Source: Antedon bifida
Taxonomy: Eukaryota; Echinodermata; Crinoidea; Comatulida; Antedonidae
Reading direction: 5' to 3'
Assembly: GCA_963402885.1 (NCBI GenBank)
Contig: OY727094.1
Coordinates: 13,766,501 to 13,830,500, forward strand
DNA length: 64,000 nucleotides
In this document: positions 1 to 64,000 of the stretch, one piece after another
Numbering within the stretch: the first letter of the stretch is position 1
Layout: each line of letters opens with the position of its first letter
Notes under the pieces: model-generated
Database searches by the model: none
The model's input: only the letters and a program-made list of their open reading frames with translations
Told to the model about the DNA's origin: nothing
Made by a program: the position numbers and the translations under genes

Positions 1-146
1 ATAATACTGAATGGGACAGTTTACATAATTAAACAATCAAAAGACAAAGACACTGAGGCGTGTATAATTGCAAATAAAATAAATTGTGTGCATAGTTTTT
101 ATAATAGAAATATCTTTCTTAAATAAAACAAAATAATGTTGTTTAC

Positions 147-182
147 CAATGCTATCTACTTCGTTGTCTTCATTGGCTTCCT
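147..182 (-). CDS. acidic linker mini-exon after module B
   Basis: This 36-nt candidate exon has an acceptor (ttttcag) and a donor (gtaaac) on the minus strand. Read with the single G left over from the exon at 899-1115, it encodes EEANEDNEVDSI and leaves one G over again. It is therefore phase 1-1, like all other linker mini-exons of this locus. If real, the protein does not end with the Cys-rich domain and continues beyond the left edge of the window. It is very short and low-complexity, so it could also be chance. Confidence 0.45.
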
Positions 183-364
183 CTGAAAAGCAAAAATAAG
201 AATGAAGTTTGTTATGCTAACCAACAAAAACAATTACATACTTTATATTCATAAAACATCTTACCAGCAGTTCTTTGAACTTTTGATAAAGAAGATTTTC
301 CATTGCTGCCACTCGCATTTAAGCATTTTCTGATGTGTTTTTTTCTCTTTATAAAACATATATA

Positions 365-790
365 TAATATATATAACTTTATTCACAATCTCAGATTAAT
401 ACAAAGTACATACAAAATTAATTGAAGTTGTGTAATGGGGTTAAGCTGTAAGCTAATGCTTTAGACGCAAAGCCCCTTAAAATGAAAAAAAAATTGAAAT
501 AAATAAATAATTAAATAAATAAAAACAGTATAATTTACCATATTAATTGTAACAATAAAAATACTAACAATATAAATGATGCAGTGATAATAACAAATCA
601 AATGCCGAGAGAAAATGAATTAACCACTAGCTTAAAATTAAAGATAACTGGTAACAAACATATCATGAATTTTATGTTTGAACATACCAATACTGGTTAA
701 CATTTTAATGTCATTGGGTAGTGCGTTCCACACGTTAGTGCCTCTGTATGTAACTACAGATAAAGGTTAAAGTGCATCAACTGAAAATTT
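365..790 (-). mobile_element. LINE 3' end (RT C-terminus plus 3'UTR)
   Basis: On the minus strand, the segment from about 780 to 638 reads VTYRGTNVWNALPNDIK, then a short tail and a TAA stop. The motif (GxxxWNxLP) is the usual C-terminal signature of CR1/L2/Jockey-type reverse transcriptase ORFs. It is followed by about 270 bp of 3'UTR-like sequence ending near AATAAAG and a (TA)n tract. Only the 3' end is present, as in 5'-truncated LINE insertions. It lies downstream of the module B Cys-rich exon. Confidence 0.6.
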
Positions 791-898
791 AAGTTTGTGA
801 AATTGTATGTCACAAGTATCATTAGTTAAAGAACAAAAATAAGAATGTTTGCATGTTTTGTTTTATGTCATATGTATTATGGATTATTAGGCCTATAC

Positions 899-1115
899 CT
901 TGTTCTACTTCTATTTTGTTAAACAGTTTACGGTAACGTTTCACGTCCATTGCTTTGCTTCTACATGGCAACACATCTTGGTCAAATTTGCGAACAACCT
1001 GCATATGAGTATGTTCACTATTTAAACATGCACAACGGATGTACATCTTTACTTCAACACCACGTGCACCATTCTGACTTAAAACTTGCAATTCTTTTTC
1101 AAGGAAATTAAGGAC
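899..1115 (-). CDS. module B exon: conserved Cys-containing domain after COR
   Basis: This 217-nt exon (acceptor ttttctag, donor gtatag; phase 0 in, 1 out) encodes 72 residues beginning VLNFLEKEL. It contains CAC and a later LPC. It has the same place, length and start pattern (VLxxLxxxL, then a Gly-rich turn and Cys-x-Cys) as the 211-nt exon at 30281-30491 in module A, so the two are paralogous. I do not recognise the domain. Its fixed position after COR suggests part of the conserved Roco C-terminal region, perhaps metal-binding in module A, where there are more cysteines. Confidence 0.72.
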
Positions 1116-1497
1116 CTAGAAAAAATAAAAAATATTTAAAATAATCTCAATAAAATGACTTTACTACATTTAAAATGATTTAAAGAGAAAAATAATAATA
1201 CTTATATCTTGTCTTATCTTATATCTTATATTACATATTTACACAGACATTTATAATCATTCAAAAACAACCCAGGAGCTTATAAATTTACACTGACAAA
1301 ACAAGCAAAATTATACTATTAACATTAGTTTATTTGGTACTTATAGTTTATAAAGTTACACTGACAAATATCATCAAGCAAGTAAATTATACTAGGCATA
1401 GATAACATTGTAAAATTCACACCCTAATGAAATTCAAAGTTTGTGCTAATTAAATGTAGCATAAAGTATTATAGTTTATTTGGTACTTATAGTTTAC

Positions 1498-1587
1498 CTT
1501 CTTACAGATGCTAGGTTGTGGATCATCATCTTCAGGAGAGCTGCTTCCTGATTCTGTTTTCATGATGGTCGTTCTGACAATTGTTGT
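1498..1587 (-). CDS. module B exon: linker between COR-C and Cys domain
   Basis: A 90-nt, phase 0-0 exon (acceptor atattgcag, donor gtaaac) encodes 30 residues, including GSSSPEDDDPQPS, a Ser/Asp/Pro-rich stretch. The equivalent exon in module A (30589-30669) is 81 nt and encodes an unrelated but equally placed linker. The intron just beyond its donor contains a second copy of a sequence also found at about 1327-1352 (tttggtacttatagttta), so the donor side lies in a small local duplication. Confidence 0.65.
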
Positions 1588-1835
1588 CTGCAATATAAAA
1601 AACAAATCAATTCCAAAGTGATTACCACTGATATCATTCCAGAAATGGCAATAAACCAAGTAAATTTAAAGTTACTGACAGTGTATATTTTAATTTCTGT
1701 TATATCCAGAAGATGGTGACCAACAAATACAGAGAATGGTTTAATAAACATATATAAACAACACAAGAACAATCCCCCAATATAATACTTGTGATTTTAC
1801 TGGCATTCAAGGCATGATTGCATTATCAAGTTTAC

Positions 1836-2117
1836 CTGGAACAAACGGCAATTGTTGATGGTAGCTACATTTAGAATGACAAGATGATGGCCATCAATGT
1901 TCAGTTCTACATGCTCGTAAGATAATCTAGGCTCATCATCTTCCATTTGAAATTCCTCGATAAATTTAGTTGCAACACGTTGAAAGAGATCATCTGGAAG
2001 GTAGCCATCAAAGTTATGAAAGAGAGAAACAGCACGCTTCTCTTCATATTTAGCAGCCTTTGTATCATCACGTTGGGGCTTTAGGCGTGAAAGAACATAG
2101 AACATTCGTCCAACATT
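1836..2117 (-). CDS. module B exon: COR domain, C-terminal part
   Basis: This 282-nt exon (phase 0-0; acceptor ttctatag, donor gtaaac) encodes 94 residues starting NVGRMFYVLSRLKP and containing FDGYLPDDLFQRV. The order 'xFxVxSxLxP ... F..yLP..lF..l' is the signature of the COR-C subdomain of Roco proteins, where a large beta-sheet region follows the helical COR-N. It aligns with the 288-nt exon at 30876-31163 (RVFLVPSRM ... DFLPNAVYNTL). Its likely role is dimerisation and coupling to the Roc GTPase; family membership is clear from the motif, and function is inferred from the family. Confidence 0.8.
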
Positions 2118-2202
2118 CTATAGAAAAAAAAATAGAACATGAGTAGTAGATGGAATATATTAAAAAATAATTGAATTAAATATTTCAAATAAAATATAAT
2201 AC

Positions 2203-2358
2203 CTCTTTACTCCTTTTTTCACACATTAACCCAAAGGTTTGCATTAGAGACACAAAGAAGTCAATCATCTCATCTGACTCATCCTCCCAAATATGCCGCA
2301 ACAGTTTTTCATCTAGTTTACCTTCGTTTAAATTTCTCCAAAGCTGTTTCAGAGATGG
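2203..2358 (-). CDS. module B exon: COR domain, middle part
   Basis: A 156-nt phase 0-0 exon (acceptor tttttag, donor gtatta) encodes 52 residues with LLRHIWEDES and LMQTFGLMCEK. This is the classic COR helix pair in which 'L..iW' is followed by 'l...fgl....'. It matches exon 31247-31408 of module A (LLRYLWEQE ... VMKTFGLLFEK). The intron upstream is about 6.7 kb long and hosts two retroelement fragments and the 74-bp satellite. Confidence 0.8.
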
Positions 2359-2697
2359 CTAAAAAAAGAAAAGCACAAAAGTGTAATTTGTCAATGCAAC
2401 AAAGTAATTACTATTCTTCTGGTCACTAAAACCTCTCCAAAATTAGAAAAATATCTATTAGATAAGTGTATTACCATATACTTCAAGCCTAAAATTCAGC
2501 TACAATTCACTACCACTTGAAGGTAGAAAAGATGCATGGTCACCTCAAAATTCAGGTATATGTTTATTATGTAATTGTAATGAAAAGGAAACTGTATATC
2601 ATTTCGTATTTGAATGCAAACGACTTTATGCATTTAAGACAACCAATACCCATGAACCTTAAAGATGAACTAAACAATAATAATCTATCCATGTTCT

Positions 2698-2699
<2 letters not shown>

Positions 2700-2728
<29 letters not shown>

Positions 2729-4124
2729 CTTTATTTAAAAACGGATGCAACACTTGAATCACCATATTGGTGTTTTTCACAAGGCCGTTACTTACTATAA
2801 AACTATTTATACTATTACACAAGTTATCATTTACAGTACAAAAAAAAAAAAAAAAAAAAGATTTCATGAAAAATATAGAGTTTCAAGTATATTTTATCTT
2901 TTGTCATTTATAATTTTTTTAAATATATGTATATTATTAGGAGCTTTAATTGCATTTGAGTTTATAGCATTTAAACTATTCCATAGCTTTGCGCCAGAAT
3001 ACGAGAAACTTTTCTTTTTATACTCAGTGTTTGCCTTATGTAAACTTAGAATATCTTTTGATCTAGTATTATATGTGACTGCTTCGTTGTAATATTGTTT
3101 TTCTTCTAAATTAGGCCAATTTAAATCTTTGAGCGTCTGTGAGCTAGAGTCATAGTGTACCTCCCGCTCTATTTTGGAGTACTTGGAGTTTATAATTGAG
3201 GGTTTGATTACAACGACCCCATACTACATTGCAGTAGTCAAAATGGTGGGCAATGATAGATTTGTACACTAATGATTGAATATTTTGAGGGAAAATATTG
3301 CTGCATTTTTTTTAGATAGTACAGACCTGATATTACTTTATTTTTCACCTGATCTATTTGTTTATGTTTTAAATTTTCATCGATAATGACACCTAAATGT
3401 TTACAGCTATTTACTTTTTCAAGTTTTGTACCGTCTATATTAATATTAATATCCATGTTAATCAATTTATTTATTTGATGTGTTCCTAAAATCATATATT
3501 CAGTCTTTTTAACGTTTAGACTTAATTTGTTACTTGCTAACCATAGTTGTACATGTTTTAGATCAGTATTTACTTTGCTTATTATATCGTGTATGTCTTT
3601 AGATGCATAATATAACGCAGTGTCATCTGCGTACATGCTTACATTTACATGGGAAACTGAGTTAGGTAGATCATTAATATACATGATAAATAGAAGGGGC
3701 CCTAATATTGATCCCTGAGGGATTCCACAAACACTATTAGACTTTACCGAATCAACATTATTAATATTAGTAATATGTGTACGATTTGTTAAATAATTTT
3801 CAAACCATTTGATAACATGATTAGCAAAATTAAAATTGTGTAGTTTTTTATTAGTATCTGGTGATTAACAGTGTCGAAAGCTTTTTTGAGATCAAGCATT
3901 ATTAGTCCTATGTATTTACCATTTTCAATACTGTCAATCCAATCTTCATTTATATTTATTAATGCCGATGATGTCAAGTAATTTGGCCTAAATCCAGATT
4001 GTTGATTGTATAATTTAGGGTTGATTTGTGGATAGAGTTGGGAATTGTTTTCTACTAGCTCTCTAGATCTTAAATCCTTGATGATCTTAAAATCCATAAT
4101 GAATTCAAAACCACACCAATTCAA
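2700..4124 (-). mobile_element. 5'-truncated LINE (CR1/L2/Jockey-like RT), degraded
   Basis: Minus-strand coding pieces, in order from 4124 down to 2950, are: an RT finger/palm segment with MLDLKKAFDTVNH; a palm segment with INDLPNSV and the catalytic box YADDTALYY (about 3600-3680); a thumb piece FDYCNVVWGR (about 3210-3240); and a C-terminal SFSYSGAKLWNSL (about 2970-3010). The pieces are in different frames, so the copy is dead. The 5' end (endonuclease) is missing. A (AAT)n microsatellite at 2701-2734 sits at the 3' tail, as is usual for this clade, and a poly(A) run lies at about 2839-2858. Confidence 0.82.
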
Positions 4125-4519
4125 TTAACCCATGATAAATATGATTTAGCAAGTAATATTTTTGAAAAACATTTTAAAATATTTCTGACAATGGCAGAAC
4201 ACACGAATGCTATATATAATGCAATTCCTTCTCAAACTTAATTTTTAGGCCATAAGCAGTAGCTGTAAAAAGGCCTAGAAAATGAATTTCGTTCCGACAT
4301 TCAGGGTCTACATTTTGAAAGTTAATATTGTGAAATAAATATGTTATCCACACTATATCAAAAGTTCTCCACAAAATATCCAGTTAATTTCGAGCAATAG
4401 CCCTTCAATTATAGCCTTTTTTTATGTCTTTACAAATAATACTTGACCAAGTGTTATTATATTTACCATGTGGGTAGTCAAGTGGATTGTAAACACGTAT
4501 GTTTCTATTTCCTGTATGA

Positions 4520-5470
4520 CTTCTTGAGATTTCTCATCGTATACAGCGAGTACTACAAAACGCCGACATAAAAGTATTTCATAGTGCAGTCAACAAGTTG
4601 TCACACAAGGAAAAACCAGCTAAACACAGTCAACCTGGTGTATACTGCATCCCATGTGAATGTGGAAAGGTATACATTGGGGAACCTGGACACGACCTTC
4701 AAACCAGGCTCAAAGAACATCAAGGCCATGCCAGAAGAGGAGAGCAAGACAAATCATCAGTAGTTATGCATTCTCACAAACAACAACACCGAGTTAATTG
4801 GAAAGATGCTGAACTAATTGCTACCGTTCCTTCTTGGCATTCCAGACTAACCAGGGAAGCTATTGAAATCTACAAACACAACACTGTTCATCAAGATATT
4901 GGATTTGTTATTAGTGACATTTGGCTATCTTTATTCAACAAGAATCTTCATCGACAGTAAACAATGCCATAGTTTCTGGCCAGTTTACATTTCACAACCC
5001 AGTCAGGACACATGGTCTTGTTTGGCCAGTCCACACCCAACTTTGAGACAATGCTATTGTTTTTTAGCTTGTCTCACCCTGCTTTTTACACCTATCAGAA
5101 ACAATGCTCTTCTATATCAAGTTTCAATCCTTCCCACTTTGTGAACTTGCCATTCTTTCTGGCTTTCACACCAGTCCCACCCTTTCCACTTATATTCCAA
5201 GTTTCCTGGACTTTCTGCATTCTCACTCCTGAGGACGATCAAAGTATATTGATCGAAACATTGAGAAACTCACAGTTCTTTTCAGAACTAATACACATGG
5301 TGTACCGCAAACTTGATATCAACATTTGATTTCGCCATGCTAACCTTCAAACAATAAACTGATTTGTTTTATTATGTAATTTTGTGACTTATATATGTTA
5401 TCCTTTGTTACAATTCTCTTCACCTGATAATGGGCTATGCCCGAAACATGTCGTAAAAATAAACTTATAT
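4520..5470 (+). mobile_element. Penelope-like element 3' part with GIY-YIG endonuclease
   Basis: An open frame from about 4520 to 4960 ends in a GIY-YIG nuclease. GVYCIPCECGKVYIGEPG carries the GVY and YIG elements separated by a Cys pair, followed by LQTRLKEHQGH with the catalytic Arg region. The preceding NADIKVFHSAVNKL segment is the usual bridge from RT to endonuclease in Penelope-like elements. The RT itself is absent; an in-frame stop lies just upstream (about 4517). About 500 bp of 3' noncoding sequence follows, with two hammerhead-like hairpins. The element lies inside the COR intron of module B, in opposite orientation. Confidence 0.82.
5210..5450 (+). other. two hammerhead-ribozyme-like cores in Penelope 3' region
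   Basis: The first core has CTGAGGA at 5229-5235, one spacer base, a stem GATCAA/TTGATC (237-242 with 249-254) and then GAAA. It is flanked by a further pairing TTCTCA/TGAGAA. The second has CTGATAA at 5424-5430, a spacer, stem GGGC/GCCC and GAAA at 5443-5446. CUGANGA - stem II - GAAA is the hammerhead core, and Penelope elements are known to carry such motifs. The extra base before stem II and the G-to-A change in the second copy weaken the case for activity. Confidence 0.4.
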
Positions 5471-6985
5471 TGAGGCAGTTTTAACTTATTTGATCTTGAT
5501 TTTTTTCTATATCCTGCCTATGCATGCTCTTTGATTTATATTTATATATATACAGTTACAGTATACACGTACAAAGTACAAATCAGTAAAATCATATAAA
5601 ATAATGGGAAAACAACTGTAATAAATTATCCTTTAATTACATATTTTAAGTATTAATTTCTAAGAAGAAAAAATAGGCTGAAATGTGTTATATTTTGTAT
5701 GTTCATCTACTTTTTAATACTAAAAGCTTGTTGTGATATAATAAAAGCTGATTGAAATCGAATTGAAAAATAGTGTGGTAAACATATATAGGCCCTAGAC
5801 ACCAAGGACTCAGACCATGCCTGGTTTTGTTTAGCCTAACTAGGTTTTCAACATGGGCCTAAGCACTATTACGAAGAGTTTTGTATGGTTTTCTTGCAAA
5901 TATTAATCATCTGTTTATAATTGTCGGTTTGACTGCCGTTATTAGACATTCAGCATTATTAGCCTAGCGTAGTATGTTGCTACCCCTCTCAGTCCTAACC
6001 TAGCTAGGAAGTATATTGAAAGTCAGTAGCTAACTACACTCTAGCTAAGCTAGAGCCTAGATAGGACGTTGGCTAGGCTAGCTATCTTTTAGCCTCTCTT
6101 CTCTAAACTGTGTTTCTAACAAACTATAATCATACACCATGTTGAGCAGGAAACAATTTTCAAACAAACATATAATTATCATCTTCTTTCGCTAAAATGT
6201 CTGTTTACAACGTTTGTTTAAGTAGCAAAATAAACCAAACTTCCTCGACTCGCGAAGAATACATGTGTTGATTTTTTACACACTTCTGCACTCCGTGCGT
6301 TATGGGGATTCCCTAATCTGTAATCATACTATGATTGGTGAAATACAATCACGTGGTACAGATTTTTGGATGTTGCGGATAATTTTGAACATGTTTCCTT
6401 CACGGGACCAAATCACCGATACATCCCGATGTATATCAAAATAGAGTACCAAAATCAATCGATAATTTCTCAAAATTGACACACATGATTGTGGAGAACT
6501 TTTGATATGTTGTTAAAAAATATTATATAAAATTAACATTGTAAATATGTTAAGAAATTCTAGACCCCTAACACTGGAACAAGATGAAACAATACGATTT
6601 ACTGCTTATGGCCTATTTGTACATTTCTTAGTTTTTAATCTTTCTCAGTTTACTTCAATCATTTGTTTTTTTCTATATAAGCTTTATAGTTTTTTTTAGC
6701 GGTTTATCATGTAAATATTTTGTAATTTTTTAAATGTTTATTCAGACTGTGCCTCGGATATAAAAGAGATACAATCAAGTTCAGTTCAAGTTACGGATGA
6801 GAAAATAAGCAGAACAAGATAGACCAGGTGGTGATTATGTCAAATGTCACAATTGCAACTAGTAGGTATTCTAGCGATCGGTGGAAAGAAAGATTCGTTT
6901 GTAAAACAGAAACCATAGTTCGAAGAATTACTAATTTGTTGATATCTTCTCCCGAAATAAACAATTATACCATTTACAACTACGA
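5471..6985. other. intronic stretch without recognised gene
   Basis: No exon, RNA gene or transposon coding sequence was recognised. Between about 5940 and 6110 there is a local excess of CTAG/AGCT tetranucleotides (for example gctaggctagctatc). The rest is AT-rich. Confidence 0.5.
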
Positions 6986-8826
6986 CTATTAAAGGGATCA
7001 CACTTTGTTGGGTCCACATTATGTGGTGTCCTCTTTAATAGGGGTTCTACAACTAAGCTCTATTAAAGGGATCACAATTTGTTGGGTCCACATTATGTGA
7101 TGTCCTCTTTAATAGGGGTTCTACAACTAACCTCTATTAAAGGGATCACACTTTGTTGGGTCCACATTATGTGGTGTCCTCTTTAATAGGGGTTCTACAA
7201 CTAAGCTCTATTAAAGGGATCACACTTTGTTGGGTCCACATTATGTGGTGTCCTCTTTAATAGGGGTTCTACAACTAACCTCTATTAAAGGGATCACACT
7301 TTGTTGGGTCCACATTATGTGATGTCCTCTTTAATAGGGGTTCTACAACTAAGCTCTATTAAAGGGATCACACTTTGTTGGGTCCACATTATGTGGTGTC
7401 CTCTTTAATAGGGGTTCTACAACTAAGCTCTATTAAAGGGATCCCACTTTGTTGGGTCCACATTATGTGATGTCCTCTTTAATAGGGGTTCTACAACTAA
7501 CCTCTATTAAAGGGATCACACTTTGTTGGGTCCACATTATGTGATGTCCTCTTTAATAGGGGTTCTACAACTAAGCTCTATTAAAGGGATCACACTTTGT
7601 TGGGTCCACATTATGTGGTGTCCTCTTTAATAGGGGTTCTACAACTAAGCTCTATTAAAGGGATCACACTTTGTTGGGTCCACATTATGTGATGTCCTCT
7701 TTAATAGGGGTTCTACAACTAAGCTCTATTAAAGGGATCACACTTTGTTGGGTCCACATTATGTGGTGTCCTCTTTAATAGGGGTTCTACAACTAAGCTC
7801 TATTAAAGGGATCACACTTTGTTGGGTCCACATTATGTGGTGTCCTCTTTAATAGGGGTTCTACAACTAAGCTCTATTAAAGGGATCACACTTTGTTGGG
7901 TCCACATTATGTGATGCCCTCTTTAATAGGGGTTCTACAACTAAGCTCTATTAAAGGGATCACACTTTGTTGGGTCCACATTATGTGATGTCCTCTTTAA
8001 TAGGGGTTCTACAACTAAGCTCTATTAAAGGGATCACACTTTGTTGGGTCCACATTATGTGGTGTCCTCTTTAATAGGGGTTCTACAACTAACCTCTATT
8101 AAAGGGATCCCACTTTGTTGGGTCCACATTATGTGATGTCCTCTTTAATAGGGGTTCTACAACTAAGCTCTATTAAAGGGATCACACTTTGTTGGGTCCA
8201 CATTATGTGATGTCCTCTTTAATAGGGGTTCTACAACTAACCTCTATTAAAGGGATCACACTTTGTTGGGTCCACATTATGTGATGTCCTCTTTAATAGG
8301 GGTTCTACAACTAAGCTCTATTAAAGGGATCACACTTTGTTGGGTCCACATTATGTGGTGTCCTCTTTAATAGGGGTTCTACAACTAACCTCTATTAAAG
8401 GGATCACACTTTGTTGGGTCCACATTATGTGATGTCCTCTTTAATAGGGGTTCTACAACTAAGCTCTATTAAAGGGATCACACTTTGTTGGGTCCACATT
8501 ATGTGATGTCCTCTTTAATAGGGGTTCTACAACTAAACTCTATTAAAGGGATCCCACTTTGTTGGGTCCACATTATGTGATGTCCTCTTTAATAGGGGTT
8601 CTACAACTAAGCTCTATTAAAGGGATCACACTTTGTTGGGTCCACATTATGTGGTGTCCTCTTTAATAGGGGTTCTACAACTAAGCTCTATTAAAGGGAT
8701 CACACTTTGTTGGGTCCACATTATGTGGTGTCCTCTTTAATAGGGGTTCTACAACTAACCTCTATTAAAGGGATCACACTTTGTTGGGTCCACATTATGT
8801 GATGTCCTCTTTAATAGGGGTTCTAC
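6986..8826. repeat. 74-bp satellite, about 25 copies, hairpin-forming
   Basis: The period measured between successive CTATTAAAG starts (6986, 7060, 7134) is 74 bp, and the array ends in a partial unit at 8826. Units are almost identical. I see essentially three variable sites: atcacac/atcccac, TGTGGTG/TGTGATG, and the ...aagc/aacc/aaac junction. Each unit contains CTATTAAAG and its inverse CTTTAATAG about 55 bp apart, plus an inner CCACATTATGTGG palindrome, so each can fold into a hairpin. The array sits in the 6.7-kb COR intron of module B. Confidence 0.97.
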
Positions 8827-9085
8827 TGTAATGCACAAGCATATTTGCTTTTATGTATTAGAATATACAGTAGTAAAATTTAAATGGTGTAAATTTGAAT
8901 AAATTTGATTCTATTTTAAAATTCATTAACTTTCATTATGGTGACAGTATATATATTAGGCTCCAGGACAAAAAGTTTTCTTTGTGGTAGACATTACATT
9001 TTTAAGCTAAATTCATCACATAAAAACATTATCACAATGTTTAGGTCAGATTATTCACAAAAGTATAGTGCATAATATTACTAAC

Positions 9086-9271
9086 CTGAAGCTTGGGATC
9101 AATAACTGTGATGATTGTTTTAAACTTGTCAACTACTCCCATCAAATCTATAACAATTTTTTCTTTGAGGATCTTGTCATCTGGGTAGAACAGAATCTCG
9201 CCAATGTCATGTAAGTACTCCAGAAGCACTTGGTTATTGATGATCTTACAACGGACAAGTAAATCATTTAT
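9086..9271 (-). CDS. module B exon: COR-N helical region
   Basis: A 186-nt phase 0-0 exon (acceptor ccttctag, donor gttagt) encodes 62 residues beginning INDLLVRC with LLEYLHDIGEILFYPDD. 'a..yLhd.G.ilyf.d' is a hallmark of COR domains. The counterpart in module A is exon 31575-31769 (AIEYMNDIGIILH), 195 nt. Confidence 0.82.
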
Positions 9272-10038
9272 CTAGAAGGCAAATAAACATAACAATTAAA
9301 TAAAATTAAATTCTAAAAGTTGAGAGTTTAACCAACATTGTAATTTGTGCTACTGTGTTTGTTAAACAGCATATTGGAAATAATACTAAAAGTTACTACA
9401 AGGACATTTTTTTCATAATCATGAAAGGGTTAAAATTGAAATTTGCAACTTATTAAATCATTTTGTATTTCTGAACAATGTTACAATGGCATTTTGGTAT
9501 GTTGTCTACCATAAGTCTATCATAAGTTGGTTAGATAATTTTAAATAATTTGAAATTTGAAATTATTTTATTAATGTTTAAATATGATTCTAATTGTTAT
9601 ATAGTTCTTATATATATATATATGTATATTTCATCCTGTAATTGGTGTACAATAAATACAATTTAAAAAAAAATAAAAAAAAAATAAAAAAAAATAAAAT
9701 TACACCGTTCTGTTACCGATGACATTCGTCATAAACAGTCGATTAACACTGACAAAAAAAGCAAGTTTAACATTATACCCTCATGGGGAAAATTACAATA
9801 AACCAACATGTTTCCAATACACTTTTAAATGCAGGTGACCATGATGGTTACAATGATAGTTGTTTTAAACAATCAACTATGTATTATCCTCAACTAAAAT
9901 TGACAGAAAAACAGGGTTTAATGTATTTATTCTAAACAAATGTAACTGGTTATTGTTTTCAAACAATTTTTACCTACACTAAACTGTAAAGATATATAAT
10001 TGAGATCAAGCTGAAAGAAAGAAAAATATATTTCTAAC

Positions 10039-10284
10039 CTCAGACGTTGGTAGATACAGTTCTTTCCTTAGCTGTTGTATTTCTTGCATTACTTGCAGCC
10101 ATTTGATTGGCAAAGTGCGAATCATCATCTGGACAAATTTTTGTATTTGTAGAATGATTTTAGAAGCACCGCTCTTATCAAATGAGAAACTGTTTTCTAT
10201 TGTAAATACCTCTCCTTGATACACCATGTCCTCAAATGGTTTTCCTTCCAGGGCTTTCCAAAGTATATTCTCTATTTCCTTTAC
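10039..10284 (-). CDS. module B exon: Roc-COR junction
   Basis: A 246-nt phase 0-0 exon (acceptor tattttag, donor gttaga) encodes 82 residues with a central run FVQMMIRTLPIKWLQVMQ. Helices ending in 'lP..W..l...l' mark the start of COR, where the GTPase hands over to the dimerisation domain. Exon 32336-32578 of module A (243 nt) has the matching MVREVPVKWVNLQESL. The lengths differ by exactly one codon. Confidence 0.82.
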
Positions 10285-10712
10285 CTAAAATAAATAACAT
10301 CATATTGGAATTATACTTACGTCAGGGGAAGATTTACAGTGTGCCTAGCCAACCCCAACCCCTTTTGTAAAGTGCAAAAAGTGTTTCATTTAAGTTATGT
10401 TACACATTTACGTACCCAGTGTACATTGTATAATTATACCAATATATGAAAACAAATTCAAAATGTGTGCTAAATCATAGATATTTGTATACCCTTTTAT
10501 TTGTTTTATTATATCCAAATGAAAAAAAAATTAAGTTAAGTTAATCAGTTAATCATAAGCCAGCACAGTACAGTAGTATGCTCATGACATGACGTATAAA
10601 ACAATCATACATGATTGCCAATGTTAGAGATGAAACTACATATTGTTTCCAATGAATTAATGACAATATACAATTTTGTAATGTTTAAAAGGAAATGTGA
10701 TGACATATGTAC

Positions 10713-10871
10713 CCTTTGTTGTCTTTCTTGTTCAGTTTCACCAAGGCTCTCATAATGTGTACCAATCAGCATTATTTTGTTTTTCTGTCCTTTTCTTACG
10801 TTTACAAAAACTGAACGAATCCAAAACAGAATGGATTCAAGATTTGTCATTCTATGTTCATACATTTTTCT
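10713..10871 (-). CDS. module B exon: Roc G4 region
   Basis: A 159-nt phase 0-0 exon (acceptor gatatag, donor gtacat) encodes 53 residues including ILFWIRSVF and IMLIGTHYESLGE. In Roc domains the G4 base-specificity motif sits here as T-K/H-x-D; module A has ATHVDKL in the matching exon. Module B has THYE, with Glu in place of the Asp that reads the guanine base. This may alter or weaken nucleotide specificity; that is inference from GTPase family rules. Confidence 0.82.
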
Positions 10872-11123
10872 CTATATCATAAAAAAAAAGACAAACACCA
10901 TGGAATATTAAATCCATCTAGGTTTTTAAAAGAATATAGCAAATTATCCTAATATTGTAGTATTTATAGTATCACAAATCTATAGAATTAAGGTGTTATG
11001 TTCATTATATTAGTTTTGTAAACAGTTATTTCAGGTACCTGAAGAAAACAAAAACTTAATTTAGTAATTATATAACATATATGAAATTTGAAAGCCGTAA
11101 TAACATTTTTAGAAACTACTTAC

Positions 11124-11213
11124 ACTTGTTGGATCCAGAACTTTAGCTGGGGCATTAAGATCTTCATTCAGGTTAAATACCACACATACAACAGCATAAG
11201 ATACCATAAATAT
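11124..11213 (-). CDS. module B exon: Roc strand after DxxG
   Basis: A 90-nt phase 0-0 exon (acceptor ctcctag, donor gtaagt) encodes 30 residues, IFMVSYAVVCVVFNL then DLNAPAK. It has exactly the same length and position as exon 33999-34088 in module A (FFLTNTVSYCVAFNV ... DEPAK), which strongly supports both. It forms the hydrophobic strand after the G3 motif. Confidence 0.85.
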
Positions 11214-11610
11214 CTAGGAGAAATCAACAAAACTCTTTGTCAATACTTAAACATAGTTTTACAGTGTTGTGTTTACAGTATATAGAAAGCTCTACTAAAG
11301 TTTTCTACACACTTGTTTCAAATTCTTATTTAAAAAAAATACTGGCATTGGAGAATATTGATCATCTTCAATTAATGCTGTAGACTTAAATACTCTTTAG
11401 TACAAATACTATTGTAGTACTAAATGACGATATATGTTATCTGTACAGTATAATGTAGTATAATATATCTGATACTGACAAAAAGTTAACTTAAATTTAA
11501 GATGATAACATTTTCTTGGAGTTGTTTTTTTAAAAAACTATATTATATAGGGCTAAGATTGACATTGCACACTAAGAGTTGAAAACTAAATTCTAACAAA
11601 ATATATTTAC

Positions 11611-11876
11611 CCGTTGTATCACATGGTAAATTGGCTGACCTCCAAAGTCCCAGATATTCATAATATTCAATTTAGACTCGTTGCTATTCCCTTTAGACTC
11701 TTTGCTAAGTTTCTTTTCAACTTTGTTCAAGATACTGTCAGGTGGTTCTGGTTTTCCTTGGTCTGTTTTGTGATAAAAATCAAATATTGGTTTCAATTGA
11801 TAGAAGTTGATAGAATTTTCAGGAGTAAGATTTTTACTTTCAAATGTTAAAAATGTTTTCATTAATAATAAGATTT
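11611..11876 (-). CDS. module B exon: Roc G3 (WDFGGQ)
   Basis: This exon of about 266 nt (phase 1 in, 0 out; donor gtaaat is clear) encodes a Lys/Ser/Glu-rich stretch and then IWDFGGQPIYHVIQR. WDFxGQ is the diagnostic G3/Walker B motif of Roc domains. The acceptor I chose (ttaaag at 11877-11878) fits the phase but lacks a pyrimidine tract, so the 5' border is uncertain by some tens of bases. The module A counterpart is 35653-35783 (IWDYAGQLDYYITHR), 131 nt; module B is about 45 residues longer before the motif. Confidence 0.75.
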
Positions 11877-12179
11877 CTTTAATTTAATTTTAAATATTGG
11901 TGTAATTTTTTCACTGTGTGTATTTTACACACTCAAATGTATTTATTTATTTATAATATACCATAATATACTATACATGATGTTCATCAGGTTTTCAGTA
12001 GAAAGTGAAGAAGCTGTTCATGTAAATAACAATGAAAATGTCATAGTAACTTTTTACTATGTACTGCAATTTTATAAAATTCTAAATTCTGATTCTATAT
12101 TCTTATACTATAATATATTTTTATATATTGTTATTATTTTCCTTAGAGTATTCTGGAGACCATAGAAAAAAAACCAAAA

Positions 12180-12365
12180 ATAACTATTTCACTTGCAAAA
12201 AATTTAACCAAAACCCACTCAAAATTTGAATACTTTTTGCTTTGTTTTACAGTTTTTTCAGGTAAATAATTTTTTAGGTTATCCAATTTTTGGTCAAAGT
12301 GAATAACTGTTATGTGACAGTAATAGCATTCAACAAAACAATTTTTAGGTGGACAATATATCAAT
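12180..12365. repeat. dispersed repeat family, copy 1 of 3
   Basis: The segment with tttgaatactttttgc, ccaatttttggtcaaagtg and ataactgttatgt recurs at 37410-37590 and partly at 49785-49925. It is noncoding and of unknown class. All three copies are in the same orientation. Confidence 0.6.
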
Positions 12366-12811
12366 CTATATATAAATTTATGGTAAGGGCAAAATTCAGT
12401 AAATCGCGCGTTACTTCTAGAATGTTATTCGATGGATATAAAGTTGGTTTGTACTTTGGGTACTGATTTTAACCACCTGATATAACCCTTTTTTTACTAA
12501 TTAAATTGAGTTAGATAATTAGTTATTGACAATTGAAATGAATCTAGGTTCAACGATTTGCCCAAAATAGGGGTGTTTAAAACGAGGATGCTTCGCATTT
12601 ACCTATCCCCTTCTACGATAATTGATTTTAATAACTGAAAATCGGTTGAACAGCTCGAGTACAGCATCATAATCTTAAAGACAGGCCGATTATCGTGTAT
12701 TGATTTGCGATAAATGGAATATTCCAATATAATTATTTGGTTTAAGCTAACACTAACATTTATGGGCCATTTGGGAACAAACCTAAAACCTTTAGATATA
12801 GTATTGCAATA

Positions 12812-13289
12812 CCGTAAATCTTCTAATAGTAACCCCCACTCTAATAGTAACCCCTTTCTATAGTAACCCACCTTATAAGTCAATCTATAATAATAACCCA
12901 TTACTCTAATAGTAACCTATGGGGTTAATATTGGAGTCACAAAAACTATTGACAAAATGACATTATGAATACTGGTCGTTTATGATGCAGCTGTATTTTG
13001 AAAATAAAGAGATAATGCATGTTGATCTCGGGAGTGGGGGAGGATTGAGTGTTTTTGAGTTTATAAAATAAAGTTAGAGTTCAAACAAATTTGTTTATTC
13101 GTACTGTTATTTTGCTATGATTTGCTGACCGCAAAGGTTGGGGTGGGTTACTACAGTATATTCAAGTGCCTGATTTAAGATTAGTAATAGTAACCCACTA
13201 CTCTAATAGTAACCCCCCTTCTAATAGTAACCCACCCTAAAAAACAATCAAAGAATAATAACCCAGGGTTACAATTAGAAGATTTACGG
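12812..13289. mobile_element. 478-bp MITE with TA target site duplication
   Basis: Terminal inverted repeats start CCGTAAATCTTCTAAT and end in AATTAGAAGATTTACGG, flanked on both sides by TA (12810-12811 and 13290-13291). This suggests a Tc1/mariner-type non-autonomous element. Both ends also carry several copies of a TAATAGTAACCC motif. No ORF of transposase type is present. Confidence 0.8.
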
Positions 13290-13639
13290 TACTTGGGCAA
13301 TACTGTAAACACGTATTAACCATTTTTGGTCGCAATCTGAATTTCTTACTATGAGTGTGGGTACTGTTAGATATATATACCCATGTACAAAAAAGTGATA
13401 TAGAACGCACAATAAACAAATAAACGTTATTATTGACAGTTGCTTTTCGTTTGTTTGTATTAATTAAAAATTAGGCCTACAACAAATATAAACGTCATAG
13501 TGGTGTATCGTTACTTTTGACTATGACACTGACAGTTTTAACAAAGTATTAAATCTCAAATGTTTTACTGTATTTAGTGGTATATTATTTATAGGCCTAT
13601 AAAACATGAATAAAACTGAGTGGATAAAGAATATATGTA

Positions 13640-13722
13640 ACAAGGCCATATACATGGCTGCAGTAGCGTGCTCAAATTTGAGTAGTAGTAGTAAGCTGTA
13701 GAGTTGCATTGCATGCGACTAC
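13640..13722. repeat. dispersed repeat, copy 1 of 2
   Basis: aacaaggccatatacatgg followed by ctgcagt.gcgtgct and, further on, agctgtagagt recurs at 49636-49762. The second copy additionally contains a (GACC)n-like tract. Noncoding; possibly a SINE fragment. Confidence 0.6.
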
Positions 13723-14203
13723 AAATTGTTCCTCTTTTACCCATCCTTTTCCCCATGTTACATACAAAACATAAATTTAAAAAAGTTTAAAACAAATTTG
13801 GTTTGTTTAAATCAAAAATTTTTCGGAAGTAGGCCTATATCCCAAGGTGCTAATTTTAGTTGACTACATAAATCATCGTTTAATTTATTTAATAAATCAT
13901 CGTGTCTATTTATTCGTTTATGTAAACGACAATGTATTATAGTCCTGCGGTACGTACATTTGAAATCGCCAGTTTTTTTACGTGGAAATTATTGTGTATT
14001 CGAGAACCATCTAGTATATATAAAATATACAAATGCAGCAATTATTGAAATGTTTAAAACACAAACATTTTTATCATCTACAAGTATGCTGACTACTGAA
14101 GTGAAACTGAAAAAAAATAAATCCAGTACGGCATAGAAATGACTGTGACCAAACACAAAAGTAACTTTTCTTGGTTAAAAAAAGGAATAAAAAAGAAGTT
14201 TAC

Positions 14204-14266
14204 CATTTTTCGTTTCATGCTTTCTTGCTGATGCTTCTGTATCTTCACTCTGGCTTCCATTTTCTT
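14204..14266 (-). CDS. module B mini-exon E1 of the Roc insert array
   Basis: A 63-nt exon (acceptor attgcag, donor gtaaac), phase 1-1, encodes EENGSQSEDTEAS then a basic end (RKHETKN). It is the last member of a series of homologous mini-exons with the pattern E-x-N/I-R/G-S...E-S-A-x-K-x-E-T. This copy has lost the MKQET core (RKHET), and is the most diverged at its 3' end. Confidence 0.72.
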
Positions 14267-14981
14267 CTGCAATTACTACAAAAAAATAAATTGCACAAAA
14301 TGATTAAATTATTTGCACACATTTTTTTTTTGTAAACTTTGTTTTCAACCACCTTTTTTTAACTTTTCGTTTAAAAACTCTGAACTTTCAAGAAGTATGT
14401 AGTTGCAAAAGTGTAGATTCGACATAAATTATTGTTATGTAATTAACTGGATTAACAAATACTGGATGAAATTATTTTCATTACTGTTTTTTATTTATTA
14501 TTATTATTATTATTATGCTTATGTGTTTAAATGGCGTATATTTCCAGAAAATACATTTTATGAGAAAAAGTCAAGGTGCTTAATGGTAAAATTATTTTTT
14601 CTTATTTGCAAATTTCTGGTCACTATTAATGTTCTCTGGGCCAGGGTCTACTTTAATGTTCTTTTTCATAGTCAAAATTAACCATTAGATGTATAGAATT
14701 TGACTTGAGACAGTTTTATCATCGATCAGCGACTAAAAATAAAACATTTCCTTTTTTTTGTTTTACCACATTCAATTTCCTGCTTGTTGATGATTTGATT
14801 GTATCCTTCATTTGTTACAGTACAATGTTTTTAAAATGTAATTTAATAAATATACAAACATTCTGTTCATTTTAATATTGTATCAAAACTAAGAATAATA
14901 AACTCAATACTGCGTATAAATCATGTGACTGATAAGTGCAAAAGGTAATCTTTCTTGGTTTATAAATTGGACAAGTTTTAC

Positions 14982-15059
14982 CAGGTTCTGTTTCCTGCTT
15001 CATTGTTGCTGATTCTCCTGTGTTTTCTCCCTTGCCTTCACTCTGGCTTCCATCTTCCC
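14982..15059 (-). CDS. module B mini-exon E2
   Basis: A 78-nt exon (acceptor ag after ttctag, donor gtaaaa), phase 1-1, encodes GEDGSQSEGKGENTG followed by ESATMKQETEP. It is longer than its neighbours by four or five codons (KGEN and an extra T), which shows that the copies change length in whole codons. Confidence 0.75.
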
Positions 15060-15327
15060 CTAGAACAATAATTTGGTTTTTTAATGTCAATATGTTTTGT
15101 TTTTGTCTATTATATAATTTGTTGCTGTAATTAATTAAAGTGTTTTATGCAATCTTACAGTATCCCTTGTTTATTTATACAGTACAATGTTAAATATATT
15201 TAATATATTACTTAAAAATCAAAATATTAAACCCAATACTGCATAGAAATCATGTGACAGACCAAGTGCAAAAGATAATCTTTCTTAGTTAAAAAATTGA
15301 AAAAAACAAAACAAGAAGATGTTATAC

Positions 15328-15390
15328 CAGGTATTGTTTCTTGCTTCATTGCTGATTCACGTGTGTCTTCCTTATGGCTTCTATTTTCCT
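15328..15390 (-). CDS. module B mini-exon E3
   Basis: A 63-nt phase 1-1 exon (acceptor ttttag, donor gtataa) encodes EENRSHKEDTRESAMKQETI and P. It is close to E4 and E2 in its 3' half (ESAMKQET). Confidence 0.75.
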
Positions 15391-15540
15391 CTAAAACAAT
15401 TGTTAACAAAAATTTAAAAATGTTTTTTTTTTCAATATCATTGTTAGCCTTTTACATTATATAACTTAAAATTTAGAATATTGAGTTTCCTTTATGCTTG
15501 TATCAAATTTCTTACTATCTTTTGCTGTAATTACCTGCTC

Positions 15541-15850
15541 CAGGGAGTTAGTTAGTTCTCAAAGTTTTTATCCAGGAATCTCACCAAATTTGGACGTAGT
15601 GATCTACTGTATGTCTCAAAATATTGCTAGAGTTGGATTATGATATTGACAGTGTAGGGTCAAAATTCAAGGTCGCAATTCACAAAATACAGTACTATTT
15701 ATCATAATTTACTGTCTACAGGCCACACTTTTTATCCAAATCTTTCGAAAAACTGACACAATTATCTATGATCTATCATCTAAAGGTAGATTAGTTTTGA
15801 AGAGCAATTAAGGTCAAATATTTGTTTATTATATTTCATTGTGGCCAACA
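15541..15850. repeat. diverged copy of the SINE body found at 60.4-60.8 kb
   Basis: tttttatcc.....tctcaccaaatttgg and the nearby gtagtgatctact, ggtcaaaattcaaggtc correspond to the repeated core at about 60470-60560 (tttttatccgattctcaccaaatttgg ... aggtcaaggtcac). No tRNA-like head was seen here. Confidence 0.5.
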
Positions 15851-15982
15851 GTTTCCATAATAACCTTGAGAAGAACTTGACCATAAGTTTCAGAATAAAA
15901 TGTCACATCACAAAACAATTAAAATTAAATGTGATTAAAAAAAATATTTCTTGGTGTAAAAATTGGAAAAAAAATGTTTTAC

Positions 15983-16045
15983 CAGGTTGTGTTTCCTGTT
16001 TCATTGCTGATTCTCCTGTTTCTTTACTCTCGCTTCTAATTTCCC
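15983..16045 (-). CDS. module B mini-exon E4
   Basis: A 63-nt phase 1-1 exon (acceptor tttttag, donor gtaaaa) encodes GEIRSESKETGESAMKQETQ and P. It shares ESAMKQET with E3. Confidence 0.75.
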
Positions 16046-16351
16046 CTAAAAACAATTGTTAAAAAATGTCAAAATTGTTTTTTTTTGTCTATATTTATAA
16101 TTTTTAGTCCTTTAAAATTTACAAAGTTGAGTTTCATTCATTCTTGTATCCAATTTATTATTTATACAGTACATACACAATGTTTTAAAACATTTAACTA
16201 CACAAATTTATAACATTCTGTTCATTTTGAATTGTATCAAAACTGATAATAATAAACCCAATATTGTATAGAAATCATGTGACTATGACTAATTCCAAAA
16301 GGTAACCTTTCTTGGTTCACAAATTGAAATAAAAAACAAGAAGATGTATAC

Positions 16352-16417
16352 CAGATTCTGTTTTCAGCTTCATTGCTGAAGCTCCTGTAGAATTTTCTTC
16401 TCTTTGGCGTATTTCCT
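16352..16417 (-). CDS. module B mini-exon E5
   Basis: A 66-nt phase 1-1 exon (acceptor ttttag, donor gtatac) encodes EEIRQREENSTGASAMKLKT then ES. The central part (QREENSTGA) differs from the other copies, whereas both ends are conserved. Confidence 0.75.
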
Positions 16418-16649
16418 CTAAAACAATTGATTAAAAACATTTTGTTTATTAAAAAAGGTAATGTTCTAAAAAAAAATGTTAAATTGATATTTGTTACACT
16501 TTTTAAAATATCGTATTGTAGGAATTATTGTCTTGTTGGCAATAAGTGAAACTGACAATAATAAACCCAATAGCATAGAAATCATGTGACAGACACAAAA
16601 GGTAACCTGTCTTGATTTGAAACTGAATTTGTTCTATTTCATTTTTTAC

Positions 16650-16718
16650 CAGGTTCCGTTTCCTCCTTTGTTGCTGGTAGCCCTCCGGAGTCTTCTTTTT
16701 TCTGGCTTCTATTTTCCT
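16650..16718 (-). CDS. module B mini-exon E6
   Basis: A 69-nt phase 1-1 exon (acceptor tttttag, donor gtaaaa) encodes ENRSQKKEDSGGLPATKEET then EP. It is the first of the clearly homologous copies in transcript order. Confidence 0.75.
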
Positions 16719-16980
16719 CTAAAAAAAAATTCAGCATTTTTAGTCTTTTACATGGTATAACTTACAATTTGAAAAGTTGATAAACAATCATAAATTAGGG
16801 CAATGCCTGAAGTATTAACTTTGTTAAAATTCACATTTAAGATTATTACAATTCTGTGTTACTATCAATTTTAGTTTTCTAAACAATTTTTTTTTTCTAA
16901 AAATAAAACTTTAGGTATACTATTTTGTTTACTAAATCTTCCATTCGATTTTAGAAGGAATAATTTTATTTCAAATTTAC

Positions 16981-17079
16981 TAGGTTCAGTTTTCGGCTTT
17001 TTTGATTCTTTTCTTTGGTTTACTTCTTTCAATTTTTCCACCATGACATCAGCAACAGCATCTTCATATTTTTCTAAAG
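16981..17079 (-). CDS. module B exon: helical linker before the mini-exon array
   Basis: A 99-nt phase 1-1 exon (acceptor ttttaag, donor gtaaat) encodes about 33 residues. A likely amphipathic helix (LEKYEDAVADVMVEKLKEVN) is followed by a basic tail ending KPKTEP. The tail resembles the KQETEP ends of E2-E6, so this may be the founder of the array. Its 3' border depends on phase agreement with the exon upstream (leftover T) and downstream. Confidence 0.7.
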
Positions 17080-17843
17080 CTTAAAAAAAATGTAATTAAC
17101 TTTTAAGTAACTTTCTTATTCTCTTCTTTCTAGCATTCATAGTGGTTTAAAAACCACACTGTTTATTCACCTGTTTAATTAAGAAAAAAATTAATCAAAA
17201 TAATAGATTTGCTTGAAATATGATATAAAACAGTGTTTGTTGATACACTGCATTTTTACTACATATTTGATTAATATTTACTAGTTGTTTTCGTAGTTTC
17301 ATAGTTTATTTATTTTGGGATGTAATTACAAAGTCAGGGTAGGAAGTATTTTTGAGATATAAGTGGCGAAGGTCTAAACAATTGCAAAATAAAGTTCTGA
17401 ACTTAACTTTATGTCCTATCTTTTGAATTGTAATTTTAAACATTTAGGAGAAGGTGGGGCTTGAATCTGTCTATCAATGAAAGAGATCAATGTTTTGAAA
17501 CCTAAATTTGTAACAGGAAATATAGCTAATTCAATAATAGCTTCTACTACATTCGATAATCCATTTTATGTTTAACATTGAATTTAGTAGGGAATTGTGC
17601 AGAGAAAAAAACATGCAGAAACTATTTCTGCTCATAAACAAACATGTACTGTATTACAAAAGTTAATTACAAGGTCAATTTTGTGAAGTAAAATAAAATT
17701 TATATCCACTATTGATAAATACTAAAAATATATTAATTTGATTTTAAATTATTACATTTACTACATATTATACTACTTCAAAATCAAATATTAAACATTT
17801 CATAAATGTATTTATTTCATAAATCTGAATAAAGTGTACTTAC

Positions 17844-17944
17844 AAATATCTTGCAACGTTTCTTTCAATAATTTATTAGTTGCATCTTGCATGCACACCA
17901 TTGTTTTAACCATTGCATCAGTTATTTCATACACTGGATTAAAT
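17844..17944 (-). CDS. module B exon: Roc switch I, copy b (alternative)
   Basis: This 101-nt exon (acceptor gtcatag, donor gtaagt), phase 2 in and 1 out, encodes FNPVYEITDAMVKTMVCMQD and ATNKLLKETLQDI. It is a tandem duplicate of 17986-18089, and both lie directly after the P-loop exon. The matching module A exon (36315-36415, also 101 nt, phase 2-1) has STDGIVTTTVF, so the ITDAMVKT stretch holds the G2/switch I Thr. Because the phase is asymmetric, joining copy a to copy b shifts the frame to an early stop. The two are therefore expected to be mutually exclusive. Confidence 0.75.
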
Positions 17945-17985
17945 CTATGACAAAATGACATTATCTGAATAAAGTGAATACTTAC

Positions 17986-18089
17986 AAATATCCTGCTTTG
18001 TTTCTTTCAACATTTCTTTATTAGTTGCATCTTGCATGCACACCGTTGTTTTAACCATTGCATCAGTTATTTTATACACTGGATTAAAT
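17986..18089 (-). CDS. module B exon: Roc switch I, copy a (alternative)
   Basis: A 104-nt exon (acceptor attcatag, donor gtaagt), phase 2 in and 1 out, encodes FNPVYKITDAMVKTTVCMQD and ATNKEMLKETKQDI. It continues the Roc domain after the P-loop. It differs from copy b by one extra codon and a handful of substitutions, two of them close to the putative G2 Thr (K/E before ITDAM, T/M after VKT). The spacer between the copies is 41 nt (17945-17985), likely too short to be removed as an intron. Confidence 0.8.
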
Positions 18090-18517
18090 CTATGAATGAA
18101 ATAATAATCCATACTGAAATATATGAATGTTGATAAATTTCATTCAAATCACTTCCAAATACAGTAAATCGGTAGGACTTATGTACAGTTGGTGTTTATG
18201 TGCATTCACAAAAAATATAACGTTCCTTCATTTTTTGAATATTGGAGGAACTCCATTCATAGTTTAAAGAACAGAATTCATGAGTTTTAATAGTTCAATT
18301 AAAACCACAGTCAATGTACTTTCACAATCCAACCTGCATTAGTGTTGGTGCAAATTGATATTTTAGGTTGTTTTTGTGGAAGATAATTTCCTGGTGACAT
18401 TTTTTAATTTTTGTTTTGTATTTTTTTAAAATTTGGATATACTATCCGAAATAAAAGAAATTAATGAATATATAACATTTTGTAACCCTGTTTAAGCAGA
18501 AATGTAGGTTTGCTTAC

Positions 18518-18683
18518 GGTTTTCTTAATAAGGAATCTATTGTGGAGGTTTTTCCAACCTTTTCAAGTCCTACAAAAATAATTCTTCCTTGATCAAACTC
18601 TGTTTTCCCTTCTTCAAGTGCATTGTGAAATGCTTTCACTGTTTCAGGTCCTCGTGCCAATATCTCCAATGGAACATTTATAT
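18518..18683 (-). CDS. module B exon: Roc P-loop (GLEKVGKTS)
   Basis: A 166-nt exon (acceptor ttttttag, donor gtaagc), phase 1 in and 2 out, encodes 55 residues. It starts with INVPLEILARGPETV, continues through a helix and reaches IIFVGLEKVGKTSTI. GxxxxGKT/S is the Walker A/G1 motif that binds the phosphates of GTP. The exon has exactly the same length and phases as the P-loop exon of module A (36865-37030; LLVPAEIRARG ... GKEGAGKTS). Its 5' phase matches the end of the DED exon at 26174, giving ...NILFN-D-INVP. Confidence 0.86.
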
Positions 18684-18765
18684 CTAAAAAACAAATTAAA
18701 GTAATATTTTCTGCTTTTCACTACTGTAATTAGCACCCTGTGTGATAACCACATTATCCTGTGTA

Positions 18766-20020
18766 CAATTAAAACTAGATTTGAACTCGTCACTTATGGA
18801 CAAGAAAGGTTATCCGCCGCGCAAACACCACGTCATACGTTAGAATATTGTGCACAGAAAAACGATTATGCCATTGTGACCTGAAGAAAAGTTGGTGTGC
18901 CCTTTATGTTGTGTCACGTCTAAGTATCTACAGTATACACTATATATTGTATACGTGAAAATAACGGGACCCGCCTTTTATTTCAATTTTTAACATGATG
19001 ACGTAGATAGCAATTTTGGAAGGGAATTATCTGAGCAACAACATATTAACGTGTTGAAGAAATTTGGATACGTAGAACATGGATGTGCGCTCTTTTAAAT
19101 GTCATGAACTATGACGCAAAATATGAAAATACGACTTTTATAATTCAACTGGCCATCTGCTGACGTCACAACATCCGATGCGCAACATTTTTACATGAAT
19201 TCGTATCTACAATTCAACAGCTTCCAGAAAATGTTTTAATCATGAATATCACTATTGAAATTTACTGTAATGATGAAAATAAGTGTTTCAGGCTTTTGTT
19301 CATGATGACGTCATTACAAATTTTAAAAATGGTAAATCATGCGAAAGATAATTGATTGACCTAGACAACATTAAAATATGGGGCAAAATGGAATACGGAT
19401 AAGTGGAGATGCGCTCTATTAAACGTGATGAGCTATGACAAATGATAAAATCCTACATTTTATATTTGAGTGGCCATACGATGTCACAATGTCTGGTTAG
19501 CCATACTGATGCACGATTCGATATCTACAACTCATCTACTTCCAGAATATAACAATAAACTTCACCATGTTGTTTAGAAACTATGACTGTATAAAAAAGG
19601 CATAATTTTGACGAATTTTTGAACTTTTTCATCAAAAACGTGCGCGAATTGTCCAATTCGAAGTGCTCGTATGACGTGATTTGAAGTCAAAATTGTTCAA
19701 AAATTGGTAAAATTACTACAAAAGGCTGGAAAAACATAATTCATGCGCTACGTGCGCACCGCGCGCGTAAAATTTTGCGCTCGCGTTGAAATTTTTACAT
19801 GCTTAAAATGACATGAAACGATTAGAAATTGATTTTTCGCATCTTGAAATTTTAAACTTTCTGTGAAACATGCCATTTTGTTTCCACAGAAAGTTAGCGC
19901 ATGATATAAATTACACTTTGTCAAGTTTCAATTTAAATTGTTGTATTGTTTTCGATCTATGTGAAATACGCGAAATTCATAAAATTGCACGTAACTTACG
20001 CTGCGCGACTCTAACGTCAT
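18766..20020 (-). mobile_element. Helitron-like non-autonomous element, copy 1 (truncated)
   Basis: The plus strand begins aactagatttgaactcgtcac, the shared edge of this family. The body matches copies at 23938 and 43950 (gaaaataacgggacccgcc, ttgattgacctagacaa, gagatgcgctctatt). It stops at ctctaacgtcat where the LINE begins. Read on the minus strand the shared edge is hairpin-CAAATCTAG-T, as expected for a Helitron 3' terminus. No ORF. Several TGACGTCA octamers are present. Confidence 0.6.
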
Positions 20021-20021
20021 G

Positions 20022-23000
20022 TTATGAATGGGGTAACCAGCCATCCTGAGGATAAAAAAGGTATATTTTTGCACAAATTTGCATTAAATTACCCATTCTT
20101 TTTGTTGGCAGCCGTCTTTCTCGAGAGACAATAGGTATGCGCCCTCTATCCATCATTCGGTGCAGGGTCACAGCGCCTGCTGTGACTAAGAAGTCCGATT
20201 TTTGAGCGGCATGATTTGTCACATTTTGGGCAGATGTACGTCGGCTCCTGGTCGGTTGGAGCAGAGGATGCTCTCTCCTTTCTACGTTTCTTAAGTAGCG
20301 TCCATTTCTCGTCGCGTCCACTCTCGCTTGTTTGGACACACATCTTGATAGTGGATCTCTCCACATACTGCGATCGGAGGCAACAGCCTCCCAGTTTGTG
20401 ACGTTTGTGTTTCCCGACTTCAGATCACGCTTGCATACGTCTTTAAAGCGTAACATGGGCCTTCCTTTGGGTCTAGTTCCAGTGACAAGCTCACCATAGA
20501 GTAAGTCCTTGGGTATTCTTCCGTCATCCATGCGCCTCACATGGCCCAGCCATCGAAGGCGTCTCTGGGTAAGCAGTGAGTACATACCGAGTTAGAACGG
20601 TCTTGCTTGAGACATGATCCTGCCATTTGATGCCGAGTATCCTTCTCAGACAGCGCAGATGAAATGAATTTAATCTGCGCTCTTGGCAGATGTAAAGCGA
20701 CCATGATTCACTGCTGTACAATAGGGTGCTTAGGACACAAGCCTGGTAGATCTTCATCTTGGTGTTAATGGTCAGCATGCGGTTTTTCCAAACCTTATCT
20801 GTTAGGCGAGCCATGGCTGATGTCGCTTTTCCGATCCTGATGTTGAGTTCGGCGTCCAATGAGAGGTTACTGGAAACAGTGGAACCAAGGTAAGTCAACT
20901 TGTCCACCACCTCAAGGGTATAATCGCCAATTTTGATCATTGGCTGCATCGTGACTTAGAACGTTCGTTTTCTTAAGGCTGATGGTAAGGCCAAACTCCT
21001 CGCATGCATGTGAGAAGCAGTCAATGAGGCGCTGGAGTGCTTCTACACTGTGGGCTGTGATGGCAGCGTCATCAGCGAAGAGCAACTCTCTAATAAGTAG
21101 AGTAGGTGGATTGTCGAGCTCTTCCATTATGGGGAGAGAATCTATGCACTCAATGGCTGAGTCGGTGACAATGTTTTCTCTCAAGTAGAGTTGTTGGTAA
21201 TGCTCTACCCATCTCTCCATCTGCTTTCCACGATCAGTTATGATGGTACCAGAGGCGGTCTTTAATGGTGTGATCTTCGTTGCACTAGGTCCAAAGGCCT
21301 TTTTTATACCAGCGTACATGGCGCCAGTGTTGCCGTGGTCAGCAGAGAGTTGAATATCTTGACAGAGGTTCAACCAGTATTGGTTGGCACACTGTCGAGC
21401 TATCCTTTGAGAGTTATTTCTAGCTTTACGAAGAGCCTCTAGTGTTCTTTCTGAAGGGTCTCTTTTGTAGTCAATTAGCGCTGCACGCTTTGCCTCAATA
21501 GCTGGCTCCATCACAGAAATTCCTGATTCAAACCAATCGGTATAGATGGCATCACGAATATGAGCCCATCTCGTTTCAGAGTTGACTGTTGGACAGTCTT
21601 TCAGCATTTCGTCGATGGTTTGGGCAAAACGAGTGCACAGATCTGGCAGATTGGTCTTAGCTATGTTGATGCATGGGCATCCTATGTGCCTGGAGCGATG
21701 AATTTGTTTTGGTTGGAAACACACTGTGCTGCGCACCATAGAGTGATCAGTATCGCAGTCTGCACTATGGTAACTGCGAGTGATGTTTACATCATTTAAG
21801 TAAGATCTACGAGTGATGACGAGATCGAGTTGGTGCCAGTGGTGAGATCTTGGATGTCGCCAGGACACTTTGTGCTGAGGCTTGGTGGAAAAGAATGTGT
21901 TGGTAATGCAGAGGTCATGATAACTGAAGAGCTCCAGAAGCCTCTGGCCATTCTCATTTAGTTTTCCTCCACCAAAATGACCAATGCTCCTGGACCAAGA
22001 GTGATGGTCAGATCCCACACGGGCGTTGAAGTCGCCAAGCAAATACAGATGTTCTGTGGCTGAGATTCCTCTGATGGCAGAGTCCAGCTCTTCATAAAAC
22101 TCATCTTTAGACTCGGGTGTTGAGCAAAGATTTGGTGCATAGATGCTCAAGATGTTTACTGTGCCCGAAGATGTTGATAGGCGTAGTGAGAGGATTCGGG
22201 CGGTGCCATTGGATGGTGGTTCGACTGATGCCACAAAAGAGTTACTATAACAGCGAACCCACTCCATGGAGTCGGTTGGTTAGGTTCCAACCCCTGCCAA
22301 AAGAACGTGTAGTCCCTTTCTCTTATGCTGCCATCCGAGGGGAGTCTTGTCTCTTGTAATGCAGCGATATCGATGTTGAACCTCTTGAGCTCACGGTTGA
22401 TGATAGCCGTTTTTATTGAGTCGTTGGTCGTTCGTGGGTCGTTTGAAAAGCCAGGACACATGGTCCTGACGTTAGTATTCTTTAATCTTTTCTTTAATTT
22501 TTTGCCTGGTGCAGTAGTTACAGTGTGCTTGTCGGAAGAATCCTAAGCTCCAAGCACCCATTGAAGCAGGCAGACTGTGGCGGGTCAGCATCTTACTGGC
22601 CGAGGGCTGTTCGGCTTGAGGCGGGCGATAGCTGACCAGTGGGACTGCGATGGTCCCTCCCACCGTCGGAGGCAACCCGTAGCGCCTTGACCTACGTCAA
22701 TTGGTCTTGGCTTATCACTCATGAACTGCTGTCTCCCGTGTTGATTTTAGCTGTTTTTTACAACAGCACTGAAGTGACCTCTCCAGGGCGCACGCCTGGG
22801 CGAAGAAAAATATGGGAACACTGGATGCCCAGTCAGCAGAATCCCCCTCTCGGCCTTTATCGATGAAGTCCATAGGAGAGCAGAGCAACACGTATGGTAC
22901 CAGTTTGGCTGCAGAAGCTGCCGGAAGGAGATCGAGTCGATGTTCAAAACTGCCTTAGGGGCTTCACTCCGGATTTATCCTTGAGGTTTACTCCTGAAGC

Positions 23001-23345
23001 CTTTTCTAGGATGGATATAGCCTTAAGGCAGCGGAGTTTTGAAATCAGAGTTTTCCTTCTCCTAGGTGAACTGCCTATCACGGCTGACGAACTTCACCTG
23101 TCCAAGTAAGCTTCTGGTTTTGAGGCGCCAGGGGCTCGCCTTCGTCCCTTCTCCTGTCAGTAGAAAGCAGGTTTCGCCAGGCTTAAAGAAAGAACTAAGC
23201 CATTCGTGCAGGCCAGGAGTTGGACAGCCTGGGGTGGTATTGGGGTTAAGCTCCCACTACCTATAAAATGCTCCCATACGGTGTGCGTCTCAAATAGCCT
23301 CTGACAACTGAAAGACCCATTCTTTAGCACACGATTATTAAAGTT
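20022..23345 (-). mobile_element. APE-type LINE with internal RT deletion and frameshifts
   Basis: The block is more GC-rich than its surroundings. In minus-strand order it shows: a 5' region (to about 22470); an endonuclease start with AALQETRL (frame 1, to about 22270); then, after a frameshift, NILSIYAPN, LLGDFNARVG and TDHSMV (frame 2). A linker runs to LDNPPTLL and is followed at once by RELLFADDAAI, where the RT catalytic box FADD appears. Thumb (LTYLGSTVS, SSESWSL), then RLRWLGHVRRMDD and RPMLRFKDVCKRDL, and finally a zinc knuckle CPKCDKSC...H...C in another frame (about 20200) complete it. Fingers and palm before FADD are missing, so the copy is inactive. The clade was not assigned. 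Confidence 0.9.
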
Positions 23346-23389
23346 TAACATGCATGTGCGTCATTTTTTTTTTTTCAAAATGAATGAAA

Positions 23390-23912
23390 TCTACTACAGG
23401 TGGTATGAAAAACAAAAATCAATTGCAAACACCATTTTTCTACGCTTTATACGAGCTGTACGCACAAGTGCGCAAAACGCAAATAATTTATCAAAATTTG
23501 AAATGCTCAAATGACATGAAATGTACGCAAAATTGAAAATTAATTTTTACATATTTTGAAATTTCAAATAAGCGTACTCGCGTAATTGTTTGCGTAGCAC
23601 GCCATTTTTATCATGTCAAATGTTGTTCCATATTATGAAATACACTTTCATTAAGTTTCATTGAAAATAAATGTTTGTTCAGAATTTATGAGCAACCATA
23701 AAATTTCATAAAATCGCGCGTAACTTGCGCTGCGCGACCCTGACGTCATATAACGAAGTTTCTTGAACATCTACAGCTACAGGTCAATCTTATGACAAAG
23801 TTATATGATGTTATGTCCACAAAAATTAGATACACACGTGCAACAAAATTCTGGGAAAAAAAAGATCCTGACAATAACAAGGGGTTATCCGCCAAGTGCG
23901 GATAACCAAAAA
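23390..23912 (-). mobile_element. Helitron-like family, copy 2 (one-sided fragment)
   Basis: The sequence matches the right part of the copy at 43950-45148 (cgcgcgtaacttgcgctgcgcgac, ctacagctacaggtca, caataacaaggggttatcc) and ends with the hairpin GGTTATCCGC-CAAGT-GCGGATAACC. It is more diverged than copy 1 and overlaps it in content, so it is not simply the other half of copy 1 split by the LINE. Confidence 0.6.
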
Positions 23913-23937
23913 GATCCTGACAATAACAAGCGGATAA

Positions 23938-25180
23938 CCAACTAGATTTGAACTCGTCACTATAAACGAGTTAGGTTATCCACAGCGCAAACGCCACGTG
24001 CACGTCATACGTTAGAATATTGCGCACAGAAAAAGACTATGCCATTGAACATATTTTTTAGTGTGCTCTCTATTTTGTGTCACATCTAAGTATATACAGT
24101 ATACACTTATAAATTTATACTGTATACGTACTACATACAGTGCAGCATAGGTGAAAATAACGGGACCCGCCTTTTCATCCAATTTTTACAATGATGATGT
24201 CATCAAAATGAAACACGTAGATAGCAATTTTGGAAGGAAATTACCTGAGCAACAACATATCAACATGTTGAATAAATTTGGATACGTAGACTATGAAAGT
24301 GCACTCTTTTAAATGTCATGAACTATGACGCAAAATATAAAATTACGACTTTTATAATTGAACTGGCCATATGATGACGTCATACCATCCGATGTGCAAA
24401 ATTTGTACATGAATTCGTATCTACAATTCAACAGCTTCCAGAAAACGTTTTAGTCATGAGTATTACTTTTCATTCTGAGGAGCTACAACATATTGAAATT
24501 TATTGGAATGATGAAAATAAGTGACCAAAGTTATTCACCCTTTGTACATGATGACATCATAAGCGAAAGCTAATTGATTGACCTAGATAATATAAAAATA
24601 TGGTGGAAAATGGAGAGATGCGCTCTATTAAATGTGATGAGCTATGATGAAAGAGACAAAAATCTTATATTTTATATTCGAGTGGCCATACGATGACGTC
24701 ACAATGTCCGGTTAGCCATATTGATGCATTATCTGATATTTACAACTCATCAACTTCCATAATATGTTTAAAAAAAATAATGTTCACTATGTGGTTTACA
24801 ATCTATGACTGTTTAAAAAAAGGAATAATTTTGACGAATTTTTTAGTTTTTTCATAAAAACGAGCGCAAATTGTCCAATCGAGGTAGAAATTGTTTAAAA
24901 GTTGGTAAAATTACTAGAAAAGGCTAGAAAAACATAATTCACACGAAAAAAAAATGTTTTTAGCGCTACGTGCGCATCGCGCATGTAAAAATTTGTACAT
25001 GCTTAAAATGACATGAAACGCGTAGAAAAAGTGATTAGAAATTGATTTTTCGCACCTCCAAAATTTTACACGCGCGTAACTTTCTGTAAAACATTCCATT
25101 TTTTTTTCACAGAAAGTTAACACATGATATAAATTACACTTTTGCCAAGTTTCATTTTAAATTATTTTATGGTTTTCGAT
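23938..25180 (-). mobile_element. Helitron-like family, copy 3 (truncated)
   Basis: It starts aactagatttgaactcgtcac about 25 bp after copy 2 ends, giving a head-to-tail pair. The terminal hairpin here is AACTCGT/ACGAGTT, with paired bases differing from the other copies while pairing is kept. The body continues to about 25180 and lacks the GGTTATCC hairpin end. Several TGACGTCA sites, no ORF. Confidence 0.6.
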
Positions 25181-25699
25181 CTGCAGTAATAACATAGTTG
25201 AAACAGGCCATTTAAAGTGATCATAGGTAAAATTCAATTCAAATTTATTTTTCCTTTTTTACATAGTAACAAAGGAACATAGGAAGGAACTAGGAGTAGG
25301 TATGCCAACAAATTAAAAAATATATATATATTTTTGCTTTTGTAATGTTAGCAAAAGTGTTGAGGGTGTGTGTGACCTTCCTTTACTGTTTGTAAAGGGT
25401 AGTAATTTTTCTACAAAAACAGATAAAATTGTGTCAAACAAGACATTTTGTACAGTGCAAATGGTCTTACATGTATGCTAAGTCTTACAGTATAATTAAG
25501 ATATTTCTTTAGGTAATACTAATTATATATAGATTGATTTTTACTATTTTAACAATTCTGGTGTAATTACGCAGGTTGCGGTATCAATATTTAAATATGA
25601 CTTATAGTTGAATATACACTTACATGACTTACATTATTTATAATCATTGTTAATGTTAAAAATGTTAAATGTATTATTACTGGTCCTCAAGTTTAACTG

Positions 25700-26112
25700 G
25701 ACACTGAGGAAATTCGGATTAGGCCCTCTACGAACCCACGGCAGCCAGCAGTGCAGCGCCTACCATATCAGCACACCGGGAGACGATCCCCTACTATTTT
25801 CGAATAGTGTACCAAGTTCTTTAATGTGCACTGGTAAGTACACAGGACCAACAGCTTTACTTCACATCCGAAGGATGAGGCAATGAGAGTAAAGCATCTG
25901 TCTAAGGATACAATTAGTATGGTACAGATAACCTCGAACCCATGCCTATCACATGCTAGTCCGATATTATCATTACACCATCTCTGGTGTATATACAGCA
26001 ACCGTCGCTATTTCTAGACGGTCTTCCATCCAGAATGCAACCGGGCCCAACATTGCTTAACTTCGGTGATCTGACGAGAACCGGTGTTTCAACGCAGTAT
26101 GGCCGTAATCAT
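25700..26112 (-). mobile_element. chimeric 5S rRNA / tRNA SINE
   Basis: On the minus strand, about 26110-25990 is clearly 5S rRNA-like: ACGGCCATACTGCGTTGAA, GATCACCGAAGTTAAGCAA, GGGCCCGGTT, TGGATGG.AGACCG. Next comes a tRNA-like piece with A box TGGTGTAATGATAAT and B box GGGTTCGAGG (about 25985-25925). A conserved-looking body follows, with TGCACATTAAAGAAC and GTAGGGGATCG. A 5S-plus-tRNA head is known from the AmnSINE1/Deu-type SINE superfamily. It lies in the intron right after the DED exon. It is not a functional 5S gene. Confidence 0.78.
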
Positions 26113-26173
26113 ACTGTGTATGTAAGAAATATGTATGTATAAATTATGTTTACACAATATACAACATACATAC

Positions 26174-26698
26174 CATTGAATAGTATGTTCTTAGCGATTG
26201 GTCCAAGAAGCTCAGCAAACCTCTTTCTTTCTGATTCTTCTAGTAATTTTCTATTGCTTTCAAGATGAAACACTAATTCCCAAATTGTTGATAAACTTAA
26301 TAAGTTCAATCCATAGTAAGCAATTACATCATTTAACTTATGTGGGTCAAATTGCTGCAATGCCATGCACAGTCGTTTCCTATACGGTGAAACTGACTTT
26401 GTTTCTTCGTCAGTGTTTGGAACTTTGTTGTTTACAACATACTGATTTATGAGATCTTCAGCATCTTTCAACTGTGAAATCTCAGCCACCTCTAGCAACA
26501 GACGGACATTAGTAGGTGTGATATAACGACGCTCATGTAGTTTGTTTAATAGGTAATTTGCTGTGCAACTTGACTTGCCAAGGTGCTGTAAGTCTACGTG
26601 TTCTAAGAGACAGCATCTCAAGAACAGCAGTCGCTCACCAATATAGAGTGAACCAAGATCATACTTCAACTTGTTGAATTGTTCTTGTGATGTATTCA
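26174..26698 (-). CDS. death effector domain exon (DED plus second helical domain)
   Basis: This 525-nt exon (acceptor tttttgtag, donor gtatgt; phase 1-1) encodes about 174 residues. Residues 6-85 (FNKLKYDLGSLYIGERL ... LLNKLHERRYITP ... LLLEVAEI) follow the DED pattern of six helices, with a charged 'L..r..it..n...L.e' core. A second helical block (about 105-170; KLNDVIAYYGLNLL ... LLEESERKRFAELLG) follows. DEDs mediate homotypic assembly in death and innate immune signalling. There is no ATG near the 5' edge and the exon opens at a splice acceptor, so it is internal. Its 3' phase fits the module B P-loop exon. Confidence 0.75.
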
Positions 26699-27571
26699 CT
26701 ACAAAAACAAGTGTTTGAGAATTATTATGCTATGATTGACACTAGTCACCACTCTAAAACAAATCTTATTATTATACTATGATTGCCACTAGTCACCACA
26801 AATCATAAAATGTTTCACCTCAAAATAAGCATATTTATATTTTAGTAATATAAAATACTTTTCTTGCAATGCATTTCTGCAAAACAAATGATGGATAATT
26901 ATTGAATTTTTATCCCCATAAAAGTTTATATATATATATATATATGTGTGAATCAATATCTTAACAAATTGCTGTTTTGTTTTCAAGGATTTTTTGGTTA
27001 TTATTTTGACCACCTTTCCTACGTAGAAAAGTTTTGCCTACTATTTGAAAATTGTTAATATAGTATTCAAATTAATAATATCAAAGAAAATAATGTTGAT
27101 AATTTGATGTTTCTGAAATTTAGAAGAAACATGAGCACGATTCCATTCTGATTTGTTTGGCTTTGATTATTTTAAAGAATTAGCTAACCTGTGGTGGATT
27201 TTGCTGTAATACATTTAACTTCATACAATTTAAACTATCTTGTCATTCATATACAGCAATTTTAACTTTCTTCAAAAAAATGTATTTTAATTATGTTTTA
27301 AATATGTTTGAATGTCTTATTTTGGCTTCTCGACTGTTATTTTAGGTAATCCTGTTATTTTAGGTAATCCTGCCTCATTGATTTACATTTGTTATGTTTT
27401 CATGTTTGTATTTGTTCAAATGAAATAAATGATATGATATCTTTAGTGTTTCTCTCTTAGCAGTAGTTTTTATTATAGCTGGTACTACATAAGTGGTTGT
27501 AACAATGCCCTAATGATCTAATGTTACTCACCTATACCTGTCCCTAATGATCTAATGTTACTCACCTATAC

Positions 27572-27616
27572 CTGTCCCTAATGAGCTTGCAGCCAAAGGA
27601 GCAGCAGTAGGTGCAT
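27572..27616 (-). CDS. linker mini-exon T5 (Ala/Thr/Ser-rich)
   Basis: A 45-nt phase 1-1 exon (acceptor tgcatag, donor gtatag) encodes DAPTAAPLAASSLGT. It is one of five homologous copies between the Cys-rich exon of module A and the DED exon. Immediately downstream a 38-bp stretch containing the donor is duplicated. Confidence 0.7.
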
Positions 27617-27775
27617 CTATGCAAAATAAACATATACATTAGTCATAATCAAGAATACCAGTATTAAATCAACTATTCTGCTAATGACACCAAGATGTTA
27701 TGCTATTATATATATTCATGTATTTTCAGACAAACTGTCCATATGATACATAATGATCTAATGATAACCACTAAC

Positions 27776-27820
27776 CTGTCTCTAATGAGCTTGTAGCCAG
27801 AGGAGCAGCAGTCTGTGTAT
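27776..27820 (-). CDS. linker mini-exon T4
   Basis: A 45-nt phase 1-1 exon (acceptor ttgtatag, donor gttagt) encodes DTQTAAPLATSSLET. It shares the APLATSSL core with the other copies. Confidence 0.72.
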
Positions 27821-27897
27821 CTATACAAAAAACAGATATATATTAGTCATAATCAAGAGTACAGTATCACAATTGATTCAATACACTGTTCTGCTAT

Positions 27898-28630
27898 GGT
27901 CTATGTCAGTTGTGTGTTGCTTTCTATATCTATATGATGCATCAGATGCTATCTATTGTACAATGAGTCTAGTATAGTGGGTAGATAAAGAGGCTACAAA
28001 TACATAGACATTTAAAATGGTGTATGTCAGTTGTTTGTTGCCTTCCATATCTACATGATCCATCAGATGCTATCTATTGTACATTAATGAGTCTAGTCTA
28101 GTGGATAGATAAAGAGGCTACAAAAACAGAGATTTAAAATGGTCTATGTCAGTTGTTTGTTGCCTTCCATATCTTCATGATCCATCAGATGCTATCTATT
28201 GTACATTATTGAGTCTAGTCTAGTGGGAAGAGAAAGAGGCTTCAAAAACATAGAGATTTAAAATGGTCTATGTCAGTTGTTTGTTGCCTTCCATATCTAC
28301 ATGGTGTATCAGAAGCTATCTATTGTACATTAATGAGTCTAGTCTAGTGGGTAGATAAAGAGGCTACAAAAACAGAGAGACATTTAAAATGGTGTATGTC
28401 AGTTGTTTTTTGCCTTCCATATCTACATGATCCATCAGATGCTATATATTGTACATTAATGAGTCTAGTCTAGTGGATAGATAAAGAGGCTACAAAAACA
28501 TAGAGATTTAAAATGGTCTATGTCAGTTGTTTTTTGCCTTCCATATCTATATGATGCATCATATGCTATCTATTGTACATTAATGAGTCAAGTGGGTAGA
28601 TAAAGAGGCTTAAAAACATAGAGATATGGT
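27898..28630. repeat. about 121-bp tandem repeat, six copies
   Basis: Units begin ggtctatgtcagttg or ggtgtatgtcagttg at about 27898, 28018, 28140, 28264, 28390 and 28515. Each contains gctatctattgtaca and gataaagaggcta. Copies are imperfect (point changes and short indels). The array lies in the intron between mini-exons T4 and T3 and shows no coding signal. Confidence 0.92.
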
Positions 28631-29191
28631 TTGCAAAAAAGGTTAAGACTTATGACAGTTATACTTTTTGTCATGATATTCATTTTATAATCAGACAGTA
28701 AACTTTGATGGGAAAAACCATTCATTAAATGAGTGGCTTCAAATAATTAGCATAATTATCATAGTTGTTGATAATCATTGTTTGAATATGTCTGTATGTA
28801 TGAATATAAATTCCTAAAACACCATAACTTTCCAGAAATCAGATCAAAATTTATATTGCTGCATAGGGAATAATTAATATCCCCAAAACACAGATATGGT
28901 AGTTGAAAGTGATTAATACAGAATCTCCTTAGTTTTTATCCTTATGCATTACCAACTTTATATTACATTTAACTTCACACAATGTATCTATCCTTCAGGT
29001 TTCTTGATGTAGTTCCCAACAGTAGTTTAATCATAGTTGTGAAGCATTTTCTCACCTTAGCTGGTACTAATTACATATGAGCAATTTGTTATTTCTACAT
29101 TTAGCTATTGCCATTTCAACATTAGCTAATATTTTCTACATTAGTGGTTGTAACACTACCCTATCCAATGATCTAATGATAATCAACTAAC

Positions 29192-29239
29192 CTGTCCGTA
29201 ATGAGCTTGTAGCCAGAGTAGTAGTAGTAGTTAGTGTAT
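29192..29239 (-). CDS. linker mini-exon T3 (Thr run)
   Basis: A 48-nt phase 1-1 exon (acceptor ttgtatag, donor gttagt) encodes DTLTTTTTLATSSLRT. It is one codon longer than T2 because of one extra ACT in the Thr run, a slippage-type change. The flanking intron sequence (aatgatctaatgataatcaac) is duplicated with the exon. Confidence 0.72.
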
Positions 29240-29293
29240 CTATACAAAATAAACATATTAGTATCTGTAATGATCTAATGATAATCAACTAAC

Positions 29294-29338
29294 CTGTCCG
29301 TAATGAGCTTGTAGCCAGAGGAGTAGTAGTTAGTGTAT
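29294..29338 (-). CDS. linker mini-exon T2
   Basis: A 45-nt phase 1-1 exon (acceptor ttgtatag, donor gttagt) encodes DTLTTTPLATSSLRT. It is almost identical to T3, and the intron between them is only 54 nt, so the duplication is recent. Confidence 0.72.
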
Positions 29339-29744
29339 CTATACAAAATAAAAGATATACACAGTCATAACAACATACAAACATAATAACAAAAACAGTA
29401 TCACAATTTATTCAATACACATTTTAAAGTTAGTTTTTATTAAATAAACTATTTTGTTAACAACACAAGGATACACTGTTTTATGCAATTCAAATTAGAC
29501 CTTATTCATGTATTTTGAAATCATGAGATTTGTCAGAAACCACCATCTTTGACATGTTCCTTATCAAAAATTGTTTAAAATACTAACATTTTCCAAACTT
29601 TACATATCAAGTACCATATAACATATTTTTAACTGTTAATGTTTCTACATTAGCTGATGTTTTCTGAATTAGCTATTGCCATTTCTAAATTGTATGTAAT
29701 TTATAATGTAATTTAGAATTAACAAATGTTATCAATCAACTGAC

Positions 29745-29798
29745 CTGATGATAATGATGAGCTTATAGCCAGAGGAGTAGTAGTAGCATCTGGTGTAT
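29745..29798 (-). CDS. linker mini-exon T1
   Basis: A 54-nt phase 1-1 exon (acceptor tgcatag, donor gtcagt) encodes DTPDATTTPLAISSSLSS. It is the first mini-exon after the Cys-rich exon of module A and the most diverged copy. The Thr/Ser/Pro content suggests a flexible, possibly O-glycosylated or phosphorylated spacer; this is inference. Confidence 0.7.
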
Positions 29799-30280
29799 CT
29801 ATGCAAACAAAAGATATCTATCAGTACATGTATTAGTGAACAAAAAATTATTAAATTAAATATTTAATTTAAAGTTATGCAGGCCTTCCAGAATAAATAC
29901 TGCAGATAGATAAATCCTTATTATGAAAAAAAAAAGATTTCTGCAGGGAAAACAATAGATTTACATGACGCCTCTAGTTATTTGGGATAAATGTTTAGCT
30001 TAGCCTAAATCTGTTATTTTTTTAAAAGTTGTTAAAAAACTAATTCCCAAATGCCAATTAATTAGTCAACTGGTTTTCATTAGATTGTAAATAATAAGAA
30101 TAAATGTTATCTATCATTCAAAGCGCCTTTGCAGATGTCTCTAGACACATCTTTGTATATTGTATTGATGTGGCATGAAAAAAACCAAAAACAAACACAC
30201 ACATGTTCCTATGTCATTAAAACAAACTAATAATATTGCTATTGAAGAAAATGTTGATGATAATTCCAAATTTTAATTAC

Positions 30281-30491
30281 CTTCCGAAAATATGTTCTTT
30301 AAACGAGTGGTATCCATGAGCTTATCGCCACATTTAACACCATCGAAATCTTGTTCCAAGCATCGTTTGAGACCATGTAAATGAGGCTTCTCTGCTATAT
30401 TACAAACATTACACAACACACATAGATTGTAGCCAACTCCTTCACTTGTGATAAGCACATTTTCTAGTTGATGCTTCAAATATCCTAACAC
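30281..30491 (-). CDS. module A exon: Cys-rich domain after COR
   Basis: A 211-nt exon (acceptor ttgttgtag, donor gtaatt; phase 0 in, 1 out) encodes 70 residues with VLGYLKHQLENVL and then CVLCNVC, an H-x-H and further Cys. The CxxCxxC plus His pattern could bind zinc. It pairs with 899-1115 of module B. If the intron is retained, a stop follows after two codons (EGN then TAA), so an isoform ending here is possible. Confidence 0.75.
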
Positions 30492-30588
30492 CTACAACAA
30501 AATGAAGAACTTAAGTTAAAAATATTCTTTTATTACATTCTAGTACTGTTTTGTTGAAAATGTTAATAATAACACATATTATCCTTAC

Positions 30589-30669
30589 CTCTATGCAGAA
30601 GCTTCGCTGCGGTTCATTAATTGGGCCTGTAGTATTGCCATCAACTTTAATTAGATGAAATATTTCAAG
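30589..30669 (-). CDS. module A exon: linker after COR-C
   Basis: An 81-nt phase 0-0 exon (acceptor cttatcag, donor gtaagg) encodes 27 residues: LEIFHLIKVDGN, then a polar stretch. It corresponds in place to 1498-1587 in module B. Confidence 0.68.
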
Positions 30670-30875
30670 CTGATAAGAAAAGTTTACTAAAAAAAGTTAA
30701 TAAATGTAAAAAGGTATCATTGGATTATTATAATTACCTTTTGTAATTTCATGTTCAACATTCATTTATAAACATTTTAATTCAGTAAAAGTGGCAAAAT
30801 TAGTTCAAAATGTTATGTTTGATTTTCTGTTCAAATATATTTATTTGAAACTAAATACATAAATAATTTCTGTAC

Positions 30876-31163
30876 CTTTAATGCATGCCGGTTTTCAATT
30901 TTCACTGTGCCTAAATTAACCCCATGATCCTTAAAGTCAAATTCACTGCGATTTTGAAACACAACTGGTTCACCAGGTCTACCTTTGACCTCCATCAAGT
31001 CAAGAAATGCAACAACCAATGTATTGTATACAGCATTGGGAAGAAAGTCCGTAGGTGTAAGATAGATCGATACCATATTTTTCTCGTCCGCTTTAACTTT
31101 AAGACTCTCTTTCTTGGTTTGCATACGAGATGGAACCAAGAATACCCGGTTACCTTCAGGTAC
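30876..31163 (-). CDS. module A exon: COR domain, C-terminal part
   Basis: A 288-nt phase 0-0 exon (acceptor atctgcag, donor gtacag) encodes 96 residues. It starts GNRVFLVPSRMQ and continues to YLTPTDFLPNAVYNTLVVAF. 'yFVPS.l' followed by 'FLP...F..L' is the COR-C signature. It is paralogous to 1836-2117. Confidence 0.83.
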
Positions 31164-31246
31164 CTGCAGATGTAAGCAAAGTGTTTTTAACTAACATTTA
31201 AGCTAATTTAAGTGACAGCCAATTTAAAATAAGATTTTGAACTTAC

Positions 31247-31408
31247 CTTCAATTTCTCAAAGAGCAAACCAAATGTTTTCATCACTTCAGTAAAGATTTC
31301 AAAGCGATGTGGATCTTCCTCTAATTCCTGTTCCCATAAATACCGTAGCAGTCTTTCCTCCAGTATTCCTTCCTCATCAAGCCTTTTCCACAGCACCCTC
31401 ATTTGCTT
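31247..31408 (-). CDS. module A exon: COR domain, middle part
   Basis: A 162-nt phase 0-0 exon (acceptor aaatatag, donor gtaagt) encodes 54 residues with LLRYLWEQELEED and VMKTFGLLFEKLK. It is homologous to 2203-2358 of module B, two codons longer. Confidence 0.83.
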
Positions 31409-31574
31409 CTATATTTAAAAAAACCCAGTTTATTCTTACCTTACACAGTACAGTCACATGATCAATACAATTATACTGTTTCACATCAAGTTACTAAGAA
31501 CAGATTATTAACATCACCTATACATCCACATTTTTGACAATTTAATATCATAATAAAATACATTATCTACCTAC

Positions 31575-31769
31575 CTCTTTAATAGACGGTTTAACTACCG
31601 TGATCACTTTTGTCACCATTTGAATCATCATTTGAAGATCTGTTATCACAGTGTTTTTCAGTTTTTTGTTAGAACTTGAATGCAAAATGATCCCAATGTC
31701 ATTCATATACTCTATGGCAGTGGCGAGCCCCTCTTTGGATATTTCACATTTCGTGCCAATCCTGGAAAC
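31575..31769 (-). CDS. module A exon: COR-N helical region
   Basis: A 195-nt phase 0-0 exon (acceptor gtattag, donor gtaggt) encodes 65 residues with AIEYMNDIGIILHSSS, the COR 'yl.d.G.il' motif. Counterpart of 9086-9271. Confidence 0.82.
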
Positions 31770-31857
31770 CTAATACAGAATTTAATTTAAATAAATAACT
31801 TAACTTAGTACATTACTTGTAGAGCCTGGAGAAAATCTAATGGAAAATTCAATGATA

Positions 31858-32240
31858 GGCCAGGACGCGTAATTTTTTTTCCAGGATGAACGTGGGCAAT
31901 TTACATAAATGGGCATGGCTTAACCCCCCACCCCAACTACTCTCGCGCATGCGCGTATTGTCTACTTTCAGCAGAGAGAGTATGCAGAGATTAAATAATT
32001 TGTGTAAACAGCGTTTGCCAACCGAAATGGTGTTAGCATATTACACTGGAGCCCTCGGTTCGAGGTCTTTCAAGTACATGTTTTTTTAATAGTTGATAGA
32101 GATTATTTAGAGGGTTAGGTTTAGTATATTTAGGAAGTAGATCAGCTATCTTGCAATTCTTTATAGAATTATTATTAGTATATGAATTATTCATGATTTC
32201 TGCCCACGTTCGTCCTGAAAAAAAAAATACGCCGCCAGGA
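31858..32240. mobile_element. MITE with imperfect 45-bp terminal inverted repeats
   Basis: The left end ccaggacgcgtaattttttttccaggatgaacgtgggca and the right end (reverse complement cctggcggcgtattttttt then caggacgaacgtgggca) are inverted copies. The interior includes a CpG-rich palindromic patch (cgcgcatgcgcg). No ORF. Target duplication was not resolved. Confidence 0.7.
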
Positions 32241-32335
32241 CTATAAATATCACTAGTATCTGTAGGAATAAAAACAAAGTAACAATAAATAATAATATTA
32301 TATAATTACATTAGAATCCACCATCAAAACTTTAC

Positions 32336-32578
32336 CTCCTCAAGTGTAATACACAATTCTGTTTCACCAATTCTTTGCAAACTTTCCTGTAAATTAACCC
32401 ACTTTACTGGAACTTCTCTCACCATTTCCTTCATGTATCTACCAACGTTTCGCTTAAGTTTTGTAATACCTTCAGGTGATTTCATGGTGTTATCAACCAT
32501 GTACATTTCACGATCTACATGGTGAGCATATGGCATTCCTTCCATTTTATCAAACATTTTCTTGTACATCTTCATAAC
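32336..32578 (-). CDS. module A exon: Roc-COR junction
   Basis: A 243-nt phase 0-0 exon (acceptor aattgaag, donor gtaaag) encodes 81 residues with VMKMYKKMFDKMEGM near the start and MVREVPVKWVNLQESL later. It spans the end of the Roc GTPase and the first COR helices. Homologous to 10039-10284. Confidence 0.82.
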
Positions 32579-32749
32579 CTTCAATTAATAAATGCATTCA
32601 TATTGCTACTATCGCTGATAACTCATCACAATGATTACTGATCACGCTGATATACTTTATTATCTATATAGTATATTTCATTTAATATTTTTACTTTGTA
32701 TTCAATGAGTGGTAAATTAAAAAAACAAATGAGTTTAAAATGGACATTT

Positions 32750-33000
32750 TTTATAAATACAATTTAGATCAATTTGAAGCGATTTTGAATTTTGACGGCC
32801 ATCTTGGAGTCATATGTTAAATTTCAAAATACATTCTGAAGATGATATACCCAATCAAAAATTTTCTGAAAGAGCATTTAATAGGCATTATAAATACAAT
32901 TTAAATCAAATGGTCATTTTGGATTTTTGTCGCCATCTTGGATTTTGTTTGCGCCTCCAGGCATATTTTCAAGCCAAGTGTTGACAATGATATAGCCACT
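32750..33000. repeat. two diverged copies of an intronic repeat
   Basis: tataaatacaatttagatcaa....cggccatcttgga and tataaatacaatttaaatcaa....cgccatcttgga lie about 130 bp apart. They look like a degraded dispersed repeat. No gene. Confidence 0.45.
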
Positions 33001-33697
33001 GAGAATACTCACATGATCAGCGAGATCAATCTGCGTGATCTCAGTGATCATCATGATCAGTGGTTTACAAGACAATTTGTCACAACCTAATGTACACAAT
33101 CTTCCATAACTGTTACAGGCTGTTTTATTTGATTCATACTGTAATTCAAAATGACAAAATCTCAAACAATGTTTCTACTTTAATGTGCTTTCTTTAATGA
33201 ATTCTTTTGTAATGCATGTAATGTGTAGCTTAAATGTTCCATTTTCATGTTATATTATTTGATTGTATAAACATGTACATTAGACCTCAAACTGCTTTTT
33301 TGTTCTAATTGTACTGATGGGTTGTTAAATACAGTCAACCTTTTTGTAGGCAAAATATTAATTCTAAAGAGCCTATTAATTTACCTTACTACACGCACAA
33401 CGCAATTAATAATTGTATACAAACAGTATATACAAACCAATCGCGACTGGTCGCCGTTACCCATACCACACGTGTGACACGTTTAAAACTTTTCAGTTTC
33501 ACTCAGTTACAGTAAAAATAGAACATGGGCAACTATACATGTAACTAAGCTTATGTCTACATTTTTGTGCGCCTGTCAGTTGCAGTCAGTTGAGGTTTAT
33601 AGTTGCATTCAGTTGTGTTCAGTTGCTAGGAGCGCTTATGTTGACATAGTTAAGAAAAAGACAAGATATAAATATCTAATATTTATATACTATTTAC

Positions 33698-33886
33698 CTC
33701 CTCCTCTTTTTCTGATGCTGTCCCTGACAATTTGTCCACATGAGTTGCAACCAAACAGATGGGAGGTGACCCTATGTTCTTGCCATCAATTGAAATAGTG
33801 TTTCCTGAACCATGTTGTACAGTGTGTTCATAAATGGACCTTATCCAGAACAAATTCATGTCCAAATTAGTCATTCCTAGCTGACC
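33698..33886 (-). CDS. module A exon: Roc G4 (THVD)
   Basis: A 189-nt phase 0-0 exon (acceptor cattttag, donor gtaaat) encodes 63 residues including NLFWIRSIYEHTV and PICLVATHVDKLSG. THVDKL is an intact G4 base-recognition motif of the Roc type (T-x-x-D). It is 10 residues longer than the module B exon 10713-10871, with the extra residues in the loop before G4 (ISIDGKNIG). Confidence 0.85.
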
Positions 33887-33998
33887 CTAAAATGACAATG
33901 ACAATATATTTTTTAACTAATATTGAAATTAAATTACATTATTAAATCATAGCATTTGTAGTTTACAAGATTGTCTAAAGTACTAAAGTTTAACTTAC

Positions 33999-34088
33999 TA
34001 TTTTTGAACCCCGTGGTTTAGCTGGCTCATCCAAGTTGTCCATGACATTGAAAGCAACACAGTATGATACTGTATTTGTCAGGAAAAA
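33999..34088 (-). CDS. module A exon: Roc strand after DxxG
   Basis: A 90-nt phase 0-0 exon (acceptor atttccag, donor gtaagt) encodes 30 residues, FFLTNTVSYCVAFNVMDN followed by DEPAKPRG. Same length and position as 11124-11213. Confidence 0.85.
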
Positions 34089-34099
34089 CTGGAAATTAA

Positions 34100-35640
34100 C
34101 AAGGATTATGTTTTTATGGTTAATTATAATATAATATTACAATATTTTATATAGATAAAGTTTAATGACTCCAGTAAAAACTTCAACATTCTATTTGCAC
34201 ACTACACACTGTACTGTTTCATCAAGGTGATAAAATAGCTCTTCTTTTTATCACTTTTATGAAACAATCTAGTGTGCAAATAAATACTCATTTATTTATC
34301 TATTTTGCTCTGCTTTTGTTACGAGCACTTTTGTTCATGCCTCATCAAGTCAAACATGCAGATTAATGCAGACTGTAAAATCAACTTTCACCATTTTTAC
34401 ATTGTGATACCAGAACCCTACCAGGACTGTGGTTCCTATGTTGTGGGAACTAACTTGACATGATGTGTATTACTATGTATGTTTATGTTATGTTGTCATG
34501 ATCATTTCAAAACCATTGGCTAGGTCTAACCTACTTGTTTAGACGTTTAAAAACAAGCTACATGCTGTCACCCAGACAGTGAGCAAATCCTGTCAATGTC
34601 TAAATATAGCGCAATTTCATTGTTGATATATACATGAGTCTGTCGTATTGTCGTCATTGTCTAGGCCATAGTGATACATAACAATAAATTGGAACAGATA
34701 CCATCAATGCAGGCAGGAACACATAATGATTTATTGTAAGAGGGATGTATGTATGTCAAATTAAATTGTTTTTCCACCATCGTTCAGCTCGCATTGATAC
34801 ACGTGGTAATTTCTTACAAGAGGGGTGTGTGTACTACGTCAAATGGCATTTCCACAACCATTGTTCAGCTCGCATTGATACACGTGGTAATTTCTTACCA
34901 TCAAAGTCATACAATTGTTGATATTATTTCAAAAGTGATACCTCTCTGTTTACTTTTTCATTTGGATAGTGATTTGCATTTATTATGAGTCTTAATACGA
35001 CCTTCTTTCATTTTAGATCAGGAATATTATTTGTTGTAATTAGATTGTGAATAGTATGTGTAAAATATTTATTTTAGCATTGTTTATTGTAGATCATCTT
35101 TATTTAACATCGCATTATTGCATGAAATAAGAACAAAAGAGAAAGAAAGAAAGGCCTGGTATAATTGGTGGAGGTATGGTATTCTGATGTTTTGAGGTTG
35201 TTTAATGTTTACTGACGATGCTTAAATAATATACGAAACCTTCTCATTCCCACATCTACTCCACTCCGCCCCTCCACCCTCTCTTTTTACTGTTGACAAT
35301 ATTGACAGGTACAAATGCCCTGTGGTCCCCTCCCCTGTATCAGCCCCTGGTGATGTTTCATATGAAAACTTGTGATAAAAAAAATCAGTAATTGAAACAT
35401 GTAAGATCAATAGAACTAGAAAAACCAACAAAAACATAGTCTAAAAAAAAGTTGCACATTGATAAAATAACCCTGTTAAAAATGTTCTTGGAAAAATACT
35501 GTAAGAACACATCATGTAAAAAGAAAGTAAAGCTCTATTAGTATTTAAAAGCTTCCAATTGATTTATTTCTGAACCTAATAAAAATAATATTTGTTTTAA
35601 ATATGACTCTTAGAATACAATTGATATTCATAATACAATA
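34100..35640. other. intron of module A Roc; small local duplication
   Basis: No gene recognised. A stretch of about 33 bp (gctcgcattgatacacgtgg and following) occurs at about 34787 and again at about 34870, giving an 83-bp tandem duplication. Confidence 0.6.
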
Positions 35641-35652
35641 ATGAAAACATAC

Positions 35653-35783
35653 CCTGTGCGTTATATAGTAGTCTAGTTGACCAGCGTAGTCCCATATACT
35701 AGTTATGTCACTCACATTTTCTTTTCTTCTTACCATCTTATACATACCATTCTTAAATTTAGCCCAGGTTCCAACATTGCCTT
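35653..35783 (-). CDS. module A exon: Roc G3 (WDYAGQ)
   Basis: A 131-nt exon (acceptor ttttgtag, donor gtatgt; phase 1 in, 0 out) encodes GNVGTWAKFKNG, a basic stretch and SIWDYAGQLDYYITHR. WDxAGQ is the Walker B/G3 motif of Roc proteins, and the Gln aligns with Ras Gln61. Counterpart of 11611-11876. Confidence 0.85.
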
Positions 35784-35897
35784 CTACAAAAAATTACAGA
35801 AACAAAACCAATATAACAGTGTTACTGATCGATGATATCATTATACATCTTGTATGCAGATTTAAATGTTATAAAAGCTTTATTAGTCTGTGCCTAC

Positions 35898-35966
35898 CTT
35901 CTTTTAACCTTTTATCAACCTTTTCTCCTAAAGCATGTGAACGAATTTGCTCTGATAGCTCAATAT
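35898..35966 (-). CDS. module A mini-exon within Roc (single copy)
   Basis: A 69-nt phase 1-1 exon (acceptor ttgtatag, donor gtaggc) encodes IELSEQIRSHALGEK and DKRLKE. In module B the same interval between switch I and G3 holds seven phase 1-1 exons. This is the unexpanded state. Confidence 0.72.
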
Positions 35967-36314
35967 CTATACAATGCAAGAAATGGACAATTAGATAAGG
36001 AAACCAAGGTGTTGTATGGGATGAGAGTAATACAATGATAAGCAATATTTTGAACATTGACAGTAATTTTCCAATTCCTGGTATCTCAGGTGATTTCAAT
36101 CACCTCATTGAAAATGTAACACCAAGACGTAATGGTTGCATAGCCAAATGAATTGTTATTTGTTGTATAGCCAATGTGTAAATGGCATTATATTATACAT
36201 TTAAGAATGTTTTTATTTAAATATTAGTATTATTTTACCAAAAATAAATTAATGTTAAAATTATAGCAAAATTATGAATAAGTAAAATTTAACATTTTCA
36301 GTTGCTTTTCTCAC

Positions 36315-36415
36315 CATTTACACCTTTTATCTTTTTCCATTGACTACAATCCTTCTTTGCTTGAAACACTGTGGTTGTAACGATTCCATCTGTGGATTGT
36401 TCTGCAGAATTGAAT
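36315..36415 (-). CDS. module A exon: Roc switch I (single copy)
   Basis: A 101-nt exon (acceptor ataatag, donor gtgaga; phase 2 in, 1 out) encodes FNSAEQSTDGIVTTTVFQ then a Lys-rich end. STDGI fits the G2 region with its conserved Thr. It has the same length and phase as the duplicated exons 17844-17944 / 17986-18089 in module B. Confidence 0.8.
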
Positions 36416-36864
36416 CTATTATAACATTGTATAGTAAAGTTAAACATTTATTGTACGTTTTAGACACATACATAGTATGTATAAATGACTAAATCATAAA
36501 AGGAGACTGCATTTAAATATACATTCCAATCATAAAACAACTGATAAATTTTAAATAAATAGAACATTTATAGTAAGTTAATTAAAAGTAAATTAAAGTG
36601 AATAAAATTAATGTTTTTATTATTTAATAAGAATCATAATTTAAAATACTGCAATGTTACCCTTAGTGTATAGTAATTCAAATTAAACATTCCCTTACCA
36701 AAGCTGAATGCCTTCACTTACCATTCACAAAGCATTTCTTAGCATTCTGATTAAGAGGCTTAAACTATGAATGCCTAAAATCTTAAAATGATCACTAAAA
36801 TGGTTGATGGTTAATACACAGCATGATACCGTAATATAAACAATATACCAATTTTACTTGTTAC

Positions 36865-37030
36865 CTTTCTCCAACCATAGCCTTTACACAGCTAGTCTTG
36901 CCAGCACCTTCTTTTCCTAGAAACATACATCTTGAATTCACAACAGACATGCTACCAGTTTTAAGTTCTTCTTTATATATTTTAATAGCATGTTTACCCC
37001 TGGCACGTATCTCTGCAGGAACTAACAATT
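36865..37030 (-). CDS. module A exon: Roc P-loop (GKEGAGKTS)
   Basis: A 166-nt exon (acceptor tcataatag, donor gtaaca; phase 1 in, 2 out) encodes LLVPAEIRARGKHAI, a helix with YKEELKTGSM, then MFLGKEGAGKTSCVKAM. GxxxxGKTS is a perfect Walker A. It joins in phase to the ankyrin-end exon at 37904. Confidence 0.88.
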
Positions 37031-37409
37031 CTATTATGACAAAAAATAAATTGTTATCTCATTCTGCCTCTGTAAGCCTTAAAAATGCTTGATATTATCA
37101 GTATTTTGTTATTAAACAGTAAAATAAATGTCATCCCATATACAGTACAATATATTAGTTCTCGTCAACTTTAATAATACCTTTGGTAAACTTGAACCAT
37201 GGGAAATAAGAATATTAAATTATGTTCGAGTGCAATACAATAATATTAAAGATGTATTGTTGTATACATTGTATGTATAAAACATGAAAAATGAAGATTA
37301 ATTAAATCAGACTTTGAATATGTTATTTTGTAGTTTTAATAAAGATAATCACTTCCGTAGAAAAAAAAATGAAAAAAATAATGTTTCCACTTATAAATTG
37401 ACAAAATAA

Positions 37410-37590
37410 ATGGTTAAATTCAACCAAAAACCCATTGGCTGGCAGCCAATTTGAATATTTTTTGCTTTAAATTACAGTTTTTTTTTTCGATCCAATTTTT
37501 GGTCAAAGTGGATAACTATTATGTTACATTAAAATGGCATATTCAACAAACATTTTGTTAAGAATTATTTTTTCAGGGGGACACATCTTT
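37410..37590. repeat. dispersed repeat family, copy 2 of 3
   Basis: Shares ggcagccaatttga, attttttgctttaaatt, ccaatttttggtcaaagtgg and ataactattatgtta with 12180-12365 and 49785-49925. Noncoding. Confidence 0.6.
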
Positions 37591-37903
37591 AATACAAATA
37601 TATTAAACCAACTCTCAATTAATATAATAAAATAGTGGCAACCATGTACATACATATCAATTATGCTATTGATTGGGCTGGATCCAGAGAATTTAGTTTC
37701 ATTCATTTGTAATGAACCAGAAAAATAAGGCCTGCCAGCTTATAAAAAAAAAATTCACCTTACAGTTTGTTTCTGTAGCACAATTTTGTAAAATTTATAA
37801 TAGTAGCATTGATAATTTCAAATGACCACCTGTACCACAGTTTTTGCACTGTGTTTACCTATCTTAGATTAATGCATAATTTATATTTATAAACTTTACT
37901 TAC

Positions 37904-37988
37904 TGTCAAAATAGTTTAAAATCACAGTTTTTTCTTTTTTCGTTATGTACGTATTTGTTTCTACAACAGATTCAGGCGTCTTTCCTTC
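37904..37988 (-). CDS. module A exon: end of ankyrin region
   Basis: An 85-nt exon (acceptor gtttttag, donor gtaagt; phase 0 in, 1 out) encodes EGKTPESVVETNTYITKKEK and TVILNYFD. 'G.TP......' followed by a short helix and a loop is how a degenerate last ankyrin repeat usually ends before a Roc domain. Its start phase fits the phase-0 ankyrin exons upstream. Confidence 0.75.
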
Positions 37989-38344
37989 CTAAAAACAAAA
38001 ATATTTACTTAAACAAGCTATATACAAAGGCATATTAATTGATAGACACCCAGATCCAAAACACTACCTCTGTTCTGTAGTAGGCAAGATCTATAAATCC
38101 AAACGTAAATAGTAATACTATACTGATAATTAGAAAAACTGCTGGCAGATAAACCAACTTTGATCTATTTATTATGTAGAACCAAGAATAGCATTCTCTC
38201 CTGTGTTTAATTTTCACCACATACTACACTAACCCCATAATGGGAAGTGGGTCTCTTTATCCCATAATATGAGGAGCTTTTAATGTTTGGATTTGATAAA
38301 TAAATATAAGTGCACAGTTGTTTTGACAGAAACCCCTACAATTG

Positions 38345-38860
38345 TTTATTTGGCTACCACCATGGACCTAACTTTTGTGGTGGTCCCTTAAGAGAGAGGT
38401 TGTGGTCCCTTGAAAGAGGTGGTCACTTTTAAGAGAGGTGTGGTCCTTAAGAGAGGTGGTCGCTTACAAGAGGTGTGGTCCTTAAGAGAGGTGGTCACTT
38501 AAGAGAGGTGTGTTCTTTAAGAGAGGTGGTCGCTTACAAGAGGTGGTCACTTAAGAGAGGGGTGTGTTCTTTAAGAGAGGTGGTCACTTAAGAGAGGTGT
38601 GTTCTTTAAGAGGTGTGGTCCTTAAGAGAGGTGGTCACTTAAGAGAGGGGTGTGTTCTTTAAGAGAGGTGGTCACTTAAGAGAGGTGTGTTCTTTAAGAG
38701 AGGTGGTCACTTACAAGAGGTGTTCGATTATAAGAAGTAGTCCTTTATGAGAGGAGGTGATCCCTTACAAGAGGTAGTCAATTATGAAAAGCGCTCTCTT
38801 AAGAGAAATGTTTGCTTAAAATGTCGTTTTAGAAAATTGGTCGCTTACGAGAAGTGGATA
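38345..38860. repeat. minisatellite of aagagaggtggtc units
   Basis: Repeated short units of the type taagagaggtggtcactt and taagagaggtgtgttcttt alternate, with a combined period of about 36 bp in the cleanest part (38470-38720), and decay on both sides. The gtggtccctta motif resembles the loop/stem words of the 74-bp satellite, but the two are not alignable throughout. Confidence 0.88.
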
Positions 38861-39050
38861 GACTGATAGCTAAGTAAAGAGATGCATTTGCACAATTTTA
38901 CTAACGGTTGTATAAACAAGTATTCTTGTAAGCCCCTTTAAGGTTTTGATTCTGTGTTTTTAGTTCATCCTCTTTAATTTGCTACCTAAAGACCTAGACT
39001 TTCTAATGCAGATTTCTCAAACATGCCCACTAAGCTTGCATGCACAGGGT

Positions 39051-39152
39051 CTATGTCAGTAATGCACTATCTTTTTTAATGAGAAATTTTACAATTTCTG
39101 AAGTAGGCTTGGGGCTTTGAATCAGGTATTCATGTAGTGGAGGGTTTCCATT
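39051..39152 (-). pseudogene. decayed ankyrin-repeat exon
   Basis: On the minus strand it reads GNPPLHEYLIQSPKPTSEIV and KFLIKKDSALLT before a TAG, similar over its length to the intact exon at 40411-40515 (GNTPLHEHLAQ ... MVTYFINKG). The acceptor position reads caatg instead of cag, and no donor is present. It is a duplicated ankyrin exon that has lost both splice sites. Confidence 0.7.
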
Positions 39153-40410
39153 GTGGAAAAAAAGTCATCATCATGAAGTTTAAATTTTTTTTTGTGAAAG
39201 AAGAATGTGAAGTGTGACGCTGTATTTATCTTATACTTAAAAATAATTCCATAATTCACATGTGATAAAATAATTTGTAACTATCTCAAAATGGTAACGA
39301 TGTTAATCTCTTTCCAACACAATCACTTTAATGCAAATAAAATATAAAACCCATGTTTTCACAATACTGTATATCCTAAACTAATAGTACATTCATTAAA
39401 ATTGTTTAGGCAAACCCTATGTTTTAATACCCAAATGGCAACATTTAAAGCATTTTAGTGATCAAATTTCATGTATTACTAAGTGAAAAACACAAGTCAC
39501 GCTTGAGTGATTTTTGTCCAAAAATTCACCCTTTTTTCTGGAAATGTTGGGTGCGGCAAAGACGCCGATAACAACAACAATAATATTCATGATTCGAAAT
39601 ATCTTTATGAAATAAGCGTTGCCGACTGACAATACACTAGCAGTAAAGTAAAATACATTGTTATTCAGTTTATATTAATCGGCTGTAATTGTCTTTCACC
39701 TCTCAACAAATCAAATGATACATTGGGAGGTTTTATGAAATCATGTCCAAACTATACAGGGCGCTATAATTTTTGGAAAAATACATTAGACCATAAAGGG
39801 TGCTACTAAAAATTTGAAGGTATTGGTATTTATAATAGTAAATATGGGTATGCCAAATGGCGGAAAATACAATATTTCAATTATTAAACAATACATAACG
39901 TTGTGTGAATATTTAGCATATTTTCTTTTTATTCTTATCTAGAGTCTTAATAGAGATTAGAAATATCAGAATATTTTCTGTATATTCAAAATTGCTTTCG
40001 CCATTACCAGCATAGTTGGGAGGTCTGCTCTTTATAAGTTATTTAACTGAATGATTCAGATTTCAATGTCAATTTCTAGATTGAATTACAAATTGAGAAT
40101 AATCCTGACATCTTTAAAAAAAAATAATATTTACTTTGAAACAGATTCAATTGGGACAAAAATCAAGCGAAGTTCGAACATGATATGGTTCATTGGATAA
40201 CAAATTATGAAAATCGCTGTGATAGTAGATATTGTCGTCTTTGAAGGAATGGTTTTTTAAATGGTCTATAAAAAATCACAAAATTTAATATTAATTATAT
40301 GATGAACCAGATATAAAAAAAAAAGAAAAAAAAAAAAGAATAGAATAATTTACTAGAGTAGGTGAAAGATTGTTGCCATACAGTATTTCTGAAAATTGTC
40401 TGTATATTAC

Positions 40411-40515
40411 CTTATTTTGTGATGTCACTGACACCCCCTTATTTATGAAATAGGTCACCATTTCTAATGTAGGATTCCATTGAGCCAGATGTTCATGTAG
40501 TGGTGTGTTTCCGTC
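40411..40515 (-). CDS. ankyrin repeat exon (module A)
   Basis: A 105-nt phase 0-0 exon (acceptor cctttccag, donor gtaata) encodes 35 residues: DGNTPLHEHLAQWNP ... MVTYFINKGVSVTSQNK. It is one ankyrin repeat (DGxTPLH ... vv..Li..G.d....n) with exon borders at repeat borders. Ankyrin repeats act as protein-binding modules. Confidence 0.82.
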
Positions 40516-42230
40516 CTGGAAAGAGGTCATAATCATCAGGTTTTAAAATACTAATTAAAGAAAAAATGTTGCATTGGTATTCCGTCACATGACAATTTTA
40601 TTCCTAACTCATTTATAGCAGAAAAAAAATATAACAGAGTTACACTGACAAGGCTAGTGCCACTCACTTACCTCTGTATAAAAATAAATATGTAAATTCA
40701 TTTTTATTTTGTAAATGTACGACCTCGGACGCATTTTACAAATTATAATATACCATGTGCATATTTATACTATGTTCGGACATAAATGTTGTCTTTTTTT
40801 TTAATGATAATTTTTATGAAATGTTCATTTTTTTTAAATACAATAGTGGACGTTGCAGTGATATGTTATATCATTAATTGATAAAAAGTGTTAATGTAAT
40901 AGTAGACCAAAATAATAAATATTTTGTCATCACTGGCAATTAAGCCCAATAAACTATACTGTCATGTGACCATTAACAAGTCAGAACTATATTTGATCTT
41001 GATCTACCTAAAAAAATTATTGATTTTGGATGAAGGTTGGCGGGTAGTAGACATTAGGATAACACAATTCAACAACATTTGTATTTATTAATAAATATTT
41101 CAGTGATACTCATTAATATCCGGAGAATTCTAATTCTGAGTTCTAACTTATGCATATTTGATCTTGATGAAAACAGTTTCTATAATATTGAACTGAAAAG
41201 AGTTTGTCTTCACTGCACAACATAGAAACATAGTAAGATGTTTTATTCTTTTATCCGTTCATCTTGTTTAGTTTCACAAATATAAACCACAACGGCGACA
41301 ACAACAAAATTACAACTAAAATTATAAATCAAATGATAATAGGGAAATAATGTGATCACATAAAATCAAACTGTACTTTAAAGCAGCAGATATCAAATGA
41401 TCTGATCATATAAATGACTAGCACCTGTACCCGTCTTTGCTGGGTGTGAGACCCACTGACAAACAGATTTCAACCTCACCGACGTTGACGTAGTTAAACT
41501 TATATGCAAGAGTTGCAATTGAAGTCTCATTTTCTATGTTTTAAATCCATTGATATACAAAGGATTGAAAGAAAGTTCAACATATACGTCTGGTAGGCTA
41601 AATGCTTATTATAAGTAGGCTATGTATGAATGTTTGCGGTCAGTAACATTCATTGTAACAAAAATAAATACAGAATATTTTACACTACTGTATATTTTAA
41701 ATACACTTGTAAGTTTTAGGTATCGTCCTTAATCTGAAGTTCAAAAAGCAAGTACACTTTATTTATGAATTCAAAAGTATTGATAGAACATATTGAATTG
41801 AAAAGAATTTTGAAAATGATGGTACGTCCGTAGATATGCAAATAATAAATATTATTATTTAAATTAATAATTACCGTACAGTACAAAAAAATGTTTCCTA
41901 CAGTAGTAGCCGTTTATAACTGAAATATACAAAACAAATAAGATACAAAATGTGACGCTTTTATTATCTTTACATGTAATTAAGAAGCTTACGGAAGAAT
42001 CATAAATTACTCCATGGGCTTATACTATATATACATTAAGAATAATATAATAGGCAAAGTATGTTTGTGCGTATAGAGTACAAGGGGAAAAACGTAAACA
42101 TACATAAAACAGTGATGAAAAACAAGATGAACCAGGAGGTAAATTTATAGTGAAATTTGTCAAGGTGGTTATTGATTAAGGTTGTGGGAAGTGAATTAAG
42201 TAAACTAAAACATTTAGTAACTTGTACAAT
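40516..42230. other. intron without recognised gene
   Basis: AT-rich sequence; no exon, transposon ORF or long tandem repeat was recognised. Confidence 0.5.
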
Positions 42231-42378
42231 AACAAGAATAGTCAATGTGAAAGAGGGTTAAGAAGGCAATCAGCATGTATGAGTAGCCATAATGCATTTA
42301 AAATAATAAGAATAGTCTATGTGAAAGAGGGTTAAGAAGGCAATCAGCATGTATGAGTAGCCATAATGCATTTAAAAT
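42231..42378. repeat. 74-bp tandem duplication, two copies
   Basis: aagaatagtc.atgtgaaag and the following 60 bp occur at 42234 and again at 42308, almost unchanged. The period happens to equal that of the 7-kb satellite, but the sequence is unrelated. Confidence 0.9.
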
Positions 42379-42519
42379 CAAAATCAGTAAGTCATTAAAA
42401 TAAAAGTTGATATGGTTTAATTGACTTTTCAATTCTTTTAAGGCTTAAATAATGAAAAATTCAAGAGAATTAAGTTCACAAACTGAGAATACGCATTAAG
42501 TTACAGCAAGTGCAGGTGT

Positions 42520-42838
42520 TGGTTGTAAGAAATCTTGTGCGCGTAACTTTGTGAAATATGCCATTTTTAATCCATAGAAAGTTGACTCTTGATATGACTT
42601 AAATTAAAAAAGTGTCAATACAAAATGACGTTTGGTTTTTTGATCTATGATCAATCATTTAAATTCATAAAATCGCGCGAAAGTCATGTTGCGCAACTCT
42701 GACGTTTAAAAAAAATAGTAGGTGCACAACTTTACGAAGTTATGAAATGTGGAATGAAAGAAGAATAATACAGATAAAAAAAGTTGATGATGATTTTATA
42801 CAATCACAAGGAGTTATCCGCCAAGGTGTGGATAACTA
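42520..42838 (-). mobile_element. Helitron-like family, copy 4 (end fragment)
   Basis: Contains gcgcgtaactttgtgaaat, tccatagaaagttg and the terminal ggagttatccgccaaggtg-tggataac hairpin, matching the right part of copy 5 about 2 kb away. Confidence 0.55.
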
Positions 42839-43129
42839 ATTATGCAGCCATTTTACAAAAAAAATAATTATGCTAAAAAATGTTATCTTTTGAAATAAAG
42901 TGTGGTAGTTGATTAACTTGGATTAATGTAAAAAAAAAAAATCCAGATTATTCTGTCCTAGCGACGGATAGTGAATAGGTCGAATAGAAAAATGATTTGA
43001 CCCCATGTGTATCATCACATACAGGGTTATTTTTGGGGGGTTTTTTTTGGTGTATTAAAATCTTTTTCAAAAGAAAACAAAGAGATGAATCTATTAAAAT
43101 AAAGAAGATTAAATTTTATGACTATTTAT

Positions 43130-43275
43130 TTGATGTTAAATTATGGTTTTATGGAACGAAACTACAAAACAGTATTCGCTGTATAAATGCTGTATTCAGG
43201 TTGGATAAGGTATTCAGATTAAGGTGTAGTATAATTATTCAGATGGGTATTGTAAATACTATCTATACATGTTGG
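43130..43275. repeat. direct repeat flanking copy 5, left
   Basis: ttatggaacgaaactac, gtattcaggttggataagg and tattcagattaaggtgta occur here and, with small changes, at 45375-45495, on either side of the Helitron-like copy. Noncoding as far as I can see. Confidence 0.7.
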
Positions 43276-43949
43276 TAGTGTATTACTACAAAATGTGAAC
43301 ATATATTGTTATAGTAGTATAAATAATCAAAATACAACTGATATGACCATTCTAAAACTTCTGGTGAAGTTTTATTAATTTCTCTAAATAAATCAATGAT
43401 TAAAAATGTCTAATAATGGCATTTCAACTAAGTATTAAATAGGCTGTGTACATCATAAGTTAACAGTTTTTCAGTCTCATTGAGCTTCATGATTTGGTAG
43501 ACTGCAATTGTATTTTAAGAACAGCACTTAAAATTGATAAAATATAATAGAAATACAATTAAAAGTTTTTAATGTAAATGATTTTAATTAAGATAATTTA
43601 CATTGTCAGATCTCACTCTGAATACATTTAACCATTTCACATTAAACATTAGTGTGGTAAAAGACCTACTTAACAAACAATAAATTATATGGACACATTT
43701 AATATTAAAAACTCATTATAATCCAGCATTTGAGCAGAGAAATATTATTGAGAAAGGTTTTCAATTAATTTTCTTCCTGTCACCTTATTTAAGATGTGAC
43801 AATTGTATTTATCATGGCTCTGCACAACCATTAACAAACATCAGAATGGTTGTCAATATTATAATTATTAATAAAGGACAATTATATAAAAACAATCTGA
43901 TCCCATCATAATGCACTTTTTTATGATGATCTAGCAAACTCAAGTAGAA

Positions 43950-45148
43950 CTAGATTTGAACTCGTCACTTTGACGAATTCGGGTTATCCGCCAAGCGCAA
44001 ACTGCACGTGCACGTCATACATTAGAATTTTGCGCACAGAAAAACTATTATGCTATTGTAAAAATGTTAGTGTGCTCTGTATTTTGTGTCACGTCTAAGT
44101 AATACAGTATATACTATATACTGTATACGTACTACATACAGTGCAGAATAGGTGAAAATAAGTGACCAAAGTTATTGACGCTTTTGCCCATGATGACGTC
44201 TTAAAAATGATAAATCATGCTAAAGATAATTGATTGACCTAGACAATATAAAAAATGGGGGGAAATGGAATACGGATAAGTGGAGATGCGCTCTATTAAA
44301 TGTGATGAGCTATGACAAAAGAGAAAAAAAATCCAATATTTTATATTCGAGTGGCCATACGATGACGTCACAATGTCCGGTTAGCCATATTGATTCATGA
44401 TCTGATATCTACAACTCATCAACTTCCAGAATATGTAAAAAAAATAAAAGTTCATCATGTAGTTTAGAATCTATGACTGTTTAAAAAAAGGCATAATTTT
44501 GACTAATTTGTTAACTTTTTCATCAAAAACGCAGGCAAATTATCCAATTCGATGTGCTCGTATGACGTGATTTTAAGTAGAAATTGTTTAAAAAGTTGGT
44601 AAAATTACTAGAAAAGGCTGGAAAAACATAAATCATGCAAAAAAATATATTTTTAGTGTTACGTGCGCACCATGCGCGTAAAAATGCGAACGCGCATGGA
44701 AATTTTTGACATGCTCAAAATGTCATGATCAGTGTAGAAAGTTGATTAGAAATTATTTGTGCGCATTTTGAAATATTAAATGCGCGTGCGCGCGTAACTT
44801 TTTGTGAAACATGCCATTTTTAATCCATAGAAAGTTTGCCCTTGGTATGACTTAAATTTTCACAAAGTGTCAATACAAAATGACTTTTGGTTTATAATCT
44901 ATGATCAATCATTGAAATTCATAAATCGCGCGTAACTTACGCTGCGCGACTCTAACGTCATATAACGACATTTCTTGCACATTTACAGCTACAGGTCACT
45001 CTTATGACAAAGTTATGCAATCTTATGTTGACCAGAATTAGAGATACGCAGCCAACAAAATTCCGGGAAAGAACGAAGAATAACATAGAAGAAAAAAAAA
45101 AGATTGTGACAATAACAAGGGGTTATCCGCCAAGTGCGGATAACCAAT
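43950..45148 (-). mobile_element. Helitron-like family, copy 5 (most complete)
   Basis: Begins aactagatttgaactcgtcac and ends ggggttatccgccaagtgcggataacc. On the minus strand the 5' end is the 10-bp hairpin GGTTATCCGC/GCGGATAACC. The same GCGGATAACC-like word recurs just inside the 3' end, before a 9-bp hairpin (AACTCGTCA with TGACGAATT, one G-T pair) and CAAATCTAG-T. A 3' hairpin about ten bases before CTRR-T is the Helitron mark, and the asymmetric inverted word resembles Helentrons. About 1.2 kb, no ORF. Confidence 0.55.
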
Positions 45149-45374
45149 AATGTAGGTGGTGTCTGAGCAGCATTGTGTTGGAATGCATTGGATAATAAGA
45201 CACAAAGGTGTACAACTGGTGTCTTTAGCTGTGATTGACACGCTGCACTATCATAGACAGGTAGATGTTATTGTGTATTAAATAGTTAAAGAGATGATAG
45301 CATTCGGTTTATTCTATTAAAAAAAGTGGTAGGTTATATAGGTTATACGATAATGTTACTATTGTAGTTTTAAT

Positions 45375-45495
45375 GGAATGATACTATGTTATGGAATGAA
45401 TCTACAAGGCATAGTATTATGCGCTGTTTAAACACTGTATTCATGTTGGATAAGGTATTCAGATTAAGGTGTATGTATATTCAGATGAGTAGTGT
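45375..45495. repeat. direct repeat flanking copy 5, right
   Basis: Partner of 43130-43275; shares ttggataaggtattcag and attaaggtgta. Confidence 0.7.
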
Positions 45496-45499
45496 AAAT

Positions 45500-47260
45500 C
45501 CCATATTATTTTTTTTAAGCAATTTAATAATTATAGAAACTACTAATTTATTTTGTTCAGTTTTGTTTAGAAATATATGTTTGATGTTCTTCTGAATTCA
45601 GTTTTGTGAGCATAAAATAATATCATGACTTGTTTTTGTATGCAATGTGTGACAATGCTCTATTAACACATGTACCCAATTAATGAAAAGGGCGTTGCAA
45701 ACTACAGAAAGCCACTAATCTCTTTTCTGTATTGACATCATGCTCTTATACTCTTTCATTGTTTTATACACGATGTTAAATGCACTAGGGTTCTAGCAAT
45801 GTCTTTTTTTTTCTCTTTTGTGGCTTGAACCAGCACTTTTGTTCATTCATTCAATGACATGATTAATACAAGTTAATCAGTAATATGTAATACAGTAGTT
45901 GTTATAAATCTACAATCTTCATAATCTATTTGATCATTGTTGTCAAATATAATCCTCTTGTCATTGTTGTATATCGTTATCCATATAATATTCAAAATAA
46001 AGACCAAAAATCATTCATTCACAACAAGACACAATTCAATCCGCAATGTTTGTTGTTGTTCTAAATATTGCATCTTTATAATCTGTTTAAATTGTTATTA
46101 TCCAATATAATTCTCCCTTTTCTTTCTTTTTTTGTGTATTCTTTAACCTTTTTATCCATGTATAATAATGTGTATATAAACATTAAAAACAGCTGTAATT
46201 ATTAAAAAAAAGCATTATATAATATAAACATTAAAAAGGCGTTAGCATTATAGGAATGCTAAATTTTGTAAGTCATTGATAATCAACTTAAATAGTATCC
46301 AGAAGTTTTTGCACACTGGCTGAATATTTAATTCAGATGGTATCGTAATATCAGGTATAGTATAGAGTCGGGGCCTATCATCACAATCACCATGGATATG
46401 TGACTTAGTAACACATATTATTTTAACTTTGAAAGAATCAAATGGAGCTCAGGAGGCCATGCTTTATTTATAATACAAAAAAAAGGATTTTATCTCTGTC
46501 CACAGCTTTACAGACTGACACGTCTCAAACTTTTGGGATTCATTAAAAAATAAAAGATAGAACCTTGATAATATAAGTTATAATATAATAATAATAATAA
46601 ATCATTTTTGTAATAGAGCTTGTTCATAAACATAATGTGTGCATAAAACATATGCAAAATAAAATCTAAAAATGACCACAAAAGATTACAACAGGAAAAA
46701 TTGATTAATAGATTATTACAATTTAAAGAAGTTAATAATAACACATACATGTAAATATTTGTTTTCATACTCTATAAAGAGTTGTAAATAAATTTTGAAA
46801 TATCGTTGATATGAATAAACTATTTGATTTGTTTTCTTAATAGTTAATAGTAATTTATAAATTCATTTCATTTCAAGTAACATTTATTACTTCTTCTTTC
46901 AAATAAAACGTTAACATTTGACAAAAATAAATAATTAAAATAAATAATAAATATACTTCTGCTTAAAAAAAAAAAACTTTATCAAATTTTAAAAAAATGC
47001 TAAAAAGAAGAGGCTAAAGCCCTAGAAGTTATACATCAATTGGATTACTCCAAATTGACACTTGTGGTAGGCAAGCCAGGTACAATAAATGTAAAAAATT
47101 GTGTGTAATGAAAAAAAAAAGAACAAAACACACACAAACAAAAAAACAAACAGGAAGCATAAAGACAATAAATGGTAATTATTGTAATTTAGTATAGCCA
47201 TGGGGCAGAGGAGATGAAAAACGGCCAACAATTTAATCATTTAATAAAATATACAGTAAC
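45500..47260. other. intronic/intergenic stretch without recognised gene
   Basis: Very AT-rich. No exon, RNA or transposon coding sequence was recognised. Confidence 0.5.
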
Positions 47261-49635
47261 TAGAAATTGCGAGATGCCGTTAGCACCCGTTGAAAAATAC
47301 AATAACAAAGATATAAAACCTACACTAATAAGAGCCATGTCTGTAAGAATCAAAGAAATATCAAAAATAGTGGCAGACTAAAAAAAATGGATTTCTTTCA
47401 AATTTTGCACATGTGTTAAGAGAAATCAAATATGAAGTTTTTTTTTTCACACATGTATTTCCATGGCAACGGCCAAATTTGAGTTTATGCAGTTTGTTAG
47501 TTTGTTTTTTTACGAAAGAGGCAGAATATTATATTTTTACAAATTTATATCTATTTTTTATAATGGAAAAAAGGGATTTTATATATTTAAACACATTACA
47601 GCCTCTAATATACCTATTATCATGATGGATTATTTATACTTTATAGTGCATTATATCGGACGCTTAATGATCTCCTAGTTTTTTTTCACAGCATTACTTG
47701 CGTGGATATCACAATACATTGCATATTTTGAACTATCATTTGCGATTATAATCTTAATTAGAGAAAGAACCAATCATTTAATGATAATCCATTTCGAGTA
47801 TATGAAAGATGATACCTGTAGTACTTTCACTTTCCAAAAATTAAGAGCGTATCAAAAGGGATGGTTTGGGATTCATCTGAATCTTTTTTTTTTTTTTTGG
47901 TCTTTTGTGAGTTCGTCCCACTTTTATTATCATACTCTGTTATGAATATTATATTTTTTAAGCATATTTTTTCCTTTCGTTTAAAGTTACAATGTTAAAA
48001 GTAATAAAAACATTGCATTCGTTATTTTACATTTAAAAAAAAAGTAATTTAAATATATAAAACAATTAACAAAATGCCAATAAAAGACGATAAAAATTGA
48101 TTAAAAACGTACTTTTGACAGTTGTCATTATTCTATAAAGCTCGTGTTCGTGTTCGGGTAGAGAGGCTATAAACTCAGGGGAGGAATATAAAATACCCTC
48201 CCTTTTCACCAAGACAAAAATGAATGAGATGAGTAAGAAGAATGCAAAAGTTTGAAAATAAGATATTTAGAATGGATAGCATGGAATGATCTATTTAATG
48301 AAAACCGTAAGGTTAGAGTCCATACACTGTGCAAGTCCAAAATAGTATTTTGGCTCTGTGTGTATGTGAGACGCTTTATACCTGGATGTAAAACTTCGAA
48401 ATCGGAACAGTTTGCTTGATATGCAGATTTTTCTTAACCTTTAGACCACTGGGGTTTTTATGGTATTTTTCAACTTCGATTGGATAGCGAATCTTTTTCA
48501 TCCTCGTCGTATTACAGAGGAGCATAGATATATGTTTATAACTATCAAAACGTACTAAAAAAGTCTAACAGTTTTTCTGTTACGTTAGCTCATTTTTGTT
48601 CAGCTTTGATAAAGTTACATGCGTTTTCATATTTGATTAAATTGGAAAGTTCCGTTTTGTATACGTTCCATATTGTTTGTGAAACATTTTCTTCCTTTAA
48701 TAAATTATTATAGGTAAAACATGACTTATTAATACAAAAATAGAAAATAGTTCATTTATGAGTTTGCAGTTAGTATTTAATGTAACAATGTTTTATATCC
48801 AACTGGAAAATTGATGGCATGTTTCGTTTGCAGGGAAACACGTTACAATCATTAAATCAAACTTTCTCCAGACTGGTTGGATTGTTTTACAAAGAAATAT
48901 CATATGTTTTTCATTTTCTATTTCAGTTTTACCTTTTTTGCATAGGTCAGTTTCCACTATCTTCCATAATTTCAGCTTCCACTATCTTCCATAATTTCAG
49001 CTTTACACTACATGCTAGAATTCTGTGCACCAGCTTGAAATTAAATCATTATTTAATTCATCTGAATTTTATCAACATTTTTCATTTTTCCCTTTCATCC
49101 GCCGCCACCCACCGCTTCCCCCACTGCCAATGGGGAGGAGGAGCCGTTTTGATCCCCTCTGAATCCATCTGGCCTCCACATCGTACCGATGTGTGAAGTT
49201 TATGAGCCAATAAACGTCATCCATGAAGATTCTTTAAATTCGAAGTCATCTTCCAAAATTTTGGGTATTCTAAAGTTAAAGTATTTTCCCGTTTTTCCAT
49301 TCACATTTCACTAAATAAAAGTGTGATGTAAGATTCGCGACAACACAACATATTACCCAATTCTCCTTTTTATAAGACGTGACATATTAAATACATTCTA
49401 ATATAAAGTTTTTTGGTGGAGAGTAGTCCTACAATCATAATTATCATTGGACATTTTATACACAAAAGCATCTCATAAATGATCGGTTCACCTCCACGGC
49501 CTGAAAGTTCTCATTTGGGACGAGAAAGTAAAGCCCAGAACAAAAGTTTTATATGCATTTTCAAATATTTTTCGTTATTCGAGTACGACTGTTTATTTTG
49601 GTCAGAAGAAAAGATTGATGCATTTAAACAATATT

Positions 49636-49762
49636 TAACAAGGCCATATACATGGCTGCAGTTGCGTGCTAAAATTTGAGTTAGTGTTTACCAACCGACC
49701 GACTGACCATCTGACCGACCGACATAGTTAGCTGTAGAGTCGCGTTGCACACGCCTACTAAA
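49636..49762. repeat. dispersed repeat, copy 2 of 2, inside the 3.6-kb element
   Basis: Shares aacaaggccatatacatgg and ctgcagttgcgtgct with 13640-13722. It carries an extra accgaccgac tract. Nested in the spacer of the inverted-repeat element. Confidence 0.6.
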
Positions 49763-49784
49763 AAAGTTTGGGAGAATTAACACA

Positions 49785-49925
49785 TTAGTTTAATTCAACC
49801 TAAACCCCATTGACTGGCAGCCAATTTGACTATTTTTTTCTTTAAATTACTTTAAAATGACTTACTCAACAAAGAACTGTTTAAGAATTATTTATTCAGG
49901 AAGACAATATATCTTTCAGAGAAAA
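49785..49925. repeat. dispersed repeat family, copy 3 of 3
   Basis: ccattgactggcagccaat, tttctttaaattac and caggaagacaatatat match 37410-37590 and 12180-12365. The middle portion is deleted here. Confidence 0.55.
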
Positions 49926-50839
49926 TCAGTTTTGTGTCCCGATAGTCATCATCGGTCGGTGGGTTACGATAGCTGTGTAAAATAATAACACAGTGTTCTC
50001 TCGAAAATTAGAATACTATATCCGTCAGACGTCTTCTAACTTTATATAGAAAATCTTCGGGGGAGGATTACATTTTCTAAAACACGAAATTGTCTCACAC
50101 ATTATACGATATGGATGTTAATAGACAATTCAAAGAAAATTTAACAAAAATGAGAAAATATTTCAGACGACTTTATTCATTTCATCTTTATATATCGTAT
50201 ACGCGAAATGGATTGTCATTTAAATGATTCTTACTCTATAATTAACATTGATTATAATGGCGAATGACAGTTCAAAATATGCAATGCAATGTGATATTCA
50301 CGCAAGTAATGCAGTTAAAAAAAAGAGAATGTCCCGAATAAAACCAGATAACTAGGAGATCATTACGTGTTAGCAGATATTCAATATGCAGATAATCCAT
50401 CATGATGGAATACTGGAGGTTGTAATGGGTTTAAATATATAAAATCCTTATTTTCCATGATAAAAATTAGACATAAATTAGAAAAGTATATTCTGCCACT
50501 TGCATTTAAAAAAAAGAGGCAATAAACTAACAAACCGCATCAGGTTTTGTATTATAATCTTATATTTAATTCATTGAGGTACAGTTAAAATTGTTCGATA
50601 AAAATATGACGGGTGAGGGCGCACTTTATTATATGGAATATTGTATTTGAACATTTTTAAACATATATCTGTAAATATTTTAGTTTATACTTTGGTTTTC
50701 TTTATATGTTATGTATTTTATTATATAATTTATTGTAAACTATACTTAAATTATTGTATAAACTGTTAATGTCGTAGGTTTTATAGCTTTGTTATTGTAT
50801 TATTCAACTGGCGGTAACGGCATCTCCTAATTTCAGTCA

Positions 50840-52216
50840 CGCTTCGTACGCATTTGCTGTACACAATAATACAACATGAGGCGGTTATAAATTGGGTATA
50901 AAAGTCTAATTTTCTGAAGACGTAACATCAAGAAATGTTATTACCAATATACACAGGACCTACGGATGAAATTTTGTTAGGGTAAGTTCTTATACCATGG
51001 TGAGGGTGATTTTTGACCAGACTAATATCCCAAATAAAAATTTGAAGTTGCATAAAAACACAAGAAACGTTTTATTACATATATGTAGTCATAAATATAT
51101 ATTTATTTAGTCATAATAAATATAATATAGAAAATAGAATATTACAAATGAATAATCAACAATTGTAATTAATCATTCAATATATCTGAAGAAAGAACAA
51201 TGATTAATTTTAAAATGTCGAGCGGCGTTTTTTGTAAGAAATATTTCTTGTTTAATGTAACTTAAAATATGAAATCAAAAGAGCAATGGATTAGAATGTT
51301 ACAAACTGTGTAGATCTACTCTCCTTGAATTGTACAATAGAAATGAGTTCTGTATTTTAGCAGTAAGTAGCTGAATGAACTTAATGATCCACACGGTGAA
51401 TACAGGCATACTGCAATTATACTGATTTTACATGTGTGACAATCATGATTACAATGTTGATGTGATGACTAACCTATCTAGAAGAACCTTGTGAATTCAT
51501 TTTGAGAAGAGTTTTAACTAACTATAGACAAGATAGATGGAGGTTAAGATACTTCAGTTCAGTAGAATAAATAATACACCCACCCTGGAAATTAAAAATC
51601 AAGAACATTTAACTGATACATTCAATCAACTGCAGGTGGTACCAACTTTACCACCATTCACCTGATACTAAGCACCAAAAGGGCAAAATGTATGTAAGCT
51701 AAAAAGGAAGAAGAGCAACATTTTAGGTTCAAGTAGTAATTAGTGGTTCAGTCTATAATACTACACTATATTATTTAGTAGCAACTTCAATAGCAATGCC
51801 TCTATTAAAACAAAACCATCTCCAACGACCCAAATAGTTCGATGTAGCCTGCCATACAGTATTGCCTTAAATTTAGTATAATCGCTTTTTTAAATTGCCA
51901 GTTTGACTGTCCGATGCACTCAGTCTGAAGTAGGCTCAAACAGTCACAGGTTGTCTAATTAATAAGTAGTTTATTGCACTTGTTTATCAAAAAAGAGAAA
52001 CAGAAATATTGCTTATTAAATTAAATAAATTCAAGAATCAATATAAAACAATGTTAAATCATTAAGGCACAATTTATATTGTAAAACGACAGAAACACAT
52101 CCAAACGTGTTATGGCAATCCGCTGAAACGCATTTGAGAAAGGCTGGTTGGAAGCTGGCCATTTGAGACTGTATATTCCGTTTGGTAGTTGACTGTATGA
52201 CTGCAGTACATACATT
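50840..52216. other. stretch without recognised gene
   Basis: AT-rich noncoding sequence; nothing recognised beyond short A/T tracts. Confidence 0.5.
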
Positions 52217-52418
52217 ATGATCGCGATATAAATAAAATTAATTTTATTTATTTATTTAAAAATTGGTATCAAATATACAAATATTTTGTTCACGTAATCC
52301 TGGGGATTCTCCACCACAACAACATCCCCGGATTACATGAACAATGCTTTGTATTTTGATATCAATTTTTACAGTTTGTGATTAATTAAATTTATTTTAT
52401 TCAAATCGCGAAATCAAA
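52217..52418. repeat. long imperfect palindrome (about 90-bp arms)
   Basis: The left arm (tcgcgatataaataaaatt ... gttcacgtaatcctggggat) and right arm (atccccggattacatgaac ... attttattcaaatcgcga) are inverted copies with a loop of about 13 bp (52309-52321). A third, single arm appears at 52530-52592 (acgtgaacaaaatgtttg ... aaatcgcga). Probably a small hairpin-type MITE; transcripts would fold into a long hairpin. Confidence 0.8.
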
Positions 52419-53329
52419 TTCCATGTGTTCAATACTGGCCATTACTCAAGCTTCCAAGAGACGGTACTGTGTCAAGCGCATGTTTTCTCGCTCAACTCAT
52501 TTTTTTAAAATGGTGGGAAATTCCAAGAATTTACGTGAACAAAATGTTTGTATATTTTGATATCGAATTTTAAATAAATTCAAATCGCGAACATGATGTG
52601 CATACTGTAAAAAAGAAAGCCAAATGAAGGTAAGTTATTATGATACAAGATGCATTTTTGGATTAAGAAACAGTTATATAGGACAAGCCAATTGTCTGCA
52701 GATAACAACAAGCAAAAGCAAAGCTGTGATACTATTGTGTTAGTTAGTGATTAGGGGACCTATTTGGCTGTATAATTGTGCCATTTCTTATAAAGTATCA
52801 TGCATCATGTTAATAAGTTACAATACAAATCCGAGTGAATATTCCACTTGTTATGTACATGAATGATGCTTTATTGTCTGAAAGAATTACTAAAAAGAAA
52901 GTCCAAATGTTTACCAATTCTATTTGCGAATAAGGACCATGGGTTACTCTTCAGGCCAGCTGCTTCAAACACATGATTCATACGTCAATGTTTATTAAGC
53001 AAAGGGAAACTGTCTGAATACTTCCACTATCGTAATAAGGTTAACTGTATAGGCTAAATCTCTTTGCAATTTCTACCCCAGAAATGTTGATCAGCTTTTC
53101 CAAAGTGACAAGTGTTCCATGGTGAGGTCGTACCAAACACCTATCAACCTTGATGGTGCTCACTCATCGTTTACAAATATCGGCAATAACTTCTGCAAAG
53201 GTGACAAGCAGGAATTGAATGTATGAGTGTATAAACCTGTGTCTGTGTTTGAAGATCTCAACCCTGTGTGTCACTATGGTCATGAAAGCCATGTTACAGA
53301 TTCATTCATTATTTCACCTACTCTAAAGT

Positions 53330-53640
53330 AGAACCAAAATAAAACCGAAAGCAATTCGGATGCACCAAAGGTGTATTAACAATTGATGCTCTTAAGTTTC
53401 ATTATTGAACAAATGGTTTGAAGACACTGCTAATAATATGGAGAGCCGTGTCATGCTGCTTGATTATAAAAAGATTTTCAACCTAATTGATCACAACGTC
53501 TTAGTCGAAAAACTTCGCACATTTATAGATGTAGATGAAATATTTAGTCAAAATTGACCATCATCTATTGTCCTTGGCATCACTTAATGGAGGGGTTTAT
53601 CGTCTATTTTAAATTAATGATTTACCAGTGTATATTCCAC
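53330..53640 (+). pseudogene. degraded LINE reverse transcriptase fragment
   Basis: The plus strand reads, across frames, FGCTKGVLTIDALS, then VMLLDYKKIFNLIDHNVLVE. This is the RT palm A motif region, where LLDYSKAFD is usual; here the second catalytic-region residue pattern is altered to KKIFN. A later INDLP-like word follows near 53615. It is a decayed non-LTR retroelement on the opposite strand from the gene. Confidence 0.6.
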
Positions 53641-54039
53641 TTGTTATGTACATGCATGATGCTTTATTGACCAAATGTTTACCGATTTTATTTGCAAATG
53701 CGAACAATAAAATGATCTTTAACAAAAAGAAAATAGTCGAGATATACTGGTCAGTTGTAAGCATAAAAAAAATGATTAGGTCATTAGGACCTGTCATGGC
53801 AATCCCATGTGAATAATTGTAGTCAGCAAAATATGAAAATCGGATTATTGCAAAGGTTCAAAATTTGATGTTAACAAAGATGGCAGCCATTTTTTTTAAA
53901 TACTTGTAACTGCTTGTCGTAGACAGCTGTATCTGGTGTCAAATTATTCAAAATATATATGTTTGCTAAGTATCAGGTGCTGCTTTTACAGATTTTTTCG
54001 AGATCTTTTTCAACTTTCGTAAGTCCTTGATTGTGTGTC

Positions 54040-54760
54040 GATAATTTTGACATTTTCTTTGCTGCATTGATCTAGGCAATTCCTATTGTTGATAATATGT
54101 TTGTATTTATGTGAATTTTTATCCCTACCCATATGTTCTTGAATCCTTGTCTTTAGATAGACGATCAAAAGGAATGAATAAATTAGATAATATTGGTGCT
54201 AGTGGCGAACCCATACTTACACCATAGATTTGTTGATAATATGCATTATCATTGTAAACGAAATGAGTGGTTGAATTAATTTGCTTAAATGCTTTGTTAT
54301 TATAGTTATTTGTTCCTATTCAAGAGATGATTGGTCTTGTTTTTGGTGATCCATCACTGTCAAAGTCCATGTGAGTTTTGGTAAACCATAATAATCTTGC
54401 GGGTGCGAACATTTTGGGTAGATATCTTTTTAGGTCGCTTCATCTAACTCGCCTGTTTTGTACTAGTTTCGTAAGAATTGTTGTAAAGATCCCTCTCTTT
54501 TGATTCTAGAGTCTAATACATGGAGTTTTGTAAATTTTGTTGGGTCGTCAATAATTCTGTACATTGCTCGATAATCATAATGTTAACTTTGGCGCCTTTA
54601 TTCGTTCTAATTATAATAATATCTTTGTTTTTCTTTAAACCAATTGAGGCCTTAATCGTGTCCATGTCCTTTCTTGATGGTTTGTAGGTATTATTAAACA
54701 TGTGTGTGCAATCTTCTGCCTTGTTGTTATCAATAATTTCTTGTAGCATTTATAACCGAT
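54040..54760 (-). pseudogene. Penelope-like reverse transcriptase fragment
   Basis: The minus strand reads RKDMDTIKASIGLKKNKDII and IIRTNKGAKVNIM (the 'D.vi..aDKG..v' motif), then DYYGLPKLTW, KTRPIIS and QIYGVSMGSPLAPILSNLF. The last is the Penelope RT box (G-x-x-MGSPLxP). The pieces are in several frames with stops. It is separate from the GIY-YIG fragment at 4.5 kb and in the opposite orientation. Confidence 0.72.
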
Positions 54761-55722
54761 CAATTTAAAGCAAGCAAATTACTGTTTTGTTTTAAGATAG
54801 GAGGCCTATTGTACATTGTATTGTATATTGTATGGACAAAAAAATGCATTTTGAAAAACAATTGTTTTTTTCCTGCCAAATTGCAGGCCATATTGGATTC
54901 TGTCATGACGATGTCATTGTATTGACTTGATTCATCAACTACTATGAGATGTAAAAAGTAAACCTCTGCTAATTTTAATCATCATAACACAACTCCAAGT
55001 AACAAACCGTGAATTGGTTTTCCATATCTCCTATATATAGGAGTGAGTGAGTGGACATTTGTATATTGTAAACAATGTACTACTACAGTAATGGATTTAA
55101 TATTTCATATGAAAGAAACAAAAAACATGCAGTGCAACCTACTACTACAAGAAATACTTTGCCTCATCAACGACCAAATAACCTACAATTCAAATACTAA
55201 ATAGAAATGTTATAGTTGATATCATGTAAAAAGTCAAGAAAAATATGCATTATGCCTGCAGAAATGCAGTGCAACCTACTACATAAGACCAAAAAATGTG
55301 TACAATTCAAATACTAAAATGGTGCTATCCTGTACATAAATGCACAAGTCAGATTTAATAATTTAACAAATTTATAAAAAAAGAGACAGCAGGTACCAAT
55401 CCTCTGGTCATGTTGATATCTTTACCCCAACCCCATCATTCATAGACACAGTATCATGAATGCTGATAATACTATCGATTGACAGTAAGTAAATTTATGT
55501 GAACCAAAAGGTTATTTCTTAATAGGTGTTACTGCCGAAAATAAGAAAAAATATGAAGGTATTAACAAGTAGCGTCTATACCGTAATAAAATAATTACAT
55601 TCTTTAGGAATGCATTTTGTGCAATTCTGTTTCAGGAACAAGCATTTTAATCTAAAATTAATAAGTACAAAATTTAGGATTCTGATCATGAATGCGATTA
55701 CAAAAATTAATTTATGACTTAC

Positions 55723-55821
55723 ATTATTTTGTTGGTCCACTGCTGCTGCCATGTCTACCAATGTTTGGCAGACATCGACGTGACCAAAGTGTGCACCTAC
55801 ATGCAATGCTGTATCGCCATC
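55723..55821 (-). CDS. ankyrin repeat exon (most upstream found)
   Basis: A 99-nt phase 0-0 exon (acceptor gttaaatag, donor gtaagt) encodes exactly one 33-residue ankyrin repeat: DGDTALHVGAHFGHVDVC ... LVDMAAAVDQQNN. It lies 15 kb upstream of the next ankyrin exon, an intron filled with repeats. Its assignment to module A rests on strand, phase and domain type. The true 5' end of the gene was not found. Confidence 0.8.
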
Positions 55822-57095
55822 CTATTTAACATTTAAAAAATATATATATGTTAGAAAAATGCACATATTTTTGTTAATAAAAAAAAACAAAACAACAAGA
55901 ATCTTTTTACAATAATATATCACAGTTGAATAAAAGTATATCTCAAACTAGTAAGTGTACTTGCCCAAGGGCAAGTTTCAATTATAGTTTAAAACGCAGT
56001 ACAATTGCAATCAAGTAAAGTTTGATACCTCATTAATACCCCATGCTCTCCCTAATTGTGGCCATTTTTATTCACCATATGTATGGATGCATGCGAAAAC
56101 AAAAAACAGACAAACATACAAAAAGTGGTGAATTTCCACCCCTGTCATAATATTATGTTTCTCGGTTCCTGTGGTTAGATAAAGAATGTCTTAGACTAGG
56201 TCTGCTAAATTTATTAGCCAATCAAAAATCGTATAATTTTGGTGGGAAACTTTGGAGGGAAAATGTTATCCTCCTCTGAAGCCCCTAATTTGCATGTTCA
56301 GTATAAGTAGTAAAATGTTATAGATATTAGGGGAGAAGAGAAAATAAGATCATAGTAGACAGACGTATAGAGTATAGAGAAGAAAGGTTTAGACTGGTAG
56401 AAAGTTGTATTTAATACTGAGTTACAAGAAATAAAAGTTTTAGTTGAATACGGTATACTTTTTGTATGAGAAATCATTCAGTGTCAGTGTCAGTGTACGT
56501 CGCATGGATTTAAATACGCCAGAGAACGCATACGCTCGGAACCGACTCTATATATTCACTACAACCCCATTGACCACAATATTGGATCAAAGATGTTGGA
56601 TAATGTTGAAACTACATATAACATTCCTAGTACAATTGGGTCATTTTGATACCCTGTATGTATAGATGCATGCAATGGGAAAAATGTATAATTATAAACA
56701 AACTCTCTATTAGGCCTATAATAAAGATGTTATGGTTAGATTGTATTAAAGTCTCCTTTGAACATGATGCATTTGAGGAATGTGAACAATTCAGATAAAA
56801 TTAAAAAGGAACTAGAAGAGCAATGTTAAAATTAGTTGTATCAAGTTAGAAAATGAAATTGAAAAAGTTGCCAAACAATTATATATAGGGTACAAACCAT
56901 CAGATAGAAGGCCTAACATTTAGAAAAATCAGCATCTTTTCATTTGCAATACAATTATTGTTTTAAGAAATCTTTAGTATTAATTCAAATATTTAAATGT
57001 TAACATAATGAAGAATCAAGTTCAATAACTTTGTCACCAGACTAAAAGCAGGTCACATATACTACCATACTATTAATTTTCAGCCCTATGTGAGT
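55822..57095. other. stretch without recognised gene
   Basis: No exon, RNA gene or element recognised. An open frame on the plus strand at 56444-56665 has no domain and no splice or promoter support. Confidence 0.45.
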
Positions 57096-57099
57096 ATGA

Positions 57100-57490
57100 T
57101 CATACTGATGCAGCCATACTACTGTACCCACTGCACCACAAAATATAAACAGTGTGTATATTTGAATGATTTCCAGCCCTATAAGTGATTATGACCATAC
57201 TGCTGTAGTATAGGAACCCCTACCACTGTACCTACTACACCACATAAAATATAAACAGTGATTATGACCTACTGCTGTAGCTATAGGCCTACCCCTGTAC
57301 GTACTACACCACACAAAATATAAACAGTGAGTATGATCATACTGCTGTAGCTATAGACCTACCCCTGTACCTACTACACCACATAAAATATAAACAGTGA
57401 TTATGACCTACTGCTGTAGCTATAGGCCTACCCCTGTACTCGTTGCACCACACAAAATATAAACAGTGAGTATGATCATACTGCTGTTAC
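57100..57490. repeat. tandem repeat with alternating 70-bp half-units
   Basis: ataaacagtg starts at about 57147, 57251, 57320, 57391 and 57462. The last four alternate between 'attatgacctactgctg' and 'agtatgatcatactgctg', giving a dimer of about 141 bp. All units share ctactacaccaca and aaaatataaacagtg. Confidence 0.88.
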
Positions 57491-57510
57491 GCAAACTCTA
57501 ATAATCTTAA

Positions 57511-58001
57511 ATCCCCCTTCCCTACGTTTTTTAGATCTAATTTAAGGTCACAAACTATATTAAATGTAAAAATAATACTATATGGTCCTATTGCGATAAC
57601 TTTTTTCGTCTTTAAACGGTTAAAAATGTGAAAAATAAGTCGATTCTAATAATTATAGCGGCCCGCTATACATCCCAAAATGCATTGCGCGCGGATTGAT
57701 ATTTTTGTTTTTTACCTGTAATTCGCCCACTTTTCGATCGATCGTGAGGCCAAAACAAATGGAAGACTCCTAACTTTTCAGCGAAAATACCGGGTTTTCC
57801 CCAATTTGTATCAACGGAGTCTGGCAAAAATAGAAAGACAATTAATTAAGAGCTACTTAGGTAGTGCATTGTTTCTCACTTTTTATCATAATTTACCATA
57901 AAACGTACATTTAAGACAAGGAATGACATGGTTTAATGTTTTTAAAGTGATATATATGTATTATTTTCCAAAAAACGTCCAAAATTGCAGGGAAGGGGTC
58001 T
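57511..58001. mobile_element. 491-bp MITE flanked by TTAA
   Basis: The left TTAA (57507-57510) is followed by atcccccttccctac, and the right gcagggaaggggtct is followed by TTAA (58002-58005). The ends are inverted copies. A TTAA target is typical of piggyBac-type elements. No ORF. Confidence 0.7.
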
Positions 58002-58448
58002 TTAAGATAATGAAGCCTAGTGTATAGCTACAAATGAATATCAATATATTATCTACAATTGTAACTCAAAGTATTGATATGGATTGGTATGGTAAGGTCC
58101 TGGTCAAATTAATTTACAAAATTATTATTTAAAGAATATTTTAAGGCACTGTAATCAATAACTATTTAAAAGAGTACCCATGGGACTACAGAGGTGATTA
58201 CTGAGTAATAATTGCATGTAATAAGTTTGTTTGTCCCAACATTTAGTCTGTACATTTGTCTGTAGTCTATCCAATTTTTTTGTAAATTAAATCAAGCAAA
58301 TTGACCAATCAATGAATCACAATGTGATGGATTATCGGAACTGTTGCTTGTTATTGGTCAACTCACTTGAGTAGCGCCTACATTGCGTTGGCAACCAAAG
58401 CTTTAGTAAACCAAGTTTTATTTTTGGTTGACTATTATTTACTTTTAA

Positions 58449-59914
58449 AGGGGGGTTCCGGGTTTAAAATAAATAGTAAAAAATGTAAAATATATTTGTT
58501 TGTCTCTTGAACGGTAAAAGTTTCAATTTATATAAGCGCCCAGTGAAGCAGAACGAAGGCTGTGAAATGAGGCCAGATTACAAGTGCAGCTACGGCGATA
58601 TGACACTGTGTTACAGAATAGGAAATTTGTGAAATGGTCAATCTTCCAACGACTCGTTACCATTAACCATATCAATTACTTTTGTAAAATTATACTTATC
58701 TGATGTAATTTTAGTCAGTCTTCCCATTTATCAATTTTCTATGAAAATTCATCAAAACAGTGAAAAATTAGATATGTTTGCACTTTACGTTTGCCGATTT
58801 TCGCACTGACTTAGGGAAAACCTTCAAAATCATTGAAGCGTAACGTATACATTCCTGCTGAGCGAGGAGAGCGAGACGACGATACACATGCTCTCTCTGC
58901 CTATGCCTGGCACCGTCACGTGATAAGCAGATACAGTATACAATACCAAACTGGTCGGGTCGAGTATACCCCGTCTATAATCACAACATGAACGATGTAC
59001 AGTATTTGATGGAAGGTCGACTCGACCTACCGGAATGGTATAGATAATATAGCTCGAATGAGAGAGTTAGAATATTTGTAAACATAAGTACAGTATCGCT
59101 AATTTTAACAAGTGTAGCTTATAGTAAAAGGCCTGGTAGTATCAATTCGCATAGGGTCTACTACACTAGCTAGCTCAATTTTCGGCTAGGTCTCCTTCCT
59201 ACTACCTGGTCTACTTGCTTGATGCAGTATCCGCTTTTTTGGAGAGTAAACTAGGCCTATTTTAGGCCTACTTAGACCTTGTTTTGCCTCAATATTTACA
59301 GCCGATTTTGTAGAATGTATGTTTTAGGTTTAGATTGTTTAGGAGTTTGGTTGATAGGATGGGCTTCGATTGGAATCCACTGATTTATGGGCCAATCGTT
59401 TAGCAGTAGGCTAGCTAGGCCCATGATGAGCCCCAATGTTTTAACGTAGCCATCGTGGCATGGAATCCCTAGTCAGAATGGCTCTCACCCATGAAAAAAA
59501 AATGATTTTAGGCTAGGCCTAGCCTAGTACGTGAAGCCAATAATACGATCTGTACTATTCGAGGTATAAAAATAGTATATAATTTATGACTCCGTAATCT
59601 GTACTAAATTTTGTATTTCATTAAATGTCAAATAAATATATGCTACTACTGTTATTACGGGTGTTATTATTACACTTTAGGCCTAGCTTAGAAAATCTAC
59701 AAAAAATGTATTTCACAATGATCGAGAGATGTAAATTAGTTGACAAACACAACGTACATGACTTTCCATGAATTTACCCTAAAATGTATATGAAATTTAA
59801 TTTTTTTAATTTCTCGTTATTACTTCTTCATTCTGACATGTCTATATTGTTATAATATTTTTTATTTAATAAATAAACGATATTTAAAAGCAATTTTAAA
59901 CCCAGAATCCCCCT
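58449..59914. mobile_element. 1.47-kb non-autonomous element flanked by TTAA
   Basis: TTAA at 58445-58448 is followed by aggggggttccgggtttaaaat, and the right end attttaaacccagaatccccct is followed by TTAA at 59915-59918. The arms are inverted copies of 22 bp with two mismatches. The interior is rich in taggcct/ggcctag words and has no transposase ORF. Probably piggyBac-like; its ends differ from those of the 57.5-kb MITE. Confidence 0.75.
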
Positions 59915-60090
59915 TTAACAAAAAGCAAATAATCACCCTCAACTAGCACTGTATGTTTGATAGGCTTTATAACAGTTTTATTATCATCATCTACATCAAA
60001 GCAAAGAACTTATAACACAAGAATTATCTCCTGTTCTTCAATTTGCATTTAAAACACAGTATCGGAAATACAGGGTTAAAAGGTCAAACT

Positions 60091-60267
60091 GGGCGACGCC
60101 ATTTCACAGCATGGAGCAGCGCCCCCTCCAAACTAGGAAGTCAAAACTATTAATTCCTATAGAGGGCTCAGTCAATTACTCTATCCCCCCTATAGTATCC
60201 CCTCTATGATTTTGACTTTCTAATTTGATGAGGGCGCGCTACTCCATGGCTTACAATGGCGTCACCC
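60091..60267. mobile_element. 177-bp hairpin MITE
   Basis: gggcgacgccatt ... catggagcagcgcccc ... agtcaaaa is inverted in ttttgact ... gggcgcgctactccatgg ... aatggcgtcaccc. Nearly the whole element is two arms of about 70-75 bp. No ORF. Confidence 0.8.
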
Positions 60268-60378
60268 ATTAGCTCTATTCTATCTCACAATGCCTTTCAA
60301 AATTGTTACGCGCTTCGGACGAACAGGAGATTCTTGTGTTATAAGGTACAATAGTATAGAAATATACCAATTTATTAC

Positions 60379-60830
60379 CTCCGCCAAGGAGGTAATATTT
60401 TCACCCCTGTATGTTTGTGTGTGTGTGTGTGTGTGTGTCTGTGAACAGCCTGGAAGCCACAGTTTTTATCCGATTCTCACCAAATTTGGCCACAATGATC
60501 TATGCCCCAAAAGCTCGGACGAGTTCGAATTTGAGGGGAAAAGGTCATAGGTCAAGGTCACAACTAACAAAAAACTATTTTACTGCCTGGAGACCACAGT
60601 TTTTATCCGATTCTTACCAAACTTAGCCACAATGATCAATGACTCATCATATAATTGTGGTTAAATTTGGAAGGGTCAGGGTCAAAGATCAAGGTCCACA
60701 AAAAAAAAAAAGAAATACAAAAATAATAATAATAAAAAAAAAAATCTCAACGGGACTTGAACCAGCGATCTCAACTGTGAGAGGCTGGATACATAACCAT
60801 TACACCACACTGTCATCCACAACTTTGTAG
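60379..60830 (-). mobile_element. tRNA-Glu-derived SINE
   Basis: The minus strand starts near 60825 with A box TGGTGTAATGGTTATG, an anticodon-loop-like CTCTCAC as in tRNA-Glu(CTC), and B box GGTTCAAGTCC (about 60755). After A-rich sequence, two copies of a core (ttggtaagaatcggataaa / ttggtgagaatcggataaa) follow, then a (CA)n tract and finally the CCTCC-TTGGC-GGAGG hairpin. A tRNA-like head with a separate body and a simple tail defines a SINE. The acceptor stem does not pair, so it is not a functional tRNA. Confidence 0.68.
60416..60440 (+). repeat. (TG)n microsatellite
   Basis: About eleven uninterrupted TG units inside the SINE described above. Confidence 0.95.
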
Positions 60831-60914
60831 TGTGCAGTTATCTTATTTACACTTAATACTAATAAAAAAAATATTCAGGGGCATTTTATGTAGGGGAATT
60901 TTAGACCAGAAGCC

Positions 60915-61850
60915 CAGAGGGGTCAACCTAGCTGGAAAGTTAACCAATGTCTATGCATGTGGCAATTATCTACGTACATATCAATGTATGGAAATGACAG
61001 TCTGGGGCGTTTCTTTTGGTGGGTGTGGCTAGGAGGGACATTGTAAAGGGTAAAAAAAATGAGCTAGATCAGCTGAAAAGTTAACCCCATGAAATATTTT
61101 GCAAATTGTTTGACATAGAGTGAAATATAAGGAATGGCTATTGCCAGACGATTTTAGTACCTGCCAGACCCCCATTTCTGGAGGGCCAAAAATGAGCTAG
61201 ATCAGCTTAAAAGTTAACCCTCTGAAACTGGTGGGAAAATGTTCAATAAACTCTACTCTAACTACCATGAATGACCATTGCCAGACATTTTCAGTGGTGG
61301 ATTGTGCCCGCCAGACCCCGTCAAACACCCAACCCGCAAAAAATTGAGCTAGATCAGCTGAAAAGTAACCCCATGAAATATTTTGCAAATTGTTTGACAT
61401 AGAGTGAAATATAATGAATGGACATTGCCAGACGATTTTAGTGGTGGGGGTGCCTGCCAGACCCCCATTTCTGGAGGGCCAAAAATGAGCTAGATCAGCT
61501 TAAAAGTTAACCCTCTAAAACTGGTGGGAAAATGTTCAATGTACTCATAACTATTATGAATGACCATTGCCAGACATTTTCAGTGGTGGATTGTGCCCGC
61601 CAGACCCCGTCAAACACCTCCACTCCCAAAAATGAGCTAGATCAGCTGAAAAGCTAACCTTTTAAAACATGCTGTAGAATGTTCAGCATGATCCCTAGTA
61701 TAATAAATGACCATTGCCAGACATTTTAAGTGGTGGGTTGTGTCCACCAGGCCCCCTCAAACACCCCACCCCCAAAAATGACCCAGATTAGGCCAAAGGT
61801 TAACCACTGTAAAACTGGTGGGAAAATGTGTAGTATACTGTCAAGGATAT
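60915..61850. repeat. tandem repeat of about 145 bp with two alternating types
   Basis: gagctagatcagct starts at about 61061, 61193, 61345, 61488 and 61635, with diverged units near 60920 and 61776. Units alternate between type A (ccatgaaatattttgcaaat) and type B (aaactggtgggaaaatgtt), giving a higher-order dimer of about 290 bp. All share ttgccagac and cgccagacccc-like words. Noncoding. Confidence 0.9.
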
Positions 61851-61859
61851 GAATTGTCA

Positions 61860-62700
61860 TTACCAGACATTTTTATTTGCTCATTATAGAACCACCCCAT
61901 CCATCCAACCCCTTACCTAATTCACAAATGTGCCACTATGGTATATAAGTTCAACATAGTGTAAAATAGGTATTCAGAACAGGACTTCTTTGTCTTTTTG
62001 TGGTGTGGAAAAAAGTAAATCAATTAGTCAATTGGTTTATGCAGTTAAAGGACATATTTAGAAATTGACTTATCTTCTATAATGGTTCCCTAGAGAATAA
62101 TGTTGTTGATTATCATCAACATTTCAAAACAAAGGCTGATTTTATTAAATGCATTTTGATTATGATAGAGAGTGGTACATCTTTAAATCAAGGTAAGTGT
62201 CCAGCTATGATTTTTTTAAATTGTGTATCTTAACAGTAATACTAAACAAATACAATTAGGCCTAGGCTATGTATGGCTCATTGATAGATATTCCACAGCG
62301 TTCAGTGGCGTAACAGCATGAGCGCTCACTGGCCTATTGCTTAATATAAGGGGCCCAGTGAACAGCCTAATTCAACTATGAACCCAGGCGTTGACACATT
62401 TATGTTAATATTCATGTTTTACTTGTTAGAAGTGTACGATTTATTGCCATTAGGAATGTTGTTTCCTAATTTCTAATATTGTGGTTTAGGAAGTCAGTGC
62501 CATGTCATTAATTAAGCTTTAGGCAAGTCGAAGTATTATTTATATGTGTTGGTTTAATTATATTGTTTGAGATTAGGATACAGTGTAATTAAGAAAGACC
62601 TGGACAATGCTTGATTAGGTTGTAAGCACTAGTAAGGGGTATGGTGTTTATATAGTTACAGTTAATTAAAGTAGTGCAATAATATAATATTAATTCACTA
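61860..62700. other. stretch without recognised gene
   Basis: No exon or element was recognised. ttcagtggcgtaacagc at about 62300 resembles the edge of a DNA transposon, but no partner end was found. Confidence 0.4.
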
Positions 62701-62707
62701 ATTGTAG

Positions 62708-64000
62708 AGTTGTGTTTTGTTCAATGTTTATGACAGCCATAATGAATCTAAAAGAAAAGCAAACAGTACCAAAAGAGCGAGACAAAGTATCTGTAAGGAT
62801 AAATCAAGAGGAAACACATTCAGAAGAAACATCAATAACCTTGGAAAAGTCACAAAGTTGTGCAGAAAAAACGCATCTATGTACAGTACAACTACAGAAG
62901 AGCAAGGAGATAAAGAATTACAACATAGTAAAACTCAAGAAAAAACCTCTGAAACTACAGAAGAACAGGATATAAGTGAAGCAGTTGGACCAGCAGCACC
63001 AAGTATTTTACCTGTATCTGTTAGTAAAGAGGTATAATGTGATCATTAATTTTAAATAGCCTATGTTTTTTCTCTTTGAAAATGTATTCTACATTCCATA
63101 TTACTTTTATTTGTAGTTTAATTTAAAGATGCTTGACTTGGGACATTGCATTTCTTTCAGAACACTGACCATGTTTCAAAGTGCTACATCTGCCAAACGG
63201 TAACGGCGGACAACGATTGTAAATTAAGAGCGTTCAGTGAAATGAAATGGTCAACTGTAAAGAATGCTGCTGCATTACGTAAGAAAATGAAGTCTGAAAA
63301 ATATGCTGATACAACAAACAAGGTTTTTCTTATGAAACAACCTGAAAATTCAATCAGCTATCACCCTTTATGTCATAGGTATTACACTGCCGTGAAACAA
63401 GACAAAGTAGTGTCCTTCAGAAATCATATGAATGTGGCATGTTAAAGGGAACTTGCATATTTTGTGGAAAAGGCCGAAAAAATGGGAAAGAAGAGAAAAG
63501 GCTTAAGATAGCAACTGTTTCTGGGTGCAAGTCACTTTCCCAGCGAGTAAAATTTTCAAAAAACCAACGTATCAATAGTCTAATTCGGTGTGGCGTTGAT
63601 CTGCCGAGTTCAGTTTCTTCTAGAAACTGATAAACATGATGGTTCAACAGAAGAGCATTCATCTTATTGAAGTAACACATCTTATGGGAGTCACAAAAGG
63701 GCATTTTCATCCCTACTGAAACATATTGAATTATTATTAAGTATTGGGAAAACAACGAGCTATACTTGTCTCTGATTTGCTAAGCTTTTACAAAATCGAA
63801 TTTGTCAATAATGGAGGAAATCAAACTGATATCAACTCATATTCGTCCCAAAATCTTACAAGGAAAATTCAATAAAAATTTAAAGATGAAATCAAAGTAA
63901 AACCTGCAGACAGACGAAGAGGTAACTTCATTTATAGTTCAGTTCTTCTAGGAGAAGAAGCCACTGCTCGACTTTATGATAATTCTGAACAATATGTACA
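62708..64000 (+). pseudogene. degraded transposon-derived Cys/His-rich coding sequence
   Basis: Exon 1 (62708-63031; acceptor attgtag, donor gtataa) is polar with a basic NLS-like SKRKANSTKRAR and a Glu/Thr-rich end. Exon 2 starts at 63161 (acceptor tttctttcag), phase 0, with CYICQTVTADNDC and YHPLCHRYY, possibly a zinc-binding unit. After a stop at about 63440 the sense continues in another frame (GTCIFCGKGRKNGKEEKRLK). It then changes frame again to AILVSDLLSFYKIEFVNNGG and, interrupted by a stop, DEIKVKPADRRRGNF and SVLLGEEATARLYD up to the window edge. At least two frameshifts and several stops are present. The layout resembles repetitive 'CxxC ... YHxxCyxxy' proteins of marine invertebrates; the family name is not known to me. 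Confidence 0.6.

Follow-up and report, generated by a model that had tools for sequence, protein, structure and literature searches.

Exons of alpha-tropomyosin are made mutually exclusive by steric interference. The same is described for exons 4a and 4b of OGDH, where the accessible text of the source gives about 50 nt between a 5' splice site and the branch point as the threshold for simultaneous use (PMC7969005). Among human mutually exclusive exon (MXE) clusters, 57 of 629 (9 %) have potential steric interference, according to the accessible part of that study (PMC5740500). Local exon duplication is recorded, again in the accessible text, for preGNAI exon 6 and preGNAQ exon 5 of amphioxus G-alpha and for exons 7 and 8 of vertebrate GNAO (PMC5896119). 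Brown-algal ROCO genes carry duplicated, alternatively spliced exons and are proposed, in the available portion of the report, to be immune receptors (PMC11378527). Mutually exclusive exons are a known kind of arrangement, GTPases included, and alternative LRR exons are known in brown-algal Roco genes.

The window, meaning the whole stretch of DNA that was analysed, comprises 64,000 nt of Antedon bifida (assembly GCA_963402885.1, contig OY727094.1, positions 13,766,501 to 13,830,500, equal to C7:13766501-13830500 in the contig labels used below). It holds a gene, designated Roc B, in which two similar candidate switch I exons, c1 and c2, stand in tandem. The features of this gene, and one module A exon used for comparison, are as follows.

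18518..18683, minus strand: P-loop (G1) exon of Roc B, with GLEKVGKT, phase 1 to 2
18090..18113, minus strand: candidate 5' extension of c1 behind an upstream TTTCAG acceptor, in frame, adding 8 residues (MDYYFIHR)
17986..18089, minus strand: c1, first candidate switch I exon, FNPVYKITDAMVKTTVCMQDATNKEMLKETKQDI, 104 nt, phase 2 to 1, ancestral-like copy
17945..17985, minus strand: spacer between c1 and c2, 41 nt, c1 donor flank joined to an array-type acceptor flank
17844..17944, minus strand: c2, second candidate switch I exon, FNPVYEITDAMVKTMVCMQDATNKLLKETLQDI, 101 nt, phase 2 to 1, derived copy
16981..17079, minus strand: linker exon, phase 1 to 1
14204..16718, minus strand: series of short homologous linker exons, phase 1 to 1 (candidates 16718-16650, 16045-15983, 15390-15328, 15059-14982 and 14275-14204)
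11611..11762, minus strand: switch II (G3, WDFGGQ) exon, phase 1 to 0, about 6 kb downstream of the pair with the linker exons between
11124..11213, minus strand: Roc exon IFMVSYAVVCVVFNLNED, phase 0
10713..10871, minus strand: G4-like (GTHYES) exon, phase 0
10039..10284, minus strand: next exon, phase 0
9041..9271, minus strand: open reading frame with a weak COR-A match (PF16095, E 1.4e-4, 22.3 bits, below the cut-off of 35.3)
36316..36414, minus strand: module A switch I exon segment with STDGI (at 36396), single copy

The first-pass annotation had placed tandem homologous exons of 104 and 101 nt, both running from phase 2 to phase 1, after the P-loop exon, and its coordinates proved right to the base. 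BLAST aligned the c1 and c2 blocks over 133 positions with 90.2 % identity (E 5.5e-47), far above chance, and the copies differ by 8 bases and 2 indels; AG and GTAAGT flank each of them. The P-loop exon lies 428 nt before c1 and leaves two bases, c1 and c2 each take one base and leave one, and the next exon (17079-16981) fits. Splicing of both copies into one transcript, for which an early stop had been predicted, does run into a stop (eighth codon, counting from the junction), and so do a transcript lacking both copies and one that retains the 41-nt spacer. Only the choice of a single copy keeps the frame, which is then open for 361 codons with c1 and 360 with c2 (P-loop exon, one copy, linker 17079-16981, one repeated linker, switch II, G4 and the next exon). 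Judged against the single-copy paralogues described below, the duplicated unit takes in about 17-20 nt of sequence ahead of the exon and about 24 nt of the intron that follows, with its junction inside the spacer, and the best explanation would be that a block of about 145 nt containing the switch I exon underwent head-to-tail duplication in one array-type Roco gene.

Relative to c1, c2 encodes K6E, T15M, M26L with loss of E25, and K31L; these differences flank the G2 Thr and occupy the stretch after it, while ITDAMVKT is identical. A further apparent change at K24 of c2 was discarded as an effect of gap placement, the Lys being kept. The proposal of two effector-loop versions is weakened by the identical G2 motif and by the fact that nearly all change since the duplication fell in c2; with four substitutions and one deletion between the copies, two effector loops are possible, and the differences could alter partner binding.

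The OGDH exons, like c1 and c2, are in tandem and leave less than about 50 nt between the 5' splice site and the branch point (putative for c2); their usage is proven in OGDH and predicted here, and the intron set in the accessible text spans 60-500 nt against our spacer of 41 nt (PMC7969005). The human clusters likewise consist of neighbouring exons alike in sequence and length and in the same frame, whose joint inclusion shifts the frame, but they rest on splice-junction reads, whereas c1 and c2 are known from sequence (PMC5740500, accessible part). In G-alpha, as may be the case here, duplication of a GTPase exon gave alternative partner surfaces, and one amphioxus copy evolves faster; G-alpha is heterotrimeric and not Roco, and the accessible text does not name switch I (PMC5896119). 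The brown-algal genes are, like Roc B, Roco genes with duplicated exons, but there the repeated exons encode LRRs and not the GTPase; 'mutually exclusive' and 'switch' have 0 occurrences in the main text (PMC11378527). The first-pass annotation knew of no described Roco protein with alternative switch I exons, and a search of the open-licence literature likewise found none among the papers listed, judged by title and abstract opening.

Assignment of the gene to Roc, also made earlier, is borne out by Pfam Roc (PF08477), which scored 45.8 bits on the joined exons with c1 and 44.4 with c2 (cut-off 27), and by the G1, WDFGGQ and GTHYES motifs. As fetched, the sequences of the array loci L010-L028 contain a match to the P-loop exon in 15 of 19 cases (84.9-86.2 % identity). 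The switch II exon is an addition to the first-pass annotation; its start at 11762 was judged from the homologous acceptor in six array paralogues, five of which have an in-frame stop upstream of that acceptor, and a pattern search for the switch II region in nine paralogues returned no match. The short linker exons at 14204-16718, all of phase 1-1, could be freely included or skipped, and small exons seem to have been duplicated repeatedly in this gene. The linkers lengthen the stretch from switch I to switch II by roughly a hundred residues, an extension that, to our knowledge, usual Roc domains lack.

That the pair encodes switch I, as had been claimed, is likely from its place directly after the P-loop exon and before WDFGGQ, from the ITD Thr (invariant in 36 of 36 rows) and from a weak alignment to the Chlorobium Roco. 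A PDB search, with a query built with a longer switch II exon, matched Roco chains from bacteria with E values between 1.3e-5 and 1e-3. In 3dpu (Chlorobium Roco) PFNPVYKIT is aligned over TFDPKESQT, a stretch worth only 6.1 bits alone, the strong part of the alignment being WDFGGQ on WDFGGQ; in 4wnr the stretch (12.5 bits) stops before the candidate G2 Thr.

The 315.6-Mb assembly (27 contigs) was searched for related exons. With the c1 protein (E up to 1) 48 matches were obtained, representing 46 loci: 23 on C7 (12.07-17.82 Mb), 13 on C10 (11.74-16.14 Mb) and 10 more distant, with the close-array loci of C7 and C10 all on the minus strand. The module A exon, which had been noted as a single exon with STDGI and is so, gave 53 further loci on C7, C15, C8, C16, C10 and C14. 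The genome thus has at least 99 switch I-like loci, seven of them with E above 0.1 (six from the c1 search and one from the module A search; two of the seven also matched at the DNA level); these counts are lower bounds, as only the best candidates were scored, and a strongly diverged second copy might escape. Two matches within 1 kb were found at 2 of the 99 loci, namely the pair in the window and one at C7:13152.8 kb. All 34 single-copy members of the close array were aligned; each has one 104-nt open exon with ITDAMVKTTVC unchanged (mean pN/pS 0.32), and no second switch I copy was detected in them at E < 1e-3 within 9.8 kb for 19 loci and 1.2 kb for 15, weaker second matches (E up to 1) numbering 0-3 per locus. 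From these two counts, 2 of 99 loci and 34 of 34 paralogues, we infer that the pair is a lineage-specific tandem duplication.

The Roco array as a whole is very large (C7 11.6-17.9 Mb and C10 11.7-16.1 Mb), also includes 13 module A-type loci on C7, all on the minus strand, and often has neighbours of the same type some 150-300 kb apart. Plus-strand matches to the myosin head lie about 17-40 kb from 9 of the 23 window-type Roco copies on C7 (for example at 14173279-14177161, 15303725, 16381658 and 17792574), and the repeat unit of the array may hold a Roco and a myosin gene. Elsewhere, a myosin gene at L048 (C9:20613250-20613950, minus strand) carries two homologous exons in tandem (102 and 90 nt), separated by 84 nt, and each of them terminates in NDNSSRF, which we take to be the myosin switch I motif; this makes a second candidate in this genome for exclusive exons at a loop that binds nucleotide.

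The second locus with a pair, L009 (C7:13152.8 kb, 632 kb away), is 97.7 % identical to the window locus over about 10 kb and carries the same pair with the 41-nt spacer free of any change. The exons were therefore duplicated before the gene was, provided that L009 is not a misplaced haplotype; if it is one, the pair is present on both haplotypes. An otherwise invariant Cys is lost from c1 of L009 (C to Y) and kept in its c2. A 30-nt insertion with an in-frame stop had suggested that L009 is dead, and this was rejected when the exon start at 11762 placed the insertion in an intron. In a tree of the exon and donor flank, the four copies (c1 and c2 at each locus) group together with ultrafast bootstrap 89 and the c2 sequences with 98, and the branch since duplication is near zero for c1 and 0.078 for c2. 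Polarised against the 34 paralogues, six site changes are specific to c2 and none to c1; another site points towards c2, a further one has changed in each copy, and c2 holds the two indels. A hand-worked relative-rate chi-square is 6-7, for 6-7 polarised substitutions in c2 against none in c1. The ancestral sequence was retained in c1, and nearly all later change fell in c2.

One point is odd. The 20-nt acceptor flank of c2 has the sequence most frequent in the array, shared by 17 of the 34 single-copy paralogues, whereas that of c1 has diverged from the array, and the intron upstream of c1 gave no alignment with those of the nine close array members compared. Since simple tandem duplication is expected to yield two similar acceptors, the c1 flank either changed fast afterwards or was replaced. 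The diverged flank counts against exclusive splicing, and we have no clean explanation for it. The TTTCAG acceptor before 18113, which the first-pass annotation had not listed, is common to L009 and was not seen in the aligned array paralogues.

On exon anatomy, mutually exclusive splicing is the best reading, about evenly poised between right and wrong, and an unused spare copy is a serious rival. The exons are adjacent, similar in sequence and length and of the same phases, their joint inclusion or skipping is unproductive, and the gap between them (17985-17945), reported earlier as 41 nt and correctly so, is shorter than the published limit of about 50 nt, which refers to the distance from 5' splice site to branch point, the branch point here being putative. 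Any c2 branch point inside the spacer would be less than 41 nt from the c1 donor, so that U1 on that donor and U2 on the putative branch point would not both fit. A spacer below the steric threshold makes joint splicing unlikely and leaves a choice of copy. The spliceosome would join the P-loop exon to c1 or to c2 and then to the linker exon, giving two Roc isoforms with a common G2 Thr (ITDAMVKT) and the differences listed above; c1 would be the likely main, ancestral form and c2 the newer variant. Exact lengths obtained for two introns elsewhere in the genome were 74 and 84 nt, too small a sample to set a minimum. The Roc scores of both joined forms, the persistence of the pair with its spacer at L009 and the array-type acceptor of c2 speak for this reading, and the rarity of the pair, at 2 of 99 loci, speaks against it.

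The c2 exon retains the frame, both splice sites and 21 of the 22 residues invariant in 35 array rows, the changed one being Thr15 to Met; with 6-8 random substitutions, 2.8-3.8 altered invariant residues would be expected on average, and the probability of at most one is 0.034-0.127 by substitution number and kappa. The simulations placed substitutions at random and ignored indels, so that these P values are only a guide. Selection is evident on c1, and for c2 the residue count amounts to weak evidence of constraint. With nearly all the polarised change, and a dN/dS between c1 and c2 of 0.48 (8 changes), c2 may evolve free of constraint. It is possible, with a probability clearly short of even, that c1 is the sole switch I exon used and that c2 is a neutral leftover of the duplication, skipped because c1 is nearer and complete. 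The near absence of change in c1 since the duplication agrees with this, as do the single exon of all 34 array paralogues and a chance of 0.75-0.84 that c2 would stay stop-free by luck, but c2 has both splice sites, an in-frame length and nearly all invariant residues, and it was c1 of L009, not c2, that lost the invariant Cys.

In another reading c2, with its array-type acceptor, would now be the main exon, and c1 would be declining or used via the upstream acceptor before 18113. The departure of the c1 flank, not the c2 flank, from the array form and the in-frame TTTCAG 24 nt upstream of c1 both speak for such a change, which we consider improbable, the conserved exon being c1. A switch to unproductive splicing, in which use of both copies or neither brings a stop and lowers expression, is very unlikely: every choice tried other than a single copy does end in an early stop, and the gap does not hinder skipping of both copies, but 41 nt is below the steric limit and shorter than the measured introns, a very small sample (n=2). 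Least credible of all is an assembly error that created the second copy, a possibility raised by the first-pass annotation. The copies are 90 % alike and close together, and the window locus and L009 differ by about 1 % in bases, so that one could be a misplaced haplotype; against this stand the 8 base and 2 indel differences between the copies, and an assembly slip was rejected on finding the same pair with the same 41-nt gap assembled at two loci 632 kb apart.

Other features of the window were recorded. Upstream of the P-loop exon, at 20022-22542, the minus strand contains retroelement frames, with an Exo_endo_phos_2 match over the cut-off (34.9 bits) and an RVT_1 match under it (23.9 bits), and with a GC content of 45-47 % against 26-33 % in neighbouring bins. 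Self-alignment showed tandem repeats at 6975-8826 (period about 74 bp) and 27896-28625 (period about 123 bp). A death-effector-like look of 26717-26205 had no support in Pfam on the enclosing frame or in PDB.

With mutually exclusive splicing as the preferred reading, we propose, tentatively and at somewhat less than even confidence, a Roco GTPase in whose transcript a steric lock of 41 nt would force the choice of one of two switch I exons, yielding isoforms with different partner or nucleotide behaviour. The two exons would be a newborn exclusive pair of a single lineage within an array of 36 or more sister genes, 34 of them single-exon. If both copies are used, the locus would provide an alternative switch I, of which we know no earlier case in Roco, the LRRK2 family, and a rare view of a newly born exclusive pair, for which the 34 single-copy sister genes of this genome could serve as controls. 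If c2 is unused, the locus would show that MXE-like anatomy arises readily in arrays rich in tandem duplication, a warning for prediction from sequence only.
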